In this document: piece after piece, positions 1 through 64,000 of the stretch
Position numbering within the stretch: the stretch's first letter is position 1
Layout: each line of letters opens with the position of its first letter
Source: Pseudomonadota bacterium
GTDB taxonomy: Bacteria; Pseudomonadota; Gammaproteobacteria; Xanthomonadales; Rhodanobacteraceae
Reading direction: 5' to 3'
Length of the DNA stretch: 64,000 nucleotides
NCBI GenBank assembly: GCA_021794575.1
Contig: JAJYQO010000025.1
Location: forward strand, 1 to 64,000
Program-made: the position numbers and the translations under genes
Notes under the pieces: model-generated
What the model was told of the DNA's origin: nothing
The model's database searches: none
The model's input: the letters and a program-made list of their open reading frames with translations, nothing else

Positions 1-1
1 C

Positions 2-118
2 GCCGGACGCAGCGCGCTGCACATCGCGCTGACGCCCTGGGCGCAGACACTGGAAGTCCTGCCGCAAGCCCGCGGTCTGCGCTGGTCGTTGGATGTCGAT
101 CCGCTGGAGATGGGCTGA
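2..118 (+). CDS. priA: Primosomal protein N' (PriA helicase), C-terminal fragment
   Basis: Only the last 38 codons are inside the window; the gene enters from the left edge and stops with TGA. The tail reads ...GLRWSLDVDPLEMG, and the 'W-x-(L/I)-DVDP' ending is what I recall for the extreme C-terminus of PriA, the 3'-to-5' helicase that reloads the replisome at stalled forks. No helicase motif is visible because the rest lies outside the window, so the call rests on this short signature alone. It is convergent with the minus-strand genes that follow. Confidence 0.65.
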   Translation, partial: AGRSALHIALTPWAQTLEVLPQARGLRWSLDVDPLEMG

Positions 119-133
119 GCCGCGTGGTGCGGT

Positions 134-672
134 TTAATCGGCCACGCGCACAGACCCGCGGCGCAGCCGCCGCGCCGCGATCCAAGCACCCAGCAGCAAG
201 GCCAGGCCGACGACCAGCCTGCTACCAGCACTCACTGCAGCCGCATCGAGCTGCATCAGGCGGACTTCGCGCACACCATGCATCCATGCCTGCACCGGCG
301 GGAGCGAAATGATCAAGACCATGTTCATCGCGCCGATCAAGGCCGAGCTGCAGAAATACAGACCCAGCAGACCCACCAGCAACGCCTGCCAGCGCCGCAG
401 ATCCGCCACTGCTGGCGGCGCACTCGTCACCAGCGAATCCAGCGCCGCGGCATTGCGCAAGGCGCCGTCACCCAGTCGCCACAGCAGCGCGAACAAGCCC
501 AACGTGAGCACGACGACCGCCGCCGGCGGTCCCACCATCACCAGCCATGCGGCGCCGTGATCCACGCGCGGCGCAATCAGTCTCAAAATCAGCACGGGAT
601 TTCGAGCACGCCCAGCGCCAGCAGATACATCGCGAACAGCCGCAGCGCCAGCGCCGTGATGATGCGGATCAT
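134..672 (-). pseudogene. Integral membrane protein gene broken by a one-base frameshift
   Basis: The likely start is the ATG at 672 (MIRIITALALRLFAMYLL), with a G-run ribosome site about 7 nt upstream. That frame stops after LGVLEIPC at about 600. The next frame continues immediately with VLILRLIAPRVDHG and runs to 134 through several hydrophobic segments (WLVMVGPPAAVVVLTLGL; LLVGLLGLYFCSSALIGAM; LVVGLALLLGAWIAA). Restoring one base in the 'atcccg' at about 598-602 joins the two parts into a protein of about 179 aa reading ...LGVLEIPVLILRL.... Either the gene is genuinely broken or the assembly lost one base. I do not recognise the family; it looks like a small inner-membrane protein with about four membrane segments. 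Confidence 0.6.
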
Positions 673-704
673 CGGCATTCCCCCCGGATTGGCCCGCCGT
701 GATG

Positions 705-1601
705 CTAGCGCGGCCGCATGGCACGCGCGCGCGCATCGCGCCAGGCTAGGCGCGGCCACTGCAGCGCGAAATGCAGCCATACCAGCGCCGGCAGCAGCGC
801 GCGCCACGGCCAGCGCCGCGCGGCGGCATCATGGTGCGCGAGATAGCGCAGCAGGCCGCGATGCTTGTGCCGCGCCACGAACAGCGCACGGCCGCCGGAG
901 GAGCCGCCCTTGGCGTGCAGCACGCGCACGCCGCCGGCCAGCTGCAGCGGTACGCCGACGCGGTGCAGGCGCGTGCATAGATCGAGATCCTCGAAGTGCA
1001 GGAAATAGCCTTCGTCGAAACCGTCCACGCGCGCGAACAGCGCGCGCGGCAGCAGCAGCAACGCGCCGGACAGCGCCTCGACCGATACCGTTGAATCCGG
1101 CAGCGCATCGCGGCGATTGACCCCGGCCAGCGCCGGCCAGCGCCGCTCGAAACGCGCCAAGCCGCTCATCATGCACAGCACGCGGCGCAGCGTCGGCGCG
1201 CGCCGCCACGACGCGGGATCGGGCCGGCCCCGCGCATCGCAGACGACGGCGCCGACCAGCGCACCGCCCTGCGCGGCGGCCAGCAGGCGTGACACGCTGT
1301 CGGCTTCGAGCAGGCAGTCGGGATTGAGCAGCAGCAGCCAGTCGCCCTGCGCCGCCGCCGCGCCGCGATTCATGGCCGCGCCGAAACCGAGATTGGCGCC
1401 CGAGTGCAGCACGCGCACGCGCGCATCATCCGTGTGTGCGTGCGCCAGCCGCTGCGGGATGCCATCCGTGCTGGCGTTGTCCAGCACGATGAGTTCGACG
1501 CACTCGGGCGCGGCCAGCGCGCGGCGCGCGGCATCCAGCGCGCCGTCGCCGCTGTCGGCCAGCACCAGCAGCACGCTGACACGCGGAAACTCGATGGCCA
1601 T
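705..1601 (-). CDS. Glycosyltransferase family 2 (rhamnosyltransferase-like)
   Basis: A 298-aa protein with a GT-A nucleotide-sugar fold. It begins with a beta strand (VSVLLVLADSGDG), followed by the LIVLDNASTDG motif and the NLGFGAAMNRG loop. The LLLLNPDC stretch carries the acidic metal-binding position, and FLHFEDLDLCTRL is the usual late acidic motif of WbbL-like enzymes. The C-terminus has an amphipathic or membrane-associated helix (ALLPALVWLHFALQW). Such enzymes add sugars to cell-surface polysaccharide on the cytoplasmic side of the membrane; donor and acceptor cannot be read from the sequence. It lies 77 nt after glnE on the same strand, so co-transcription is possible but not obvious. 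Confidence 0.85.
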   Translation of the reverse strand: MAIEFPRVSVLLVLADSGDGALDAARRALAAPECVELIVLDNASTDGIPQRLAHAHTDDARVRVLHSGANLGFGAAMNRGAAAAQGDWLLLLNPDCLLEADSVSRLLAAAQGGALVGAVVCDARGRPDPASWRRAPTLRRVLCMMSGLARFERRWPALAGVNRRDALPDSTVSVEALSGALLLLPRALFARVDGFDEGYFLHFEDLDLCTRLHRVGVPLQLAGGVRVLHAKGGSSGGRALFVARHKHRGLLRYLAHHDAAARRWPWRALLPALVWLHFALQWPRLAWRDARARAMRPR

Positions 1602-1678
1602 ATCACGCCGCAGGTGGAGGGGCTCCTAGCCTGCGACATGCGCGGCGTACGCCGCAATCCCGCGTGCGCCGCGCCGGC

Positions 1679-4540
1679 TCAGCCGCCCGCAGGCGCGGGT
1701 GTGAAACGGTAGCCGTAGTCCGCGGCCACGCGCAGCACCGCGGCGGCGTGCGCCGACAGCACCGCATCACGCGGCGCGACGCGCGGCCGCTCGTCCAGCG
1801 TGCAGGCCAATCCGCGCGCGGCCAGCGCATGGTGCGCGGCACGCAGCGTCGCGGCAGCCGCGGCATCCAGCACGCGCACGTTTTCCAGCGCACCGATCAG
1901 ACCGGCGGTCGCACTGCTCTCGGTCAGCAGCGGCAGCCGCGACGCGTGCGTGAGCACCAGACCCTGCAGCAGGAACTCGATGTCGAGCAGGCCTCCCGCG
2001 CCCTGTTTGAGATCGAACTGCGCTGCGCTGGAGCGATCGCGCTCGGCGCGCCAGCGTGCGCGCATCGTCACCACCTCGGTCGCCACTCGTGCGGGCTCGC
2101 GCGGCTGCACCAGGACGCGCTGACGCAACTGGCCGAACGCGGCGGCCAGCGCGGCGTCGCCGGCCACCACGCGCGCGCGTACCAGCGCCTGGTGTTCCCA
2201 GGTCCAGGCGCGCTGCTGCTGGTAATCGGCGTAAGCGTCGAGGCTTTGCACCAGCAGGCCCTTGCTGCCATCCGGGCGCAGGCGCGTGTCCACCGCGTAC
2301 AACTGGCCGGCGCGTGTCATCGCGCCCAGCCAATGCACCACGCGCTGGGCCAGGCGCTGATACCACTGCGTGCCTTCCAGCGGACGTGCGCCATCGCTGG
2401 TCTGCGCCGCGCGCGCGGCGTCGTAGACGAACGCCAGGTCCAGATCGCTGGCGAAGCCCAGCTCGTGACCGCCCAGACTGCCGTAGCCGATCACGCAGAA
2501 GCCCAGTCCCGGGCCTGGCGGACGGCCGTGACGCGCCACCAGTTCGCGCTCGGCCAGCCGCAGCAGCGCGTCCAGCACCGCCTCGGCCAGCGCGGCCAGC
2601 CGGCGCGCCGTGGCCAGCGCGTCGGCGCGGCCGTCGGCAAAGGCCAGGCCGAGGCGGAACGCCAGGCTGGCGCGCGTCTCGTTGATATGCTCCAACTCCT
2701 GTTCGGCATCGCGTGCCTCCAGCGCCTCGACACGGCGCGCGATTTCGGCGGCGATCTCGGCCGCTTTCAGTGGCAATTGCTCGATGCGCGGATCGAGAAC
2801 GTCGTCCAGCAGCAGCGGCTGCGCCAGCACGCGCTCGGCCAGGAACGCACGCTCGGCGCACAGCGCAGCCACGCGCTGCAGAGCGGCCGGGGATTCCTGC
2901 AGCAGTGCCAAGTACGCCGGGCGCCGCGCACTGTTGTGGAGCAAGCGCAGCAGGCGCGGCAGCGCGCGCGACGGCGCGGCGCTGGCCTGCGCGGCGGCGA
3001 GCGCCTGCGGCAGCAGGCGCTCCAGTCCGGCGCGCGCGGCCTCGCTCATGCCACGCACGGAGGCGCTGGAGGCCAGCGCGTGCAGCGCCGCGCCGGCCTC
3101 GGCATCCAGACCACAGACGGCAAGCTGCGCGGCCGTGGGTGGCGCCGTTTCGATGGCGTGCCACAGCGCGCGCAGGGCGGCATCGGCGGGCGTGGTCACG
3201 ACGCCGGTGGCGCCCGCCAGGATCGGCGCGAACGCCGCGGCGACTTCGGCGCGCGCGGCGGCCACCGCCGCGTCGAGCGCCGCGCTGTCGGCGTGGCCCA
3301 GCGCCAGGGCGATGCGCAAGCGTGCCAGCGCATCGTCGGGCAGCGCGTGCGCCTGCGCGTCGGCGTACATCTGCACGCGGTTCTCGACGTGGCGCAGCAG
3401 CAGATACGCCGCGCGCAGGCTGCGCGCGCGCGGCGCCTGGATGAAACCGCGCCGCTCGGCGACGGCCAGCGCCGGCAGCAGTCCCGGCTGGCGCAGGCTG
3501 GGTTCGCGGCCACCACGGATCAGTTGCTCGAGTTGCACGCTGAACTCGATCTCGCGGATGCCGCCCGGCCCCAGCTTGAGGTCGTCGGCACGGTCGCTGC
3601 GCGCCACCTCGGCGTCGATCAGCACCTTCATTTCGCGCAGGCCGGCGAACGCGGTGTAGTCGAGATAGCGCCGGTAAACGAACGGCCGCAACAGCGCCAG
3701 CAGACGCTGGCCGGCGGCCAGATCGCCGGCCACCGGCCGCGCCTTGATCCAGGCGTAACGCTCCCAGTCGCGGCCCTCGCGCTGGTAGTAGGCCTCCATG
3801 GCGGCGAACGACCACGCCGGCCGGCCGGCGCTGCCGTAGGGACGCAAGCGCAGATCGACGCGCGCGGCCTGACCTTCGGCGGTCACCTCGGCCAGCAGAC
3901 CGACGAAGGCCTGGCCCAGCCGCGCGTAGTACTCGCTGGCATCCAGCGCGCGCGCGCCGTCGCTGCGGCCTTCCTCCGGATAAGCCAGGATCAGGTCCAC
4001 GTCCGAGGAAAAGTTCAGCTCGCCCCCGCCTAGCTTGCCCAGCGCCATCACTACCAGCCGCTGCGGCCGACCCTGCGCATCGCGCAGCACGCCGTGGCGC
4101 GCCGCCAGCGTGCGCTCGGCGTGGCGCAACGCCAGTTCCAGCAGCGCCTCGTACAGACGGCTGGTGGCAGCCAGCGTCTCCGCCACCCCGTCCAGCGCGT
4201 TGACATCGCGGAACACCAGCCGCAGCGACTCGCGCGCGCGCAAGCGGCGCAGTTGCGCCAGCGCCGCATCGCGCGCCGGCGGCAGGCCCGGACCGGCCAA
4301 CAGTCGCGCGCCGGGATCGCCACTGGCCACCAGCCACTGCAGTCCGGTGGGGGACAGCAGGCCAGGCTGCGCACGCAGCACGGTCCAGGCGAAATCACTG
4401 GCCAGCAGCAGGCGCTGCACGCGTTCGGCCACGCCGGCATCGTCGTAGTAGGGGACGCCGTGCGCGCGCAGCAGCGCCAGCAACTCGGCGTAGCGTCGCG
4501 CCAGCGGCGCGCGCAGTGGCGCCGGCAATGCGGAATTCAT
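1679..4540 (-). CDS. glnE: Bifunctional glutamine synthetase adenylyltransferase / adenylyl-removing enzyme
   Basis: The start is the ATG at 4540 (MNSALPAPLRAPLARR), giving 953 aa, the normal GlnE length. The longer ORF in the track runs on into the gene upstream. Two nucleotidyltransferase domains are visible: GELNFSSDVDLI near residue 170 (adenylyl-removing half) and GHELGFASDLDLAFVYD near residue 690 (adenylylating half), separated by helical PII-response regions. GlnE adds or removes AMP on glutamine synthetase according to nitrogen status, signalled through PII. A PII gene lies at 52.9-53.2 kb in this window. The start overlaps the stop of the glutathione peroxidase gene by 4 nt (ATGA), implying translational coupling. 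Confidence 0.96.
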   Translation of the reverse strand: MNSALPAPLRAPLARRYAELLALLRAHGVPYYDDAGVAERVQRLLLASDFAWTVLRAQPGLLSPTGLQWLVASGDPGARLLAGPGLPPARDAALAQLRRLRARESLRLVFRDVNALDGVAETLAATSRLYEALLELALRHAERTLAARHGVLRDAQGRPQRLVVMALGKLGGGELNFSSDVDLILAYPEEGRSDGARALDASEYYARLGQAFVGLLAEVTAEGQAARVDLRLRPYGSAGRPAWSFAAMEAYYQREGRDWERYAWIKARPVAGDLAAGQRLLALLRPFVYRRYLDYTAFAGLREMKVLIDAEVARSDRADDLKLGPGGIREIEFSVQLEQLIRGGREPSLRQPGLLPALAVAERRGFIQAPRARSLRAAYLLLRHVENRVQMYADAQAHALPDDALARLRIALALGHADSAALDAAVAAARAEVAAAFAPILAGATGVVTTPADAALRALWHAIETAPPTAAQLAVCGLDAEAGAALHALASSASVRGMSEAARAGLERLLPQALAAAQASAAPSRALPRLLRLLHNSARRPAYLALLQESPAALQRVAALCAERAFLAERVLAQPLLLDDVLDPRIEQLPLKAAEIAAEIARRVEALEARDAEQELEHINETRASLAFRLGLAFADGRADALATARRLAALAEAVLDALLRLAERELVARHGRPPGPGLGFCVIGYGSLGGHELGFASDLDLAFVYDAARAAQTSDGARPLEGTQWYQRLAQRVVHWLGAMTRAGQLYAVDTRLRPDGSKGLLVQSLDAYADYQQQRAWTWEHQALVRARVVAGDAALAAAFGQLRQRVLVQPREPARVATEVVTMRARWRAERDRSSAAQFDLKQGAGGLLDIEFLLQGLVLTHASRLPLLTESSATAGLIGALENVRVLDAAAAATLRAAHHALAARGLACTLDERPRVAPRDAVLSAHAAAVLRVAADYGYRFTPAPAGG

Positions 4541-5028
4541 GCGGTCGCAGGCAGCCGTGATGCCAGCGCACGGCCGATGGCCGCCGGCGTGTCGGTGGGG
4601 GCGTAGCGCTTCATCACGCGGCCGCCGGCATCGACCAGGAACTTGGTGAAGTTCCACTTGATCGCCTGCGAGCCCAGCAGGCCCGGCGCCTCGCGCTTCA
4701 GCCACTGGTACAGCGGGTGCGCGCCGGCGCCGTTGACCTCGATCTTGGCGAACAGCGGAAAGCTGACTTCGTAGTTGAGCGTGCAGAACCGGCGGATCTC
4801 CGCGGCATCGCCGGGCTCCTGGTGGCCGAACTGGTCGCAGGGAAAGCCCAGGATCTCCAGACCGCGCGCGCGATACTCGCGGTACAGCGCCTCCAGCCCC
4901 TGGTATTGCGGGGTGAAACCGCATTTCGAAGCCACGTTGACGATCAGCAGGGTCTTGCCGAGGTAGCGCGAGAGCGGAACGTCCTCGCCCTCCAGGCTGA
5001 TGGCGCGCAGACTTGCGAGTGCGCTCAT
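4537..5028 (-). CDS. Glutathione peroxidase family thiol peroxidase
   Basis: The ATG at 5028 (MSALASLRAISLEG) has a GGAG site 7 nt upstream and gives 163 aa, typical for bacterial BtuE/BsaA-type enzymes. The peroxidatic cysteine sits in ASKCGFTPQY (about residue 36), followed by the FPCDQFGHQEPG motif with the active-site glutamine and WNFTKFLV with the tryptophan. These proteins reduce hydrogen peroxide and lipid hydroperoxides, usually with thioredoxin as donor when cysteine replaces selenocysteine, as here. No export signal is seen, so it is cytoplasmic. It is translationally coupled to glnE; the functional link is unclear. Confidence 0.93.
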   Translation of the reverse strand: MSALASLRAISLEGEDVPLSRYLGKTLLIVNVASKCGFTPQYQGLEALYREYRARGLEILGFPCDQFGHQEPGDAAEIRRFCTLNYEVSFPLFAKIEVNGAGAHPLYQWLKREAPGLLGSQAIKWNFTKFLVDAGGRVMKRYAPTDTPAAIGRALASRLPATA

Positions 5029-5116
5029 GCACGAGCTCCGTGAATGGGGCCTGCGGTATAGCACTTGCGCCGGCGCGCCGCAGTGAGCGCGGCGTGCGCG
5101 CGGGCTAGAATGCGGC

Positions 5117-5710
5117 ATGCGTCGTCTGCTGCTGCTTGTCGCGGCCGGCATCCTGCTCGGCCTTGCCGCGTGTTCGCGCGCGCCCTCACCCTGGGCGCTG
5201 ACCGACGTGCGCGGCCATCTGCCCGACCTGCGCTTCCACCTGATCGACGACCGCGGCCAGCCGGTCAGCGGCGCCCGTTACCGCGGCCAGGTCGCCGTGC
5301 TGTATTTCGGATATACGCACTGCCCGGACGTGTGTCCGACCACGCTGGCGCACCTGACCGTGGTGCTGCAGAACCTGGGGCCGCTGGCGGACCGGGTGCG
5401 CGTGCTGTTCGTCAGCGTCGATCCCCGACGCGACACGCCGGCCGTGCTGCGCGAATACGTGCATGCCTTCGGCCCGCACATCGTCGGGCTGACCGGCACG
5501 CCCGATGAAATCGCACGAGTGGCCAAGCGCTATCGCGTCGCCTACAGCTACGGCCGGCCGGATGCGCAGGGCAACTACACGGTCAATCACAGCGCAGCGT
5601 TGTTCGTCTTCGACGCGCAGGGTCGCGCGCGCCTGCTGGGCACCCAGCAAAGCACAGTCCAGCAACTGACCCACGACCTGCGCCTGCTGCTGACGGAGGA
5701 ACACGCTTGA
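5117..5710 (+). CDS. SCO1/SenC copper chaperone lipoprotein
   Basis: A 197-aa precursor with a lipobox (LLGLAAC, Cys19), so it is predicted to be anchored in the membrane facing the periplasm. The thioredoxin-like SCO fold carries the copper-binding CPDVCP motif (about residues 70-74) and the distal histidine in NHSAALFVF (about residue 158). SCO proteins insert copper into, or reduce, the CuA site of cytochrome oxidase subunit II. It overlaps the PCuAC chaperone gene and converges on ctaB, which places it in the oxidase assembly region. Confidence 0.95.
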   Translation: MRRLLLLVAAGILLGLAACSRAPSPWALTDVRGHLPDLRFHLIDDRGQPVSGARYRGQVAVLYFGYTHCPDVCPTTLAHLTVVLQNLGPLADRVRVLFVSVDPRRDTPAVLREYVHAFGPHIVGLTGTPDEIARVAKRYRVAYSYGRPDAQGNYTVNHSAALFVFDAQGRARLLGTQQSTVQQLTHDLRLLLTEEHA

Positions 5711-6222
5711 ACAACACCACCCTCGCCACCGTACTGGGCCTGGCCATCGCCATCGGTGCCGGGTGGGCGCGAGCGCCCGCCGCATCGGCGCCGCAACCCA
5801 CGCGCGTGCCGCCTCCCGCGGCCGCCGCCCGGCCCGCCGCCGTATTGCCGGCGGCCACTGTCGCCGTCAGCGACGCCTGGGTGCGCTGGCTGCCGGCGGG
5901 GCTGCCGATGGGCGGCTACATGAGCCTGCGCAACACCGGCACGCGGCCGCTGCGCCTGACCGGCGCGCGCAGTGCCAGCTTCGGCAGCGTGATGCTGCAC
6001 CGATCCGAAATCATCGGCGGCATGGCGCGCATGGTGCACGTGGGAAGCGTCACCGTACCCCCCGGCGGCAGCGTGCGTTTCGCACCGGGCGGTTACCACC
6101 TGATGCTGATGCAAGGCCGCGCCGTGAAGCCGGGCGACTCCGTGGACATCGATCTGCAGTTCGCGGGACACGCGCCGCTGTCGGTGTCGTTCCAGGTGCG
6201 CGGCGCCAGCGGTCGCCCCTGA
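5707..6222 (+). CDS. PCu(A)C-type periplasmic copper chaperone
   Basis: Translation appears to start at TTG 5707, which overlaps the sco1 stop codon (TTGA), so the two are translationally coupled. An N-terminal hydrophobic segment and an Ala/Pro-rich stretch precede the domain that starts at VSDAWVRWLPAG. The Cu(I)-binding histidine and methionines follow the family pattern: VMLHRSEIIGGMARM, then GGYHLMLM. The protein supplies copper to CuA of the aa3 oxidase together with SCO. At 171 aa it is of normal length. The weak TTG start may keep it below SCO levels; that is inference. Confidence 0.9.
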   Translation: MNNTTLATVLGLAIAIGAGWARAPAASAPQPTRVPPPAAAARPAAVLPAATVAVSDAWVRWLPAGLPMGGYMSLRNTGTRPLRLTGARSASFGSVMLHRSEIIGGMARMVHVGSVTVPPGGSVRFAPGGYHLMLMQGRAVKPGDSVDIDLQFAGHAPLSVSFQVRGASGRP

Positions 6223-6234
6223 GCCGCGGACGCC

Positions 6235-7134
6235 TCAGCGCGCGATGAAGGCGTAGGCCGGCGCGGCGAAACGCGGCAGCAGCCAGTGGTCGGCCAGTAG
6301 AAAGCCGAACAGCGCGGCCAGGTAGATGATCGAGTAATTGAAGGTGCGCATCGCGAAATACTCGTCCGGCGGCCGCAGCATGCGCACGGCGTAGTACAGA
6401 AAGCCGGCATCGAGCACCAGCGCTCCGCCCAGATAGAACAGCCCGCTCATACCGGTCAGGTACGGCAACAGCGTGGCCAGCGACAGCAGCACCGTATACG
6501 CCAGCAGGTGCCAGCGGGTCACGGTGACGCCATGCGTGACCGGCAACATCGGAACGCCGGCGCGCGCGTAATCGTTGCGGCGGAAGATGGCCAGCGACCA
6601 GAAATGCGGCGGCGTCCACAGGAACACGATCAGGCACAGCAGCAGCGCATAGGCGTGCAGAGCGCCGGTCAGCGCCGTCCAGCCCAGCACCGGCGGCGCG
6701 GCGCCGGCGATGCCGCCGATGACGATGTTCTGCGGCGTGGCGCGCTTGAGAAACGCCGTGTAGACCACGGCGTAGCCGATCAGCGAGGCGAAGGTCAGCC
6801 ACGCGGTCAGCGCGTTGACCCCAAGCCCCAGCACCAGCATCGACAGCACGCCCAGCAGCAGTGCGAATGTCAGCACCTGCGTCGGACGCAGCGCGCCGGT
6901 AGCCAGCGGTCGATGCGCGGTACGCGCCATCAGGCGATCGATGCGCTGGTCGACCAGATGATTGAGCGCCGCCGCCGAGGCCGCCGCCAGCCAAATGCCG
7001 GCGAGCCCCAGCAGCAGCGGCCGCCACGGCGGCACGCCGGGCACCGCCAGCAACCCGCCGATCAGCGCCGTGAACACCAGCAGCGCCACCACGCGCGGCT
7101 TGGTCAGCTCCAGATACGCGCGCCAGTGCCGCAC
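6235..7134 (-). CDS. ctaB: Protoheme IX farnesyltransferase (heme O synthase)
   Basis: A 299-aa polytopic membrane protein of the UbiA prenyltransferase family. The first aspartate-rich motif is [20 protein letters not shown], and the N-terminal LTKPRVV signature is clear. It converts heme B to heme O for the aa3 oxidase. The start is GTG 7134, immediately after the ctaA stop (7135), so ctaA-ctaB are coupled. Downstream it converges on the sco1/PCuAC pair. Confidence 0.96.
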
Positions 7135-8280
7135 TCAGTACTCCCGCTGCGCGGGCGGGCGCTGCGTGCAGGCCAGCAACCAGACCATGGTGAACAGCAG
7201 CAGCGCGGCGCCGGCGTTGTGCGCGGTGGCCACCGCCAGCGGCAGGCCCAGCACCACGTTGCCGATACCCAGCAGCACCTGCGCGCACAGCAGCACCGCC
7301 AGCATGGTGCCTTGCTTCTTCAATCCCGCACGCGCCGCGCGCCAGGCCAGCCACAGCCCGTAGGTGAACACCACCAGCGCGCCGATGCGATGGGTCATCT
7401 GGATGGCCGCGCGCGCGGCCTCGTCGAGGATGCCGCCCTCGTAGTTGACGCCGACATCACGCCACAGGATGAAACCCTGGTGGAAGTTCATTGCCGGCCA
7501 CCAGTTGCCCGCACAGCGCGGAAAATCGGTGCCGCAGGCCAGTGCCGCGTAATTGGTGCTGGTCCAGCCGCCCAGGAAGATCTGTCCGGTCAGCAACAGC
7601 AGGCCCAGCACCACCCAGGGCAGCAGCCTGCGCACGCGCGCCTCGCGCGTGCCGGCGCCACTCAGCCGCAGCGCGGCGTAGGCCAGCAGCGCGAACGTGC
7701 ACATGCCGCCCAGCAGATGACTGGTGACGATGGCCGGCTTCAGCAGTAGCGTCACCGTCCACATGCCCAGCATGGCCTGGAAGATGATCAGCCCCAGCGC
7801 CACGCTGAGCACCTTCCACGGCGCCGCGCGGCGCAGCCGCCACGCGGCCAGCACGGGCAGCGCGATGGCGATCGCGGCCAGCGCGCTCGAGTACACGCGC
7901 TCGCCGCCCATGTACAGCCAGATACCGCCCGCCGCGGCCAGTGCCGCCGCGATCACCGTCCAGCGCGGTCCGCGCTGGCGCCAGGTCGCGCCCAGCGCCA
8001 GCAGCAGCACCAGCACGCCCAGTGTGCCGGCGATGAAGCGATGCACCTGCTCGCGCCAGGCCAGATGCACAGCCACCGGCCGCTGCGGAAACGCCGCGTC
8101 GGCGGCGGCGATGGCGGCGTGGTGCGTGGGCCAGGTGACCTGGCCGTAGCAGGTGGGCCAGTCCGGGCAGGACAACCCGGCGTTGGACAGGCGCACGAAG
8201 GCGCCGAACACGATCACGCCCAACGCGAACGCCGTAGCCAGCCAGGCCAGCGGCCGCACCCATGCCGGTTTGATGCTCAC
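7135..8280 (-). CDS. ctaA: Heme A synthase (COX15/CtaA)
   Basis: I place the start at GTG 8280 (VSIKPAWVRPLAWLA), overlapping the stop of the upstream gene (GTGA), giving 381 aa; the track ORF extends artificially upstream. Eight membrane helices and the four conserved histidines fit: AWREQVHRFIAG, TSHLLGGM, MTHRIGALVVF and TAHNAGAALLL. NAGLSCPDWPTCYG is the usual extracytoplasmic cysteine motif. The enzyme oxidises the C8 methyl of heme O to give heme A, the step after CtaB. Confidence 0.95.
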   Translation of the reverse strand: MSIKPAWVRPLAWLATAFALGVIVFGAFVRLSNAGLSCPDWPTCYGQVTWPTHHAAIAAADAAFPQRPVAVHLAWREQVHRFIAGTLGVLVLLLALGATWRQRGPRWTVIAAALAAAGGIWLYMGGERVYSSALAAIAIALPVLAAWRLRRAAPWKVLSVALGLIIFQAMLGMWTVTLLLKPAIVTSHLLGGMCTFALLAYAALRLSGAGTREARVRRLLPWVVLGLLLLTGQIFLGGWTSTNYAALACGTDFPRCAGNWWPAMNFHQGFILWRDVGVNYEGGILDEAARAAIQMTHRIGALVVFTYGLWLAWRAARAGLKKQGTMLAVLLCAQVLLGIGNVVLGLPLAVATAHNAGAALLLFTMVWLLACTQRPPAQREY

Positions 8281-8837
8281 TTGAACAGCCTCCGCAAATC
8301 CTTGTTGATATCGGCGGCGGAAACCGTCGGCGGATAGTGCACGATGGCGGTGCCATCGGCGGCGACCAGGATCGCCGCCACGCTGTCGGGCTGCGTGGGG
8401 ACGAAGCGCAGCAACTGCGGCGCCCGCGTGGTGCCCACGGCCCAGGCCTGCATCACCGGCGTGGCATGCGCCAGCGTCGGCGGCGCGCCCAGATACAGCA
8501 AGCGCAGCTTGTCGCTGCCGTTGGTCAGGCCGACCTGCGCGCGGTGCAGCAGATCGAGCTTGCCGACACAGGCGGCACCGCAGCCCGGTCCCGCCAGTGC
8601 CAGCAAGGTGTATTGCGGCGTGGCCGCCCGCCACGGCCAGTCCTTGCCGTCGGCCAGGCGCACCGGCAACGCCGCGAAGCTCTCCTGCGGCACGATGGGC
8701 TCGCCATGGCTGCGCGCCGCGGGCACCCAGCCGGACAGCGCCAGCGCCGCGGCCAGCGCGATCGGGAGAAAGAAAACCAGGGCAATCAGCAGCAGCTGGC
8801 GGCGGCCGCGGCGTGGATCGGGAGCGCTGTCGGTCAT
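8277..8837 (-). CDS. Membrane-anchored oxidase-cluster protein, thioredoxin-like
   Basis: The ATG at 8837 (MTDSAPDPRRGRR) overlaps the surf1 stop (ATGA) and gives 186 aa. One N-terminal membrane helix (LLLIALVFFLPIALAAALAL) is followed by a periplasmic domain with GPGCGAACVGKLDLLHR and LRLLYLG, resembling a degenerate SCO/thioredoxin fold. The cysteines are C-x4-C rather than CxxxC. It is coupled on both sides to surf1 and ctaA, so a role in oxidase biogenesis is likely, but its reaction is unknown. Confidence 0.8.
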   Translation of the reverse strand: MTDSAPDPRRGRRQLLLIALVFFLPIALAAALALSGWVPAARSHGEPIVPQESFAALPVRLADGKDWPWRAATPQYTLLALAGPGCGAACVGKLDLLHRAQVGLTNGSDKLRLLYLGAPPTLAHATPVMQAWAVGTTRAPQLLRFVPTQPDSVAAILVAADGTAIVHYPPTVSAADINKDLRRLFK

Positions 8838-9589
8838 GGTGTCGGAGGCGTGTCGGGCGGACGATTGGCGGGCGGCGCCTTGCGCCGGTGCAGCACGATG
8901 AAGATCACCAGCGCGGCCGCGGCAAATGAAAACCACTGGAAAGCATAGGCTTGATGGCGTGCCGGCGGCATGAAGGTGGGCGTCCACTCGCGCTGGTAGG
9001 GCGAACGCGGATCCGGGTCCAGCAACAGCACGCCCGGCTGCAGCGGCCGTCGCAGATCACGGCTGATCTGGCCGAGATCGAGGTAGGTCGCGAGCTTGGG
9101 ATAATGCGCTTGCCGCGCGATCTGGTCGCCGCCGAGCTTCAGTCCGGGCGGCGGCATCGGCGCATACAGCCCGTGCAGAGTCACCGTGCCGGCCGGCAGC
9201 GGCGGCATGCGCGGCACGTTGCGTGCGGCGCCGCTGTGCGGCAGAAAGCCAAGGTTCACCAGCAGCAGGCGCGTATGGCCCGGCACCGCGAACGGCACGT
9301 ACACGTCCACGCCGACCTGCTCGCCGATGGTCTGGTCGTCCCACATGTAGGCACGGCCGGCCAGAAAGCGCCCGCGGACCACCACGTGCGTGTAGCGGTA
9401 ACGCGGCGCACTGCCGCTGACCGCGGCGAAAGGCGTCAGCGGCGCGGCGTTGGCGTGCGCGAAGCGCGCCAGCAGGTGCTGCTTGTAGGCGGCGCGGTCC
9501 AGCTGCCAGATGCCCAGGGCCACGAACGCGGCCACGCCAGCCAGTGTCAGCAGCACCGCGAACCAGGACGGGCGACGCAGGCCTAGCAT
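8834..9589 (-). CDS. SURF1 family cytochrome oxidase assembly protein
   Basis: The start at ATG 9589 (MLGLRRPSWFAVLL) gives 251 aa. The topology is typical: an N-terminal helix ending in LGIWQLDRAAYKQ (the SURF1 GxWQLxRxxxK motif), a large periplasmic loop with GRAYMWDDQ and LLVNLGFLP, and a C-terminal helix after HQAYAFQWFSFA. SURF1 helps place heme A in subunit I. It overlaps the next gene by 4 nt. Confidence 0.95.
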   Translation of the reverse strand: MLGLRRPSWFAVLLTLAGVAAFVALGIWQLDRAAYKQHLLARFAHANAAPLTPFAAVSGSAPRYRYTHVVVRGRFLAGRAYMWDDQTIGEQVGVDVYVPFAVPGHTRLLLVNLGFLPHSGAARNVPRMPPLPAGTVTLHGLYAPMPPPGLKLGGDQIARQAHYPKLATYLDLGQISRDLRRPLQPGVLLLDPDPRSPYQREWTPTFMPPARHQAYAFQWFSFAAAALVIFIVLHRRKAPPANRPPDTPPTP

Positions 9590-9649
9590 CGACAATCGCT
9601 CGACGCGACGCGATCTATACTCGTCCGGCACTGTTGAGGACACACGCTG

Positions 9650-9871
9650 ATGCACACCCTCTTCAAGATCCTGCTCATCGCCATGCTGCTGGCGGCGATC
9701 TTCAGCCTGGGCCAGGCGCTGTTCTTCATGATGACCGAACGCAAGGACTCCAACCCCAAGCGCATGGCCTGGGCGCTGACGCGGCGCATCGGCTTCTCGC
9801 TGGGGGTGTTCGTGCTGGTGGTCATCGGCATCCTCACCGGCTTGATCCACCCGCACGGCCTGGGCGGCTGA
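9650..9871 (+). CDS. DUF2909 twin-transmembrane protein
   Basis: A 73-aa protein with two membrane helices (KILLIAMLLAAIFSLGQALF and SLGVFVLVVIGILTGLI) joined by a charged loop, TERKDSNPKRMAWALTRR, which is the DUF2909 pattern. Genes of this family commonly sit beside coxC and surf1. Here it is the only plus-strand gene between minus-strand surf1 and coxC, so it must have its own promoter in the 60-nt gap. Function unknown; an assembly or stability factor is the usual guess. Confidence 0.85.
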   Translation: MHTLFKILLIAMLLAAIFSLGQALFFMMTERKDSNPKRMAWALTRRIGFSLGVFVLVVIGILTGLIHPHGLGG

Positions 9872-9894
9872 AACCCGCGTGGCCGCCGCCCCGG

Positions 9895-10764
9895 CTAGAT
9901 GATGTAGACGAACAGGAACAGCCCCAGCCACACGATATCGACGAAATGCCAGTACCAAGCCACCGCCTCGAAGGCGAAGTGGTGTTCCTTGCTGAAATGA
10001 CCGCGCCAGGCGCGGTAGGCGATCACCCAGAGCATGATCGACCCCAGCGTCACGTGCAGGCCGTGGAAACCGGTCAGCATGAAGAAGGTGGCGCCGTAGA
10101 TGCCGCTGTGCAGGGTGAGGTTGAGATGCGTGTAGGCGTCCATGTACTCGCGCGCCTGCAGGAACACGAACAGCATGCCCAGAATCGGCGTGGCCACCAG
10201 CCAGGGCAGCATGCGCCGGCGGTTGCCGTCGCGCAGCGCATGGTGGGCGATGGTGACGGTGACGCTGGAGGAGAGCAGGATCAGCGTGTTGATCAGCGGT
10301 TCGCCCCAGGGCGGCACGGTCTGGAATACGCCGCCGATGGCATCCGGGCCGTTGGTAGGCCAGCCACCGGTGTAGCCGCGGAACAGGTACAGGTTGGTGA
10401 GCGCGCCGTGACCCTCGCCGGCCAGCCAGGGCACCTGCAGGCCGCGGCTGTAGAACAGTGCGCCGAAGAACGCGCCGAAGAACATCACCTCGGAGAAGAT
10501 GAACCACATCATGCCCATGCGGAACGACAGGTCCACCTGGTCGCTGTACAGCCCCTTCATCGATTCACGCGCGACCTCGCCGAACCAGCCGAAGAACATG
10601 AAAATCAGGATCGCGGCACCCGCCGCCAGCAGCAGGGGGCCTTCCGGCTCGATGCCATCCAGCCAGTGCGCGGCGCCCCACATGAAGATGAACAATCCGA
10701 CCGCGGCGATGATCGGCCAACGGCTGCCGTGGGGCACGTAATAGGCACCGGCTTGCTGTGACAT
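9895..10764 (-). CDS. coxC: Cytochrome c oxidase subunit III
   Basis: A 289-aa protein with seven membrane helices. Conserved stretches include MMWFIFSEVMFFGAFF, THLNLTLHSGIYGATFF and the C-terminal GLHVTLGSIMLWVI / AWYWHFVDIVWLGLF. Subunit III stabilises the aa3 core and its proton-uptake site. It lies downstream of ctaD and the 51-aa gene on the same strand, with a 118-nt gap upstream. Confidence 0.97.
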   Translation of the reverse strand: MSQQAGAYYVPHGSRWPIIAAVGLFIFMWGAAHWLDGIEPEGPLLLAAGAAILIFMFFGWFGEVARESMKGLYSDQVDLSFRMGMMWFIFSEVMFFGAFFGALFYSRGLQVPWLAGEGHGALTNLYLFRGYTGGWPTNGPDAIGGVFQTVPPWGEPLINTLILLSSSVTVTIAHHALRDGNRRRMLPWLVATPILGMLFVFLQAREYMDAYTHLNLTLHSGIYGATFFMLTGFHGLHVTLGSIMLWVIAYRAWRGHFSKEHHFAFEAVAWYWHFVDIVWLGLFLFVYII

Positions 10765-10882
10765 GGCGAGGTTCCGTGGCAGTGGCTAGACGGCGCGACG
10801 GTTCGTCCGCCGCGAGAATGAACGCGAGTGTAAGGCAAGCGCCGCGCCGCGCAATGTCGCAGCGGCACGGTCGACCCGAGCC

Positions 10883-11038
10883 TCAGTGGTACAGGTAATG
10901 CTCGACGAAGAACGCGACATAGAAGGCGATCGAAACCAGCGCCAACACCAGCACCGTACGCAGCGCCGCCCGCTGCTGGCGCGCGGCGCGCGTGGCGTCG
11001 GCCGCGCTGTGTGAGGAGGGTTCGGAAGCGTTGTTCAT
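10883..11038 (-). CDS. Small single-pass membrane protein of the oxidase operon
   Basis: I take the ATG at 11038 (MNNASEPSSHSAADATRAAR), 51 aa, preceded by a purine-rich site; the 100-aa track ORF begins inside ctaD. It has a polar N-terminus and one helix (TVLVLALVSIAFYVAFFVEHYLYH). It sits where many proteobacteria carry ctaG (Cox11), but it is far too short and lacks the Cox11 copper motif. A small oxidase subunit or assembly peptide is the likeliest role. Confidence 0.65.
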   Translation of the reverse strand: MNNASEPSSHSAADATRAARQQRAALRTVLVLALVSIAFYVAFFVEHYLYH

Positions 11039-11081
11039 GCGGGGATTCGCTGCCGGCGGACGTACTGCCGCCGGCGCGGAT

Positions 11082-12701
11082 TCAGTGCGCGACGTCGCCA
11101 TGCGCCAACATGCCGGGCCGGATCTCCGGCGGCGTCGAATACGTGTGATGCGGCGCCGGCGAGGGCACTTCCCATTCCAAGCCACGCGCGCCTTCCCACA
11201 CCCGTGCCGGTGCCCGGCTCTTGGCGAAGTACACGCTGTAGATGATGTTGCCCACGAAGATCAGTTGGGTGGCGCCGAACACGAAGCCGCCGATCGAACT
11301 GACCATGTTCCAGTCGGCGAACGCCACGTTGTAGTCGGGGATGCGGCGCGGCATGCCGGCCAGTCCCAGGAAATGCATCGGGAAGAACAGCACGTTGACC
11401 GAGATCACGCTGAGCCAGAAATGGATCTTGCCCCAGCGCTCGGAGTACATGTGGCCGGTCCACTTGGGCAGCCAGTAGTACACGCCGGTCATGATGCCGA
11501 AGGCCGCACCGGTGACCAGTACGTAATGGAAATGCGCCACCACGAAATAACTGTTGTGGTACTGGTAGTCGGCCGGCACGAGGCCGAGCATCAGGCCCGA
11601 GAATCCGCCGACGGTGAACAGGATCACGAAGGCCACCGCGAACAGCATCGGCGTCTCGAAGGTCATCGAGCCCTTCCACATCGTGGCCACCCAGTTGAAC
11701 ACCTTCACGCCGGTGGGCACCGAGATCAGCATCGTGGCGTACATGAAGAACAGCTGTGCGCCCACCGGCAGACCCACCGTGAACATGTGGTGCGCCCAGA
11801 CGATGAACGACAGGAATGCGATCGAGGCGGTGGCGTACACCATCGGCTTGTAGCCGAAGATCGGCTTGCGCGCGAAAGTGGGGATGACCTCGGAGATCAC
11901 GCCGAAGGCCGGCAGGATCATCACGTACACCTCCGGGTGCCCGAAGAACCAGAATATGTGCTCGTACAGCAACACGTCGCCGCCACCGGCGGCATTGAAG
12001 AAGTTGGTGCCGAAGTACTTGTCGGTCAGCAGCATGGTCACCGCGCCGGCCAGCACCGGCATGACCGCGATCAGCAGGAACGCGGTAATCAGCCAGGTCC
12101 ATACGAACAGCGGCATCTTCAGCAGGTCCACCCCCGGCGCGCGCAGGTTGAGGATGGTGGCGATGATGTTGATCGAGCCCATGATCGAGCTGATGCCCAT
12201 CAAGTGGATGGCGAAGATGGTGAACGCCAGCGACTCGCCGCTTTGCAGCACCAGCGGCGGATACATCACCCAGCCGCCCGCTGCCGCGCCGCCCGGCAGA
12301 AACAGGGTGGACAGCAGCAGCAGGAAAGCGAACGGCAGAATCCAGAACGACAGGTTGTTCATGCGCGGCAGCGCCATGTCCGGCGCGCCGATCATCAGCG
12401 GAATCTGCCAGTTGGCCAGGCCCACGAACGCCGGCATGATCGCGCCGAAGATCATGATCAGGCCGTGCAGCGTGGTCAGCTCGTTGAAGAAGTAGGGCTG
12501 CACCAACTGCAGGCCGGGCTCGAACAGTTCCGCGCGGATCACCATCGCCATGGCGCCGCCGATGAAAAACATCACCAGCGCCAGCACCAGATACATGGTG
12601 CCGATGTCCTTGTGGTTGGTGGCGAATAGCCAGCGGTGGACGAAGCCCTTGGGCACGTCGTCGTGGTGCACATCATCGTGGGTCGCGGCGTGGGTGCTCA
12701 T
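11082..12701 (-). CDS. ctaD: Cytochrome c oxidase subunit I (aa3 type)
   Basis: A 539-aa subunit with twelve membrane helices. Heme a, heme a3 and CuB ligands are visible: TTLHGLIMIF, WFFGHPEVYVMILP (CuB His plus the cross-linked Tyr), VWAHHMFTVGLP and VAHFHYVLVTGA. It reduces oxygen to water and pumps protons. It follows coxB on the minus strand with a 30-nt gap. Confidence 0.98.
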   Translation of the reverse strand: MSTHAATHDDVHHDDVPKGFVHRWLFATNHKDIGTMYLVLALVMFFIGGAMAMVIRAELFEPGLQLVQPYFFNELTTLHGLIMIFGAIMPAFVGLANWQIPLMIGAPDMALPRMNNLSFWILPFAFLLLLSTLFLPGGAAAGGWVMYPPLVLQSGESLAFTIFAIHLMGISSIMGSINIIATILNLRAPGVDLLKMPLFVWTWLITAFLLIAVMPVLAGAVTMLLTDKYFGTNFFNAAGGGDVLLYEHIFWFFGHPEVYVMILPAFGVISEVIPTFARKPIFGYKPMVYATASIAFLSFIVWAHHMFTVGLPVGAQLFFMYATMLISVPTGVKVFNWVATMWKGSMTFETPMLFAVAFVILFTVGGFSGLMLGLVPADYQYHNSYFVVAHFHYVLVTGAAFGIMTGVYYWLPKWTGHMYSERWGKIHFWLSVISVNVLFFPMHFLGLAGMPRRIPDYNVAFADWNMVSSIGGFVFGATQLIFVGNIIYSVYFAKSRAPARVWEGARGLEWEVPSPAPHHTYSTPPEIRPGMLAHGDVAH

Positions 12702-12731
12702 GTTCTGCTGCCTCGGTCGAATGCGGTGGGA

Positions 12732-13676
12732 TCAGCCTTGCGGAGCGGCGGGCGCACCGGTCACCTCGGCGGTGCGCGAAATCGCATCCATGCGCGACCT
12801 GTTCTCCTGGTCGACCAGCCACTGCTGGAATTCGGCGCGCGGCACCGCCTTGATCACGATCGGCATGTAGGCGTGGTCCTGGCCGCACAACTGCGCGCAC
12901 TGGCCGCGGTAGGTGCCGGGCGTGTCGAACTTGCCCCAGGCATCGTGAATCTGGCCGGGGATGGCATCGGCCTGCCAGCCCAGCGCCGGCACCCAGAAGC
13001 CGTGGATGACGTCGGCCGCGGTGATCAGGAACTGGATCTTGGTGTGGGTGGGCACCACCAGCGGATGGGTGACATCCAGCAGATAGTCGTGCACGCCATG
13101 CGCGGATACCACGCTCCATGGACTGACGCCGGAGTCCGCCTGGCGCGCCACGTTGCTGTCTTCGGCCAGCTTGGACAGGAAACCGACCCGGTTGACCGGC
13201 TGCCCGAGATAGCTGAGGTAGTCGTAACGCCACATCCACTGGATGCCGGTGACCTTGACGGTGAGCTGCGAACCGTTGGTGTTGTTCTCATAGACCAGCA
13301 GGTGCGTGGCCGGATAGGCCAGGCCGATCAGGATCAGCACCGGGATGACGGTCCACACCACCTCGAGCGTGGTGTTGTGGGTGAAGCCGGCTGGCTTCGC
13401 ACCCTTGGATTTGCGGAACCGGATCAAGGCATAAACCATCGCGCCATAGACCACCACGCCGATGCCTATGCAGACATAGAACACCGCCATATGCAGATCC
13501 CACACGTCGTGCGACAGCCCGCTGTCGCCGCGCGTGAGGTTGAGCTGCCAAGGTGAAGGATGCTCCGGGTTGGCCAGGGCGGGAACGGCAAGCAGTGCGC
13601 CGGCCAGCGCCAGCAGCGCGCGCACGGCGCGACGGAACGCTGTCGGTTGGGCAAGCGGAATGACGGGCTGGGTCAT
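12732..13676 (-). CDS. coxB: Cytochrome c oxidase subunit II
   Basis: The real start is ATG 13676 (MTQPVIPLAQPTAF), 314 aa; the 1569-aa track ORF is a readthrough of an open frame antisense to putA. A cleavable signal (LLAVPALA) precedes two membrane helices and the cupredoxin domain. The CuA ligands are in RGQCAQLCGQDHAYM, with an earlier His in ADVIHGFWVP. GIQWMWRYDY is the aromatic electron-entry patch. There is no C-terminal cytochrome c domain, so a separate cytochrome donates electrons. The start overlaps the DUF2244 stop by 4 nt. Confidence 0.96.
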   Translation of the reverse strand: MTQPVIPLAQPTAFRRAVRALLALAGALLAVPALANPEHPSPWQLNLTRGDSGLSHDVWDLHMAVFYVCIGIGVVVYGAMVYALIRFRKSKGAKPAGFTHNTTLEVVWTVIPVLILIGLAYPATHLLVYENNTNGSQLTVKVTGIQWMWRYDYLSYLGQPVNRVGFLSKLAEDSNVARQADSGVSPWSVVSAHGVHDYLLDVTHPLVVPTHTKIQFLITAADVIHGFWVPALGWQADAIPGQIHDAWGKFDTPGTYRGQCAQLCGQDHAYMPIVIKAVPRAEFQQWLVDQENRSRMDAISRTAEVTGAPAAPQG

Positions 13677-14182
13677 GAATATGTCCGGGGTTGCGGTGAT
13701 TGGGCCGGCTGGCGCAGACGCGCCAGACTGGCTTCGAGTTGCCTGCACAACGCGCTGCGCTCCTCCTCGCCGAGGAAGGCGCCGATTTCGAGCGCCTTGC
13801 CGTGCGAGACCAGCGTCAGGTGCGCGTGCGCGCGGCCCGGCTGCAGGCGCACGCGCACCCAATAGGGCTGCAGACGCACGCTGGGCTGCTGCGTCGGGAA
13901 ACGCGCCACTTCCAGCGTGTCCTCGCTGAGCGTGATGCGCTCGGCGCGCGCGCCGGCGCGCCACACCCACGCGAACACCAGCAGCACCAGGCCGGCATCG
14001 AGCAGGGCGAACAGCGGCGCGAACGCATTGCCAGCCAGCGAACTGGCCAGCGCCACCAGCATGATGTAGCCGGCCAGCAATCCCGCCGCCCAGCGCAGCG
14101 CGCGCAGACTGAGCGCGCGGTTGGGCCGCAGCCACAGGACCTGGGTGGTGGACGCCGGCGCGAGGGTGTCGATCGAAACCAT
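13673..14182 (-). CDS. DUF2244 family membrane protein
   Basis: The start at ATG 14182 (MVSIDTLAPASTTQVLWL) gives 169 aa. It has two membrane helices (LLAGYIMLVALASSLAG; LDAGLVLLVFAWVW) and then a soluble domain with VEVARFPTQ-like text and IGAFLGEEERSALCRQLEASL, the DUF2244 ending. This family is habitually the first gene before coxB. Its overlap with coxB (ATGA) supports a joint operon. Biochemical role unknown. Confidence 0.85.
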   Translation of the reverse strand: MVSIDTLAPASTTQVLWLRPNRALSLRALRWAAGLLAGYIMLVALASSLAGNAFAPLFALLDAGLVLLVFAWVWRAGARAERITLSEDTLEVARFPTQQPSVRLQPYWVRVRLQPGRAHAHLTLVSHGKALEIGAFLGEEERSALCRQLEASLARLRQPAQSPQPRTYS

Positions 14183-14354
14183 CGGTGTTTTGGATCCCTT
14201 CAGCTTTGAGGATAGCGCCCGCGCGCAACGGGCGGCAAGCCGCGCACGCAGGCGCGCGCGTAGCCCGGGATCCGGGGGTGCGTGTACCGCGCCCCATGCG
14301 GCAGCGTGCCGCATGGCCCGCGTGCTGCGACTGCGGCGGCCCGCGCGTGACCCC

Positions 14355-14360
14355 TAAAAT
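14355..14360 (+). promoter_or_regulatory. Possible -10 element of putA
   Basis: TAAAAT stands out in a very GC-rich stretch 28 nt upstream of the putA ATG. No convincing -35 partner is visible at the expected distance, so this is only a candidate. Confidence 0.3.
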
Positions 14361-14387
14361 GGCGGGACTTTGCCTGCCGCAGACACC

Positions 14388-17300
14388 ATGGACATCCTCA
14401 CGCCCGAGCTTTCCGCGCACGCTCGTTTTCCGGCCTTCGGACCGGCCTGGAGCCAGACCGAGCAGGACGCTCTGGCCGCGTGCCTGGCCGAGGCCATGCC
14501 CACACCCCCGGCGGCGGCGGCCATCGAGCGCCAGGCCATCGCGCTGGTCGAACGCGTGCGCGCCCGCGCCGTAGAGCAAAGCGCTGTCGAATCCTTCATG
14601 CGCCAGTACGACCTGTCCAGCGAGGAGGGCGTGCTGCTGATGTGCGTGGCCGAGGCGCTGCTGCGCATCCCCGACGCCGCCACCGCCGACCGCCTGATCC
14701 AGGACAAGCTGGGCGATGCCGACTGGAACAAGCACCTGGGCAAGAGCGATTCGCTGTTCGTCAACGCGTCCACCTGGGGCCTGCTGCTCACCGGCCGTCT
14801 GGTGCAATTGTCGACCAGCACCGAGCGCGACTGGCTGGGCGCGCTGAAGCGCCTGGCCGGACGCAGCGGCGAACCGCTGGTGCGGCTGGCGGTGCGCCAG
14901 GCCATGCGCATCATGGGCCACCAGTTCGTGATGGGACGCAGCATCGATGAGGCGCAGTCGCGCGCGACCGAGAAGGACAACCGCGCGTACCGCTACTCCT
15001 ACGACATGCTCGGCGAGGCCGCGCTGACCGCCCCCGACGCCGCGCGCTATCTCGAGGCGTACCGCCAGGCCATCGTCGCGCTGGGCCGTCGCGGGCCTTA
15101 TGACGACGTGCTGGAGGCGCCGTCGATCTCGGTCAAGCTGTCGGCGCTGCACCCGCGCTACGAGTTCGCGCAGCGCGCGCGCACGCTGGCCGAACTGACC
15201 CCGTGCCTGCTCGAACTGGCGCAACTGGCCAAGGCGCAGGGCATCGGCATGACCGTGGACGCCGAGGAGGCCGACCGCCTGGAGCTGTCGCTGGAGGTGA
15301 TCGGTGCGGTGTTCGCCGACCGCTCGCTGGACGGCTGGGAAGGCTACGGCCTGGCGGTGCAGGCCTACCAGAAGCGCGCGCCGCAGGTGATCGACTGGCT
15401 GGTCGGGCAGAGCCGTGCCGTGGGCCGGCGCTGGTGCGTGCGCCTGGTCAAGGGCGCGTACTGGGACGCCGAGATCAAGCGCGCGCAGGAGCAGGGCCAC
15501 GGCGCGTATCCCGTGTTCACGCGCAAGGTCAACACCGACGTGTCCTACCTGGCCTGCGCGCGGCGCATGCTGGAAGCCGGCAGCACGTACATCTATCCCG
15601 CGTTCGCCACCCACAACGCGCACACGGTGGCGGCCATCCACCATCTCGCGGCGGGCCGCCCCTACGAATTCCAGCGCCTGCACGGGATGGGCGCCGATCT
15701 GTATGCCGAGGTCATCGACAAGGACCAACTGGACGCACCCTGCCGCGTGTACGCCCCGGTGGGCAGTCACGAGGATCTGCTGCCCTATCTGGTGCGGCGC
15801 CTGCTGGAAAACGGCGCCAACACCAGTTTCGTCAACCGCATTTCCGACACCGGCCTGACGCCGGCGGAACTGGTGGCCGATCCCTGCGCTGCCGCCGTGC
15901 GCAACGCGCAGGCGCAGCATCCGCGCATCCCGCTGCCCGCCGACATGTATCTGCCGATCAGGAGCAACTCCATGGGCGTCAATTTCGCCAACGACCCCGA
16001 ACTGCGCGCGCTGGCCGAACAGGTCAACGCCAACCCCGGCCCCTGGCAGGCGGCGCCGCGGGTGCCGGGCGCCACGGACAGCACGGCGGCGGCACGCGAG
16101 GTGCGCGATCCGGCCGACCGCCGCCGCATTGTGGGTCAATGGCGGGCCGCCGACGCGGCGACCATCGAACGCGCGCTGACCAATGCCGTCGCTGCACAAC
16201 CGGGCTGGGACGCCACGCCCGCCACGCAGCGCGCCGGCATCCTCGAACGCGCCGCCGACCTGCTGGAGGCGCGCCGCGGCGCCTTCGTCGCGATGTGCGT
16301 GCGCGAGGCCGGCAAGACTCTGCCCGCCAGCGTGGCCGAGGTGCGTGAAGCGGCCGATTTCCTGCGCTATTACGCGCACGAAGCGCGGCGCCTGTGCAGC
16401 GCGCCGCTGGCCCTGCCCGGCCCCACCGGCGAGCAGAACCGGATGCATCTGCACGGTCGCGGTGTGTTCGTGTGCATCAGCCCATGGAACTTCCCGCTGG
16501 CCATCTTCACCGGTCAGATCGCCGCCGCGCTGGTGGCCGGCAACAGCGTCATCGCCAAGCCGGCCGAGCAGGCCACGCTGATCGGCCACGCCATGACCTG
16601 CCTGCTGCACGAGGCCGGGATTCCGCAGGCGGTGTTGCAGTTCCTGCCCGGCGACGGTGGTACGGTCGGCGCGGCGCTCACCGGCGACCCGCGCGTGGCC
16701 GGCGTGGCCTTCACCGGCGGCACCGACACCGCCTGGGCCATCAACCGCGCACTGGCCGCGCGCAACGCGCCGATCGCCGCGCTGATCGCCGAAACCGGCG
16801 GCCAGAACGCGCTGATCGCCGACTCCTCGGCGCTGCCCGAGCAACTGGTCAAGGACGCCGTCGCCTCGGCCTTCGATTCGGCCGGACAGCGCTGCTCCGC
16901 GGCGCGCGTGCTGTTCGTGCAGGAGGACATCGCCGACAGGGTGCTGACCATGCTGGCCGGCGCCATGGCCGAGCTGAAGGTGGGTGACCCCGGACTGCTG
17001 TCCACCGACGTCGGCCCGGTGATCGACCAGGACGCGCTGGACGTACTCGCCACGCACGCCGCGCGCATGGACCGCGCAGCGCGCAAGATCGCCGAAGCGC
17101 CGCTGCCGGCGGATTGCGCGCACGGCACTTTCTTCGCGCCGCGCGCCTACGAGATATCCGGCATCGACGTGCTGCAGCGCGAAGTTTTCGGCCCGGTGCT
17201 GCACGTGGTGCGCTGGCAAGCCGATCAGCTCGATGCGGTGATCGCCGCCATCAATGCCACCGGCTATGGCCTGACGCTGGGCATCCACAGCCGCATCGAC

Positions 17301-17534
17301 GCCACCGTCGAACGCATCAGCCGCGGCGTACGCGCCGGCAATTGCTACGTCAACCGCAACCAGATCGGCGCGGTGGTCGGCGTGCAGCCGTTCGGCGGCG
17401 AAGGCCTGTCCGGCACCGGCCCCAAGGCCGGCGGCCCGCATTACCTGCAGCGCTTCATGACCGAGCGCGTGGTCAGCATCAACACCACCGCCGCCGGCGG
17501 CAACGCCTCACTGCTGACGCTGCAGGAAGATTGA
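14388..17534 (+). CDS. putA: Bifunctional proline dehydrogenase / P5C dehydrogenase
   Basis: The start at ATG 14388 (MDILTPELSAH) gives 1048 aa. The proline dehydrogenase barrel spans about 130-510, with SVKLSALHPRYEF, RLVKGAYWDAEIKRAQ and FATHNAHTVAA. The aldehyde dehydrogenase domain runs from about 560, with SPWNFPLAIFTGQ, FTGGTDTAW, ETGGQNALIADSS and the catalytic cysteine in GQRCSAARVLF (about residue 835). Proline is oxidised to glutamate, feeding electrons to quinone and NAD. At this length there is no N-terminal ribbon-helix-helix domain, so unlike E. coli PutA it should not repress its own gene. Confidence 0.97.
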   Translation: MDILTPELSAHARFPAFGPAWSQTEQDALAACLAEAMPTPPAAAAIERQAIALVERVRARAVEQSAVESFMRQYDLSSEEGVLLMCVAEALLRIPDAATADRLIQDKLGDADWNKHLGKSDSLFVNASTWGLLLTGRLVQLSTSTERDWLGALKRLAGRSGEPLVRLAVRQAMRIMGHQFVMGRSIDEAQSRATEKDNRAYRYSYDMLGEAALTAPDAARYLEAYRQAIVALGRRGPYDDVLEAPSISVKLSALHPRYEFAQRARTLAELTPCLLELAQLAKAQGIGMTVDAEEADRLELSLEVIGAVFADRSLDGWEGYGLAVQAYQKRAPQVIDWLVGQSRAVGRRWCVRLVKGAYWDAEIKRAQEQGHGAYPVFTRKVNTDVSYLACARRMLEAGSTYIYPAFATHNAHTVAAIHHLAAGRPYEFQRLHGMGADLYAEVIDKDQLDAPCRVYAPVGSHEDLLPYLVRRLLENGANTSFVNRISDTGLTPAELVADPCAAAVRNAQAQHPRIPLPADMYLPIRSNSMGVNFANDPELRALAEQVNANPGPWQAAPRVPGATDSTAAAREVRDPADRRRIVGQWRAADAATIERALTNAVAAQPGWDATPATQRAGILERAADLLEARRGAFVAMCVREAGKTLPASVAEVREAADFLRYYAHEARRLCSAPLALPGPTGEQNRMHLHGRGVFVCISPWNFPLAIFTGQIAAALVAGNSVIAKPAEQATLIGHAMTCLLHEAGIPQAVLQFLPGDGGTVGAALTGDPRVAGVAFTGGTDTAWAINRALAARNAPIAALIAETGGQNALIADSSALPEQLVKDAVASAFDSAGQRCSAARVLFVQEDIADRVLTMLAGAMAELKVGDPGLLSTDVGPVIDQDALDVLATHAARMDRAARKIAEAPLPADCAHGTFFAPRAYEISGIDVLQREVFGPVLHVVRWQADQLDAVIAAINATGYGLTLGIHSRIDATVERISRGVRAGNCYVNRNQIGAVVGVQPFGGEGLSGTGPKAGGPHYLQRFMTERVVSINTTAAGGNASLLTLQED

Positions 17535-17630
17535 GCGGCTTGCAAAACCGCTCCGGCACATGATGGATGTGCCGCCGCGACAAGCACGCAAGTGCTGGTC
17601 GCGACAAAGGTGGCGCGGCTAAGCCGCGCC
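17535..17630. repeat. Cluster of three stem-loops between convergent putA and cca
   Basis: Three inverted repeats follow one another: CGGCACAT / ATGTGCCG (17554-17574, 5-nt loop), CGCGACAAGCAC / GTGCTGGTCGCG (about 17577-17604, one mismatch) and GGCGCGGCT-A-AGCCGCGCC (17612-17630). The last resembles REP-type palindromes common in Xanthomonadales. Position between convergent genes suggests bidirectional termination or 3'-end protection. No U-run follows. Confidence 0.6.
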
Positions 17631-17697
17631 CATTTGCTGGCATGCAGTCGCTTTGAATCGGGCGGCGGGATGCCCGATCTTGCAATCGGATCCGAGC

Positions 17698-18942
17698 CTA
17701 GTCCAGGCGGCAAGCGGCGGCCACGGCGCGGCAGCGCGCCGCGCGCAAAGCCTCGCCCAGCGCCGGCCCGGCCAGGCCCTGTGCCAGCAGCGGCTCGCTG
17801 CGTACCGCCTGCGCCGCCGCCAGCGCGGCGCGCAAGCGCGCCGCCTGCGGATAGGGCGCATGCTGGTGGCCGGCGCGGCCGCGCGCGTCGGCCTCGCAGG
17901 CGAGCAGGAAACCGTCCAGGCGCTGCGGCCTGCGCAGGGCATCGAGCTTCTCCAGCAACAGCAGCAGCGTGCCGGCGCGCAGCGCCAGCGCGCGGTGCGC
18001 GTCGAGGTGGTAGCGGCACACCGCCTCGGCCAGCGCGCGGTGCTCGTTGCCGACCTTGAGCCGGGCGCACAGCGCGCGCAGCGGCACCAGCCCGCGCGTC
18101 TCGTGGGCGATGTGGCGCGGCCAATCGGCCTGCGGCGTCAGTGCCTTGCCCAGGTCGTGGGTGAGCGCGGCGAAGCCCACCGCATCATCGCCGGGCGCCA
18201 GCGTGGCGGCGGCGTCCAGCACCATTTCGAGATGCGTGCCGGTGTCGATCTCGGGATGGTGCGCGGCCGGCTGCGGCACGCCGTACAGCGCATCCACCTC
18301 GGGCAGCAGCCGCGCCAGCGCGCCGCAGTCGCGCAACACGCGCAGCATCGCCGCGGGCCGCGGCTCGGCCAGTCCCTTGCGCAGCTCGGCCCAGACGCGC
18401 TCGGGCACCAGATGGTCCACCTCGCCCTGCGCGACCATGCGGTGCATCAGCGCGAGGGTATCCTCGGCCACGCGGAATCCCAGCGGCGCGAAGCGCGCGG
18501 CGAAGCGTGCCACGCGCAGCACCCGCACCGGATCCTCCACGAAGGCCGGCGCAACGTGGCGCAGCAGGCGCGCCTCGAGATCGCGCTGTCCGCCGTAGGG
18601 ATCGATGATGCGCCCTGCGGCGTCCTCGGCCATGGCGTTGATGGTCAGGTCGCGGCGCGCCAGATCCTGCTCCAGGGTGACTGCAGGCGCGGTGTCGAAC
18701 TCGAATCCGTGGTAACCGTGGCCCTGCTTGCGCTCGGTGCGCGCCAGCGCGTACTCCTCGGCCGTGTCGGGATGCAGGAATACCGGGAAGTCCTTGCCCA
18801 CCGGCTTGAAACCGGCCGCGAGCATGGCCTGCGGCGTTGCGCCCACCACCACATGGTCGCGATCGCCGCCGACGCGGCCCAGCAGGCGATCGCGCACGGC
18901 GCCGCCGACCAGGTACACCGCGAAAGGCAGAGTTGCAGGCAT
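17698..18942 (-). CDS. cca: Multifunctional CCA-adding tRNA nucleotidyltransferase
   Basis: A 414-aa protein. The N-terminal [14 protein letters not shown] and GDRDHVVVG carry the nucleotidyltransferase Gly and Asp motifs; [12 protein letters not shown] and [16 protein letters not shown] are family signatures. An HD domain ([13 protein letters not shown]) in the C-terminal half gives the phosphatase/phosphodiesterase activity typical of E. coli-like Cca. It builds or repairs the 3' CCA of tRNAs in the cytoplasm. The start at 18942 places the first motif at residue 10, as in homologues. Confidence 0.95.
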
Positions 18943-19098
18943 GCGCGAAGGCTAGCAGGCGCGGTGCCGGGTCCGGGATTCGATCATCGCGCCGTCCGCG
19001 GCATCCCGGCTGCGTCGTCATGCCGGTGCGCCGCGCTGGCGCGACGATGCCCGCGCCGGCAGCGCCGCGATGGACTTGTCCGGCGCTCCGGGTCCCGC

Positions 19099-20601
19099 TC
19101 AGCGCACCCCGTGCATCAGCCGGCTGATCCGCGGCGCGATCAGCAGCAGCAGCGCGGCCGCGCCCAGCAGCAGCCAGAAGCTGAAGGTGAATCCTTGCAG
19201 CGCCGAAGCCACAGTCATGCCGCTCTCGCCACTGACGTGGCCGGCGAAGATGCCCGAGAGGTTGTTGCCGATCGCGGTGGACAGAAACCAGCCGCCCATG
19301 GCCAGGCCCACGTAGCGCAGCGGCGCCAGCTTGGTGACCATCGACAAACCGATCGGCGACAGGCACAGCTCGCCCACGGTCTGCAGCACGTACACCAGCA
19401 CCAGCGGCCAGAACGGAATCTGCCCGTTGCGGCTCACCAGCGCACTCAGCGCATACATCAGCAACAGAAACGCTAGCGCGTTGAACAACAGGCCCAGCCC
19501 GAACTTGCGCGGAATCGACGGCTCGCGTCCGCGCGTGCCCAGCCAGCCCCAGGCCAGCGCCACCAGCGGCGCCAGCAGCACGATGGCGGCGGGATTGACC
19601 GACTGAAACCAGCCGGTGGGGAAGGCCCAGCCGCCAAGCAGCTCGCGGTCGACCAGGTTCTGCGCGAGGAAGTTGAACGAGCTGCCGGCCTGCTCGAAGA
19701 ACATCCAGAACAGCACATTGAACACGAACAGCAGCAGCATGGCGATGACCTTGTCGCGGGCCACGCCGCCCTCGCGCAGCGCTTCGATGAGCAGCATCAA
19801 CGCCAGCGCCACGAACAGCGCGCCGAGTATCCATGCCAGCACGCCGGCGCCGACCTCGGCCATCAGCAGATACACCACCGGCACGGCCGCGACCGCACCG
19901 GCCAACACCCAGCCCAGCATGGCTGTGCCGTTGCGTCCCTGCGGCGAGCGGCCGATGCCCTGCAGCCGGTGGCGACCGAACCAGAACCACAACATGCTGA
20001 TCGCCATGCCGATGCCGGTGGCGACGAAAACCGCCTTGTAGTTCTGCACCAGCGGCGTGCCGCTGATGACGCTGGCCAGCCAGCCGGTGAGCAGCGGCGA
20101 GACCAGCGCGCCCAGGTTGATGCCCATGTAGAAAATGGTGAAGCCGCGGTCGCGTCGTGCGTCGCCCGGCGCATACAGCTGGCCGACCAGGGTCGAGATG
20201 TTGGGCTTGAACAGGCCGTTGCCGACGATGATCGTGGCCAGCCCCAGCAGGAAAATCTGCTGCTGCGGCAGCACGATCGTGAAATAGCCGACGGCCGAAA
20301 TCGCCGCGCCCAGCAGGATCGAGCGCTGGTAGCCGATCAGCCGATCGGCCACGTAGCCGCCGAAGATCGCCGTGGCGTACACCAGCGCCAGGAACGCGCC
20401 GTAGGTGCGGCTGGCGTAACCCTGCCCCGCGGCGTCGCCGTCGAAAAACTGCGCAACGATGTACAGCGTCAGCGCCCAGCGCATGCCGTAGAAGGCGAAG
20501 CGCTCCCAAAACTCGGTCATGAACAGCATCCACAGCGGACGCGGATGGCCGAGCAGGTCGGTGAACCGCGGCTGCGGCGCGGCGGTATCGGTGGTGGCCA
20601 T
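19099..20601 (-). CDS. POT-family proton-coupled oligopeptide transporter
   Basis: The start at ATG 20601 (MATTDTAAPQPRF) with a GGGAG site gives 500 aa and about 14 membrane helices. The proton-coupling ExxER motif is intact in TEFWERFAFYGMR, followed by FGGYVADRLIG and the FTIFYMGINLGAL signature. It imports di- and tripeptides with protons. The next transporter gene upstream is a diverged paralogue on the same strand, and both lie in an amino-acid catabolism region. Confidence 0.93.
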   Translation of the reverse strand: MATTDTAAPQPRFTDLLGHPRPLWMLFMTEFWERFAFYGMRWALTLYIVAQFFDGDAAGQGYASRTYGAFLALVYATAIFGGYVADRLIGYQRSILLGAAISAVGYFTIVLPQQQIFLLGLATIIVGNGLFKPNISTLVGQLYAPGDARRDRGFTIFYMGINLGALVSPLLTGWLASVISGTPLVQNYKAVFVATGIGMAISMLWFWFGRHRLQGIGRSPQGRNGTAMLGWVLAGAVAAVPVVYLLMAEVGAGVLAWILGALFVALALMLLIEALREGGVARDKVIAMLLLFVFNVLFWMFFEQAGSSFNFLAQNLVDRELLGGWAFPTGWFQSVNPAAIVLLAPLVALAWGWLGTRGREPSIPRKFGLGLLFNALAFLLLMYALSALVSRNGQIPFWPLVLVYVLQTVGELCLSPIGLSMVTKLAPLRYVGLAMGGWFLSTAIGNNLSGIFAGHVSGESGMTVASALQGFTFSFWLLLGAAALLLLIAPRISRLMHGVR

Positions 20602-20731
20602 GCATGCTCCCCTCGCCCGCGGCCGTGACCGGCGGGCTGTCGCTCGAGCACGCAGCATCCGGGGCCTCTGCCGGCCCGGTCAAAGCCCGGAAGTCATGCC
20701 TGGGCAGGCGGCGGCGCCGTGCGCGCAGGCG

Positions 20732-22219
20732 TCAACGCACGCCGTGCATCAGCTTGACGATCCACGGCGCGGCGATCAGATACACCAGCGCGATGGCGAC
20801 GCCGCCGTAGAGCAGACCCTCGAACACACGCGCATAGGCCTCGATGCCGCCGCGCGTAGTCAGCGCAGCGATCTGACCGGAGAGGTCGTAGGACACGCTG
20901 ACACCAAAGAACCAGCCGCCCATCGCCAGCGAGACCTCGTCCGCCGCGGCCAGCTTGCCCACCAGTGCGTAGCCGATGGGCGAGAGTGCCAGTTCGCCGA
21001 TGGTCGAGCCGAGATAGCACGCCAGCAGCGTCCACGCCGCGACCTTGCCGCCGGGCAATTGCAGGTAATCGACCGCGTACAGCAGCACGCCGTAGCCCAA
21101 CGCCACCAGCAGCAGGCCAATGCCGAACTTGCGCGGTGTCGAGGGGTTGATGCCGCGGCGATCCAGCCACGGCCACAGCAGCGCCATGAACGGCGCGAAG
21201 ATCAGGATGTACAGCGGGTTCGCCGACTGGAACAGCGTGAAGCTCCAGGGCATCCCCAGCAGTTGCCCGTGCCACAGCGGCGCCACGTGGTCGCGCGCGA
21301 AGAAGTTCAGCGCGCTGGCGCTGAGCAGGCTCATCGCCCAGAACAGCACCATGGCGATGAACAGCAGCAGCAGCGCGATGTAGCGCTGGCCCTGCACGCG
21401 GTCGCGGCGGCGCACGCTGCTGGCGACGAAGTACAGCACCAGCAGGCCGATCAGCGTGTACACCACCGCGTTCATCGCATGGGGGTGCGCCAGCAGCCAG
21501 GCGCAGGGCGGCACCAGCAGCAGCGCCCCCAGCGTCACCACCGGCGTCGACCACGGACGCTTGAAGCGCACCGCGTCCTGCGCGCCGGGCATGCGGCGAT
21601 GCTTCCACTCGAACACCAGGGCGGCCAGCAGCGCGCCCGCCGCCGCGGCCAGGAAACCCCAGCGGTAGCCGTAGCTGGCGCCGACCCATGCCGCGCACAC
21701 GAACGGCGCCACGAACGCGCCGAAGTTGATCGCCAGATAAAACAGCGTGTAGCCGGCGTCGCGCTTGGGGTCGTCTTTGGCGTAGTTGCGCCCGACCAGC
21801 ACGGTGAGCGGGATGCTGAGGCCGGTGGCCAGCACGAAGAAGGCCAGCGCCAGGGTGAAGACTGCGCGGTCGGGCATGGTCATGCCCAGCAGCCCCGGGA
21901 TCATCAGCCACAACGCCAGCCGCAGCGCCTGCACCTCGCCCAGCACGTTGTCGGCCACCCAGCCGCCCAGGATCGCGCTGGCGTAGGCCAGCGCGCCGAA
22001 ACCGGCGAACAGGTAGTTGGCCTGCGCCAGCGCCTGCTCGTGCGGGAGAGCGGCGAAGAAGGTGTCGGCCGCGTAGGGCGCCAGGAAGGCGCGGAAGCCG
22101 TAGAACGCGAAATTCACGCCGACGGTGACCGCCAGCAGCATCCACAACAGGCCGGGATGGCCCAGGACGCGGCCGGAATCCGGCAGGGGATATTCGCGCG
22201 AATCGTCGCTTGTGTGCAT
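20732..22219 (-). CDS. POT-family transporter paralogue lacking the ExxER motif
   Basis: A 495-aa protein with the same fold as its neighbour: ILGGWVADNVLG, YTLFYLAINFGAFVAPF and a matching C-terminus ending LIAAPWIVKLMHGVR. At the first helix, where POT proteins have ExxERFxxYG, this one reads TVGVNFAFYGFRA, so both glutamates and the arginine are missing. That motif is linked to proton coupling in the family. The substrate may therefore differ or transport may be uncoupled; this is inference. Confidence 0.88.
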   Translation of the reverse strand: MHTSDDSREYPLPDSGRVLGHPGLLWMLLAVTVGVNFAFYGFRAFLAPYAADTFFAALPHEQALAQANYLFAGFGALAYASAILGGWVADNVLGEVQALRLALWLMIPGLLGMTMPDRAVFTLALAFFVLATGLSIPLTVLVGRNYAKDDPKRDAGYTLFYLAINFGAFVAPFVCAAWVGASYGYRWGFLAAAAGALLAALVFEWKHRRMPGAQDAVRFKRPWSTPVVTLGALLLVPPCAWLLAHPHAMNAVVYTLIGLLVLYFVASSVRRRDRVQGQRYIALLLLFIAMVLFWAMSLLSASALNFFARDHVAPLWHGQLLGMPWSFTLFQSANPLYILIFAPFMALLWPWLDRRGINPSTPRKFGIGLLLVALGYGVLLYAVDYLQLPGGKVAAWTLLACYLGSTIGELALSPIGYALVGKLAAADEVSLAMGGWFFGVSVSYDLSGQIAALTTRGGIEAYARVFEGLLYGGVAIALVYLIAAPWIVKLMHGVR

Positions 22220-22307
22220 GACCGGCCCCGATGGCGGCTGATCCGTGCCAGCCGGCGCGCGACGTTACCGGCGCCTCACCCGGCGCGGCAAGGCGCGACG
22301 CAATAGA

Positions 22308-23162
22308 TCAGCCCGGGCCCAACACCGTGCGCACTTCCAGCAGTTCGGGGAAAAAGGTCAGCTCCAGCGCCTGCTTCAGGAATCCCACGCCGCTGGAGCC
22401 GCCGGTGCCGCGCTTGTGGCCGATGATGCGCTCGACCGTCTTCATGTGGCGGAAGCGCCACAACTGGAAGCTCTCCTCCACGTCCACCAATTGCTCGCAC
22501 AGCGCGTAGGCCGCCCAGTGCGTATGCGTGTCGGCGTAGATGCGCCGGAACACCGGCACCAGCGCGGGTTCGCGGTGATGGGGCTGCGCCCAGTCGCGTT
22601 CGATGCACGCGGCCGGCACCGCATGACCGCGACGCGCCAGGTGACGCAGGAACTCGTCGTACAGGCCGGGCGCCTCGAGGATGGCGCGCAGCGTGCGCTG
22701 GGCGTCGGCGTCGTGCGCGAACACCGCGACCATTTCGCTGTTCTTGTTGCCCAGCAAAAACTCGATGCAGCGGTATTGCAGCGACTGGAAACCCGAGGCC
22801 GGCCCCAGCACCTGGCGGAATTCCAGGTACTCGCTGGGCGTCAGCGTTTCCAGCACCGCCCACTGCTCGAACAACTGCCGCTGCACCTGCTTCACCCGCG
22901 CCAGGATCTTGGCGCAGGGATCGAGCCGATCCTGCTGCAAATGCGCGATCGCCGCGCGCAGCTCGTGGATGATCAGCTTCATCCACAGCTCGCTGACCTG
23001 ATGCTGCACGATGAACAGCATCTCGTCGTGGTGCTCGGGCCGCGACAGCGGATGCTGCGCATCGAGCAGGCGCGGCAGATCGAGATAACCCGCGTAGGTG
23101 GTGCGCCCGGCCAGATCGCGTTCGATGCCCGGCTCCAGCGCGCGGCGGTTGTCATCGCTCAT
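22308..23162 (-). CDS. kynA: Tryptophan 2,3-dioxygenase
   Basis: A 284-aa heme enzyme. Signatures are [51 protein letters not shown] and the C-terminal [20 protein letters not shown], which contains the heme-ligand histidine. It converts tryptophan to N-formylkynurenine. No other kynurenine-pathway gene is in the window. It is divergent from the E1alpha gene, with a 198-nt shared upstream region. Confidence 0.96.
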
Positions 23163-23360
23163 GGCGGATCGCAGTGTGGAAACGCGTGTAGGGTAGCGCC
23201 TGCGCGACGTGTTCCGGAGCGCCGCCTGCTGCGCCGTGCCTTGCCCGCATGGTGCGCGGCCTGTTATTTCTATGGGTCACGTTGGACGCGCCGGCGCGCA
23301 CTGGATCGCACCTGCGCCCTTTTCTACGGCTACGCCGCGTCCTGTTCCGGGAGATCCCCC

Positions 23361-24434
23361 GTGTCCACTTGTGCAAGTTTTCAGATCGAGCATCTGCAGT
23401 ACCTCGATGCCGAGGGCAAGCTGCGCGCCGCCGCGCCGCCGCTGGCCAAGGATTTCGAGCAGCTGGTCGCGCTGTACAGGCAAATGCTGTTCGTGCGCGT
23501 GTTCGACGCCAAGTCGGTGGCGCTGCAGCGCACCGGCAAGCTCGGCACTTACGCCTCGTGCCTGGGCCACGAGGCCGTGCACGTGGGCGTCGGCTCGGCA
23601 CTGCGCCCCGAGGACTGCTTTGCGCCCAGCTACCGCGAATACGGCGCGCAGTTCTGCCGCGGCGTGCAGGCGCGCGAGGTGCTGATGTACTGGGGCGGCG
23701 ACGAGCGCGGCAACGACTACTCCGGCCCACGCCACGACTTCGCCTGGTGCGTGCCGATCGCCACCCAGTGCCTGCACGCGGCCGGCGCGGCGCTGGCCTA
23801 CAAGTTGCGCAAGGAGCCGCGCGCGGCGGTGTGCTGCGTCGGCGACGGTGGCTCGTCCAAGGCCGATTTCTACGGCGCCATCAACGTCACCGGCGCAATG
23901 ACGCTGCCGTTGGTGGCGGTGATCATCAACAACCAGTGGGCGATCTCGGTGCCGCGCAAGGCGCAGACCGGCGCGCAGACGCTGGCGCAGAAGGGCATCG
24001 CTGCCGGCTTGCCCTGCGTGCAGGTGGACGGCAACGACTTGATCGCGGTGCGCGCCGCCATGGACACCGCCCTCGAACGCGCGCGCAAGGGCGGGGGCGG
24101 CACGGTGATCGAGGCGGTTACCTACCGCCTCTCCGACCACACCACCGCCGACGACGCGCGCCGCTACCGCGACGACGCCGAGGTGAAGGCCGCCTGGGCG
24201 CGTGAGCCGATGAAGCGCCTGCGCGCCTACCTGGAAGCGCACAAGGCTTGGGACGAGAAAAAAGAAGAGGCTTGGAAGGCCGAGTGCGCCGCGCGCGTCG
24301 ATGCCGAGGTCAACGCCTACCTCGAAAGCAAATCGCAGCCGGTGACGGCAATGTTCGACTACACCTACGCCGAACTGCCGGTGGATCTGGCGCGGCAGCG
24401 CGAGGCGGCCATCGCCCGCGAGCAGGGACACTGA
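23361..24434 (+). CDS. 2-Oxoacid dehydrogenase E1 component, alpha subunit
   Basis: I choose the GTG at 23361 (VSTCASFQIEHLQYLD), 8 nt after GGGAGA, giving 357 aa; the track ORF begins far upstream in noncoding sequence. The TPP-binding signature begins at CVGDGGSSKADFYGAIN and ends at VAVIINNQWAIS. The phosphorylation-loop region YRLSDHTTADDARRYR is also conserved. E1 decarboxylates a 2-oxoacid, either pyruvate or branched-chain; the sequence alone does not decide which. The setting among amino-acid catabolic genes slightly favours a branched-chain role. Confidence 0.88.
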   Translation: MSTCASFQIEHLQYLDAEGKLRAAAPPLAKDFEQLVALYRQMLFVRVFDAKSVALQRTGKLGTYASCLGHEAVHVGVGSALRPEDCFAPSYREYGAQFCRGVQAREVLMYWGGDERGNDYSGPRHDFAWCVPIATQCLHAAGAALAYKLRKEPRAAVCCVGDGGSSKADFYGAINVTGAMTLPLVAVIINNQWAISVPRKAQTGAQTLAQKGIAAGLPCVQVDGNDLIAVRAAMDTALERARKGGGGTVIEAVTYRLSDHTTADDARRYRDDAEVKAAWAREPMKRLRAYLEAHKAWDEKKEEAWKAECAARVDAEVNAYLESKSQPVTAMFDYTYAELPVDLARQREAAIAREQGH

Positions 24435-24444
24435 GGAGCACGCG

Positions 24445-25422
24445 ATGGCACAGATCACCCTTATCGAAGCCGTGACCCAGGCGCTGGCCTGGGAGATGGC
24501 GCACGATCCCGCGGTCGTGGTTCTGGGCGAGGACGTGGGCGTCAACGGCGGCGTGTTCCGCGCCACCCAGGGCCTGCAGCAGAAGTTCGGCCCCGAGCGC
24601 GTCATCGACACGCCGCTGGACGAGACCACCATCGCCGGCCTCACCGTGGGCCTGGCCGCGCAAGGCATGAAACCGGTGGCCGAAGCGCAGTTCGAGGGCT
24701 TCATCTACCCGATGATGGAGCACATCGCCTGCCACGCCGCGCGCATGCGCACGCGCACCCGCGGCCGTCTGCACGTGCCGGCGGTGTACCGCGCGCCCTG
24801 GGGCGGCGGCATCCGCGCACCCGAGCACCACTCCGAGGCCAACGAGCATCTGTTCACCAACATCCCCGGCCTGCGCGTGGTGATGCCGTCTTCGCCGGCG
24901 CGCGCCTACGGCCTGCTGCTGGCAGCCATTCGCGATCCGGACCCGGTGATGTTCTTCGAGCCCAAGCGCATCTACCGCCAGTACAAGGAAGAGGTACCCG
25001 ACGACGGCGAGGCGCTGCCGCTGGACGTGTGCTTCGTGCTGCGCGACGGCAGCGACGTGACCCTGGTGACCTGGGGCGCGCAGGTGAAAGAAACCCTGGA
25101 AGCCGCCGATGCGCTGGCCAAGGAGGGCATCAGCGCCGAGGTGATCGACCTGGCCACGGTCAAGCCGCTGGATTTCGACACCATCGCCGAGTCGGTGGCC
25201 AAGACGCACCGCTGCGTGATCGTGCACGAGGCGCCGCGCACCGCCGGCTTCGGCGCCGAGATCGCCGCGCGCCTTGCCGAGCACTCGATGTTCGATCTGT
25301 ACGCACCGGTCGAGCGCGTCACCGGCTACGACACGCACATTCCGCTGTTCCGCCTGGAGATGAAATATCTGCCCAGCGTGCAGCGCATCGTCGAGGCCGC
25401 CAAACGCACGCTGACGGTGTGA
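24445..25422 (+). CDS. 2-Oxoacid dehydrogenase E1 component, beta subunit
   Basis: A 325-aa transketolase-like subunit starting 10 nt after E1alpha. VLGEDVGVNGGVFRATQGL, DTPLDETTIAGLTVGLA and APWGGGIRAPEHHSEANEH are family hallmarks, and the C-terminal domain reads VIDLATVKPLDFDTI. It completes the alpha2beta2 E1. E2 follows after a 212-nt gap that holds a MITE-like repeat. No E3 (lpd) gene is present in the window. Confidence 0.93.
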   Translation: MAQITLIEAVTQALAWEMAHDPAVVVLGEDVGVNGGVFRATQGLQQKFGPERVIDTPLDETTIAGLTVGLAAQGMKPVAEAQFEGFIYPMMEHIACHAARMRTRTRGRLHVPAVYRAPWGGGIRAPEHHSEANEHLFTNIPGLRVVMPSSPARAYGLLLAAIRDPDPVMFFEPKRIYRQYKEEVPDDGEALPLDVCFVLRDGSDVTLVTWGAQVKETLEAADALAKEGISAEVIDLATVKPLDFDTIAESVAKTHRCVIVHEAPRTAGFGAEIAARLAEHSMFDLYAPVERVTGYDTHIPLFRLEMKYLPSVQRIVEAAKRTLTV

Positions 25423-25454
25423 GGGACGTTTTGCCAAAACGGCTCGACAGCCTG

Positions 25455-25588
25455 GTCCGCGAAGAACGCCAAGGGCACAAAAGGCACCAGTAGATCGTGC
25501 AGTCCATCAGACGCGCCGCACAGACTCAAAGACGGGTTTTTCGTACTGCGCGATAATCAACTTCGCGTTCTTGGCGTCCTTCGCGGAC
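25455..25588. mobile_element. MITE-like element with 19-bp terminal inverted repeats
   Basis: Left end GTCCGCGAAGAACGCCAAG (25455-25473) and right end CTTGGCGTCCTTCGCGGAC (25570-25588) are inverted repeats matching at 18 of 19 positions, 96 nt apart. There is no ORF between them. It lies in the gap between E1beta and E2. A short palindromic motif, GTTTTGCCAAAAC (25428-25440), sits just outside the left end. Confidence 0.6.
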
Positions 25589-25634
25589 AGAATTTGTTTC
25601 ACCACGACTCACCGCTCATCCAGGGAATCGCACC

Positions 25635-27068
25635 ATGGCCGAGATCAAGACATTCCACCTCCCCGACCTCGGTGAAGGCCTGCCCGATGCCACCATCGTC
25701 GAATGGCTGGTGAAGGAAGGCGCCACGGTACGCCTGGACGATCCGCTGGTTTCCATGGAGACCGCCAAGGCCGTGGTCGAGGTGCCCTCGCCCTACTCCG
25801 GCAAACTGGTGAAGATGCATGGCGATAACGGCGATGTGATCATCACCGGCGCGGTGCTGGCTGAATTCGAGATCGATCCCAAACTGCCGCAGCGCGCCGA
25901 GGCGCAGTCCACCGGCCACCACCATGCGCCCGCCGGCGCGGGCAGCAAAGCCGCACACAATGGCGACACCGTGGTGGCCTCGGATGAAGGCGGCGAGATC
26001 AGCAGCGGCGGCGCCAAACCCGCCGGCGGCGACGCCGGTACCGTGGTCGGCGCCATGCAAAGCTCCGATGCCGTGCATGCCGAACAGGCCGTCAGCGTCG
26101 GCGGCGTCAAGGCCGTACCCGCGGTGCGCGCGCTGGCGCGCAAACTCGGCGTCGACCTGGCCCGCGTCGCGCCCAGCGGCGCCGGCGGCGTGGTCACCAT
26201 GAACGACGTCAAGCTGGCCGCGGCCGCAGGCTCGGCGATGACCGCCGCTCCCGTCGGAAGAGGGGCCAGGGGTGAGGGTTCGACACCCGCGCAACGTGCC
26301 GTGACACCCGCACTCTCATCCGCCCTGCGAGCGTCTTCTCCCGAGGCAAGAAGGGATGAACAACGCACAGCGCTGTCCGCCGCCGGCAAGCCGGTGCGCA
26401 CCAGCCCGCCCGCCACGCACGCCGGCGTGCTGGGCCAGCCCGAGCAGCTCAAGGGCATGCGCCGCACCATGGCGCGGGTGATGGCCGAGGCGCACGCGCA
26501 GATCGTCGCCACCAGCATCGTGGATGATGCCGATCTGCATGCCTGGCAGGCCGGCAACGACATCACCGTGCGCCTGCTGCGCGCACTGGTGACGGCCTGC
26601 AAGACCGTGCCCGCGCTGAACGCCTGGTTCGACGGGCAGAACCTCACCCGTACCCTGCATCCGCATGTCGATATCGGCCTGGCCGTGGACACCGAGGACG
26701 GCCTGTTCGTGCCCGCTCTGCGCAACGCCGACCGGCTCGACGCCGCCGGCCTGCGCGCCGCGGTCAATCGCGCGCGCGCCGAGGTGATGGACCGCTCCAT
26801 CGCGCCCTCGGAGCTCACCGGCTACACCATCATGCTGTCCAACTTCGGCATGTTCGCCGGCCGCTACGCCACGCCGGTGGTGGTGCCGCCGTGCGTCGCC
26901 ATCCTCGGCGCCGGCAAGCTGCACCACGCCACCGTGCCGGTGCTGGGCGGCTTCGAGGCGCACCGCGTGATGCCGCTGTCGCTGACCTTCGACCACCGCG
27001 CCGCCACCGGCGGCGAGGCCGCGCGCTTCCTCAAGGCGGTCATCGACGATCTGGCGCTGCCGCGCTGA
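25635..27068 (+). CDS. Dihydrolipoamide acyltransferase (E2 component)
   Basis: 477 aa. The lipoyl domain (1-80) has the modified lysine in METAKAVVEV (Lys45). A peripheral-subunit-binding domain is at about 157-195 (VPAVRALARKLGVDLARV). The catalytic acyltransferase domain covers about 265-477, with the active-site histidine in LTFDHRAATGG (about residue 453). It transfers the acyl group to CoA. Between the binding and catalytic domains, residues of about 204-244 are not a normal Ala/Pro linker but the in-frame translation of a palindromic intergenic repeat (listed separately). Confidence 0.94.
   Translation: MAEIKTFHLPDLGEGLPDATIVEWLVKEGATVRLDDPLVSMETAKAVVEVPSPYSGKLVKMHGDNGDVIITGAVLAEFEIDPKLPQRAEAQSTGHHHAPAGAGSKAAHNGDTVVASDEGGEISSGGAKPAGGDAGTVVGAMQSSDAVHAEQAVSVGGVKAVPAVRALARKLGVDLARVAPSGAGGVVTMNDVKLAAAAGSAMTAAPVGRGARGEGSTPAQRAVTPALSSALRASSPEARRDEQRTALSAAGKPVRTSPPATHAGVLGQPEQLKGMRRTMARVMAEAHAQIVATSIVDDADLHAWQAGNDITVRLLRALVTACKTVPALNAWFDGQNLTRTLHPHVDIGLAVDTEDGLFVPALRNADRLDAAGLRAAVNRARAEVMDRSIAPSELTGYTIMLSNFGMFAGRYATPVVVPPCVAILGAGKLHHATVPVLGGFEAHRVMPLSLTFDHRAATGGEAARFLKAVIDDLALPR
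26247..26366. repeat. Palindromic intergenic-type repeat inserted in frame in the E2 linker
   Basis: The DNA reads like the familiar bacterial intergenic repeat: 'ctcccgtcggaagagggg', 'ccaggggtgaggg', then 'ctctcatccgccctgcgagc' and 'cttctcccgaggcaagaag', each part semi-palindromic. It encodes VGRGARGEGSTPAQRAVTP... in the E2 frame without a stop. A short related fragment, CCTCTC / GAGAGG, lies at about 28622-28640 in the fahA-hmgA gap. Homology to a specific repeat family is from memory of its appearance. Confidence 0.6.
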
Positions 27069-27119
27069 GCACGGCACGCGTGGCATGATCGCGGCGCCCG
27101 TCCTTGCCGGAGCGCCGCG

Positions 27120-27509
27120 ATGGCCCACCACAGCCGCCTTGCCGGCTTCATCATCGACTGCAGGACCGGCGATCTCGGGGCCGCGGCAGCGTTCTGGAGC
27201 GCGGCGCTGGGCATCGCCATAGTCGATCCGGACGAGGGCGGCGAGGACCGTTATGCGCGCCTGGCCGCAGGTCCGGGCGATCTGCACATCGAAGTGCAAA
27301 AAGTCGAGCATGAATCGCGCGTGCACCTGGACATCGAAAGCGACGATATCGAGGCCGAGGTCGCGCGTCTGACGGCGCTGGGCGCGCGCGAAGTGGCGCG
27401 TCCGCGCGACGGCCGCTGGGTGGTGCTGCAGGCACCCACCGGCCAGCGCTTCTGCGTGGTGCGCATGCAGCACCCGCAGCACGGCGCAGCGCCCACGCAA
27501 TGGTCATGA
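27120..27509 (+). CDS. VOC-family (glyoxalase/dioxygenase fold) protein
   Basis: 129 aa with the two beta-alpha-beta-beta-beta halves of the vicinal-oxygen-chelate fold: RLAGFIIDCRTGDLGAAAAFWSAALG, then RVHLDIESDDIEAEVARLTALGA and WVVLQAPTGQRFCVV. Small stand-alone VOC proteins include glyoxalases, resistance proteins and binding proteins. The DIES and 'GQRFCVV' positions fit the uncharacterised glyoxalase-like group. It lies 51 nt after E2 but the function cannot be assigned. It converges on fahA. Confidence 0.85.
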   Translation: MAHHSRLAGFIIDCRTGDLGAAAAFWSAALGIAIVDPDEGGEDRYARLAAGPGDLHIEVQKVEHESRVHLDIESDDIEAEVARLTALGAREVARPRDGRWVVLQAPTGQRFCVVRMQHPQHGAAPTQWS

Positions 27510-27568
27510 CCGTCCCGTGCCTGTGCGGGACGCGACAGACACTGCACCGCCCTTGAACGCGCGGCGGC

Positions 27569-28567
27569 TCAGCCCACGCGTGCCACCGTCTGCTCGATCG
27601 CCCCGAAGATGCTGTGCCCGGCCGCGTCCAGTACCTCGATGCGCAGCGTGTCGCCGAACTTCAGGAACGGCGTTGACGGCTTGCCGTCGCGCAGGGTCTC
27701 GACGGTGCGCTGCTCGGCGATGCAGGAGGCGCCGCGCGCGGTGTCCCGGTTGGCGATGGTGCCCGAACCCACCAGCGTGCCGGCGGCCAGCGGACGCGTC
27801 CTGGCCGCGTGCGCGATCAACTGGGCGAAATCGAACTGCATGTCTTCGCCGCACTCGGTCGCGCCGAACCACACGCCGTTGATCCGGGTGCGCATCGACA
27901 GATGCAGCTTGCCGCCGCGCCAGGCTTCACCCGGTTCGTCCGGCGTGACGAATACCGGCGACAGCGCCGAGCGCGGCTTCGACTGCAAAAAGCCGAAACC
28001 CTTAGCCAACTCCGCCGGGATCAGGTTGCGCAAGCTGACGTCGTTGACCAGGCCGATCAGCTGGATATGCGCGGCGGCGTCCGCGACGCTCACGCCCATC
28101 GGCACGTCGTCGGTGATCACCACCACTTCGGCCTCGAGGTCGATGCCCCAGTCCTCGCTGGCGGCCAGCACCGGATCGCGCGGTCCGTAGAAGCCGGCGC
28201 TGGTGGCCTGGTACATCAGCGGGTCGGTGTAGAAGCTGGGCGGCATTTCGGCGCCGCGCGCGCGGCGCACGCGCTCGACGTGCGGCAGGTAGGCCGAGCC
28301 GTCGACGAACTCGTAGGCGCGCGGCAGCGGGGCGGCCAGGGCGGTCACGTCGAGATCGAACACCGTCGCACCGCCGTTGGGTGCCGCGGCGCCGGCCTGC
28401 AGGTGCTCGTACACGGCATTGAGCCGCGGCGCCACGTCCTGCCACTCATCCAGCGCCGCCTGCAGCGTCGGCGCGATGCCGGTTGCGCGCACCGCGCGGG
28501 TGAGGTCGCGGCAGACGACGATCAGCGTGCCGTCGCGGCCGCCTTCTTTGAGGGATGCGAGTTTCAT
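27569..28567 (-). CDS. fahA: Fumarylacetoacetase
   Basis: The start at ATG 28567 (MKLASLKEGGRDG) gives 332 aa, the length of the bacterial FahA type. The metal-binding FAH core includes DWGIDLEAEVVVITDDVP, LVNDVSLRNLIPAELAKGFGF and RTRPLAAGTLVGSGTIANRD. It hydrolyses fumarylacetoacetate to fumarate and acetoacetate, the last step of tyrosine breakdown. It lies downstream of hmgA on the same strand. The intermediate isomerase gene (maiA) is absent from the cluster. Confidence 0.93.
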   Translation of the reverse strand: MKLASLKEGGRDGTLIVVCRDLTRAVRATGIAPTLQAALDEWQDVAPRLNAVYEHLQAGAAAPNGGATVFDLDVTALAAPLPRAYEFVDGSAYLPHVERVRRARGAEMPPSFYTDPLMYQATSAGFYGPRDPVLAASEDWGIDLEAEVVVITDDVPMGVSVADAAAHIQLIGLVNDVSLRNLIPAELAKGFGFLQSKPRSALSPVFVTPDEPGEAWRGGKLHLSMRTRINGVWFGATECGEDMQFDFAQLIAHAARTRPLAAGTLVGSGTIANRDTARGASCIAEQRTVETLRDGKPSTPFLKFGDTLRIEVLDAAGHSIFGAIEQTVARVG

Positions 28568-28659
28568 GGCATGGACTCGATATTCGAGATGATCGTAAAA
28601 GCTAAAGCTGGCGTGGCGACCCCTCTCCCACCGCGAGAGGTGTGCAGAATCCGATGCGA

Positions 28660-29967
28660 TCAGCGCCGCGCGGGATCGAAGTGTTTGGACAACCCCTGCC
28701 AGCAGCGCCAGTAGTCGGCCTGCAGTTCGGGCAGCGCCAGCGCCTGCGCGGTGGGACGGATCACCGCGCGCGTCTCGAACATGAAGGCCATGGTGTCGGT
28801 CAGATGCTGCGGCTGCGCGGTGTCGAGCGCCACCGCTTTGGCATGGCTGGCCGCGTCCGGGCCATGGCCGCTCATGCAGTTGTGCAGGCTGGCGCCGCCG
28901 GGCGCGAAGCCGCCGCTGCCGTCCTTGCCGGCGGTCTTGGCGTCGTACTCGCCGGTGATCAGGCCCATGAACTCGCTGGCGACGTTGCGGTGGAACCACG
29001 GCGGCCGGAAGGTGTGCTCGGCCACCAGCCAGCGCGGCGGGAAGATCGCGAAGTCCATGTTAGCGGTGCCGGGCGTGTCGCTGGGCGCGGTCAGCACGGT
29101 GAAGATCGACGGATCGGGATGGTCGTAGCTGATCGAACCGATGGTGTTGAAGCGCGCGAGGTCGTACTTGTACGGCGCGTAGTTGCCGTGCCAGGCGACC
29201 ACGTCCAGCGGCGAGTGGTCGATGGCGGCGCGCCACAGCCGGCCCTGGAACTTGGCGATCAGCTCGAATTCGCCCTCGATGTCCTCGTAGGCCGCCACCG
29301 GCGCCAGGAAATCGCGCGCGTTGGCCAGCGCGTTGGCGCCGATCGGGCCCAGCTCGGGCAGGCGCATCGGCGCGCCGAAGTTCTCCGCCACGTAACCGCG
29401 CGCGGCGCCGTCGGGCACCGCCACCGTGAAACGCACGCCGCGCGGGATCACCGCGATCTCCAGCGGCGCCACATCCAGCACGCCCAGCTCGGTGGCGATG
29501 CGCAGACGACCGTGCTGCGGCACGATCAGCAATTCGGCGTCGGCGTTGTAGAAATAACGCCCTTGCATCGCGCGGTTGCAGGCGTACAGATGAATGCCGA
29601 CACCCGTCTGTGCCGCCGCGCTGCCGTTGCCGGCAATGGTGAACAGGCCATCGACGAAATCGGTCGGCGTCGCCGGCAGCGGCCGCGGATCCCAGCGCAA
29701 CTGATTGGGTGTGGCCGGCGCTTCGTCGAAGCGGTTGTGGAGGTGCACCTCGGGCAGCAGCGCGAACGGCGCATGCATCGCCGCCGGACGGATGCGGTAC
29801 AGCCAGCTGCGCCGATTCTGGTGGCGCGGCGCGGTGAATGCGGTGCCGGATAGCTGCTCGGCGTACAGGCCGTAGGGCACCCGCTGCGGCGAGTTCTGAC
29901 CTTGCGGCAGCGCGCCAGGCAGCGCCTCGCTGGCGAATTCGTTGCCGAAACCGGATTGGTAGTTCAT
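28660..29967 (-). CDS. hmgA: Homogentisate 1,2-dioxygenase
   Basis: 435 aa, beginning [21 protein letters not shown], a highly conserved N-terminus. The iron site is visible: [16 protein letters not shown] supplies His and Glu, and [12 protein letters not shown] supplies the second His. It cleaves the homogentisate ring to maleylacetoacetate in the cytoplasm. Its start overlaps the GIY-YIG gene stop by 4 nt (ATGA), so that inserted gene is translationally in line with the operon. Confidence 0.97.
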
Positions 29968-30356
29968 GCGCCGGTATCCCGTGTTTGTTGACGCGCGCTT
30001 GCCCTTTCTCCGTTCGTGCTGAGCGTAGCTCGCGCAGCGAACGGAGTCGAAGCACTCTTCTGCAGACGTTGTCGCCTGTGCTCGCCTCTGGCCAGAGCGC
30101 TCACAGCGCCCCAGTCCTCGGCCATGTAGGCCAGCTTCTTGGCCCGACTCCAGCCTTTGAGCTTGCGTTCCATCGTGAGCGCCTCGTAGCGCGTTTCGAA
30201 CGCCTCCGCATGGGCCAGTTTCACTGGCCGCCGGACGGCGGTATACGCCCCACCCTGGCCTTGCCCATGCTGTTCCAGTCGCCGGTTCAGATCATCCGTG
30301 TGCCCGATGTAAAGGCTGCCATCGGCGCACTCGAGGATGTAGAGCGTGAAGTCCAT
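29964..30356 (-). CDS. GIY-YIG nuclease family protein
   Basis: I choose the ATG at 30356 ([18 protein letters not shown]), 130 aa, with a GGAGG site 6 nt upstream; the longer track ORF includes repeat DNA. The catalytic core has the two tyrosines ([16 protein letters not shown]), the arginine in [19 protein letters not shown] and the metal-binding glutamate in [14 protein letters not shown]. This is the short UPF0213-like group, to which I recall the sequence-specific single-strand nucleases named Ssn belong. The last 30 or so codons ([16 protein letters not shown]) are translated from a palindromic repeat. It sits between hppD and hmgA. Confidence 0.85.
30008..30056 (+). repeat. Palindromic repeat, copy A (3' end of GIY-YIG gene)
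   Basis: CTCCGTTCG (30008-30016) and CGAACGGAG (30038-30046) form perfect 9-bp arms around a core containing GAGCGTAGCTC. The 3' flank reads GTCGAAGCAC. The core CTGAGCGTAGC...AGTCGAAG is shared with copy B, in the opposite orientation. Confidence 0.75.
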
Positions 30357-30373
30357 TTCGCCTCCGAGGGACC

Positions 30374-30413
30374 TGCCCTTCGACTTCGCCGCTTCGCGGC
30401 TACGCTCAGGGCG
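30374..30413 (-). repeat. Palindromic repeat, copy B (upstream of GIY-YIG gene)
   Basis: On the minus strand it reads CCTGAGCGTAGCCGCGAAGC followed by GGCGAAGTCGAAGGGC, sharing CTGAGCGTAGC and AGTCGAAG with copy A. Short GCCCT/AGGGC arms close it. It ends about 17 nt upstream of the GIY-YIG start codon. Confidence 0.75.
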
Positions 30414-30531
30414 AACGGTGAATGCTGCCACTCCGCGTGAACAGTGATTGCTGCCACTCCGAGCGGTGATTGCTATCGCCGAGGCCGAAGAGTGAATGCC
30501 ATCGATCAAAGCGAACGGTGATCGCGAACGG
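30411..30531. repeat. Five degenerate tandem units of about 25 bp
   Basis: Successive units start GCGAACGGTGAATGCTGCCA, GCGTGAACAGTGATTGCTGC, GAGCGGTGATTGCTATCGCC, CCGAAGAGTGAATGCCATCG and GCGAACGGTGATCGCGAACG. The shared core is about GNACGGTGATTGCTGCCACTCC. Only five diverged units are present, and they are continuous rather than spaced. They fill the hppD/GIY-YIG gap together with copy B. Confidence 0.6.
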
Positions 30532-30602
30532 TCGTCCGCGAATCGATCTTCCCGATCGTCGCCCGCGCTCCTCGCAGACTGAGGAGCAGGGGCCAGCGTC
30601 AC

Positions 30603-31691
30603 TCACAACACCCCGCGCCGCATCTGGTCGCGCTCGATCGACTCGAACAGCGCCTGGAAGTTGCCCTCGCCGAAACCGAGGTTGCCCTTGCGCTGGATGA
30701 TCTCGAAGAAGATCGGCCCGATGCAGTTCTGCGTGAAGATCTGCAGCAGCAGCTTCTGCTTGGTCTCGGCATCGGCGTCGATCAGGATCTTGTTGCGCGC
30801 CATGCGCGGCACGTCCTCGCGGTGGCCGGGGATGCGCCGGTCGATCACCTCGTAGTAGGCGTCGGGCGTATCCAGAAAATCCACGCCGGCGGCGCGCATC
30901 GCCTCGACCGTGGCGTAGATGTCGTCGGTGAAGCAGGCGATGTGCTGGATGCCCTCGCCATGGTATTCGTCGAGGTATTCGTTGATCTGGCTCTTGGGGT
31001 CGGACGACTCGTTGAGCGGGATGCGCACCATGCCGTCCGGCGCGGTCATCGCCTTGGACACCAGGCCGGTCTTGGCGCCCTTGATGTCGAAGTAGCGGAT
31101 CTCGCGGAAGTTGAACAGGCGTTCGTAGTAGCGCGACCACTGTTCCATGTGGCCGAAGCGCAGGTTGTGGGTCAGGTGGTCGATGAAGGTCAGGCCGTAG
31201 CCCCGGGGATGGCGCTCGACGCCGGGCAGGTACTCGAACTCGGCGTCGTAGGCGCTGCCGTTGCCGCCGTAGCGATCGACCAGATACAGCATGCAGCCGC
31301 CGATGCCCTCGATCACCGGGGCAGCCACGGCCTTGGTGTCCTCCAGCGCGCCGATGGCTGCGGCGCCGTTGCCCAGCGCCCGCTCGCGCACCCACGCCGC
31401 CGGCTTGCTGAAGCGGATCGCGAAGCCGCAGGCCGACGGCCCGTGCCGGCGCGCGAACGCGGCCGCGAACGAATCCGGCTCCTCGTTGACCAGGAAATTG
31501 CAGTCGCCCTGGCGATACAGCGTCACCCGTTTGCGGCGATGGCGCGCCACGGCGCTGAAGCCCAGGCGCTGGAACAGCGCGTGCAGCAGCGCCGGGTCGG
31601 GCGCGGCGAACTCGACGAACTCGAAGCCGTCCACGCCCATGGGATTGTCGAACTGCACCGGCTGCATGCCGGTGCTGGGTTGCGCGCTCAT
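30603..31691 (-). CDS. hppD: 4-Hydroxyphenylpyruvate dioxygenase
   Basis: 362 aa, two VOC domains. The iron ligands are in FIDHLTHNLRFG (His), GIQHIACFTDD (His) and FFEIIQRKGNLGFGEGNF (Glu). It converts 4-hydroxyphenylpyruvate to homogentisate, the committed step of tyrosine degradation. It heads the minus-strand tyrosine cluster and is divergent from the MarR regulator, with a 75-nt shared promoter region that contains a candidate operator. Confidence 0.97.
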   Translation of the reverse strand: MSAQPSTGMQPVQFDNPMGVDGFEFVEFAAPDPALLHALFQRLGFSAVARHRRKRVTLYRQGDCNFLVNEEPDSFAAAFARRHGPSACGFAIRFSKPAAWVRERALGNGAAAIGALEDTKAVAAPVIEGIGGCMLYLVDRYGGNGSAYDAEFEYLPGVERHPRGYGLTFIDHLTHNLRFGHMEQWSRYYERLFNFREIRYFDIKGAKTGLVSKAMTAPDGMVRIPLNESSDPKSQINEYLDEYHGEGIQHIACFTDDIYATVEAMRAAGVDFLDTPDAYYEVIDRRIPGHREDVPRMARNKILIDADAETKQKLLLQIFTQNCIGPIFFEIIQRKGNLGFGEGNFQALFESIERDQMRRGVL

Positions 31692-31740
31692 GGTGGCCTC
31701 CGCAGGGCACGCGGCGCTTGCGCCGCTGACCTTGGCAGTA

Positions 31741-31758
31741 TAGTTTCACATGCAACCA
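31741..31758. promoter_or_regulatory. Candidate MarR operator between hppD and the regulator gene
   Basis: TAGTTTCACATGCAACCA is an imperfect 18-bp palindrome (six of eight arm positions pair) in the divergent promoter region. It resembles the TAGTTGCA-type half-sites that I recall for MarR-family regulators of aromatic catabolism. It lies 9 nt before the likely marR start codon, well placed for autoregulation and for control of hppD. Confidence 0.5.
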
Positions 31759-31766
31759 TTTGCAGG

Positions 31767-32234
31767 ATGCGCCGCACCATGCGCGAGCATGCCCCGCTGG
31801 AGTTGGAACACTTCCTGCCCTACCGGCTTTCCATCGCCAGCAACACTATCAGCCAGTCCATCGCGCGCGAGTACCAGCAGCGCTACGGACTCGGCGTGAC
31901 CGAGTGGCGGGTGATCGCCGTGCTGGCACGCTACGATGGCGAGGGCCTGTCGGCGCGCGAGGTGGCCGAGCGCACCGCGACGGACAAGGTGACGGTCAGC
32001 CGCGCGTTGGCGCGTCTGGTGGCGGCCGGACGCGTGCGCAAGCGCATCCACCATGGTGACAGGCGGCGCTCGGTGCTGGCGCTGTCGGCCAAGGGCTGGG
32101 CGATCCACGACGCGGTGGCGCCGCGCGCGCGCGCGCACGAGGCCGCGCTGCTGGCGCGGCTGGATGCCCACGAGCGCGTCTGCCTGGCGCGCATTCTCGA
32201 CAAGCTGACAGAGGCCGGACGCGCACCGCGCTGA
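31767..32234 (+). CDS. MarR-family regulator, probable tyrosine-catabolism repressor
   Basis: 155 aa from ATG 31767; ATG 31779 in the same frame is an alternative and neither has a strong ribosome site. The winged-helix region is LSAREVAERTATDKVTVSRALARLVAAGRVRKR, with the wing in IHHGDRRRSVLALSAKG. Helices on both sides form the dimer interface. Its divergent orientation to hppD and the palindrome between them suggest it controls hppD-hmgA-fahA, responding to a pathway intermediate; that is inference from context. Confidence 0.88.
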   Translation: MRRTMREHAPLELEHFLPYRLSIASNTISQSIAREYQQRYGLGVTEWRVIAVLARYDGEGLSAREVAERTATDKVTVSRALARLVAAGRVRKRIHHGDRRRSVLALSAKGWAIHDAVAPRARAHEAALLARLDAHERVCLARILDKLTEAGRAPR

Positions 32235-32311
32235 CGCGCGCCACGGCGCCCACTGTCGCGGCGAACGCCCGGATGCGAGGATTACGCATTCCCTCTGTAA
32301 ACGGCCGCCGC

Positions 32312-34939
32312 ATGGAGCAGACCCCGATCCCGACACCGGCGCCCGGCCGCATACGCCTGGGCTGGCTGCGCAAGCTGCGCTGGCTGGTGCCGCTGGCGTT
32401 CCTGGCGCTGACCTTCGCTCTGGCGGGGCGCGAGCTGTCGGCATTCGATCTGCGCAGTCTGCAGCGCACGCTGATCAACATTCCCACCCTGTATGCGGCG
32501 GGCGTCGCTGCCTTCGCCCTGCTGGCGGTGGCCTATACCGGCCTGATCGATCTGGCCATCGCACGCTGGCTGAAGCTGCCGATTCCGACGCTGCCGCTGC
32601 TGCGGCTGTCGTTCGTGGCCAATGCAATGGCCAACACCTTGAACCTCTCCGGCGCGGTCGGCTCCGGCGTGCGCCTGCTCGGCATGAACGGCTTCGGCGT
32701 CACCCTGCGCCGCGGCGCGGCGCTGGTGGGGCTGCAGATCTTGTCGTTGCCGCTGGGGCTGTCGGTGCTGATCATCCTGGCGCTGGCCAGCGGCCACGTC
32801 CCGGTCACGCCCGACCACGCCAGCCGCATGCTGGCGCTGCTGGTGCTGGTCGCGGCGGCGTTGTATCTGCCGCTGTATTTCGCGTTGACCGGCCGCCGCA
32901 AGCTGATGGGCTGGCTGCCGGAGGACCAGGGCGTGCCGCCGCTGGCGCTGCGCGCGCACCTGGCGCTGCTGTCGCTGGTGGACTGGGTGCTGGCCGCGGC
33001 CACGCTGTGGCTGTGCCTGGATCTGGCCGGCGCGCACATCGCGCTGCTGCCGTTGCTGGCTGCATTCGGAGCAGCCGCCACACTGGGTCTGGTGAGCATG
33101 ATTCCGGGTGGACTCGGCGTGTTCGACGGCCTGCTGCTGCTGGCGCTGAGCGCGGCCGGCGTGCCGGTCAGCGCGGCCGGCGCCGGACTGTTCCTGTTCC
33201 GCGTGGTGTACTACCTGCTGCCCATGCTGCTGGCGCTGTGGCTGGGCGCGGGCATGCTGGCGCAACGCATGCCGGCGCTGACACGGCTGCGCGAACGCCT
33301 GGCCGCGCATCCGTTGATCGAACTGCTGGTGGTGCCGGCGGGTTATCTCGCCAACCTCGGCATCCGCGTGCTGGCGCTGCTGACCTTCGGCGCCGGCACG
33401 CTGTTGTTGATCGCCGCCGCGCTACCCAGCCTGCACCAGCGCATCGTGCACGCCGGCCTCGACCGGATGCCGGTGGTGCTGGAGGGCTCGCACTGGCTGA
33501 GCATCGTGATCGGGGTGCTGCTGCTGGGCTTGGCGCGCGGCATTGACGGGCGTCTGCGCGTGGCCTACCGCGCGGTGCAATGGCTGCTGTGGCTGGCCGC
33601 CGTGCTGGTGCTGCTGAAAGGCCTGCACTGGGGCGAGGCGCTGTTCCTGCTGACGGTGTCGCTGCTGCTGCGCGCACGCCGCGCCGAATTCAGCCGACGC
33701 GCGGTGCGCATGGCATCGAACGTCGGTCTGGGCTGGCTGCTGGGCCTGCTGCTGGTGGTGGCGGTGTTCTTCGCCGTGGGCGTCGCCGAGATCCTGCAGG
33801 TCGACAGCTTCGATCTGCTGGCCACCGGCCCGCACGCGCACGCCTCGCGCCTGGGCCGCGGGCTGGGTGCGGCGCTGCTGGGGCTGGCGCTGTATCTGGT
33901 ATGGCGCGCGTTCGCGGTGCGCAAGCCGCGCCTGGCGCTGCCCGATGCGTCCGAACTGACGCGCCTGCAGGCGTTCTACGCCCAGCACGGCGGCGGCGCC
34001 TTCGCGCACCTGGGTTTCATGGCCGACAAGCATCTGTTCTGGGGCGAGGGCCACCGCACGCTGATCGCCTATGGCCATATCCGCAACCGCCTGATCGCGC
34101 TGGGCGCGCCCAGCGGCGATGCGGCCGCACAGGCGCGCTGCATCCTGGATTTCCGCCGCTACGCCGACAGCCTGGGCTGCGCGCCAGTGTTTTACGAGGT
34201 GCTGGAGCCCGACCTGGCGCGTTTCCACGATCTGGGTTTCGACCTGTTCAAGCTGGGCGAACTGGCGCTGATCCCGCTGGCGGATTTCTCGATGAGCGGC
34301 AAGCGCTGGGAGGACCTGCGCCAGGCCATCAACCGCGCGCCGCGCGAGAAACTCGAGTTCCGTCTAGCCGCGGCGCCGTTCGACAGCGCGCTGCTGGCGG
34401 CGCTGGAACGCGTGTCCGATGCTTGGCTGGCCGACAAGGGCGCGGCCGAGAAAGGCTTCTCGCTGGGGCGCTTCGATCCGGCCTACCTGGCGCGTGGGCC
34501 GCTGGCGCTGGTGTACCGCGAAGACGAGCTGATTGCCTTCGCCAGCCTGATGCCGGGCTATGGTGCGCAGGGCATCGCCGGCATCGACCTGATGCGGCAT
34601 CTGCCCGATGCGCCGCGCGGCACCATGGACCTGGTGTTCGCGCACGCGCTGGACTGGGCCAAGCGGCAAAACTTCGCCGCCTTCAGTCTGGGCGTGGCGC
34701 CGCTGTCGAATGTCGGCACCTCGCCTTACGCGCGCCTCAACGAGCGCCTGGCCGCGCTGGCCTTCCGCCACGGCAACCGCTTCTACAACTATCAGGGCGT
34801 GCGCCGCTACAAAGACAAGTTCCGGCCGGAATGGGTGGGCGCGTATCTGGCCTATCCGCGCGGCCTGTGGGTGCCGGCGGTGCTGACCGACATCGCCGCG
34901 CTGGTGGCCGGCGGCTACCGGCACCTGCTGCTGCCCTGA
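32312..34939 (+). CDS. mprF: MprF: phosphatidylglycerol aminoacyltransferase and flippase
   Basis: I take the ATG at 32312 (MEQTPIPTPAPGR), 875 aa; ATG 32273 is an in-frame alternative. The N-terminal two-thirds has about 14 membrane helices with the flippase signatures SGAVGSGVRLLGMNG and SMIPGGLGVFDGLLL. The C-terminal soluble synthase domain (about 540-875) has FMADKHLFWGEG, AIPRAPREKLEFRL-like text and GTSPYARLNERLAALAFRHG. MprF transfers lysine or alanine from tRNA to phosphatidylglycerol, lowering surface negative charge and aiding resistance to cationic peptides and acid. Confidence 0.93.
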   Translation: MEQTPIPTPAPGRIRLGWLRKLRWLVPLAFLALTFALAGRELSAFDLRSLQRTLINIPTLYAAGVAAFALLAVAYTGLIDLAIARWLKLPIPTLPLLRLSFVANAMANTLNLSGAVGSGVRLLGMNGFGVTLRRGAALVGLQILSLPLGLSVLIILALASGHVPVTPDHASRMLALLVLVAAALYLPLYFALTGRRKLMGWLPEDQGVPPLALRAHLALLSLVDWVLAAATLWLCLDLAGAHIALLPLLAAFGAAATLGLVSMIPGGLGVFDGLLLLALSAAGVPVSAAGAGLFLFRVVYYLLPMLLALWLGAGMLAQRMPALTRLRERLAAHPLIELLVVPAGYLANLGIRVLALLTFGAGTLLLIAAALPSLHQRIVHAGLDRMPVVLEGSHWLSIVIGVLLLGLARGIDGRLRVAYRAVQWLLWLAAVLVLLKGLHWGEALFLLTVSLLLRARRAEFSRRAVRMASNVGLGWLLGLLLVVAVFFAVGVAEILQVDSFDLLATGPHAHASRLGRGLGAALLGLALYLVWRAFAVRKPRLALPDASELTRLQAFYAQHGGGAFAHLGFMADKHLFWGEGHRTLIAYGHIRNRLIALGAPSGDAAAQARCILDFRRYADSLGCAPVFYEVLEPDLARFHDLGFDLFKLGELALIPLADFSMSGKRWEDLRQAINRAPREKLEFRLAAAPFDSALLAALERVSDAWLADKGAAEKGFSLGRFDPAYLARGPLALVYREDELIAFASLMPGYGAQGIAGIDLMRHLPDAPRGTMDLVFAHALDWAKRQNFAAFSLGVAPLSNVGTSPYARLNERLAALAFRHGNRFYNYQGVRRYKDKFRPEWVGAYLAYPRGLWVPAVLTDIAALVAGGYRHLLLP

Positions 34940-35003
34940 TCCACGGCTCGATACCTGCCGCGATGCGCGGCGCATCGCGGCTGCATCCGTGCGCGGCGCG
35001 TGC

Positions 35004-35930
35004 TCAGTGCCGCCGCACCGCCGCCGACGCGGCGCGCGCCGCACTGGACGCCGGCGCGGGCGCCGCAGATTGCGTGGCGCCGGCTTGCAAGCGCAGCACC
35101 AGGCCGAGTTCGACGCGGTTGTCGATGATGAAGCGATGCCCGCGCATGCCGAACGCACTGCGCTGGATGTAGCCGCGCGCTAGCACGCGGCACGAGGGTG
35201 CTTTCGGCTGGGCGATGACCGAACCCGCACTGGCCGCGACGGCGGGCGCAGCCCCGGCCGTGGCGCTGGCGGCCACGGCCGATCCGGTGGCCGACGCCGA
35301 CGCCGACGCCGGCACGCCGACCGGCACGCCGACCGATGCGGCGGCGGCAACGCTTGCGCTCGCCGCCGCGGGTGTGGATGCCGAGATGCCCGGTGTCACG
35401 GTGGAACTCGGAACGGACGACGCGGCCGCAGGCGCCGACGCACCGGCAGCGGGCGCGACGGCCGTCAACAGCGCCGGCAAGTCCGCGCAGGGCTGCGGCA
35501 GCATCTGGAACTCGACCTCGTGGGTGATGCCGCGCAGCGTCACCTGGCCGGACACCGGGCCGCCCGACGCGATGCGGCGCAGCGCGAACGGCGCCGAGCG
35601 GAACTCGATGTCGGGATACTGCGCGCTGTCGAAGAAGCCCGGACCGCTGGCGAGGCGTTCGTAGTCGCGGCTCTGCATGCGCAGTGCGCGCGCATCCACA
35701 CGCACGTCCACCCGCACGCGGCCCGCACCCAACGCGTGCACCGTGCCCTCGAGCCGCTGCAGCACGCCCACCACCTTGCCGAACCACAGCACGCGCACGC
35801 CGAACTCGACGTGCGAGCGTGCCGCATCAATGGTCAATCGCGGCGCCGCCTGCGCGCAGGTACCCAGCAACGCCAGACCGGCGCAGCCCATCGCGGCGGC
35901 TACACGAAAACGCAACTGCGGCTGCCGCAT
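35004..35930 (-). CDS. YceI-like secreted protein with a long low-complexity insert
   Basis: 308 aa with a signal peptide (LALLGTCAQAA). YceI features are LTIDAARSHVEFGVRVLWFG, FFDSAQYPDIEFRS, VSGQVTLRGITHEVEFQM and the late GYIQRSAFGM. These small periplasmic proteins bind isoprenoid-type lipids in a lipocalin-like barrel. Between the fifth conserved block and the C-terminal strands lies a stretch of about 90 residues made almost only of Ala, Ser, Val, Pro, Gly and Thr (GVPVGVPASASASATGSA). Normal YceI proteins are about 190 aa. It ends 1 nt from the phosphatase gene stop. Confidence 0.82.
   Translation of the reverse strand: MRQPQLRFRVAAAMGCAGLALLGTCAQAAPRLTIDAARSHVEFGVRVLWFGKVVGVLQRLEGTVHALGAGRVRVDVRVDARALRMQSRDYERLASGPGFFDSAQYPDIEFRSAPFALRRIASGGPVSGQVTLRGITHEVEFQMLPQPCADLPALLTAVAPAAGASAPAAASSVPSSTVTPGISASTPAAASASVAAAASVGVPVGVPASASASATGSAVAASATAGAAPAVAASAGSVIAQPKAPSCRVLARGYIQRSAFGMRGHRFIIDNRVELGLVLRLQAGATQSAAPAPASSAARAASAAVRRH
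35197..35470. repeat. Low-complexity coding tract within the YceI-like gene
   Basis: The plus strand shows short tandem runs such as GCCGACGCCGACGCCGACGC and CACGCCGACCGGCACGCCGA within a long GC-only stretch. It codes for the Ala/Ser/Val-rich insert. Slippage in these trinucleotide and 12-nt runs is the likely origin. Confidence 0.7.
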
Positions 35931-35931
35931 C

Positions 35932-36396
35932 TCAGGGCTGCCAGGCTTCGATCAGCGCAAAGCGCTGTTCACTCTGCGCGCGCAGGCGCAGCAGGCCGCA
36001 GGTGTGCAGCACACCCGGCAACGGTGCGCCGCACAGCGCCTGCGCCAGATGCTCCAGCCCGGGGTTGTGGCCGACCAACAGCAGCCGGCTGGACGGCGCT
36101 TGCGCATCCAGCAGCGCGTGCAAGACAGCCGCATCGGCCAGATACAACTGCGGCAGCAACTGCGCCGCCACCACCCACTGCGGCAGCGCGACGGCGAGCG
36201 TGCTGCGCGCGCGCACCGCCGGCGAGCACAGCACACGGTCGAACAGCAGCGCCTGCGCACGCAGCCAGTCGCCCAAACGCGCGGCATCGGCCTCGCCGCG
36301 CGCGCTGAGCACGCGGTCGAAATCGTCCTGCCGGCCATGCGGCGGCCTGGCCTCGGCGTGGCGCAGCAGGACCAGCTCCGCGGGCGGCATGGTCAT
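35932..36396 (-). CDS. SixA-like histidine phosphatase
   Basis: 154 aa from ATG 36396 (MTMPPAELVLLRHAEA); ATG 36390 or GTG 36420 are alternatives. The phosphohistidine-forming RHA motif is in LVLLRHAEA. Others are DRVLSARGEADAARLGDWL, VLCSPAVRARSTL and the second catalytic histidine in LLVGHNPGLEHL. SixA proteins remove phosphate from histidine on phosphorelay or PTS proteins in the cytoplasm. It follows parA by a few nucleotides on the same strand. Confidence 0.88.
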   Translation of the reverse strand: MTMPPAELVLLRHAEARPPHGRQDDFDRVLSARGEADAARLGDWLRAQALLFDRVLCSPAVRARSTLAVALPQWVVAAQLLPQLYLADAAVLHALLDAQAPSSRLLLVGHNPGLEHLAQALCGAPLPGVLHTCGLLRLRAQSEQRFALIEAWQP

Positions 36397-36423
36397 GACG
36401 GAAGCAGCCGGCGCGCCCACGAC

Positions 36424-37056
36424 TCAGGCGTTGCGCTTGATCCAGCGCAGCATCGGCACCCAGTCCTGCTGGTGGTTGCGCACCTGTTCGGAATTGAAGT
36501 CGAACAGGCTCTTGCCCAGTCCCGCCAGCAGCGCATAGGCCTGACTGTCGCGCAGCTCGCCCACCAGCGGAAACGCGAAGCCGCGCAGCGCCTCCAGCGC
36601 CTGCTGGCTGGCGTGGGTCCAGGGCTTGAGCCGGTTGCCGACCAGGCCTACGGCCAGCTTGCCGCGCTTGATGCGCGGCTGCTGCGCCAGCTCCTCGAGG
36701 AACGCCGCGCTGGCGTCCAGGTCGATCGGCGAGGGCAGCAGCGGCAGCAGCGCCACGGCGGCCGTGTCCAGCCATGGTTCGAGCTGCGCCGCGGTCGCCC
36801 CGGCCGGGGTGTCGATCAGCAGGCGCTCGGTGTCCTCGGGCACCTGCGTCAGCGCATTGCGGCGCGTGCCGTCGATGCCCAGCACGCCGGGTACGCCCTC
36901 GGGCCGGCGCGCGCACCAGCGCAGGCTGGAGCCCTGCGGATCGGCGTCGATCAGCGCCGTGCGCTTGCCGCCTTGCGCGTAGGCCGCGGCGAGATTGGTC
37001 ACCAGCGTGGTCTTGCCCACGCCCCCCTTGCGATTGACCACCAGGATCCTGCGCAT
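36424..37056 (-). CDS. ParA-family ATPase without a ParB partner
   Basis: 210 aa. The deviant Walker A motif is [17 protein letters not shown], with [13 protein letters not shown] and [14 protein letters not shown] as the A' and B motifs. Such ATPases position DNA, chemoreceptors or other cargo on the nucleoid. No parB or parS-like gene is adjacent. Composition and codon use match the chromosome rather than the island that begins just upstream, so I regard it as resident. Its promoter region abuts the left edge of the restriction-modification island. Confidence 0.88.
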
Positions 37057-37351
37057 GGCGCCTCCACGGCTCGCGGCGCCCGCGCGCCGCCCGCGGCAAG
37101 CCTAGCAAGCGCGCGTGAAGGGGGCATGGTGCCGCGCGGCAGGGGGATGATTTTGCCTTCGCCCACCCGGGTTGAATTCGAGGCAGACTACCATTGTCAA
37201 CGCGCGGGGCAGCGCACATTGGCAGCACAACGACTCGAACCCACCAAACTCAACAAAACGCGGTGCGGTTCAGCTTGAACACCCGCACTCACCTCACCTT
37301 GCGGCCCGAGCTTCAAGGTGAAGGATTTCCTTGTGCCGATGAGAACCAGCA
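37057..37351. other. Non-coding left flank of the island
   Basis: The 295-nt gap separates divergent parA and the HNH gene. GC content drops visibly along it. I find no gene, tRNA, transposase end or obvious attachment repeat. A purine run, GATGAGAACCAGCA, precedes the HNH start codon. Confidence 0.5.
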
Positions 37352-38344
37352 ATGCAAACGACGCTCACCAAGCCTGAACTGCTCCGGCGTCTGCTCGACG
37401 CAGCGACGGCCGGGGGCTATCAGACCATCATCACAGCGCGGCAGCACCCTTTCGGCCTGCGCATCTTCAAACCAGAAGAGACCGAGGCGCTCAAGGTGCG
37501 CGCCTATATCTGGAACTGCACCCACGGCGGCAACAACCGCGCGGCCGACGAGTATCGGGTGCAACTCACAGGCGTAGTCCCTCAAATTGCTTCCGGTGAG
37601 CAGACCGTGCTGCTCGGCTGGCATGAGGATTATCAGGTTTTCGTCGCCTTCGACATCACCAAGCACGCCGGGCAGGCCTCGGCTTCGCCCTCAATACAGG
37701 TAAAGGAGAACATCCTACTTGCGGCACACACGAAGGCCTTTTCCGCCTACGAGCGCGCAAACGGGGAGATTGCCGTCGCCTTTCGGCCGGAGTTCTTCCC
37801 GGAGTACGTCAAGCAGGCGCCCCTGCTGCACGACCAGCGCGGCGCCATCGGCCCCTACCTTGAGGCCCTCAACGACGTGGCCCAACTGACGGAGAGTGAT
37901 GTCGCCGCCATAACCAAGCCAGAGCGCCGCGAGGTGCTCGCGACCATACGCAAGAAGGTTAGAGAGCAGGACTTCCGCGCGCGCGTGCTCAGGGCTTACG
38001 GGGATCAGTGCGCCATGTGCGGCGTGCAACTGCGCCTCATTGAGGCAGCACACATCCTGCCTGTCGCCGAACCCACCAGCACCGACGAGACAGCGAATGG
38101 CATTGCACTTTGCAGCCTGCACCATGACGCCTACGACCGAAACCTGATTTCTTTCAGCGACAGCTACCGCATCGAGACGAGCGGGGCCTCCGAGCAGTTG
38201 CTCCGCGCCGACAAGCTGCTCGGCGGGCTCGCTGCCTTCAAGGCGGCCCTGCGGCCTGCAATCCTGCTCCCGGCCGACCGGCGCGACCACCCTCGCCCCG
38301 ACTACATCCGGCGCAGCCGCGAGGTCAGGCGCTGGCGAGCGTAG
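37352..38344 (+). CDS. HNH endonuclease, probable restriction enzyme
   Basis: 330 aa. The N-terminal domain has IITARQHPFGLRIFKPEE and VRAYIWNCTHGGNNR, a pattern I associate with restriction-type HNH proteins. The C-terminal HNH nuclease is clear: DQCAMCGVQLRLIEAAHILP, ending NGIALCSLHHDAYDRNLI, with a zinc-type CxxC and the catalytic AAHI histidine. It probably cuts DNA unmodified by the methyltransferase encoded 0.7 kb downstream. Codon use (more AT-ending codons) differs from its neighbours, suggesting horizontal transfer. The start at 37352 is the first ATG. Confidence 0.82.
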   Translation: MQTTLTKPELLRRLLDAATAGGYQTIITARQHPFGLRIFKPEETEALKVRAYIWNCTHGGNNRAADEYRVQLTGVVPQIASGEQTVLLGWHEDYQVFVAFDITKHAGQASASPSIQVKENILLAAHTKAFSAYERANGEIAVAFRPEFFPEYVKQAPLLHDQRGAIGPYLEALNDVAQLTESDVAAITKPERREVLATIRKKVREQDFRARVLRAYGDQCAMCGVQLRLIEAAHILPVAEPTSTDETANGIALCSLHHDAYDRNLISFSDSYRIETSGASEQLLRADKLLGGLAAFKAALRPAILLPADRRDHPRPDYIRRSREVRRWRA

Positions 38345-38421
38345 CCAGCCGGCTGGCACCGAGCTTCGTTTACCGGATTCCTGGTTTACGTAAAACGGGG
38401 TACAGTCACCGAAAAATCGGT
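38344..38421. promoter_or_regulatory. Palindrome cluster before the ParC-like gene
   Basis: Three palindromes precede the start codon at 38434: GCCAGCCGGCTGGC (38344-38357), TTTACGTAAA (38385-38394) and ACCGA-AAAA-TCGGT (38408-38421). The second and third lie where a promoter would be and could be operators for an autoregulator. The first directly follows the HNH stop and may act as a terminator stem. Confidence 0.45.
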
Positions 38422-38433
38422 CGCCGGGGGAAC

Positions 38434-38763
38434 ATGGATCACCAACTCATCAAGGAGAAGACGCTTAAGGAGCTTGTCGCGGCTGGCGCTGTGCGGAGCG
38501 CCGCCGTCGTGGCTCAGGGACCCGGATTCGCCTTGCTCGTACGCTACGGCGCGGCCGAGAGATCGCTCGCCAACAAGCAGGGGGAGCCCCGGCTCTTTGC
38601 ATCCTTGGATACCGTCGTTCCACTCCTCAAGAAGCTAGGTCTCTCGAAGTTCGAGGTTGACGCCACCGAGCACGAGCCCGGCCGCTTGCGCAAGGCGCGG
38701 CCTGATCGTGCGGAGGCGCTAAAGCGCACCCGCACACTACCTCACCAACCCTCACTAATTTGA
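38434..38763 (+). CDS. ParC-like plasmid partition-associated protein
   Basis: 109 aa. The text LKELVAAGAVRSAAVVAQGPGFALLVRYG, then FASLDTVVPLLKKLGLSKFEVDAT and RKARPDRAEALKRT, matches the pattern I remember for small 'ParC family partition-associated' proteins of broad-host-range plasmids. No helix-turn-helix is obvious. Its presence between an endonuclease and a methyltransferase suggests the island came from a plasmid or integrative element. A regulatory role in the restriction-modification unit is an alternative. A G-rich ribosome site (GGGGGAAC) precedes the ATG. Confidence 0.6.
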   Translation: MDHQLIKEKTLKELVAAGAVRSAAVVAQGPGFALLVRYGAAERSLANKQGEPRLFASLDTVVPLLKKLGLSKFEVDATEHEPGRLRKARPDRAEALKRTRTLPHQPSLI

Positions 38764-38776
38764 GGCCGCGCGGGTA

Positions 38777-39061
38777 ATGGCAACAAGCAGACAAGAGAGC
38801 ACGCCCCCCTTCGGCAGCGAGTTCTCCCCCTCACAGGTAGATCTCCCCCACCTGCTGGAAATCGTCGAGGCCAGCCAAGGCGACCCGCGCGTCTTGGAAA
38901 AGGACATCCTCGCCGCTTACTTCACCAAGCACGGACGCGGAGAAGGGGACGGGGCCGAGTACAACCGGGGCAAGCTCGCTAACAACTGCAAGCTAGCCTT
39001 CACCCGCGAAGCGCATCACGCAATGACACTGAAAAAACTAGCCATGGAGAGCGCATCGTGA
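38777..39061 (+). CDS. Small unknown protein coupled to the methyltransferase
   Basis: 94 aa. The centre reads QVDLPHLLEIVEASQGDPRV and the second half YFTKHGRGEGDGAEYNRGKLANNCKLAF. The YNRxKLANNxKL motif reminds me of N-terminal regions of some restriction-associated proteins, but I cannot name the family. The stop overlaps the GTG start of the methyltransferase (GTGA), so the two are translated together. It may be a truncated subunit or a dedicated regulator. Confidence 0.6.
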   Translation: MATSRQESTPPFGSEFSPSQVDLPHLLEIVEASQGDPRVLEKDILAAYFTKHGRGEGDGAEYNRGKLANNCKLAFTREAHHAMTLKKLAMESAS

Positions 39062-40194
39062 GCAGTCTGTTCTACAGAACCAAATACGGGAAGATTTATC
39101 TTGGGAACTCCATCGATACCCTCGCGGCGACCAAGCCGGGGACGGTGGACCTCATCATGACGAGCCCGCCCTTCGGGCTGGTGCGCAAGAAGGAATACGG
39201 CAACGTCGAGGCCGGCGCCTATCTTGATTGGTTCAAGCCCTTCGCCCAACAGTTCAAGCGTGTCCTTAAGGACAGCGGGAGCCTTGTCATCGACATCGGC
39301 GGGGCTTGGATTCCCGGCCAGCCGACGCGCAGCCTGTATCACTTCAAGCTGCTCATCATGCTGTGCGAAGAGTTCGGCTTCCACCTTGCGCAAGAATTTT
39401 ATTGGTGGAGCCCCTCGAAGCTGCCGACTCCGGCCGAGTGGGTCACTGTGCGGCGCATCCGAGTGAAGGACGCCATAAATACCGTTTGGTGGCTCTCTAA
39501 GACCCCTTGGCCTCGGGCCAGCAATCGCCGCGTGCTGCAGCCCTACAGCCCCAGCATGAAGGAGCTTCTCGCCAAGGGATACAAGGCAAAGAAGCGGCCG
39601 TCGGGGCATGACATCAGCGAGAAGTTCGCCATCGACAACGGGGCAGCCATCCCGCCGAACCTCATCGCCCTGCCAAACACCGAGAGCAACAGCCATTATC
39701 ATCGCTACTGCCAAGAGCACGGGCTCAAGGCCCATCCGGCCCGCTACCCGGCCGAGCTTCCCGAATACTTCATCCGCATGTGCACCGATGAGGGGGACAC
39801 AGTCTTTGACCCCTTCGGGGGGAGCTGTGTCACGGGCGAGGTTGCCGAGCGCCTAAAGCGCAAGTGGATCTGCGCTGAACTCAGCGAGGCCTACCTGCGT
39901 AGTGCTCTCGGCCGCTTCGCGCCGGAAGCTCAGCAGGCACGGCCACCCATCGCCGCCAAGGTGGAGGATGAATCCAACTACTACCGCTTGCCCCGGCCGG
40001 GCATCCTGTGGAACGGCAGCCACGGTACAGCATTGCCGGCAGACGGCGGGCGCGCGCGCACGAGTACGCAACCCAAGAAAGTGACAACCAAGGACAAAAC
40101 GCGCCCGACGACTCATAGCGCCTCAAATGAAATGGAAACCTACCCGCTCGCGGCAGCCGCCCACCACAGCGCTCAGGGTGAACTATGGAACTGA
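39058..40194 (+). CDS. DNA methyltransferase, beta class (probable N4-cytosine)
   Basis: 378 aa from GTG 39058. The catalytic motif IV comes first (LIMTSPPFG, about residues 32-40) and the SAM-binding motif I is later (VFDPFGGSCVTGEVAE, about 248), the beta-class order. The SPPF form favours N4-cytosine modification, as in M.PvuII. The middle region holds the target-recognition part (RRIRVKDAINTVWWL). The last 80 residues or so are a polar, repeat-poor tail (TTKDKTRPTTHSASNE) with no counterpart I know. It should protect DNA from the HNH enzyme upstream. Confidence 0.88.
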   Translation: MSSLFYRTKYGKIYLGNSIDTLAATKPGTVDLIMTSPPFGLVRKKEYGNVEAGAYLDWFKPFAQQFKRVLKDSGSLVIDIGGAWIPGQPTRSLYHFKLLIMLCEEFGFHLAQEFYWWSPSKLPTPAEWVTVRRIRVKDAINTVWWLSKTPWPRASNRRVLQPYSPSMKELLAKGYKAKKRPSGHDISEKFAIDNGAAIPPNLIALPNTESNSHYHRYCQEHGLKAHPARYPAELPEYFIRMCTDEGDTVFDPFGGSCVTGEVAERLKRKWICAELSEAYLRSALGRFAPEAQQARPPIAAKVEDESNYYRLPRPGILWNGSHGTALPADGGRARTSTQPKKVTTKDKTRPTTHSASNEMETYPLAAAAHHSAQGELWN

Positions 40195-40302
40195 TATGTC
40201 GGCGTGTCAGTGCATGTCTGAGATTGCGCTACTTACGCTTCTAGCGGCAATCGGCATTTCAGCCGAATCAAGACGTCGCGCAAAGAAAATGCTGAACAAC
40301 CG

Positions 40303-42561
40303 CTACCGCCCGCCCGCCGCGTCCTTGCACGTCCCGCGCCCCGCCACGTGGCGCTCGAAGTAATCGGCGATGAGGTGGAACACGTGCTTGCGCTGCGCCG
40401 GCGAGGACAGACCGTGCTTGGCGCCGGGGTAGAGCATCAGGCGGAACTGCGTGCCCTGCTGCTGCAGCGCGTTGATCAGCTCGATCGAGTTCTGCAGCAG
40501 CACGTTGTCGTCGGCCATGCCGTGCACCAGCAGCAGCTTGTGGCTGGGCAGGTTCTTGATCCAGGGGAACACGCTGCTGAGCTTGTAACCCTCGGGATTT
40601 TCCTTGGGCGTGCCGAGGTAGCGCTCGGTGTAGGCGGTGTCGTAGAGCTTCCAGTTGGTCACCGGCGCCACCGCCACGCCGCCGGCGAGCTGCGCGGCGT
40701 CGTGGCTGAGCAGCATCACCGTCATGTAGCCGCCGTAGCTCCAGCCGAAGGCGCCGATGCGCGTCGGGTCCACCCAGGGCTGTCGGCGCAGCCAGTCGAT
40801 GCCGGTTTCCTGATCCTGCACCTCGACCTTGCCGAACTGGTGGTAGATGGGATCGACGAAGGCGCGCCCGCGCCGCGCCATGCCGCGGTTGTCCAGGGTG
40901 AACACCACGAAGCCGTGCTGCGCCATGTATTCGTTGAACAGGTCGGGCCAGGCGTCGGTGACCATCTGCGCGCGTGGGCCGCCGTAGTAGGTGTCGAACA
41001 CCGGGTAGCGCTTGCGCGGGTCGAAGCCCAGCGGCTTGTACAGGCGGTAGTAAAGCGTCTGCCCGTCGGCGGCCTGCAGTGTGCCGAACTCGGGCTCGAT
41101 GTGGTCCTGCAGGTAAGGCCAGTAGGGGTGCTGCGCATCGAGCCGGTTTTCCTCGATCCAGGCTAGGCGCGCGCCGTCGCTGGCGTGCACGCTGACCTGC
41201 GGCGGCTGCGCCGGGCTGCTGAAGGTGTCCACGTAGAACTGGCCGTCGGGCGCGAACACCGCCGTGTGCGTGCCGGCGCGATGACTGATGCGGATGGGAG
41301 CGTCGGCGGTGCTGCCGTCGAGCTGCAGCGCGTAGATCTGCCGGTCGGGCACGAAGTCGCGGTTGGAGGCCACGTACACCAGGCCCCGTTTCGCGTCCAC
41401 GCCCAGCAGTCCGTCGATGTGCCAGGCGCCGCTACTGATCGGATGCAGCAGGCGGCCGTCGGCGGCATACAGGTACAGCATGTGCCAGCCGCTGCGCTGC
41501 GAGCCCCAGATGAACTCGCGGCCGTCGTGGATGAAGCGCAGGTCGTTGTTCACGTCCACCCAATACGGCGAGGTCTCGGTGATCAGGGTGTTCTGCTTGA
41601 GCGTGGCGGCATCGATGCGGATCAGCTCCAGCTTTTTCTGGTCGCGCGCCAGCCACTGGTAGGTGAGCGCCTTGCCGTCGGGCAGCCAGTTCACGCGCGC
41701 CAGATAGCCGTCCTGCGCGGGCGTGTCGATGAAGCGCGGCGCGCCGCCCTCGGGACTGATCAGCCCCAGTTGCCAGATCACGTTGCTGTCGCCCGCGAAC
41801 GGGTAGCGCTGCTTCACCACCCGGGTGTGGTCGGCGTAGATGTCGAAGCGCTCGGCCTCGGGCACCGGCGCGTCGTTGTAGCGCTCGAAGGCGATGGCGG
41901 AGTCGTCCGGCGCCCACCAGTAGCCGGTGTGGCGGTCCAGTTCCTCCTGTGCCACGAATTCGGCCTCGCCATCGTGGATGGTGCCGTCGTCGTTGGTCAG
42001 CTCGCGCAGCTTGCCGGTCTTGAGGTCGTACACCCACAGGTTCTGGTCGCGGATGAAGGACACGTAGCGGCCCTTGGGCGAGATCTTCGGATCCAGCGCG
42101 AAGCCGGCGCCGATGGGCAGCTGCTCGATGGCCTGCTGCGCCGGCACGCCGAGGCGGTACAGGTACAGCTTGCCGTTCAGCGGAAACAGGATGGCCTTGC
42201 CGTCCGGCGCCCAGTGGTAGTCGAGGATGCCGCTGTACATGGCGGTGCGCTCGCGCTCGCGGCGCTCGCGCTCGGCGGCATCGAGGTGCTCGCCGTGCGG
42301 CTCGAGCTGCTGCGCCGCCACCAGCAGCCTGATCTGGCCGTCCTTGCGGTCGTACTCCCACAGGTCCATGCGGTACTGATCGTCGCTGCTGCCGCGCAGG
42401 AAGGTGACGCGCGAGCCGTCCGGGGCGATCTTCAGTCCCATCACGGTGGGGCCGGACAGGGACGGACTGTCGTAGATGCGGTCGATGCTGAGTTTTTCGG
42501 CCATGGCGGGGGCAGCGACGCCGATCAGCGCGGCCAGAAGCAGGAACTGGTGCAGGCGCAT
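40303..42561 (-). CDS. Dipeptidyl-peptidase IV family serine peptidase (S9B)
   Basis: The start at ATG 42561 (MRLHQFLLLAALIG) with a signal peptide ending APAMA gives 752 aa, exported. The beta-propeller carries the substrate N-terminus-binding glutamates and the tryptophan motif in FVAQEELDRHTGYWWAPDDS. The alpha/beta-hydrolase domain has the nucleophile in GAFGWSYGGYMTVM (about residue 607), the acid in VHGMADDNV and the His in GAKHGLSS. It removes X-Pro/Ala dipeptides from peptides in the periplasm and would supply substrate to the peptide transporters. Confidence 0.94.
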   Translation of the reverse strand: MRLHQFLLLAALIGVAAPAMAEKLSIDRIYDSPSLSGPTVMGLKIAPDGSRVTFLRGSSDDQYRMDLWEYDRKDGQIRLLVAAQQLEPHGEHLDAAERERRERERTAMYSGILDYHWAPDGKAILFPLNGKLYLYRLGVPAQQAIEQLPIGAGFALDPKISPKGRYVSFIRDQNLWVYDLKTGKLRELTNDDGTIHDGEAEFVAQEELDRHTGYWWAPDDSAIAFERYNDAPVPEAERFDIYADHTRVVKQRYPFAGDSNVIWQLGLISPEGGAPRFIDTPAQDGYLARVNWLPDGKALTYQWLARDQKKLELIRIDAATLKQNTLITETSPYWVDVNNDLRFIHDGREFIWGSQRSGWHMLYLYAADGRLLHPISSGAWHIDGLLGVDAKRGLVYVASNRDFVPDRQIYALQLDGSTADAPIRISHRAGTHTAVFAPDGQFYVDTFSSPAQPPQVSVHASDGARLAWIEENRLDAQHPYWPYLQDHIEPEFGTLQAADGQTLYYRLYKPLGFDPRKRYPVFDTYYGGPRAQMVTDAWPDLFNEYMAQHGFVVFTLDNRGMARRGRAFVDPIYHQFGKVEVQDQETGIDWLRRQPWVDPTRIGAFGWSYGGYMTVMLLSHDAAQLAGGVAVAPVTNWKLYDTAYTERYLGTPKENPEGYKLSSVFPWIKNLPSHKLLLVHGMADDNVLLQNSIELINALQQQGTQFRLMLYPGAKHGLSSPAQRKHVFHLIADYFERHVAGRGTCKDAAGGR

Positions 42562-42744
42562 GGGCAACCGCAGGGGAGGGGAAGGGGAGTGCGGATTAAA
42601 CCCGCGCGCCCACCGGCGCGCCAGTCTCAGTGCCGCCTGCGCCGGCCGGAGACGCGCAGCCGGGCCGGCAAGCTGCCCTGCACAGGCTTGCCAGCCCCGG
42701 CACCCGCACCTACCCTGCCGCGGTTGCGTCCCGGATTCCGCCCC

Positions 42745-43719
42745 ATGTCCAAAACCCTGCCGCGCACCCTGCTGCTGGCACTCGCCGTCGCGCTGCTCGC
42801 TGGCTGCTCGCGTCACAAGGCTGAGGTGGCACCGGGCGGCGCCAGCCCGCAGGCTGCCATCGCCGACGACTACCGGCTGCTGCGCGACAACGACCTCGAT
42901 GGCCTGTACCGCCACGCACTGCCGCCGGCCGATTACGCCGCCATGCGCGCGCGCTGGGGCCAGGGCCGCAACCTCGACGCCTACACGCCGGCGCAGCGCG
43001 CCCAGTTCGACAAGATGATGGCCGTGCTCAGCGCACCGGGCGCGCAGCAACTGCTTTGGATGGAGATGAAACCGAAGCTGGCGGCGGCGCGCCAGCAGTA
43101 CCGGCAGCAGTTGCCGGCGATGGTCGGCATGCTGCGCACCATGGCCGATACCGGCGTAACGCGTTCGGCGCGGCTGTCCCCCGACGAAAAGGTGCAGGCG
43201 CTAAAAGCCATCGCCGTACTCAGCGCCTGGGCCCAGAAAACCGACTGGCTCGACCCGGACAAGGTCTACCAGGTACTGGGCGTGGTCACCACCACCGCGC
43301 AGAAGATGAGCTTCCGCACGCTCGACCAGGCGCTGTCGATGCCTTATGGCGAGAGCATGCGCAATATCGGCCAGGCCTGGGCCGGCCTGAAGCAGGCGCT
43401 GGCGGTGTACGGCTTCTCCGTCGATGCGGTGCTGGATTCGGCGCGCATCAAGGTGCTCTCCGACGACGGCAGCGTGGCGGTGGTGCGCACCACCTTCGAC
43501 GTGCTGGGCACGCCGGTCACGCGCGACAACACGCTGATCAAGCAGGACGGCCGCTGGTACGACCGCGCCACGCTGCTGCACTGGCAGCAGGTGCTGGCGC
43601 CGCCGGCGCGCGCGGGATCGGCGCACGGCGCGGCACCGGCCGCCTCGACACGCGGCGCAGCCGGCACGATGGCGGCGCCCGCGCGTGCCGCCACCGCCAC
43701 GACCGCGCGCGCGCGCTGA
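42745..43719 (+). CDS. Uncharacterised lipoprotein
   Basis: 324 aa from ATG 42745 (MSKTLPRTLLLALAVALLAGC). LLAGC is a lipobox with Cys21. The mature part is helical, with DDYRLLRDNDLDGLYRHALP near the start and a C-terminal SnoaL/NTF2-like half (VRTTFDVLGTPVTRDNTLIKQDGRWYD). The final 45 residues are Ala/Arg/Thr-rich. I do not recognise a function. It is divergent from the peptidase gene and only 6 nt before plsB, so probably co-transcribed with it. Confidence 0.8.
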   Translation: MSKTLPRTLLLALAVALLAGCSRHKAEVAPGGASPQAAIADDYRLLRDNDLDGLYRHALPPADYAAMRARWGQGRNLDAYTPAQRAQFDKMMAVLSAPGAQQLLWMEMKPKLAAARQQYRQQLPAMVGMLRTMADTGVTRSARLSPDEKVQALKAIAVLSAWAQKTDWLDPDKVYQVLGVVTTTAQKMSFRTLDQALSMPYGESMRNIGQAWAGLKQALAVYGFSVDAVLDSARIKVLSDDGSVAVVRTTFDVLGTPVTRDNTLIKQDGRWYDRATLLHWQQVLAPPARAGSAHGAAPAASTRGAAGTMAAPARAATATTARAR

Positions 43720-43725
43720 CCCATC

Positions 43726-46233
43726 ATGGCCGTGTCTTCCGCTCCCACGGGCCGCGCGCCCTGGTCACTCAGCCTGCTGGGCGCGCTGCTGCGGCCGTGG
43801 CTGAAGATCAAGCGCGATCCCGCCGAGCCGGCGCAACTGCTCGATCCCGAACAGCCGGTGCTGTACGTGATCGAGCGCCGCGGCACTTCGGACGTGCTGA
43901 TCCTCGAACAGGCCTGCCAGGAAGCCGGCCTGCCCTCGCCGCTGCGCGCCGGCCGACGCCTTGCGGCGCGTCGCCGCCGTGCGCTGCTGATGCTGGAACC
44001 GCAGCGCGGCCTATTCGGTCCGCGCCGCCGCCACGCCGCCCGCGACGGCCTGCTGGCGCAACTGCGCGCGCTGCAGAGCCTGCCCGGCCGCGACGTGCAA
44101 CTGGTGCCGGTGGCCCTGTACGTGGGCCGCGCACCCAGCCGCGACAGCGGCTGGTTCCGCGTGCTGTTCAGCGAGAACTGGGCGGTGGTCGGTCGCTTCC
44201 GCCGCCTGCTGGCGCTGCTGCTCAACGGCCGTGACTGCATCGTGCATTTCTCGCCGCCGGTGTCCCTGCGCAAGCTTCTGCAGGACGCCGGCGAGGAAAC
44301 GCCGCAGCGACTGGCGCTGAAGACCACGCGCGTGCTGCGCGCGCATTTCCGCCGCGTGCGCGCGGCGGTGATCGGACCCGACCTCTCGCACCGGCGCACG
44401 CTGGTCGACGCGCTGCTGGCCAGCGAACCGGTGCGCGCCGCCATCATGCAGAGCGCGCTGAAGGAAAAGACCAGCCGCGCCTCGGCGTACCGCCGCGCGC
44501 GCGGCTACGCCATGGAGATCGCCGCCGATTACTCGCATCCGGTGGTGCGCTCGGCCTCGTTGCTGCTGTCGGGCTTCTGGAACAAGCTGTTCGACGGCAT
44601 CTCCATGCACCACTTCGAATCGCTGCGCGCCATCGCGCCCGGCCACGAGGTGATCTATGTGCCCTGCCACCGCAGCCACGCCGACTATCTTCTGCTGAGC
44701 TACCAGCTGTACCAGAACGGCCTGGTGCCGCCGCACATCGCCGCCGGCGTCAACCTCAACCTGCCCGTGGTCGGGCCGCTGCTGCGCCGCGGCGGCGCGT
44801 TCTTCCTGCGTCGCAGCTTCAAGGCCAACGCGCTGTATTCCAGCGTGTTCGCGGCTTATGTCGACCAGTTGCTGCAGCGCGGCGTGTCCATGGAGTACTT
44901 CGTGGAAGGTACGCGCTCGCGCACCGGGCGCATGCTGCCGCCGCGCGCCGGCATGCTGGCGATCACGGTGCGCGCGTTCCTGCGCGCGCCGCGCCGGCCG
45001 CTGCTGTTCCAGCCGGTGTACATCGGCTACGAGAAGCTGATGGAGGGCAACAGCTACATCGGCGAGCTCAGCGGCCAGCCCAAGCAGAAGGAATCGCTGT
45101 TGGGCCTGCTGCGCGCCTTCGGCGTGCTGCGCCAGCGCTATGGCCGCGTCACCCTGAACTTCGGCGAGCCGATCCTGCTGGAGCGCCTGCTCGAACAGCG
45201 CGCGCCCGGCTGGCGCGGCGCGCGCGGTGACGACGACGAACGGCCGACGTGGTTCCCGGGTCTGGTCGACGAATTGGCCGATCGCATCAACATCGAAATC
45301 AACCGCGCCGCGCACGTCAATCCCATCAACCTGCTGGCGCTGTGCCTGCTGGCCACGCCCAAGCACGCGCTGGCTGAGCAGGATCTGCGCCAGCAGCTCG
45401 CGCTGTACAAGATCCTGCTGGCCGAGCTGCCCTACTCCGGACGCGTCACGCTCACGCCGGCCGCGCCGGACGAGATCATCGCCTACGGCGAGCGCATGGG
45501 CTGGATCCGGCGCATCAAGCATCCGCTGGGCGACGTGCTGGTGACCGAGGGCGACCAGGCGGTGCTGCTCAGCTATTTCCGCAACAACGTGCTGCACCTG
45601 TTCGCGCCGGCGGCATGGGTGGCGGCCTGCTTCCTCAACAACCGGCGCATGGCGCGCGCCTCGGTGCTGCGCATGGGGCGCATGGTGTACCCGTTCATCC
45701 GCAGCGAGCTGTTTCTGTGCTGGGACGACGACGGCTTCGCGCAGCGCCTGACCGAAATCATCGATCTGTTCGTGCGCCACGGCCTGCTGCAGACCGTCGG
45801 CGACGCGCGCCTGCTGGAGCGCGGCCCCGGTCAGGATGACGGCGCCTACCAGTTGCGCGTGCTCGCGCACAGCCTGCTGCAGACCTTCGAGCGCTACTAC
45901 GTCGCCATCGCCACGCTGGTGAAGGCCGGACCCGGCGTGTTCACCGCCGCCGAGCTGGAGCAGACCTGCGTGCTGACCGCGCAGCGTCTCTCGCTGCTGC
46001 AGCAACTGACCGCTCCGGAGTTCTTCGACAAGGCGCTGTTCCGCGGCTTCATCCAGCAACTGCGTGCGCAAGGCGTGGTGCGCGGCAATGCCGAGAACAA
46101 GCTCGAGTTCGACGCCGAGTTGGCCGGCGTGGTGCGCGACGCGCGTCTGATCCTGTCGCGCGGCGTGCGCGAAACGGTGCTGAAGATCACCCCCGGCAGC
46201 GAAACGGCGGCGCCGGCCGCGCACAGTGACTGA
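43726..46233 (+). CDS. plsB: Glycerol-3-phosphate 1-O-acyltransferase
   Basis: 835 aa, the usual PlsB size. The acyltransferase blocks are VPCHRSHADYLLLSY (HX4D, about residue 315), GAFFLRRSFKANALY, YFVEGTRSRTGRMLPPRAGML and RPLLFQPVYIGYEKLMEG. It makes lysophosphatidate from glycerol-3-phosphate and acyl-CoA/ACP at the inner membrane, the first step of phospholipid synthesis. It follows the lipoprotein gene closely. Confidence 0.96.
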   Translation: MAVSSAPTGRAPWSLSLLGALLRPWLKIKRDPAEPAQLLDPEQPVLYVIERRGTSDVLILEQACQEAGLPSPLRAGRRLAARRRRALLMLEPQRGLFGPRRRHAARDGLLAQLRALQSLPGRDVQLVPVALYVGRAPSRDSGWFRVLFSENWAVVGRFRRLLALLLNGRDCIVHFSPPVSLRKLLQDAGEETPQRLALKTTRVLRAHFRRVRAAVIGPDLSHRRTLVDALLASEPVRAAIMQSALKEKTSRASAYRRARGYAMEIAADYSHPVVRSASLLLSGFWNKLFDGISMHHFESLRAIAPGHEVIYVPCHRSHADYLLLSYQLYQNGLVPPHIAAGVNLNLPVVGPLLRRGGAFFLRRSFKANALYSSVFAAYVDQLLQRGVSMEYFVEGTRSRTGRMLPPRAGMLAITVRAFLRAPRRPLLFQPVYIGYEKLMEGNSYIGELSGQPKQKESLLGLLRAFGVLRQRYGRVTLNFGEPILLERLLEQRAPGWRGARGDDDERPTWFPGLVDELADRINIEINRAAHVNPINLLALCLLATPKHALAEQDLRQQLALYKILLAELPYSGRVTLTPAAPDEIIAYGERMGWIRRIKHPLGDVLVTEGDQAVLLSYFRNNVLHLFAPAAWVAACFLNNRRMARASVLRMGRMVYPFIRSELFLCWDDDGFAQRLTEIIDLFVRHGLLQTVGDARLLERGPGQDDGAYQLRVLAHSLLQTFERYYVAIATLVKAGPGVFTAAELEQTCVLTAQRLSLLQQLTAPEFFDKALFRGFIQQLRAQGVVRGNAENKLEFDAELAGVVRDARLILSRGVRETVLKITPGSETAAPAAHSD

Positions 46234-46240
46234 CGGCGCG

Positions 46241-46684
46241 CTACCAGAGCCCCGGCAGGAAGCGGCGCGTGCGCGCCTCGTAGTCGGCATACTCGGGCCA
46301 ACGCGCGCGCAGCAGGCGCTCCTCCAGCGCCGCCTTGCCGTTCAGCACGACCGCCAGCAGCAGCACGATCAACGCACGCCACACGCCCCCCGCGCACAGC
46401 GCCCAGCCCGCCGCACCCAGCAGCACGGTGAGATACATCGGATGCCGCACGTAGTGGTACGGACCGGCGGTGACCAACCGCGCCTGGGCGCGCGGCTGTG
46501 GCCGCACGTTGAAATTGCCGGGCCGGTTGTGCAGCAGCGTCCACACACCCAGCATTACCGCCAGCAGCAGCAGGACGACACCCGCCGGCCGCCACGCCCA
46601 GCGCCACGGTGGCGCCAGCAGTAGCGCGGCCAGCAGGCCGAACTGGGCGAACACATACAGCCAGGCCTGTACAGTGATGCGCAT
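46241..46684 (-). CDS. Isoprenylcysteine methyltransferase-family membrane protein
   Basis: 147 aa with about four helices. LVTAGPYHYVRHPMYLTVLLG is the RHPxY motif of the ICMT/PEMT fold, and the end reads ALEERLLRARWPEYADYEARTRRFLPGLW, also typical. These proteins are SAM-dependent methyltransferases of unknown bacterial substrate. It is the last minus-strand gene downstream of the sulfur cluster and converges on plsB. Confidence 0.85.
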   Translation of the reverse strand: MRITVQAWLYVFAQFGLLAALLLAPPWRWAWRPAGVVLLLLAVMLGVWTLLHNRPGNFNVRPQPRAQARLVTAGPYHYVRHPMYLTVLLGAAGWALCAGGVWRALIVLLLAVVLNGKAALEERLLRARWPEYADYEARTRRFLPGLW

Positions 46685-46711
46685 GTCCGAAGTTCCGCCG
46701 ACCGACGCAGC

Positions 46712-47218
46712 CTAACCGCTGCCCGCAGCCAACATTTGCCGCAGCAGCGGTGCGGCCAGGCCGCCCTCGACACGCGCCTGGATGCGGCCGTCGGCACCGA
46801 TCAGGATCTGCGTGGGCGTCACGCGCACACCGAAGGCCTGGGCGATGCGGCCATCGCGGTCCCACGCCAGCGGATAGGTGATGCCGGCGCGTGCCGCCAC
46901 TACGCGGATCGCATGTGGATCGCTGTAGCTCATGGCCACGCCGATCAGGGTGAATCGCGGGCCGGCGGCCCTGGCGAGGCGTTCGAACCGGGGCAGTTCC
47001 GCCACGCAGGGCACGCAATCCGGCGCCCAGAAGTCGATCAGCACGGCATGGCCGCGCTGCTGCGCGAGGCTGAGCCGACCGCCGCCAAGCAGCGGCATGA
47101 CCAGGGCAGGTGCGGGATGGCCCGGCCGCTGGCGCCAAGCTGGCGCCAGCGTGATCCACAGCGCCGCCCCGGCCGCGAGGGCCAGGGCAAGCGCGATCGA
47201 GGCTCCGCGCACACGCAT
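46712..47218 (-). CDS. TlpA-like periplasmic thioredoxin
   Basis: The start at ATG 47218 overlaps the DoxDA stop (TGATG), giving 168 aa. An N-terminal helix or signal (ASIALALALAAGAALW) precedes a redoxin fold with the active site FWAPDCVPCVAELP (Cys68, Cys71) and the cis-proline in GVRVTPTQILIG. CVPC rather than CPHC suggests a reductant for periplasmic disulfides or cytochrome c apoproteins. Coupling to doxDA suggests it services the sulfur oxidation proteins. Confidence 0.87.
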   Translation of the reverse strand: MRVRGASIALALALAAGAALWITLAPAWRQRPGHPAPALVMPLLGGGRLSLAQQRGHAVLIDFWAPDCVPCVAELPRFERLARAAGPRFTLIGVAMSYSDPHAIRVVAARAGITYPLAWDRDGRIAQAFGVRVTPTQILIGADGRIQARVEGGLAAPLLRQMLAAGSG

Positions 47219-48285
47219 CAGCGCGTCAGCGGCAGGCTCCACAGGTGTCCGTTCACCGACACCAGATGCAGCGTGTAGTGGCCGGGTGCCAGGTTCAGAC
47301 CAGGCTGCGTCGGCGCCAGTTCGACCATCGCCTGTGCGCCCACCGGACCGACCAAGCCGAACTTGCCGGCGTGGATCTTCTGGTAGACGAAGTCGTTCTT
47401 GAACGCCTGCTTGGGCGTATGCGCCAGCAGCATGCCGTCCCATTCCTCGACGATCTGCCCGCCGTCGCTGATCAGCGAAGCGCGCAGCACATTGGAGGGC
47501 TCGGCCGGCGTGCCGGCGTCGACGTAGGCGTGGAAGTGCACGGCGCCATCGGCCTTCAGCTCGCCCTGGCTCAGCGTCCAGTGGTGCTTGGACGGACTGG
47601 TGGGTCCGCCGTGGAAGGGTGTGACCACCGAGCCGCGGTAGTAGTTGTAGGTCAGCACGACGAAACCCACGGTGATCCAGAACAACACCAGCGCCAGCTT
47701 CTTGAACGCGGCTTCGGAAAGCGGCAGCGGTCCCGCGCCGCCGATCCAGTTGAACCACTTGCGCATCGCCAGTTTCGGGTTGCGCCGGGCCAGCCAGCTA
47801 TCCACCGAATAGGCGCCGCCGCCGGCCAGGAACAGTGTGATGCCTATGCCGAAGTTGGCTGCGGCCATGGTCCATTCGTCGATGCAGGTGGCGCCCTGCC
47901 AACCGAACAGCAGCATCAGCACGAAGCTGAGCCCGATGGTGGCCAGCGCCGCCAGTCGCGTGTACAGGCCGACGATCAGCATCAAACCGGCGATTGTCTC
48001 CACCGCGCTGAACACGATCACGCCCGCGTACAGCAGGGTGAAGTGCTGCAGCAGCCAGGCCACCAGGTGGTCGGTGCCGAGCAGCGCGCCGGGCATGGCA
48101 GTCTGGAACTTGTAGGCCATCCAGTGCGCCGACGGATCGATCTTGGACGGCGCGTAGATGAAGCGGCGTGTGCCGCCGCCCCAGTAAATCCAGCCCTGCA
48201 CGAAGCGGACCGCCAGCAGGGCGATAGCGGCCATGCGCCAGCCGCGCGCGGCGTCCGGGCTGGCCAGGGGTTGCGTGGTGCTCAT
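47218..48285 (-). CDS. doxDA: Thiosulfate:quinone oxidoreductase, DoxD-DoxA fusion
   Basis: 355 aa. Residues 1-180 form the DoxD part, four helices with IYWGGGTRRFIYAPSKIDP and VIVFSAVETIAGLMLIVGLYTRL. After a linker helix (FWITVGFVVLTYNYYRG) the DoxA part follows (TSPSKHHWTLSQGEL, HAYVDAGTPAEPSNVLRASL, FGLVGPVGAQAMVEL). In Acidianus the two are separate subunits; fused forms occur in acidophilic sulfur oxidisers. The enzyme oxidises thiosulfate to tetrathionate and reduces quinone. It lies 98 nt after tsdA and overlaps the TlpA-like gene. Confidence 0.88.
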   Translation of the reverse strand: MSTTQPLASPDAARGWRMAAIALLAVRFVQGWIYWGGGTRRFIYAPSKIDPSAHWMAYKFQTAMPGALLGTDHLVAWLLQHFTLLYAGVIVFSAVETIAGLMLIVGLYTRLAALATIGLSFVLMLLFGWQGATCIDEWTMAAANFGIGITLFLAGGGAYSVDSWLARRNPKLAMRKWFNWIGGAGPLPLSEAAFKKLALVLFWITVGFVVLTYNYYRGSVVTPFHGGPTSPSKHHWTLSQGELKADGAVHFHAYVDAGTPAEPSNVLRASLISDGGQIVEEWDGMLLAHTPKQAFKNDFVYQKIHAGKFGLVGPVGAQAMVELAPTQPGLNLAPGHYTLHLVSVNGHLWSLPLTR

Positions 48286-48383
48286 GGTGTGGCTCCTCGG
48301 GTGCGGATAAACAAGTTGCTGCAGTCAGCGCGTGGCGCGCGTGGACGCGCGATCGCCACCACTCCTGATCGCGCGGCGCGGCA

Positions 48384-49388
48384 TCAGTCGCGCAGCGTCG
48401 TCGTGGTGCGTCCGCGCGCTGCCTGCGTCACGGTACTGCCGCCGGACACGCCCGAGCCAACGCCAAGCAGATGTCCATTGACGGTGCGGCCGTAGGTTTC
48501 ATAAGGTCCGTCGTGAAATTGTCGGCGCGTGGCCTCGATCGAGCCCAGGTAGCGCGGATCCTGCGGGCGCTCGTGGCTGTCGATGTAATAGGCCACGTCC
48601 CATGCCTGCTGGTCGCTGAGGCTATTGCCGTTGCCCAACGGCATGTTGGCCTTGATGAAGCCGGCGGCCAGGTCCAGCCGCGACATGCCCGCGCCCCAGT
48701 TGTATGACTGCGGCCCCCACAGCGGCGGAAACCAGGGTTTGCCCTCGACCAGCAGGCCCTGGCCATCGGCGCCGTGGCATAGCGCGCAATGCTCGGTGTA
48801 CAGCGCCTGGCCGCGCGCGTAGTCCCAACCCTGCGCGGGCTTGGGCAGCCTGGGATAGCCGGCACCGCGCAACACCGCATGCGTGGGCGCGCCGCTGGCC
48901 ATCCAGTACGAATACGCCTCCAGCGCCACCAGCGCGGGCGAGCCCGACGGCGGCGCCTTGCCGTTCATGCTGAAGCGGAAGCAGTCCTGCAGGCGCTCCT
49001 CGAAGGTGTTGACGTGCCGGTTCTTGCTGCGGTACGCGGGGTAGCTGACCCACGCCGCCCACATCGGCGCGCTGTCGGCCAAGCGGCCGGCGTCGAGATG
49101 GCAGTTCCGGCAGCTCAGGGTGTTGCCCGTGTATTGCGGCGCGTGTGCCGGCGTGTTGCGGAACAGCGCCTCGCCCTGGCGCACCACGACGCCGAAGGCA
49201 TCGTCGGGAATGGCGCTCGACGGCGGCGGCGCGAATGCCACCGCAACGGGCCGGGCCGGCTGCGCGGCGCTGGCCGCCGCCAGCGGCGCCGCGCTGCCTT
49301 GCGGGGCCTGCTCGCAGGCCGACAGCACACCGCAAGTGGCGATGGCGATCAGGGTATGGGCGGAGCGGAATGCGCTGCGCGCGCTCAT
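48384..49388 (-). CDS. tsdA: Thiosulfate dehydrogenase (diheme cytochrome)
   Basis: 334 aa with a lipobox (GVLSAC, Cys25), so membrane-tethered in the periplasm. Heme 1 is bound at SCRNCHLDAG (Cys93-Cys96-His97). The distal cysteine ligand that marks TsdA is in RLQDCFRFSMNGK (Cys136). Heme 2 is at CALCHGADGQG (Cys201-Cys204-His205). TsdA joins two thiosulfates into tetrathionate. The start overlaps the stop of the diheme cytochrome gene upstream (ATGA), matching the tsdBA order known elsewhere. Confidence 0.88.
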   Translation of the reverse strand: MSARSAFRSAHTLIAIATCGVLSACEQAPQGSAAPLAAASAAQPARPVAVAFAPPPSSAIPDDAFGVVVRQGEALFRNTPAHAPQYTGNTLSCRNCHLDAGRLADSAPMWAAWVSYPAYRSKNRHVNTFEERLQDCFRFSMNGKAPPSGSPALVALEAYSYWMASGAPTHAVLRGAGYPRLPKPAQGWDYARGQALYTEHCALCHGADGQGLLVEGKPWFPPLWGPQSYNWGAGMSRLDLAAGFIKANMPLGNGNSLSDQQAWDVAYYIDSHERPQDPRYLGSIEATRRQFHDGPYETYGRTVNGHLLGVGSGVSGGSTVTQAARGRTTTTLRD

Positions 49389-50116
49389 GGCCTGGCCTCC
49401 GTCGCAACGGTTGCCGCCAGCGTGGGCTGCGCTGCGAAGTACTGGCTGACGGCCACGATCTCGGCCTCACTGAGGCGCTTGCCGATGGCCCCCATCAGGC
49501 CGTCGAGGCCGGCCGGGCGCTGGCCGTTCTTCCAGGCGCGCAACTGCCGTTCCAAGTACACCGCCGGCTGGCCGGCGATGGGCGGGAACGCGGCGCTCAG
49601 CGCACCGCCCAAGCCCCGCCCGCCAGGGCCATGGCAGGTGACGCAGGCGGGAATCGCATCGCGACCGCGCAGAGCCAGCGCCTCACCCAGCGCCGGTGGC
49701 GGTGTCACCGGCGACATGATCGGCGGCGGCACCTGACGCGAAAAATACGTGGCCAGCGCTGCGATCTGGGCATCGTCGAGCTTATGCGCGATGGCTTGCA
49801 TGCTGGGGTTGTTACGCGCCAGCGCATCGAAGTGCTTGAGTTGGCGTTCGAGATAAGGCTTGGGCAAGCCGGCCAGGTGCGGAAAGGCGGCCTTGATCTT
49901 GCCCTGCCCCTCCTCGCCGTGGCAGATGGCGCACTCGTGCGCGCCCTGCGGACTGCCGTGCAGCACGATCTGCTGCGCCAGCGCCATTTGTGCCGCCAAC
50001 GCGGCACTGCTGGACGCAGCCGGCCGCACGCTCGCGTCAGCCGCGGGCGGCGGCGCATCTGCATGCGCCACGGCGCCCGACAGCAGCACCGCCGTCAGTA
50101 CCCCATGCCGGCGCAT
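49385..50116 (-). CDS. tsdB: Diheme c4-type cytochrome, probable TsdB electron acceptor
   Basis: I choose the ATG at 50116 (MRRHGVLTAVLLSG), 243 aa with a signal peptide ending AVAHA. Two c-type heme sites are spaced as in cytochrome c4: ECAICHGEEGQG (Cys62-Cys65-His66) and ACVTCHGPGGRG (Cys158-Cys161-His162), each followed by a FPHLAG/FPPIAG and PYLERQL / VYLERQL block. Translational coupling to tsdA makes it the likely acceptor that passes electrons to terminal oxidases. The TsdB name rests on context plus the diheme pattern. Confidence 0.8.
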   Translation of the reverse strand: MRRHGVLTAVLLSGAVAHADAPPPAADASVRPAASSSAALAAQMALAQQIVLHGSPQGAHECAICHGEEGQGKIKAAFPHLAGLPKPYLERQLKHFDALARNNPSMQAIAHKLDDAQIAALATYFSRQVPPPIMSPVTPPPALGEALALRGRDAIPACVTCHGPGGRGLGGALSAAFPPIAGQPAVYLERQLRAWKNGQRPAGLDGLMGAIGKRLSEAEIVAVSQYFAAQPTLAATVATEARP

Positions 50117-50144
50117 GCGATGAATCCTTGTACAAACCCCTTCA

Positions 50145-50918
50145 TCACGGCTTCCCGGACCCGCTCTGCCAACCCCAATGCTCGAAGATGGCGCGCCCCC
50201 GTGCACCTTTGAGAAACGCCACGAACGCCCGCGCCGCAGCACTGGCTTCACCACGCGTGGTCAAACCCACACCGCAGTCGCGATACAGGCGGTAATGCGG
50301 CTCCAGCGGCACCACCTGCGCCACACCCGGATGCGCCACCGCCCAGATGTTGAAGATCAGCCAAGCCTGGATGGAAGGGTCTTCCTGCCAGCGCTGCAAC
50401 GCCAGTGCGCTGTTGGGCGCGGCGTATACGATATTGCGGCGGAAGGCGCGCACGCTGGCGATGTCGCCGTCGCGGCCGGCGATGTCCTCCCACAGCCCGA
50501 CCTGCCCGGCGCCATCGACCACCATCACTTTGACGCCCGGCTCGAGCAGACCGCGGAAGCCGGTGATGTGCCCGGGGTTGCCGGGGCGCACCAGGATCAC
50601 CGCCGGGCGCAGGTACAGCGGCTCGATGGTGGCGGGATCGAGCACGCCGGCCAGGTCGCGCTGGAAGTCGGCCATCATCGCCTCGGAGCCGGAATAGATC
50701 ACATCACCGGTGGCGCGCGCCGCATCCAGCCATTGCGGCGTGGGACCGGCCGTAACTTCGACGGTGACGCCGGGATGGCTGCGCTCGAAGGCGGTCGCGG
50801 CCGCCTTCATAGCGGGCGCCGGACCGCCGGGACCGAACACGCGCACCAGCGTGGCGGCCATGCTACTGCCGCTGAGCAGGATCAGACTCAGCAGCAGCAG
50901 TGACCGCCACGGGCACAT
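50145..50918 (-). CDS. AcfC/ModA-like periplasmic solute-binding protein
   Basis: 257 aa with a signal peptide (LSLILLSGSSMA). The type-2 periplasmic-binding fold shows RVFGPGGPAPAMKAAATAFE, GDVIYSGSEAMMADF and VRPGNPGHITGF, resembling AcfC and molybdate/sulfate-binding proteins. No ABC permease or ATPase gene lies nearby. It ends 28 nt before the tsdB start and begins 4 nt after the other binding-protein gene. It may bind a sulfur oxyanion for the adjacent enzymes; this is inference. Confidence 0.8.
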   Translation of the reverse strand: MCPWRSLLLLSLILLSGSSMAATLVRVFGPGGPAPAMKAAATAFERSHPGVTVEVTAGPTPQWLDAARATGDVIYSGSEAMMADFQRDLAGVLDPATIEPLYLRPAVILVRPGNPGHITGFRGLLEPGVKVMVVDGAGQVGLWEDIAGRDGDIASVRAFRRNIVYAAPNSALALQRWQEDPSIQAWLIFNIWAVAHPGVAQVVPLEPHYRLYRDCGVGLTTRGEASAAARAFVAFLKGARGRAIFEHWGWQSGSGKP

Positions 50919-50922
50919 GCGT

Positions 50923-51939
50923 TTACTCCTTGGTGGCGTCAGCCGGCGCCGCCTTGAAGCCGTAACGCTCGAAGATCTTCAGCGCCGTCGGCGAACGCAG
51001 GAATTCGATCCAGAGTTTGCCCGCCGCAGGATGCGGCGCATCCTTCACCAGCGCCGCGGCATACACCGCCGTGGTGTTGTACTTGGCGGGGATGTCCACG
51101 TGACTGATCGGATGCCCGGCCTGCTCCTGGAAGATGGCTTCGGACTTCCAGGTGATGCCGGCATCGCCCAGACCCTGCATCAGGAACAGCGGCGTCTGCC
51201 GATGATGGATGTGGGTGAGAATGGTCTGGCCGTTCTTCACCTTGGTGTCGTAGACCATCGTCTCCAGCGCCGGGCCACCGGCCTTGCGCAGGCTGGCCTC
51301 GATCTGCCGCGCCACGCCCTCCCAGGCCGGGTTGGGCATCACCAGGCGCACGCCGGGCCTGCCCAGATCCTGCAGACTGGTGATGTGCCCCGGGTTGCCC
51401 TTGGGCACCATGATGGTGAGATCGTTGGTGACATACGGCACTGCCGGCGCCAGCAGCTTGCCGGCCGCGATCTGCTCGTCGACCTTCTTCAGTCCGGCAG
51501 CGTACACATCCGGCGGCACGGTGAAGGTCATGTTGCCGGAGGTGAAGGTATTGCCCATCGCCATGGCCTTAATCAGCAGGCCCGGTGGGATGGTCACGTA
51601 GAAGATCTTGCCGCGCAGCTCCGGGTGCTCGGCCTCGAAGGCCCGCACCAGCGGTGCCATGGCGAAGTAGTAGTTGCCGCCGACGTAGATCACCAACCGC
51701 GGATCGTTGACGCTGCCGTGGAAATCGGGCATCGAATCGACTTCGGGGATGGTGAACTCCAGGCCTTTCTGCAACGCCGGATTGTTCGCGCCGTGCGACC
51801 ACGGCGGATACAGGGTTTCGCTGTACTTGGGCGCCGACACCGGCTTGCCGGTGCCGGCCTGCGCGGCGCCGAGGCCGAGCACGCCCAGCACGCACATCAC
51901 CGCCGCAAGCATGGATTTGCGATGCAGGCTCATAGACAT
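50923..51939 (-). CDS. Second orphan ModA-like solute-binding protein
   Basis: 338 aa with a signal peptide ending GAAQA and a GAGGAA ribosome site. Fold markers are RLVIYVGGNYYFAMAPLVRAFE, MGNTFTSGNMTFTVPP, VPKGNPGHITSLQDL and RSPTALKIFERYGF. The shared GNPGHIT motif shows kinship with the neighbouring binding protein, but an N-terminal extension of about 70 residues is unique to it. Oxyanion binding is plausible; the ligand is unknown. It lies 79 nt after the dsrE-like gene. Confidence 0.8.
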   Translation of the reverse strand: MSMSLHRKSMLAAVMCVLGVLGLGAAQAGTGKPVSAPKYSETLYPPWSHGANNPALQKGLEFTIPEVDSMPDFHGSVNDPRLVIYVGGNYYFAMAPLVRAFEAEHPELRGKIFYVTIPPGLLIKAMAMGNTFTSGNMTFTVPPDVYAAGLKKVDEQIAAGKLLAPAVPYVTNDLTIMVPKGNPGHITSLQDLGRPGVRLVMPNPAWEGVARQIEASLRKAGGPALETMVYDTKVKNGQTILTHIHHRQTPLFLMQGLGDAGITWKSEAIFQEQAGHPISHVDIPAKYNTTAVYAAALVKDAPHPAAGKLWIEFLRSPTALKIFERYGFKAAPADATKE

Positions 51940-52018
51940 TCCTCGTCAGACCTCGAACAAACAGGTACGAACCGTCCGCGCCGCCGCGCCAATCTGGCCG
52001 GCGGCGCGAACGAGGGCA

Positions 52019-52573
52019 TTACATGCGCATCAGCGCGTAGCCCTGGTTCTGCTGGATGATCAGCGTGGACAGCGCCGACAGCGCCACCTTGATGTCGGGG
52101 TTCACCTCGGCGGGGGTGAACTGCATGTCGCCCAACGCGTTGCCGCACACCATCACGTCGACGCCGGCCTTGCGGAGATCGGCGATCACCGCAAGGTTGG
52201 GGTTGGCGTGGCCGTACTTGGCCATGTAGGCCTTCTCACCCAGCGCGATCGGCGTGGCGCCGCCGTGGATGATTACATCGAACTTCAGGTGGCTGAGCGG
52301 CACGCCGGCGGCGGCGAAGGTGTTGACCGCGCGCGCGATGTGATCGAGGCCCGGGTTGACCTTGTCGGCCGCCGGGTTGCCCTGGGTCACGTCGAACAGC
52401 GCCTTGTAGACCTTCTTCGGACTGGGCCGGTCGATGGCCTCGGGCCAGACGTGCACCGGACCGTAGGCCTGGATCGCCGGCTTGATCCAGAAGCCTTCGG
52501 GCTGCGCGGCAAAAGCCGACACGGACAGCGCCATCGCGGCGGCAACGGCGATCAGGCGGGTATACGGTTTCAT
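52019..52573 (-). CDS. Exported DsrE-family protein
   Basis: The ATG at 52573 (MKPYTRLIAVAAAMALSVSA) gives 184 aa with a cleavable signal (SAFA). The DsrE/F-like fold shows LKFDVIIHGGATPIAL, then ADLRKAGVDVMVCGNALGDM with one conserved cysteine (Cys143), and ALSTLIIQQNQGYALMRM at the end. Cytoplasmic DsrE relatives carry sulfur on such a cysteine. A periplasmic version next to thiosulfate enzymes suggests sulfur or sulfane handling outside the cytoplasm. It is the first gene of the run. Confidence 0.88.
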   Translation of the reverse strand: MKPYTRLIAVAAAMALSVSAFAAQPEGFWIKPAIQAYGPVHVWPEAIDRPSPKKVYKALFDVTQGNPAADKVNPGLDHIARAVNTFAAAGVPLSHLKFDVIIHGGATPIALGEKAYMAKYGHANPNLAVIADLRKAGVDVMVCGNALGDMQFTPAEVNPDIKVALSALSTLIIQQNQGYALMRM

Positions 52574-52868
52574 GGCAGGCTCCTCGGGATTCGATGGACG
52601 GAGTGGAACGGATAGCCCCCGAACCCTACGCCGCAACTACGAGGCGCAATAGTTAAAATTGCAGATGCCGAATATAAGCGGCACTTATCAGTCGAGTGCC
52701 GTACATTGCGCCGCAACATATCGTCACGATGATGCGCGCGCGGGCCACGGCGCAGGCGCGCACGGCAGCGGAAATCGACGCGCGGCGCTAGGTTCCATGC
52801 GCGGCACAAGCGGGCCGCCGATCCGTGCCACATGGATGCGCGACGCCCCGGGCGTCGCGCGCACCTGC
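52574..52868. promoter_or_regulatory. Promoter region of the sulfur cluster, with a small palindrome
   Basis: This 295-nt gap lies between the dsrE-like gene and the 3' end of the PII gene. It contains an AT-rich island (GTTAAAATTG and AATATAAG) unlike the surroundings, the likely promoter. ATAAG-CGGCA-CTTAT (52674-52688) is a perfect inverted repeat and may be an operator. No gene is visible in the rest. Confidence 0.45.
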
Positions 52869-55215
<2,347 letters not shown>

Positions 55216-55287
55216 ACCCTGCGCCACATCACGCGGGCGCTTCCGGGTGGATGCAGTCTGGGCTCAAATCCCATGCGCGTGCGAGTC

Positions 55288-56205
55288 TCAGGTGCGGCCG
55301 GTAATACGATAGCGATGATTGTCCAATTCGACAGGCAGCAGTGCCCAGCGCAGGGCCCGGCCGCAGGCCGGCGCCGGCTCGACGCGACGGTTTTCAGCGA
55401 TGACCCGGAAGCGCCGCGCATAGCGCCACTGCGGCACGGCGAATACCGGCGCCAGCTTGTGCACGTGGCCATCTCGGCCGAATGCGACGAGGTACAGCAC
55501 CAACGCGCGATGCATCGGACGTATTCGCAGCACGGACGGCTGCCACAGCGTCTCGTGAGGATGCCTGTGAACTGGCTGAATGCGGCAGGCCGCATCACGC
55601 TGCAGCTTCGCCAGCATCTGCCGGTGCAGGCCGGCCTCGATGCCGGCGTTGTAGCGCAGGATAAATGCATTGGCATCGGCCAATGCCTGCTTGTTCTGCG
55701 TCTGCGACAGCAGACCCAGCGTGCGATGCAGCAGCGAGGCGGGGTATCCGGTGTTCTGCTGTGCGGGGACCGCGTAATGCAGATACGCCAGCGCCCAAAC
55801 GTTGGCCTGCAGCGCGCGGCCGCGCCGCACTTCCAGTTCGGCCAAGGCGGGCATGGCCAGCAGGCGGCCCTGGATCGCGGCATGCGCCAGGTACAGCGAG
55901 GCCTCGTGGGCATCGCGCGCGAGATGGAAACTGCCGCAGTCGCGGCCGTGCAGGTACAGCGCACCCAGCGTGAGCTGATCCGATGCCTTGCCCCGCAGCG
56001 CGGCATGGCGCAGTGATTCGAATCCGGCCTGGCAGGCGTGCGCGTTGCCACGGCCGCTGATCAGCGCGAACTGGTCCGCGTCGCGCAAGGCCTTGGTCGC
56101 GTGGTCCGCGGCTGCCATCGTGTCTGTCGCGGCAAGTGCGGGTGGCGCCGCCACGGCCAGCCCTGCGAGCGCAATGGCCAGCAGCGTGTACCGCGCGCGG
56201 TGCAT
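55288..56205 (-). CDS. Secreted Sel1-like repeat protein
   Basis: 305 aa from ATG 56205 (MHRARYTLLAIALAG); GTG 56220 is a possible in-frame start. A signal peptide ends PALAA. Sel1-like helical repeats are visible: FESLRHAALRGKASDQLTLG, ALYLHGRDCGSFHLARDAHE and AAIQGRLLAMPALAELEV. The C-terminal 120 residues form a different domain with HKLAPVFAVPQWRYARRFRV. No function is known. The gene upstream is a decayed paralogue with the same organisation. Confidence 0.75.
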   Translation of the reverse strand: MHRARYTLLAIALAGLAVAAPPALAATDTMAAADHATKALRDADQFALISGRGNAHACQAGFESLRHAALRGKASDQLTLGALYLHGRDCGSFHLARDAHEASLYLAHAAIQGRLLAMPALAELEVRRGRALQANVWALAYLHYAVPAQQNTGYPASLLHRTLGLLSQTQNKQALADANAFILRYNAGIEAGLHRQMLAKLQRDAACRIQPVHRHPHETLWQPSVLRIRPMHRALVLYLVAFGRDGHVHKLAPVFAVPQWRYARRFRVIAENRRVEPAPACGRALRWALLPVELDNHRYRITGRT

Positions 56206-56242
56206 GAATCGTCCGATCACGGAAAGCCTGCCTTGTCCATGC

Positions 56243-57242
56243 TCAATGCCAGTACATCACGTAGCGGTGGTCGATGTAGTGCATCGGCTGGATGACCGAA
56301 CGCAGGCCGTGGCAACCGGGCGCGGGATTGAAGCGCATGATGGCCAGCGAATAGCGCATCTGCTATCGCACGTGCCAGTTCGGCAGCACGTTGATGATGG
56401 CGTGATCGACGATGCGGCCGGCGGGATCGACGGCGTAGATCATCACCAGCGAGGCCGCGCGCGGTACATGCTTCCAGCGGCCGGGCCTGAAGAAGCCGGG
56501 CACGGTACCTTGCGGTGCGATGCGCCGCGCACGGCAGGCGGCGGGCAGCTCCGGCACGAATGCGTGCAGCGCCGCCTCGATGCGCGGGCCGGTAGCGCAC
56601 CAGCACGCCATTGACGTCGGACAGCAGCCTGGCCTCCTGGGCAGCAGTGAGTTGCTCTTGCGCGTGCGCGATCAATTCGGGCAGATAGCCCGCTGCGCGC
56701 TTCTGCGCCGGCCGCAGCTGGTGGCGGTAGTAAACCAGCGTTTGCGCCCAGATCATCGCCTGCAGCGGATGTCGCGTGCGCAGGTCGAGCTGCGCCAGCG
56801 CCTTCATGGCGGGCAGCTCGCCGCGGATGGCGGCATTGGACAGATATTCGCGCGCCAGGCTTTCGTCATAGGGCAGCAGCGCATGCGGCCGCTGCCCGCC
56901 CCACATGTACAGCGAGCCGATCACGTACTCGGCGAAAGCGTTGCCGTGTTGCGCCAGTGCGGTGAGCTGCCCGATCGCGGCCAGCCGGTCCGCCGTCGGA
57001 TGCGCCGGACTGAGCGCGGTCAGCGCCAGCAACAAGGGGGGATCCGCCTGCGCCTGCGTGGACGCCGCGGGCGGCGCGGTCAGCAGCATGCTCGGCTCCG
57101 GCTCGCGTCGCGTGCCGGATTCCATGCCGAACGGTGGAAACGCCGAACCAGCCGGCGCCGGCGCCGCATGCGTCACACCGCCCGCAAGCCCCTCCGCCAG
57201 CAACGCGGCCACCAGCACCGTGCACGCCCGATCCATCCGCAT
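56243..57242 (-). pseudogene. Decayed paralogue of the Sel1-like protein (frameshift plus amber stop)
   Basis: It starts at ATG 57242 with a signal peptide (LLAEGLAGGVTHAA) and Sel1-like repeats (LTALAQHGNAFAEYVIGSLY; LREYLSNAAIRGELPAMKAL-type). At about 56590 one extra C in 'taccggcc' throws the frame; the continuation GPRIEAALHAFVPELPAAC is in the next frame. That frame meets TAG at 56363-56365 after NVLPNWHVR, then would continue QMRYSLAIMRFNPAPGCHG to a natural stop at 56243. The paralogue downstream aligns across both lesions, which shows the gene was once intact. Track ORFs in this stretch are fragments. Confidence 0.72.
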
Positions 57243-57349
57243 ACGGCCTCCCTCGATCCATCGCCGTGCGGCGCAGGCTAAGGTGGTGATCGCCGCGTAC
57301 GCAACCGCGCCAGCCTACGCTTTGCTTACGCTTGCGGAGCGCGCGTGGG

Positions 57350-57363
57350 CGCTTCGCGAAGCG
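57350..57363. terminator. Palindrome after the GT2 gene
   Basis: CGCTTCGCGAAGCG is a perfect 14-bp palindrome just past the stop of the minus-strand glycosyltransferase. It has no U-run, so terminator function is only suggested by position. Confidence 0.3.
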
Positions 57364-57371
57364 TGTGGGGC

Positions 57372-58136
57372 TCAGCGCTGGCCGCGCTGCAGCAGCCACA
57401 GCCGCAGGAACTTCTGGCGCACGTACCAGGCCTCGACCCATGCGTAGAAAAGGCCGCGCCAGCCGTCGCGGAAACCGGCGCGCAGCACATAGCCGCGCAG
57501 AAAGCGCCAGGCCGGATTGAACAGCAGGTTGGCCACGCGCGCGCGGCGGCCCTGCGCATACAGATGCTCGGCCATCATCTGCGCATAGCGCGCATGGCGC
57601 GCGAGCTGATCGTCGAGCGCGCGGTAAGCCTCGTGCAGCAGATCGCCGTGCAAAGTCGCCACCGGACCATCCACCTCGACGTGTTCGTGGATCTCGCGGG
57701 TGCCGCGGAAGCCGCCATGACGTCGATCGAACAGGCGTAGCACGCGATCCGGATAGGCGTTGCCGTGGCGCAGATAGGCGCCGAAGTAGCGCGTTGTGCG
57801 CGCGCAACGGTAGCCATGGGCAGCGGCGAAGCCCTGCGCGCGCGCGGCCAGAATGCTTGCGCGCAGCGCGGCGCCGACGCGCTCGTCGGCGTCCAGGAAC
57901 AGAATCCAGTCGTGCGCGGCCTGGCGCACGGCGTAGTCCTTCTGCGTGCGGTAGCCGTCGAAGGCGCGCTGCAGCACACGCGCGCCGTACTGCAGCGCGA
58001 TTTCGCGCGTGCCGTCCGTGGAGCCCGAATCGACCACCACGATCTCATCGCAGAACGCCAGTGAAGCCAGGCAGTCGGCGACGCGGTCGGCCTCGTTGTA
58101 GGTGATGACGCAGGCGGAGAGGGCTGGCGTGTCCAT
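57372..58136 (-). CDS. Glycosyltransferase family 2, LPS-core WaaE/KdtX type
   Basis: 254 aa from ATG 58136 (MDTPALSACVITYNEAD). Motifs are DEIVVVDSGSTDGTREIA, DWILFLDADERV (the DxD-type site) and FRGTREIHEHVEVDGPV, the WaaE signature. The C-terminal FNPAWRFLRGYVLRAGFRDG is also typical. It probably adds glucose or heptose to the lipopolysaccharide inner core at the cytoplasmic face. It is divergent from the glycerophosphodiesterase gene (60-nt gap). Confidence 0.88.
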   Translation of the reverse strand: MDTPALSACVITYNEADRVADCLASLAFCDEIVVVDSGSTDGTREIALQYGARVLQRAFDGYRTQKDYAVRQAAHDWILFLDADERVGAALRASILAARAQGFAAAHGYRCARTTRYFGAYLRHGNAYPDRVLRLFDRRHGGFRGTREIHEHVEVDGPVATLHGDLLHEAYRALDDQLARHARYAQMMAEHLYAQGRRARVANLLFNPAWRFLRGYVLRAGFRDGWRGLFYAWVEAWYVRQKFLRLWLLQRGQR

Positions 58137-58196
58137 CGGCGGCGGCGGGCAGGGATGCGCGCATGATCGCATCGCGCGCGGCGCTATGCTGCCGCG

Positions 58197-58937
58197 ATGC
58201 GCTTCGATGCGTTCTGGATCGCCCACCGCGGCGGCGGCGGCGCGCCGGAAAACACACTGGCCGCCTTCCGCCATGCCTACGCGGCGGGATTCCGCGCGTT
58301 CGAGTGCGACGTGCAGGTCAGCCGCGACGGCATTCCGTTTCTGCTGCACGACGCCACGCTCCAGCGCACCAGCGACGGCCGCGGCGTGGCGGCCCGGCAA
58401 CCGTGGTCGCGGCTGCGGCGTCTGCACGCCGATCGTTGGCACGGCAGGCTCGGTGGCGTCGAGCCGCTGCCGCGACTCGACGCCGTGCTGGCGTTCGCCG
58501 CCGCGCGCCGCGCGTGGCTGAATCTGGAGCTGAAACCCGCGCCCGGCGAGGCGCGATGGGTGGCGATGGCGGTGACGCGGGAGGTCGCGCGCTGGCGGCG
58601 CCGGCACCCGGACGCGCCGCCGCCGCTGCTGTCTTCGTTTTCGATCGCGGCCTTACGCACCGCCCGCGGTGAACTGGCGCGCATGCGGAGCCCGCTGCCG
58701 CTGGCGCTACTGGCGGATACCTTCGATGCCACGCTGGTCGACCGCGCGCTGCGGCTGGGCGCCGCAGCGCTGCATCTGCACTGGCGCGCGATCACGCCGG
58801 CGCGGGCCCGCGCCATCCACGACGCAGGCCTGCAACTGCGCGCCTATACCGTCAACCGCGCCGCCAGCGCCGCGCGGCTGCGCACGCTGGGCGTGAGCGG
58901 TGTGTTCACCGACCGCGTGGACTTGCCGGCGCGCTGA
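58197..58937 (+). CDS. Glycerophosphodiester phosphodiesterase
   Basis: 246 aa, no signal peptide, so cytoplasmic UgpQ type. The GDPD catalytic block is WIAHRGGGGAPENTLAAF, followed by FECDVQVSRDGIPFLLHDATLQRTSDGRG (metal-binding Glu/Asp and general-acid His). LNLELKP supplies another metal ligand. It releases glycerol-3-phosphate from deacylated phospholipids, which PlsB can reuse. Confidence 0.93.
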   Translation: MRFDAFWIAHRGGGGAPENTLAAFRHAYAAGFRAFECDVQVSRDGIPFLLHDATLQRTSDGRGVAARQPWSRLRRLHADRWHGRLGGVEPLPRLDAVLAFAAARRAWLNLELKPAPGEARWVAMAVTREVARWRRRHPDAPPPLLSSFSIAALRTARGELARMRSPLPLALLADTFDATLVDRALRLGAAALHLHWRAITPARARAIHDAGLQLRAYTVNRAASAARLRTLGVSGVFTDRVDLPAR

Positions 58938-58980
58938 ACGCGGCCGCTACACTGGGCGTTTTCCGACACTGCTCCGTACC

Positions 58981-60681
58981 GTGTATTCCAGCTATCGCCG
59001 CCACGAACTGCTGCGCGCTCTGTGGCCCTGGCTGCCGCTATGGCTGCTGCTGGCGCTGCTCGCCATCTTCGCGCACGGGCCGATGCCCATGCACTCCACG
59101 CGCACGCTGGGCGTGGCCTGGGAGATGTGGCAGCACGGCAGTTGGATCGTGCCCGTGCTCAACGGCGCGCCGTACTCCGACAAGGCGCCGCTGATCTACT
59201 GGCTGTTCTTCGCCGGCTGGAGCCTGGGCGGCGTCAGCGACCTGTGGCCGCGGCTGCTGCTCGTGCTGATCGGCGCGGCGCAACTGTTGCTGGTGCAGGC
59301 GCTGGCGCGGCGGCTGTTTCCGACGCGACCGTGGATAGCGCGTAGCGCGCCGTGGCTGCTGGGCGCGCTGACCTACGGATTCCTGTTCGACCTGCAGATC
59401 ATGTACGACGGCCTGCTGGCAGTGTGGGTGCTGCTGGCGCTGCTGGCGCTCGCGCCCGGCCTGCGCCGCGAAACGCCGCGCATGGGCCTGTTCGCGCTGG
59501 CGCTCGGTCTGGGGCTGCTGACCAAAGGACCGGTGATGCTGCTGCATGTGGGTCTGGTGTGGTTGCTGGGCCCGCTGTGGCAGCCATGGGCGCGCGCGCA
59601 CCGCGCCGCCTGGTATGGACGCGGCGCGCTGGCCGTGCTGGCCGGCCTGGCCATGCTGTTGGCCTGGGCGCTGCCGGCGGCCTGGTTGGGCGGACCGCGG
59701 TACCGCGAGATGCTGCTGTTCGGCCAGACCGCCGGGCGCGTGGTGGATGCCTTCGCCCACGCGCGGCCGTTCTGGTGGTATCTGCCGCTGCTGCCGCTGC
59801 TGCTGTTTCCGTTTTCGCTGTGGCCGCGCGCCTGGAGCGCGCTGGCCAGCCTGGGGCGGCCGTTCGAGCCCGGACAGAAGTTCCTGATCGCCTGGCTACT
59901 GCCGGTGTTCGTGGCGTTTTCGCTGGTCAGCGGCAAGCAGGCTTACTACCCGCTGCCGGAACTGGGCGGCCTGGCGCTGCTGCTGGCGTTTGCGCTGGCG
60001 CGGCAGCGCGAGCGACACCCGGCGCGCGAGGCCAACGCCTGGCTGGGGCCATGGCCACTGGCACTATTTTGCCTGCTGTTGGCGCTGACGCTGTTCGCGC
60101 TGCCCTGGCTGGCCGCGCACGGTCACCTGGCGCACGCCTATGCGCTGCGCGCGGTGGCCGTGCACAGCGCCAGCTTCGGCGTCGCCTATCTGTTGCTGGC
60201 CGGGGTGCTGTTGCTGCGCGGCCGTGGCGAGCTGCGCCGCATCGCCCTGGTCGGCCTGCTCGGGGTGACGGTGGCCAACGCGCTGTTCACACTGACGCTG
60301 TGGCGCGATTACGACCTGCGCCGCATCAGCACGCTGCTGGCGCAAGCGCAGGCGCGCGGCACGCCGATCGGCAACATCGGCATGTACGAGGGTCAGTACC
60401 ACTTTCTCGGCCGTCTGCGGCAGCCGATCGCCGAGCTGCAGGACGGCGCCATGCTGAATCAGTGGCTGGCCGCGCATCCGCAGGGCTGGGTGCTGGCCTA
60501 TCCCGACCGCCTGGATCAGGCCGCGCACCTGCATGCGCTGTACGCGCAACGCTTCCGCGGCGTGTGGGTGGTGATCTGGCCGGCGCGCGTGCTGGCCGAC
60601 GTACGCGCCGGACACACGCCGCCGCCGGGCAGCGGGCCGGCGCTGGTGATGCCGGACGCCGCCGATGCCATCCCGCATTGA
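58981..60681 (+). CDS. GT39/ArnT-like membrane glycosyltransferase
   Basis: 566 aa from GTG 58981 (VYSSYRRHELLRALWPW); the track start overlaps the previous gene. About 11-12 helices, with the first periplasmic loop holding STRTLGVAWEMW and NGAPYSDKAPLIYWLFFAGW, the metal/substrate motif of this fold. LLTKGPVMLLHVGLVWLL and SGKQAYYPLPELGGLALLL are further signatures. Such enzymes move a sugar from a polyprenyl carrier to lipid A or a protein. The substrate is not evident. Confidence 0.88.
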   Translation: MYSSYRRHELLRALWPWLPLWLLLALLAIFAHGPMPMHSTRTLGVAWEMWQHGSWIVPVLNGAPYSDKAPLIYWLFFAGWSLGGVSDLWPRLLLVLIGAAQLLLVQALARRLFPTRPWIARSAPWLLGALTYGFLFDLQIMYDGLLAVWVLLALLALAPGLRRETPRMGLFALALGLGLLTKGPVMLLHVGLVWLLGPLWQPWARAHRAAWYGRGALAVLAGLAMLLAWALPAAWLGGPRYREMLLFGQTAGRVVDAFAHARPFWWYLPLLPLLLFPFSLWPRAWSALASLGRPFEPGQKFLIAWLLPVFVAFSLVSGKQAYYPLPELGGLALLLAFALARQRERHPAREANAWLGPWPLALFCLLLALTLFALPWLAAHGHLAHAYALRAVAVHSASFGVAYLLLAGVLLLRGRGELRRIALVGLLGVTVANALFTLTLWRDYDLRRISTLLAQAQARGTPIGNIGMYEGQYHFLGRLRQPIAELQDGAMLNQWLAAHPQGWVLAYPDRLDQAAHLHALYAQRFRGVWVVIWPARVLADVRAGHTPPPGSGPALVMPDAADAIPH

Positions 60682-61006
60682 TCCGGCCACGCGCATCGCC
60701 GCGCTGCGCGCGCAGTGCGACGGACCGCGCGACGGCGCGCTGCTGCGCGTGATGCTGGGGCAGGCGCTGGCTGATGCCGGACAGCACGCGGCGGCACGTG
60801 CCGAATTCGAGCGCGCGCTGGGCTTCGATGCCGGCTATAGCGCGGCGTGGAAGTTCCTGGGCCATGCGCGGCTGACCGCTGGCGACGCCGCCGCCGCGGC
60901 TGCGGCCTGGCGGCAGGGCATCATCACCGCCGAGGCGCGCGGTGACGTGCAGGCGGCGAAAGAGATGCGCGTGTTCCTGCGTCGACTCGAAGCTGCCGGC
61001 GATTGA
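60665..61006 (+). CDS. Small TPR protein
   Basis: 113 aa, starting inside the last codons of the GT39 gene (17-nt overlap). Two tetratricopeptide units are visible: LLRVMLGQALADAGQHAAARAEFERAL and AWKFLGHARLTAGDAAAAAAAWRQGI. TPRs mediate protein contacts. Overlap with the glycosyltransferase suggests a joint transcript; no specific function can be inferred. Confidence 0.82.
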   Translation: MPSRIDPATRIAALRAQCDGPRDGALLRVMLGQALADAGQHAAARAEFERALGFDAGYSAAWKFLGHARLTAGDAAAAAAAWRQGIITAEARGDVQAAKEMRVFLRRLEAAGD

Positions 61007-61034
61007 GCGGTCGTCACTGCGGCGCGCCGGCCGC

Positions 61035-63173
61035 TCAGAAATCGCGGCTGACGCCGAGGTAATAGCCGCGGCGCGGCCCGTATTGCGGCGCGCCCACGCC
61101 GATGCCGGAGCCGTCGCGGATCGCGTACACGCGATCCAGCGCGTTGATCACCGCCAGGCGCGTGTGGATCACACCCAGTCCGGGCACGTCGAAGCTGCGC
61201 GCGGCGCCGAGATTGATCTGGAAATATCCGGGCAGTGTCTGCGTGTTGGCGAACCCGGCGCGTAATCCGGTGCCGAACAGATAGTCGGCGTTCAACGTGG
61301 TGCCGTCGCCGAACCGGTAGCTGGCACCGCCCGATGAGGTGTAGCGCTGCGCGTGGTCCAGCGCGACCCAGTGGCTGGCGATAAAGGCCAGTTCATCGGC
61401 CGCGAAGTTGTACTGGCCCGAGGCCACCCGCTTGCCCTTGGCGCTGTTGCTGGCCAGGTTGAAATACGCGCGCAACGGGCCGCGCTGCCAGTTTGCGGTG
61501 AACTCGATGCCCTTGTTGCGACCGTAGCGGTAGTTGAAGTCGGAGAAGATCAGCGCGGTGCCGAACTGACCCTCGTCGAGCAGGTTGCGCGCCTGACTCA
61601 GGTAGGCGTCCAGGCCCAGCGTGAGGTTGTCACTGGGCGCCCACTGCACGCCGGCATCGTAATAGTTGCTGCGCATGGCGCGCACGTTGGTGTTGGCGTC
61701 GGTGGGTAGGGCGTTGGTGGTGCCCTGGAACTTCGCAATGTCGGTGGCGGCAATGAGTTCCGCGGCCGGCGGGGTGAAATAGCGCGCGTAACCGGCGTGC
61801 AGTGTCCAGTCGTCGCTGATTTCATAGACCATGCCCAGACGCGGACTGAGCTGGCTCTCGCCGAGATAGCCGCCGATGTGGTCGTAGCGCAGGCCACCGT
61901 TCACCGTCAGCTGGTCGGTGACGTTCCACTGGTCCTGCACATACAGCGAGGCGGTGCGCGCGAGCAGCCGGTTGTCATCGGTGATGCTGACCGGCACATC
62001 GCTGGTCTGGTTGCCGTTGGCATCCGCGGGGAACACCAGCGAGGTGTTGTCCTGCAGGCCGCGCTGGAAGTCGGCGTACAGGCCGTAGCGCAGCGCGTTG
62101 CGGCTGCCCAGCGGGGTGGCGAAGTCCGCCTGCAGTGTGCCGGCGCGGTTGCTGCGGCCCACGGTGGAGGCGACACCGTTGTAGATCAGGTCGCCGATGG
62201 CATCGGGGCTGAAATCGACTTGGCTGTAACGCTGGCCGCTGGCGATCTGGTAATCAGTGGTCCCCAGCTTGCCTTGCAGGCTGACGATGGCAAAGCGGGT
62301 CAGTTCGCGCTGGCGCTCATTGAGAATGGCCGAGGGGTAAGCGCCGACGCCGGCCAGCGCGTATGCCGGCGTCTGGCCGGGATTGTCGGGAATCTGGAAG
62401 CGGTTGTTGGTGACGCCGGCCAGCACGCTGATGCGCGTGGCATCGTCGAGCAGATACGACAGCTCGCCAAAACCTCTGCCCTGCCAGGTCTTGTCGTGGA
62501 TGGCGCTGTCGGCCGGCGTGGGGTTCTCGATGCCGATGTCGTTCTTCAGGTAATCGCCGCTGAAAAACCAGCTCCAGCGCCCTTGGTGGCCGTGCAGGCT
62601 CAGCGCGGGCTCGAAAGTGCCACGGCTGCCCACCGTCACGCCGACGCTGCCACCATTGCCAAGCCTGGCGCCAGAGCGTGTGTCGATGCTGATCACGCCG
62701 GCGCTGCGCAGGCCGTACTGCGCCGGCAGTGCGCCGGTGAGCAGGCTGACGCTGTTGATGATGCGGGTATCCAGCGTCTGCCCGAAACCGGAGATGCTCT
62801 CCGGCAGGATGATGCCGTCGATGCGGTACTGCAGGTTGCCGTGATCGCCGCGCACGTGCAGCGCACCGTAGGAATCCTGCACCACGCCCGGCGCCTGCAG
62901 CAGCACCTGATTGAGCGGCGTGGACTCGCCCAGCGGCAAACTGGCGATGGCCTGCCGGGTAAACACGTACAGGCTGCTGCCGGTGGATGGCGAAAGCCGG
63001 TTGCGCGCCAGGTCCAGCTGCGCGCTCACGGTGACCGTGGCCAGTTGCTTGGCATGTGCGCTGTCGGTGGCGTCGCGGGCGTCGTTGTTTTGGGCTTGCG
63101 CCAGCGGCGCGCTCAAAGCCAGCAGCAGCGCGGCAGCCGGCGCGGCGGGACGAAGGGATTGTGTGCGGCGGAG
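61035..63173 (-). CDS. TonB-dependent outer-membrane receptor
   Basis: 712 aa from ATG 63173 (MLRRTQSLRPAAP) with a signal peptide ending PLAQA. The plug includes APGVVQDSYGALHVRGDHGN, YRIDGIILPESISGFGQTLD and LLTGALPAQYGLRSAGVI. The 22-strand barrel ends with the aromatic C-terminus GVSRDF, and INALDRVYAIRDGSG is a typical late strand. The ligand is unknown; no His-rich loop is seen. Upstream is a small palindrome (separate entry). Confidence 0.92.
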   Translation of the reverse strand, partial: LRRTQSLRPAAPAAALLLALSAPLAQAQNNDARDATDSAHAKQLATVTVSAQLDLARNRLSPSTGSSLYVFTRQAIASLPLGESTPLNQVLLQAPGVVQDSYGALHVRGDHGNLQYRIDGIILPESISGFGQTLDTRIINSVSLLTGALPAQYGLRSAGVISIDTRSGARLGNGGSVGVTVGSRGTFEPALSLHGHQGRWSWFFSGDYLKNDIGIENPTPADSAIHDKTWQGRGFGELSYLLDDATRISVLAGVTNNRFQIPDNPGQTPAYALAGVGAYPSAILNERQRELTRFAIVSLQGKLGTTDYQIASGQRYSQVDFSPDAIGDLIYNGVASTVGRSNRAGTLQADFATPLGSRNALRYGLYADFQRGLQDNTSLVFPADANGNQTSDVPVSITDDNRLLARTASLYVQDQWNVTDQLTVNGGLRYDHIGGYLGESQLSPRLGMVYEISDDWTLHAGYARYFTPPAAELIAATDIAKFQGTTNALPTDANTNVRAMRSNYYDAGVQWAPSDNLTLGLDAYLSQARNLLDEGQFGTALIFSDFNYRYGRNKGIEFTANWQRGPLRAYFNLASNSAKGKRVASGQYNFAADELAFIASHWVALDHAQRYTSSGGASYRFGDGTTLNADYLFGTGLRAGFANTQTLPGYFQINLGAARSFDVPGLGVIHTRLAVINALDRVYAIRDGSGIGVGAPQYGPRRGYYLGVSRDF

Positions 63174-63197
63174 CATGAGGGAAACCCCGGTGTGATA

Positions 63198-63210
63198 GTT
63201 ATAAAGTAAC
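63198..63210. promoter_or_regulatory. Candidate metal-regulator box upstream of the TonB receptor
   Basis: GTTATAAAGTAAC is an imperfect palindrome (GTTA...TAAC) in the only AT-rich patch of the gap, 25 nt from the start codon. It loosely resembles Zur-type GTTATANNATAAC sites. It may equally be just the -10 region (TATAAC on the minus strand). Confidence 0.35.
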
Positions 63211-63347
63211 AAATCATCACGTCGGGTCGCAAGCGCGCGTGGCGCACGGACGCAGCCGCGCCCGCCTTGCGGCAGGCCGGCTGCGCCGTTGCGATCAGGG
63301 TTCGGGCCGGACGCGCTCGCGACGGTCGCGGCGCGCAACGCCAGCGG

Positions 63348-64000
63348 CTATGGCAGCGGGTTGAGCGTGGCCGTGGCGATCGGCGCGCTGCTCTGCTGTC
63401 CGTCGAGCGCACGCTGCAGGGCGGCACGGAACGCCTGGAAGCGCGTCAGTTCGGTGCCATCCAGTCTGACCGGCGTGACCACGGCCGGCAGCAGCTTGAC
63501 CGGATTGGCCTGCGGCGTGACGGCGGCGGTCTGCGCCTCGATGCGCAATGGATCGATGCGCTTGCCGTGCTCCCAGATCTCGAAGTACAGATGCGGCCCG
63601 GTGGACAGCCCGGTGCTGCCGACGTAGCCGATCACCTGCCCGGCGCGCACCATCTGGCCATCGTGCAGGCCGCGCGCGTAATGCCACATGTGGCCATAGC
63701 GGGTGACCAGATCCGGACCGTTGCGCAGCTCGATCATGCGCCCGTAGTAGCCGTGCCAGCCGATGAAATCGACGCGGCCGGCGGCCACGGCGTGGATCGG
63801 CGTGCCCATTGGCGCGGCCAGATCGACGCCCTTGTGGAACTCGGGGATGTGCAGCACCGGGTTGATGCGCCAGCCCCAGCCCGAGGTCAGCCGCGCCGAG
63901 GGCAGCGGCATCTCCAGCCGGATCGGCATCAGACCCTGGCCATCGGAGTCGGCCAGCACGGTGTGGCCGTTGGCGTCGATGAAACGGTACAGGGTGTGCT
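63348..64000 (-). CDS. M23 metallopeptidase (LytM domain), truncated by the window edge
   Basis: The gene enters from the right; 217 codons are visible and the frame stays open through HTLYRFIDANGHTVLADSDG at the edge, so the start is outside. The LytM domain shows RLTSGWGWRINPVLH, the zinc ligands in HKGVDLAAPMGTP (HxxxD) and GPHLYFEIW (HxH-like, with Tyr in place of the first His pair partner), and the RYGHMWHY motif. These enzymes cleave peptidoglycan cross-bridges in the periplasm. A C-terminal tail of about 60 residues follows. It is followed, 174 nt on, by the TonB receptor gene. Confidence 0.9.
   Translation of the reverse strand, partial: HTLYRFIDANGHTVLADSDGQGLMPIRLEMPLPSARLTSGWGWRINPVLHIPEFHKGVDLAAPMGTPIHAVAAGRVDFIGWHGYYGRMIELRNGPDLVTRYGHMWHYARGLHDGQMVRAGQVIGYVGSTGLSTGPHLYFEIWEHGKRIDPLRIEAQTAAVTPQANPVKLLPAVVTPVRLDGTELTRFQAFRAALQRALDGQQSSAPIATATLNPLP

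Follow-up and report, generated by a model that had tools for sequence, protein, structure and literature searches.

The locus at 46712-52573 of the window, the whole 64,000-nucleotide stretch analysed here, raises the question of whether its genes work as one periplasmic system for thiosulfate oxidation, and what two binding proteins and an exported DsrE-family protein would do in it beside two known output enzymes. We consider it fairly probable that the locus encodes a mobile-type module with two outlets that turns thiosulfate into tetrathionate in the periplasm, in which the DsrE protein would carry thiosulfate as a Cys-thiosulfonate. ORF and profile reading showed that the interval is wholly occupied by seven minus-strand genes in the order DsrE (exported)-SBP1-SBP2-TsdB-TsdA-DoxDA-TlpA, running from the DsrE ATG at 52573 to the TlpA stop at 46712 (Table 1). 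The profiles assigned were PF02635 for DsrE, SBP_bac_11 for both binding proteins, diheme cytochrome c for TsdB, SoxA-TsdA plus cytochrome c for TsdA, DoxD and DoxA for the fusion protein, and AhpC-TSA/ResA-like for TlpA. All seven members of the single-strand run named in a preliminary description were thus confirmed with exact coordinates, while the several 4-nt overlaps it had reported came down to one, the ATGA shared by tsdB and tsdA. SBP1 and SBP2 are spaced by 4 nt, doxDA and tlpA share 1 nt (TGATG), and gaps of 79 nt, about 28 nt and 98 nt follow dsrE, SBP2 and tsdA, respectively. Across the 79-nt and 98-nt gaps, transcription could be split into separate units, which counts against the favored reading. 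An ICMT-like gene, some 28 nt past the end of tlpA, is possibly the last member of the unit; its relatives adjoin the cassette on the Bradyrhizobium plasmid L205 and in L039. Pfam profiles detected no rhodanese (P21 type) among the genes of 46241-52573.

Table 1. Features of the thiosulfate locus and its flanks in the window.
Feature	Coordinates	Strand	Supporting evidence
Exported DsrE-family protein P0001	52019..52573	-	Sec signal peptide; Pfam PF02635, 44 bits over cut-off
SBP1 P0002, exported SBP_bac_11 protein, cassette core	50923..51939	-	Pfam 178 bits
SBP2 P0003, exported AcfC/PEB3-type binding protein	50145..50918	-	Pfam 156 bits; 4JB7 AcfC 5e-42
TsdB-like diheme cytochrome c P0004	49385..50116	-	5LO9 N-terminal half 2.5e-28; ATGA overlap
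TsdA thiosulfate dehydrogenase (predicted) P0005	48384..49388	-	5LO9 1e-94; 4V2K/4WQx 1e-58
DoxD-DoxA fusion P0006, thiosulfate:quinone oxidoreductase (predicted)	47218..48285	-	Pfam DoxD 98.5 bits, DoxA 47.9 bits
TlpA/ResA-like membrane-anchored thioredoxin P0007, CVPC motif	46712..47218	-	Pfam AhpC-TSA; NCBIfam ResA similarity
ICMT/PEMT-like membrane methyltransferase	46241..46684	-	Pfam PEMT/ICMT
ATAAG-N5-CTTAT palindrome, LysR-type T-N11-A box	52674..52688	-	About 100 nt upstream of dsrE

TsdA aligned with TsdBA of Marichromatium purpuratum (5LO9) and with TsdA of Allochromatium vinosum (4WQx), and TsdB aligned with the N-terminal half of 5LO9. P0005 carries two CxxCH motifs (C93 and C201), a Cys aligned to the axial ligand of heme 1 in 4V2K/4WQx (C136) and the heme-2 Met (M249), with Asn (N248) at the position of A. 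vinosum Lys208; C93, C201, C136, N248 and M249 were present in 16/16 relatives. P0005 has the two CxxCH motifs and the Cys ligand that mark TsdA, and is predicted to be a thiosulfate dehydrogenase; with its LSAC lipobox it is also a probable lipoprotein. The Cys-ligated heme 1 and the diheme TsdB encoded directly upstream are shared with the known TsdBA, whereas the window has two separate proteins, the probable lipoprotein TsdA, Asn for Lys208, and DoxDA and DsrE as neighbors. DoxD and DoxA domains lie in one chain, each over its Pfam cut-off. The protein fell short of the NCBIfam equivalog NF041179 (82 bits vs a cut-off of 300); this model may be narrow, so that the miss weakens only the claim to the named equivalog.

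TsdA is a reversible enzyme, and the module might therefore mostly reduce tetrathionate, or buffer thiosulfate and tetrathionate, at low oxygen. The Asn at the Lys208 position together with the Met ligand of heme 2 is like the tetrathionate reductase of Campylobacter jejuni (PMC5146829). We regard this direction as improbable, because the shared partner DoxDA is oxidative, terminal oxidase genes lie beside tsdBA on plasmids L206 and L208, and the genome holds an sHdr-type locus and an SQR-type protein. SoxB, the mark of a Sox system, is absent from the genome. When a DoxDA-adjacent PQQ-propeller protein (L137) was used as a tetrathionate-hydrolase probe, only weak matches were obtained, on contig C21, probably to BamB.

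P0001 is a member of the DsrE superfamily, as judged from its Pfam score above cut-off, a conserved cysteine and the DsrE fold of its predicted structure (AF2 model, pLDDT 87; Foldseek matches to 2PD2, 1L1S and DsrEFH). A single invariant Cys (C143) and an invariant His103 were found in 32/32 orthologues. The closest biochemical precedent is DsrE3A of Metallosphaera cuprina, which makes Cys-S-thiosulfonate from tetrathionate and is unreactive with thiosulfate (PMC4175335). Membership of the DsrE family, a reactive cysteine and thiosulfate/tetrathionate chemistry would be common to both proteins, whereas DsrE3A is cytoplasmic with two cysteines and TusA as its partner, and P0001 combines a signal peptide with a single conserved Cys. 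Since DsrE3A is inert to thiosulfate, loading of the exported DsrE with thiosulfate would require an oxidant, which weighs against the carrier role in the favored reading. A separate DsrE3A-like gene lies elsewhere in the genome beside the sHdr genes.

The best solved relatives of SBP1 are the sulfate-binding proteins SubI and 1SBP, but SBP1 has an invariant Glu in the aligned loop where these carry Ser, so that its ligand is not necessarily an oxoanion; this also counts against the favored reading. SBP2 shares the fold family of AcfC/PEB3, whose solved members are by name a colonisation factor and a surface antigen, whereas SBP2 lies within a thiosulfate cassette. Both proteins are orphans, because the only BPD-type (PF00528) ABC permeases of the genome, which is 99.95% complete, are MalFG-like sugar and Pst phosphate permeases, leaving no cognate permease among them. 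While SBP1 has about 85 orthologues in similar cassettes, SBP2 is limited to near relatives of the window (L037, L038, L042 and L044, with a remnant in L041).

The preliminary description named no published cluster with this full composition; the view that nothing similar is on record is not supported. The Acidithiobacillus ferrooxidans cluster tsd-sbp-doxDA-rhd/resA has been published and is induced on sulfur (PMC2754497, PMC6335251), with higher expression on sulfur recorded in PMC2754497. According to PMC6335251 (Fig 6), this cluster (AFE_0042 to AFE_0050) arranges an SBP1 orthologue, a DoxDA fusion and ResA/TlpA as the window does, and TSD-SBP-DoxDA-TlpA of A. ferruginosus (L058) also follows the window's order. 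SBP1 is 65-71% identical to the Acidithiobacillus SBPs and, like them, stands directly after the first gene. Of the traits of the Acidithiobacillus type, the SBP right after the first gene and DoxDA followed by ResA/TlpA occur in the window, whereas TSD in first place and a rhodanese do not: the window has an exported DsrE for TSD, which is absent from its genome, and SBP2-TsdB-TsdA inserted before DoxDA. The cassette is a mosaic variant of the Acidithiobacillus cluster, and we did not find such a cluster joined with TsdBA and an exported DsrE in print.

Four other assemblies (L037, L038, L042 and L044) have DsrE-SBP1-SBP2-TsdB-TsdA-DoxDA in this order, followed by TlpA in L037 and L038, and L039 and L040 have the same order minus SBP2, with TlpA. 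With TlpA left out, pN/pS against L037 and L038 was about 0.2-0.3. Among 369 Gammaproteobacteria, 4/4 close DsrE orthologues adjoin SBP1 and DoxDA is adjacent in 5/5 genomes with an SBP1 orthologue (in the window, beyond the inserted genes). TsdA occurs in 42 of the 369, and at only one of 30 inspected TsdA loci, that of the window, were cassette neighbors found; TsdA alone is no predictor of the module. The preliminary description had proposed such a neighborhood survey, naming random co-occurrence as the result that would refute its reading; this was not found, and SBP1 and DsrE proved to be tied to the module. Could the genes nevertheless have piled up side by side by history, with no joint action? 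SBP2 and TsdBA occur in just part of the near clade, and doxDA of L042 and L044 is 62-63% identical while SBP1 is 85-86% identical, which speaks for such a history. We give this explanation very little credence, because the order is kept in many genomes under purifying selection, SBP1 has been re-joined repeatedly with either output enzyme, and the cassette is carried on plasmids, with a 3-gene unit on conjugative ones. The laboratory strain Gluconobacter oxydans 621H has a TSD-SBP-DoxDA set on a plasmid.

The gene directly upstream of SBP1 was DsrE in 32 and TSD in 43 of about 85 SBP1 genes, and never both; TSD, called by NCBIfam NF052225 (416 bits vs a cut-off of 300), holds the slot in Acidithiobacillus, Thiomonas and Acidocella. 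Downstream lie DoxDA and/or TsdBA. The SBP1 tree shows 2 switches of the upstream partner and 10 of the output enzyme. Extra "DsrE" ORFs upstream in L048 and L051 were rejected as antisense of a cysteine desulfurase gene. TSD of Acidithiobacillus, a cofactor-free thiosulfate dehydrogenase, has been purified and acts on thiosulfate (PMC6335251); it reportedly reduces neither ubiquinone nor cytochrome c. We found no statement on its family or mechanism in the literature. Run at E up to 1 against 10,036 six-frame ORFs, a DsrE profile built from 13 other exported DsrE-like sequences, with neither slot family included, matched only 53 slot-DsrE and 37 of 48 TSD frames, with the invariant Cys aligned (best TSD match, E 4e-5). 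The Cys matching DsrE C143 was present in 43/43 TSD. In hhalign, TSD scored 29.3 against DsrE, and the maximum in 200 column shuffles was 24.9; at default settings the probability was just 9%, the middle region alone did not score above its shuffles, and a greedy alignment brought no gain. Foldseek on a modest TSD model (pLDDT 72) gave no match with E below 1, to DsrE or any other fold, and so did not confirm the kinship; this and the middle-region result count against the favored reading. Since the profile picks only slot-DsrE and TSD with the Cys aligned, TSD appears from these comparisons to be a divergent relative of DsrE.

The region upstream of dsrE contains an operator-like ATAAG-N5-CTTAT box that occurs once in the whole 2.49 Mb genome. 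In L038-L044 and L084 it is kept at -104 to -118, with 0-1 mismatches. Several related cassettes are adjoined by divergent LysR genes; a LysR regulator for the window's own box was sought and not identified, the best match having 34% identity. Scans for sigma-70 promoters and terminators gave no more hits than in shuffles.

Orphan binding proteins can act as sensors, and the exported DsrE and the SBPs might accordingly be sensors or chaperones of periplasmic thiosulfate or tetrathionate, leaving the oxidation to TsdBA and DoxDA alone. In L200 and L203, putative anti-sigma proteins encoded next to ECF sigma genes have DsrE-like domains as what appears to be their periplasmic portion, and an exported DsrE and a distant SBP lie close by. 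We think this unlikely, though less so than the reductive role, because TSD, the slot counterpart of DsrE, is itself a thiosulfate-active enzyme, and no sensor kinase or sigma factor adjoins the window cassette.

Returning to the thiosulfate-oxidizing module, we infer its chemistry and partner contacts as follows. The conserved pair would be the orphan oxoanion-type SBP1 and the small exported one-Cys DsrE, around which two known output enzymes were assembled. TsdA would oxidize thiosulfate on its Cys-ligated heme and pass electrons via TsdB to c-type cytochromes, while DoxDA would catalyze this oxidation at the membrane, with quinone as the electron acceptor. TsdA works via Cys-S-thiosulfonate (PMC4423706). 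In DsrE and TSD, through a presumed common chemistry, the cysteine would take up the thiosulfate group as Cys-S-thiosulfonate, and the bound group could be swapped with a second thiosulfate, giving tetrathionate, or with tetrathionate, mobilizing it; the electrons of this step would be coupled to DoxDA or TsdA. SBP1 and SBP2 may bind thiosulfate, tetrathionate or the loaded partner for delivery rather than import, and the TlpA-like thioredoxin may hold the DsrE cysteine reduced. The earlier proposal of one dual-outlet system is supported as one thiosulfate module, with cytochromes (TsdBA) and quinone (DoxDA) as possible outlets. More tentatively, the exported DsrE may itself be a thiosulfate dehydrogenase that needs no cofactor, a homologue of TSD able to stand in for it and vice versa. 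TSD would then work by DsrE Cys-S-thiosulfonate chemistry coupled to an oxidase partner (DoxDA or TsdA), and orphan SBPs would deliver the substrate.

If this is true, there would be a protein-bound thiosulfate relay in the periplasm, beside Sox yet independent of it. From the slot exchange and the profile match, TSD would gain a place in the DsrE family, likely partners and a cysteine as candidate catalytic residue. Oxidation of thiosulfate to tetrathionate is relevant to acid mine drainage and bioleaching, and the most constant member of this widely transferred sulfur module, which in acetic acid bacteria has even reached conjugative plasmids, is an orphan SBP.

The cassette (see table) has a PII/GlnK-like gene as its upstream neighbour and a convergent PlsB-like gene at its far end, both recognised by eye. 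A 4-nt overlap is present at tsdB/tsdA only, and not at several junctions as the preliminary description had stated. The TsdA with a Cys heme ligand described there was recovered, and the alignment revealed Cys136, both CxxCH motifs and Met249. Lys208 of the A. vinosum TsdA corresponds to Asn248 in the window protein, and the same Asn-Met pair is found in the C. jejuni TsdA, in which the heme-2 ligand is the Met (PMC5146829). The TsdA lipobox reads LSAC in the window and in two related cassettes (L037 and L038), and LAGC in two others (L039 and L044).

Features of the cassette and of the gene that follows it
Feature	Position	Strand	Remark
Exported DsrE; SBP1 and SBP2, both exported binding proteins of the SBP_bac_11 family; diheme cytochrome (TsdB); TsdA	from 52573 downward	-	
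DoxD-DoxA fusion (DoxDA), then membrane-anchored TlpA/ResA-like thioredoxin	down to 46712	-	
ICMT-like gene	46684-46241		~28 nt after TlpA

When an alignment of SBP1 was run over 84,980 named genomes, at least 79 loci were obtained, a sample of the best matches, from Acidithiobacillus, Thiomonas, Acidocella, Acetobacter, Komagataeibacter, Sulfuriferula and Rhodanobacter/Mizugakiibacter-type MAGs, among others. In the loci sampled at more than 50% identity, the slot directly upstream of SBP1 is occupied by the exported DsrE in 32 cases, by TSD, the cofactor-free thiosulfate dehydrogenase of the Acidithiobacillus cluster, in 43, and by both in none; the other ten SBP1 genes have a different or no upstream gene (seven) or lie at contig ends (three). 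Downstream of SBP1, the sampled loci carry DoxDA, TsdBA or the two together, and 11 TSD-SBP loci, mostly from Thiomonas, have neither within 4.5 kb. The order DsrE-SBP1-SBP2-TsdB-TsdA-DoxDA is shared with L037, L038, L042 and L044, and is followed by TlpA in L037 and L038. The A. ferruginosus slot gene is a 'thiosulfate dehydrogenase' by NCBIfam NF052225 (416 bits), and AFE_0042, at the same position in A. ferrooxidans, is the gene that Kikumoto et al. identified, according to PMC6335251. Two cassette copies face each other in A. ferruginosus (L058), one of them being TSD-SBP-DoxDA-TlpA; the window shows the same order, but DsrE takes the position of TSD there and SBP2-TsdBA is present in addition. 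This kind of cluster is already known, and the window cassette is a new variant of it.

Near distant SBP1 relatives from other Gammaproteobacteria (30-39% identity; L198, L199, L200, L203 and L036), a gene of the DsrE superfamily is also often found at a distance of a few kb or less, and in L198, L199 and L036 it directly adjoins the SBP. Consecutive genes for a porin, exported DsrE, DUF302, SoxY, DUF302, SoxB, SBP1 and DoxDA are found in A. ferrianus (L066:3850-12113), and porin and exported DsrE genes lie ahead of SBP1-DoxDA in A. ferriphilus (L072). In another gammaproteobacterium (L137:1-2520), a PQQ-type beta-propeller protein, which could be tetrathionate hydrolase-like, is encoded directly 5' of DoxDA.

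The converse survey covered 369 Gammaproteobacteria, and since these genomes are related to each other, the results are given as counts without P-values. SBP1 orthologues (at least 57% identity) were found in 5 of the 369 genomes, the window's included, and DoxDA is adjacent in all, the window's DoxDA being separated from SBP1 by inserted genes. DsrE (at least 65% identity) occurs in four genomes, with SBP1 adjoining in 4/4, and DoxDA in 11, five of which have SBP1. TsdA is present in 42 genomes, and the cassette neighbours were found at one of the 30 TsdA loci inspected, that of the window. Based on these adjacency counts, the genes tied together are SBP1, DsrE or TSD, and DoxDA, and TsdBA is an optional extra. 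The expected co-occurrence of SBP1 and DsrE with DoxDA and TsdA thus holds for DoxDA and not for TsdA in general.

In the SBP1 tree, a quick tree with several open branches, two switches of the upstream partner and ten of the output enzyme, scored as DoxDA alone or TsdA-containing, were counted. The stable core is SBP1 with its DsrE-superfamily partner. Gluconobacter, Acetobacter and Kozakia have plasmids, either conjugative or mobilizable, that carry TSD-SBP-DoxDA DNA of 98.8-100% identity. L207, on the Gluconobacter oxydans 621H plasmid, and L085-L089 are among the near-identical cassettes of acetic acid bacteria. TSD-SBP with TsdBA was found on Bradyrhizobium and Methylobacterium plasmids, DsrE-SBP adjoins TsdBA on a Paraburkholderia fungorum plasmid, and terminal oxidase genes come after TsdBA on the Methylobacterium and Paraburkholderia plasmids. 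Besides DsrE-SBP and TsdBA, the P. fungorum region (L206) encodes a cbb3-type oxidase subunit, YeeE/YedE transporters and a TusA-like protein.

TSD matched no Pfam family above its cut-off, and its AF2 model (pLDDT 72) had no Foldseek neighbour; the AF2 model of the window DsrE matched 2PD2, 1L1S and DsrEFH. The profile comparison of TSD with the slot DsrE gave a weak score of 29.3, against at most 24.9 in 200 column shuffles, 12.5 and 14.4 with reversed profiles and at most 18.5 with unrelated families, and the invariant cysteines of the two align. A third group of exported DsrE-like proteins adjoins SBP1-DoxDA genes in A. ferrianus, A. ferriphilus and A. ferrivorans, accompanied by SoxY and SoxB in A. 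ferrianus, and is also found beside more distant SBPs, where one member (L198) passes Pfam DsrE. When the profile of this set, built without either slot family, was searched against 10,036 six-frame ORFs, the matches with E up to 1 were 13 of its own frames, 53 slot DsrE, 37 of 48 TSD and none other; the ORF set is enriched in cassette loci, and hence in every cassette gene, and other cassette genes gave no match. It is likely, though not proven, that TSD is homologous to DsrE.

The box ATAAG-N5-CTTAT (52674-52688) is a single copy in the window's genome and recurs at equal distance with 0-1 mismatches in the related loci L038-L044 and L084, and several related cassettes are adjoined by divergent LysR genes. 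Together, these features fit a LysR-type operator. In L200:9671-10923 and L203:10095-11386, putative anti-sigma genes adjoin ECF sigma genes, and a distant SBP and exported DsrE proteins are encoded nearby. The C-terminal parts of the putative anti-sigma products match the profile of exported DsrE proteins (122 and 70 bits, respectively), with no Pfam match, and such a protein may serve as a sulfur sensor that spans the membrane and carries a DsrE domain.

The window's genome (99.95% complete) contains four PF00528 permease domains, named by eye from translations and neighbours as a MalFG-like sugar pair, which has its own binding protein, and PstC/PstA. Since these sugar and phosphate permeases are the only ones of PF00528, neither SBP1 nor SBP2 has a CysTW- or ModB-type partner among them, in agreement with their initial description as orphans. 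SBP1 is similar to sulfate-binding proteins and their aligned Trp is kept in 85/85, but their loop Ser is replaced by an invariant Glu. In the same genome, a DsrE3A-like gene adjoins HdrC/HdrB/HdrA-like genes (contig C7), and contig C70 encodes an ArsR-rhodanese fusion, a cytoplasmic DsrE, a sulfide:quinone reductase-type protein and a two-CxxCH cytochrome, while a search of the genome for SoxB found none; therefore, thiosulfate probably enters via this cassette.

At the sequence level, the evidence covers the gene identities, the conserved residues and the exchange of DsrE and TSD. According to PMC4423706, TsdA operates via a Cys-S-thiosulfonate on its heme ligand; DsrE3A accepts thiosulfate from tetrathionate as Cys-S-thiosulfonate (PMC4175335), and the A. 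ferrooxidans cluster is at a higher level on sulfur than on iron (PMC2754497). We suggest that thiosulfate would be carried on the invariant cysteine of DsrE or TSD, between the binding proteins and DoxDA/TsdA, and that this cysteine would be reduced by TlpA. Beyond the cluster, homology to DsrE would assign TSD to a protein family and single out a candidate for its catalytic residue.

Follow-up and report, generated by a model that had tools for sequence, protein, structure and literature searches.

A predicted exported, single-cysteine DsrE-family protein paired with a substrate-binding protein in tetrathionate-forming thiosulfate oxidation loci

The formation of tetrathionate from thiosulfate is one of the main sulfur oxidation steps in acidic habitats. 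In Acidithiobacillus ferrooxidans the identified tetrathionate-forming enzyme is TSD (AFE_0042), whose activity has been measured and whose gene comes first in a cluster with the order tsd, sbp, doxDA, rhd, resA (reviewed in PMC6335251). Sulfur induces the tsd-doxDA operon (PMC2754497). How TSD catalyzes its reaction has been described as awaiting clarification (PMC6335251), and a question mark has been drawn in place of its electron acceptor (PMC10859504). Proteins of the DsrE family have been described from the cytoplasm. DsrE3A of Metallosphaera cuprina, encoded in an hdr cluster, takes thiosulfate from tetrathionate, forming a Cys-S-thiosulfonate (PMC4175335), and DsrEFH and TusBCD are cytoplasmic heterohexamers in which DsrE or TusD, carrying the active cysteine (Cys78), is joined by F and H or by B and C. 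In the literature searched, most subscription papers being outside its coverage, we found no link between a periplasmic DsrE and either TsdBA or DoxDA, and no experiments on the exported DsrE family considered here. Databases already call these genes "DsrE family protein."

The protein that we analyzed is encoded in a stretch of 64,000 nucleotides from a member of the Rhodanobacteraceae (the window; Table 1). An earlier note on this DNA had reported the gene without its strand; the gene is real and intact, a frame of 184 aa on the minus strand with a GAGGAG ribosome-binding-like stretch upstream of the ATG, and the plus-strand frame over the same positions is without independent support. Assignment to the DsrE family, also made in that note, holds: the protein matches DsrE/DsrF (PF02635) in Pfam at E 2.6e-11 and 44.1 bits, against a curated cut-off of 22.7, and its AlphaFold2 model, built on an alignment of 56 homologues (mean pLDDT 91, with only the N-terminus poor), has a DsrE-like fold, the top PDB matches in Foldseek all being DsrE-like (2pd2, 1l1s, 3mc3, 2qs7, 3pnx, 2hy5, and 1jx7). 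The one conserved cysteine that had been pointed out, Cys143, is present without exception in the 56 aligned homologues, and exactly one cysteine lies past residue 35 in all 80 relatives from named genomes. The note had held that its reading would fall if this cysteine were not conserved among orthologues; conservation was examined, and it is what these alignments contain. Both hhalign and hmmsearch, with low scores, align Cys143 with Cys78 of E. coli TusD, the active position of DsrE and TusD. Taken together, the comparisons support Cys143 as a conserved cysteine of the active-site type.

Table 1. Features of the dsrE operon in the window
Feature	Positions	Strand	Basis
Exported (predicted) DsrE-family protein, operon head	52019..52573	-	Pfam DsrE, AlphaFold2, Foldseek
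Predicted Sec signal peptide, residues 1-22, AFA/AQP	52508..52573	-	read from sequence
Cys143 codon, sole cysteine of the protein	52145..52147	-	invariant in homologue alignment
SBP1, periplasmic substrate-binding protein	50923..51939	-	PF13531 4e-52
SBP2, second substrate-binding protein	50145..50918	-	PF13531 2e-45
TsdB-like diheme cytochrome c, likely start ATG 50116	49385..50116	-	two cytochrome c stretches
TsdA, diheme thiosulfate dehydrogenase	48384..49388	-	matches to TsdBA 5lo9 and A. vinosum TsdA
DoxDA, thiosulfate:quinone oxidoreductase, fused DoxD-DoxA	47218..48285	-	DoxD 5e-28, DoxA 2e-12
TlpA/ResA-like exported thioredoxin, CVPC	46712..47218	-	domain match; gene has an ATGA overlap with doxDA
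ICMT/PEMT-like membrane methyltransferase, last of the gene run; membership uncertain	46241..46684	-	domain match

The N-terminus of the protein, MKPYTRLIAVAAAMALSVSAFA/AQPEGFW, looks like a Sec signal, in line with the export signal that had been pointed out. Starts among relatives were scored by a crude rule; by this rule 77 of the 80 named relatives are signal-like and the remaining 3 are marginal. These features of the sequence support a prediction that the protein is exported from the cytoplasm.

That dsrE heads a sulfur cluster is borne out by the seven tightly packed minus-strand genes downstream of it, which encode two orphan substrate-binding proteins, TsdB, TsdA, DoxDA, a TlpA-like protein, and finally a methyltransferase that is found in some relatives only. 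From dsrE down to this last gene, and with the tsdB start taken at ATG 50116, the gaps are 79, 4, about 28, -4, 98, -4 (or nearly so), and 27 bp, the first of the 4-bp overlaps joining tsdB to tsdA. On the other side, about 300 bp off, lies a P-II (glnB) gene. TsdA has matches in the TsdBA of PDB 5lo9 (1e-94) and in A. vinosum TsdA (about 1e-58), and both CxxCH motifs as well as the cysteine after heme 1 align between it and known TsdA. The DsrE protein shares an operon with TsdA and the TsdB-like cytochrome, but is itself heme-free. Among its neighbors (SBP, cytochromes, DoxDA, TlpA, and P-II) there is no dsrFH, tusBC, or tusA, and no hdr genes lie near it. Thus, whereas its fold and active cysteine position are those of DsrEFH and TusBCD, the partners with which those complexes are built are not encoded here. 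SBP1 is only distantly related to sulfate-binding proteins, SBP2 is present in part of the dsrE loci, and no ABC permease for either was found in the cluster. Scanning the window against Rfam and for tRNAs gave no hits, and promoter and terminator scans found nothing. Elsewhere in the window, at 37352-38341 on the plus strand, is a gene whose product combines a methylase-associated X1 domain with an HNH endonuclease domain.

How regularly dsrE travels with tsdA can be read from 198 genomes of one family, judged to be Rhodanobacteraceae from named loci such as those of Oleiagrimonas soli and Rhodanobacter sp. DHB23. The DsrE protein occurs in 70 of these genomes and TsdA in 66, with both in 64, so that 64 of the 66 tsdA genomes carry dsrE (Fisher 3e-42, uncorrected for phylogeny). 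The two genes are also close: dsrE lies within 5 kb of tsdA, and on the same strand every time, in 65 of the 68 tsdA loci. Counted from the other side, tsdA is within 5 kb in 65 of the 93 dsrE loci and is not nearby in 28; therefore, dsrE copies in other contexts exist.

A wider scan of named genomes yielded 80 dsrE loci from Rhodanobacteraceae, Acetobacteraceae, Burkholderiaceae, Sphingomonads, Erwiniaceae, and others. SBP1 adjoins dsrE in 66 of these, and TsdA and/or DoxDA are nearby in 69; if loci that are cut within 3 kb downstream are omitted, the counts become 64 and 67 of 74. No thiosulfate oxidase is nearby in 11 of the 80. The dsrE-sbp pair is kept in Acetobacter, Burkholderiaceae, and Sphingomonads, with TsdBA, DoxDA, or both as the oxidase, and in a maximum-likelihood phylogeny of the 80 DsrE proteins the partner label (TsdA, DoxDA, both, or none) changes at least 14 times, compared with 35 in shuffles. 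The dsrE-sbp pair is the constant part of these loci, and the oxidase is exchanged. A one-cysteine DsrE with a predicted export signal accordingly accompanies both classes of tetrathionate-forming enzyme. Other genes come and go around this core: a LysR-type regulator upstream in part of the named loci, cbb3 oxidase genes with TsdBA in ten, and a cydA/cydB-like gene (a reading made by eye) after DoxDA in several.

Several individual loci deserve mention. A mobilizable plasmid of Acetobacter ascendens (L229; NZ_CP015167.1, 6914-13668) carries a complete thiosulfate oxidation island beside an IS5 transposase, in the order dsrE-sbp-sbp-cytochrome c-cytochrome c-cbb3 oxidase I and II, and Paraburkholderia fungorum has a gene set resembling it. 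A plasmid of onion-associated Pantoea agglomerans (L231; NZ_CP134766.1, 1352-9859) encodes a DsrE of the exported type in a cluster with TauE, YeeE/YedE, DsbD, DsbG, and the persulfide dioxygenase Blh. Genes for Tsd or Dox are missing from this cluster, which is likely one for sulfur stress. In two other genomes (L179, 6172-7821; L180, 6762-8009) genes that look by eye like tetrathionate hydrolases, with a PQQ-type repeat, lie beside doxDA. Finally, a record titled Deltaproteobacteria (L074) has a dsrE that groups, by way of a very long branch, with those of the genus to which the window belongs, for which transfer, contamination, and artefact are the alternatives. The dsrE gene with a predicted export signal could serve as a marker for thiosulfate oxidation islands, some of them on mobilizable plasmids.

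The slot that dsrE occupies, before sbp and a thiosulfate oxidase, is filled elsewhere by TSD. Five genomes from a different family have, immediately before SBP1 and DoxDA, a protein whose start is of the Tat type, the gene order published for A. ferrooxidans. This protein is TSD by the NCBI model NF052225 (357 bits against a 300-bit cut-off), a model that, judging from name, size, and synteny, probably describes AFE_0042. The window protein resembles TSD of A. ferrooxidans in its predicted export, in lying upstream of sbp and doxDA, and in having a resA-type thioredoxin in its cluster. A close relationship of TSD to DsrE is not supported: TSD has no match to the Pfam DsrE model or in the PDB. 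TSD is also larger (about 260 aa) and begins with a Tat-type signal, and the window protein matches no NCBIfam family, NF052225 included, at E up to 0.01. It is profile comparison alone that connects the two. Against a profile of close exported DsrE proteins, six TSD rows gave a probability of 65% (E 6e-5, score 37) and sixteen gave 19% (E 0.0013, score 29), where column shuffles scored at most 22. Against a distant exported DsrE set, the probabilities were 93-94%, with E 1.2e-7 and 2.5e-7 and scores of 54 and 52 for six and sixteen rows, respectively; here the best of 150 column shuffles reached 25, reversed profiles 17, and unrelated families at most 21. Adding TSD rows thus lowered the score with the close profile and not with the distant set. 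The alignment covers the C-terminal 60-70 residues and superposes the invariant cysteines, so that the one invariant cysteine of TSD falls on Cys143. An AlphaFold2 model of TSD from 5 rows has a pLDDT of 38, too low to demonstrate a shared fold. TSD is likely a distant homologue of the exported DsrE proteins.

From these results we propose, with a probability of about 0.6, that the DsrE protein is a periplasmic, cysteine-based handler of thiosulfate or sulfane sulfur within a tetrathionate-forming thiosulfate oxidation module. The protein would be exported by Sec, and its DsrE fold, as modeled, would present Cys143. This cysteine may take up thiosulfate, or the thiosulfate group of tetrathionate, as Cys-S-S-SO3 or as a persulfide, a step suggested because cytoplasmic DsrE3A provides the precedent for such thiosulfate-binding chemistry. 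The neighboring SBP1 would bring or hold the oxyanion, the oxidase, by homology TsdBA delivering to cytochrome c or DoxDA delivering to quinone, would take the electrons, and the TlpA-like thioredoxin would reset the cysteine. Weighing against the proposal are the 11 named loci that lack a thiosulfate oxidase nearby, the 28 family loci that lack a nearby tsdA, and the low values of TSD against the close DsrE profile. The analogy is weakened, moreover, in that in characterized DsrE3A there are two reactive cysteines, and its partner is the cytoplasmic TusA rather than a cytochrome. The suggestion of sulfur handling in the periplasm goes back to the earlier note and is strongly supported by context, that is, by TsdBA and DoxDA, which make tetrathionate, and by the presence of TSD in this slot elsewhere; where the protein resides and what its cysteine does are what we infer. 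What that note did not see is the wider pattern of a constant dsrE-sbp pair, interchangeable oxidases, and a slot shared with TSD.

The proposal can be extended, tentatively and with less conviction than we attach to the handler itself. Exported DsrE and TSD might belong to a single superfamily whose members carry thiosulfate in the periplasm without a cofactor. These carriers, each with a binding protein of its own, would be loaded as Cys-S-thiosulfonate and would supply TsdBA or DoxDA, the two oxidases being interchangeable. If this were true, TSD would be no free-standing dehydrogenase, and its electron acceptor would be the neighboring oxidase. Setting TSD beside the DsrE family, together with the finding that a DsrE with a predicted export signal accompanies both classes of tetrathionate-forming enzyme, offers a concrete, testable cysteine mechanism and a candidate electron acceptor.

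Among the alternatives to a handler of thiosulfate, the one that survives best is defense against sulfane sulfur and polythionates, in which the DsrE protein would scavenge persulfide, polysulfide, or tetrathionate in the periplasm and be reduced by Dsb- or TlpA-type proteins, its role being protective and not catalytic. The Pantoea agglomerans cluster, with its Blh, TauE, YeeE/YedE, and Dsb proteins and no Tsd or Dox, speaks for such a role, and the window cluster does encode a TlpA-like thioredoxin. We consider this unlikely, since a thiosulfate oxidase is present in most loci, dsrE and SBP1 keep together, and TSD fills the same slot. It is distinctly improbable that the DsrE protein makes tetrathionate itself, as a thiosulfate dehydrogenase that, like TSD, has no cofactor and hands its electrons to an unknown acceptor. 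The shared slot, the distant homology, and the measured activity of TSD (PMC6335251) would fit this, but the protein has no NF052225 match and neither a redox cofactor motif nor a second cysteine, and TsdA and DoxDA of the same operon already perform the reaction. That dsrE stays paired with an orphan binding protein even as the oxidase is exchanged would also suit a structural role for Cys143, the protein then serving the TsdBA/DoxDA system as a sensor, an assembly factor, or a subunit without catalytic function; an invariant cysteine at the DsrE/TusD active position, among neighbors that do sulfur chemistry, leaves this with very little probability. A cytoplasmic DsrE-type sulfurtransferase whose N-terminus is no working signal is barely credible, for although characterized DsrE proteins are cytoplasmic (PMC4175335) and the signal was called by a crude rule rather than a predictor such as SignalP, nearly all relatives (77/80 by that rule) have signal-like starts, dsrFH, tusBC, and tusA are not among the neighbors, and the start of TSD, which fills this slot elsewhere, is of the Tat type.

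As a ligand of SBP1, sulfate was considered and dropped: the loop that aligns with the Ser-Gly-Gly of the sulfate-binding protein, which presumably serves ligand binding there, reads W-E-G. A short DsrE-like frame (E 7e-4) in a distant genome (L228, 7741-8124) lies immediately before an SBP1 relative and is possibly a further variant of the dsrE-sbp pair. Lastly, SBP1 of the window and its relatives share the stretches IHHRQxPL, D.HG, and MPNP..EG, which are conserved across 66 sequences and are unusual for a sulfate binder.
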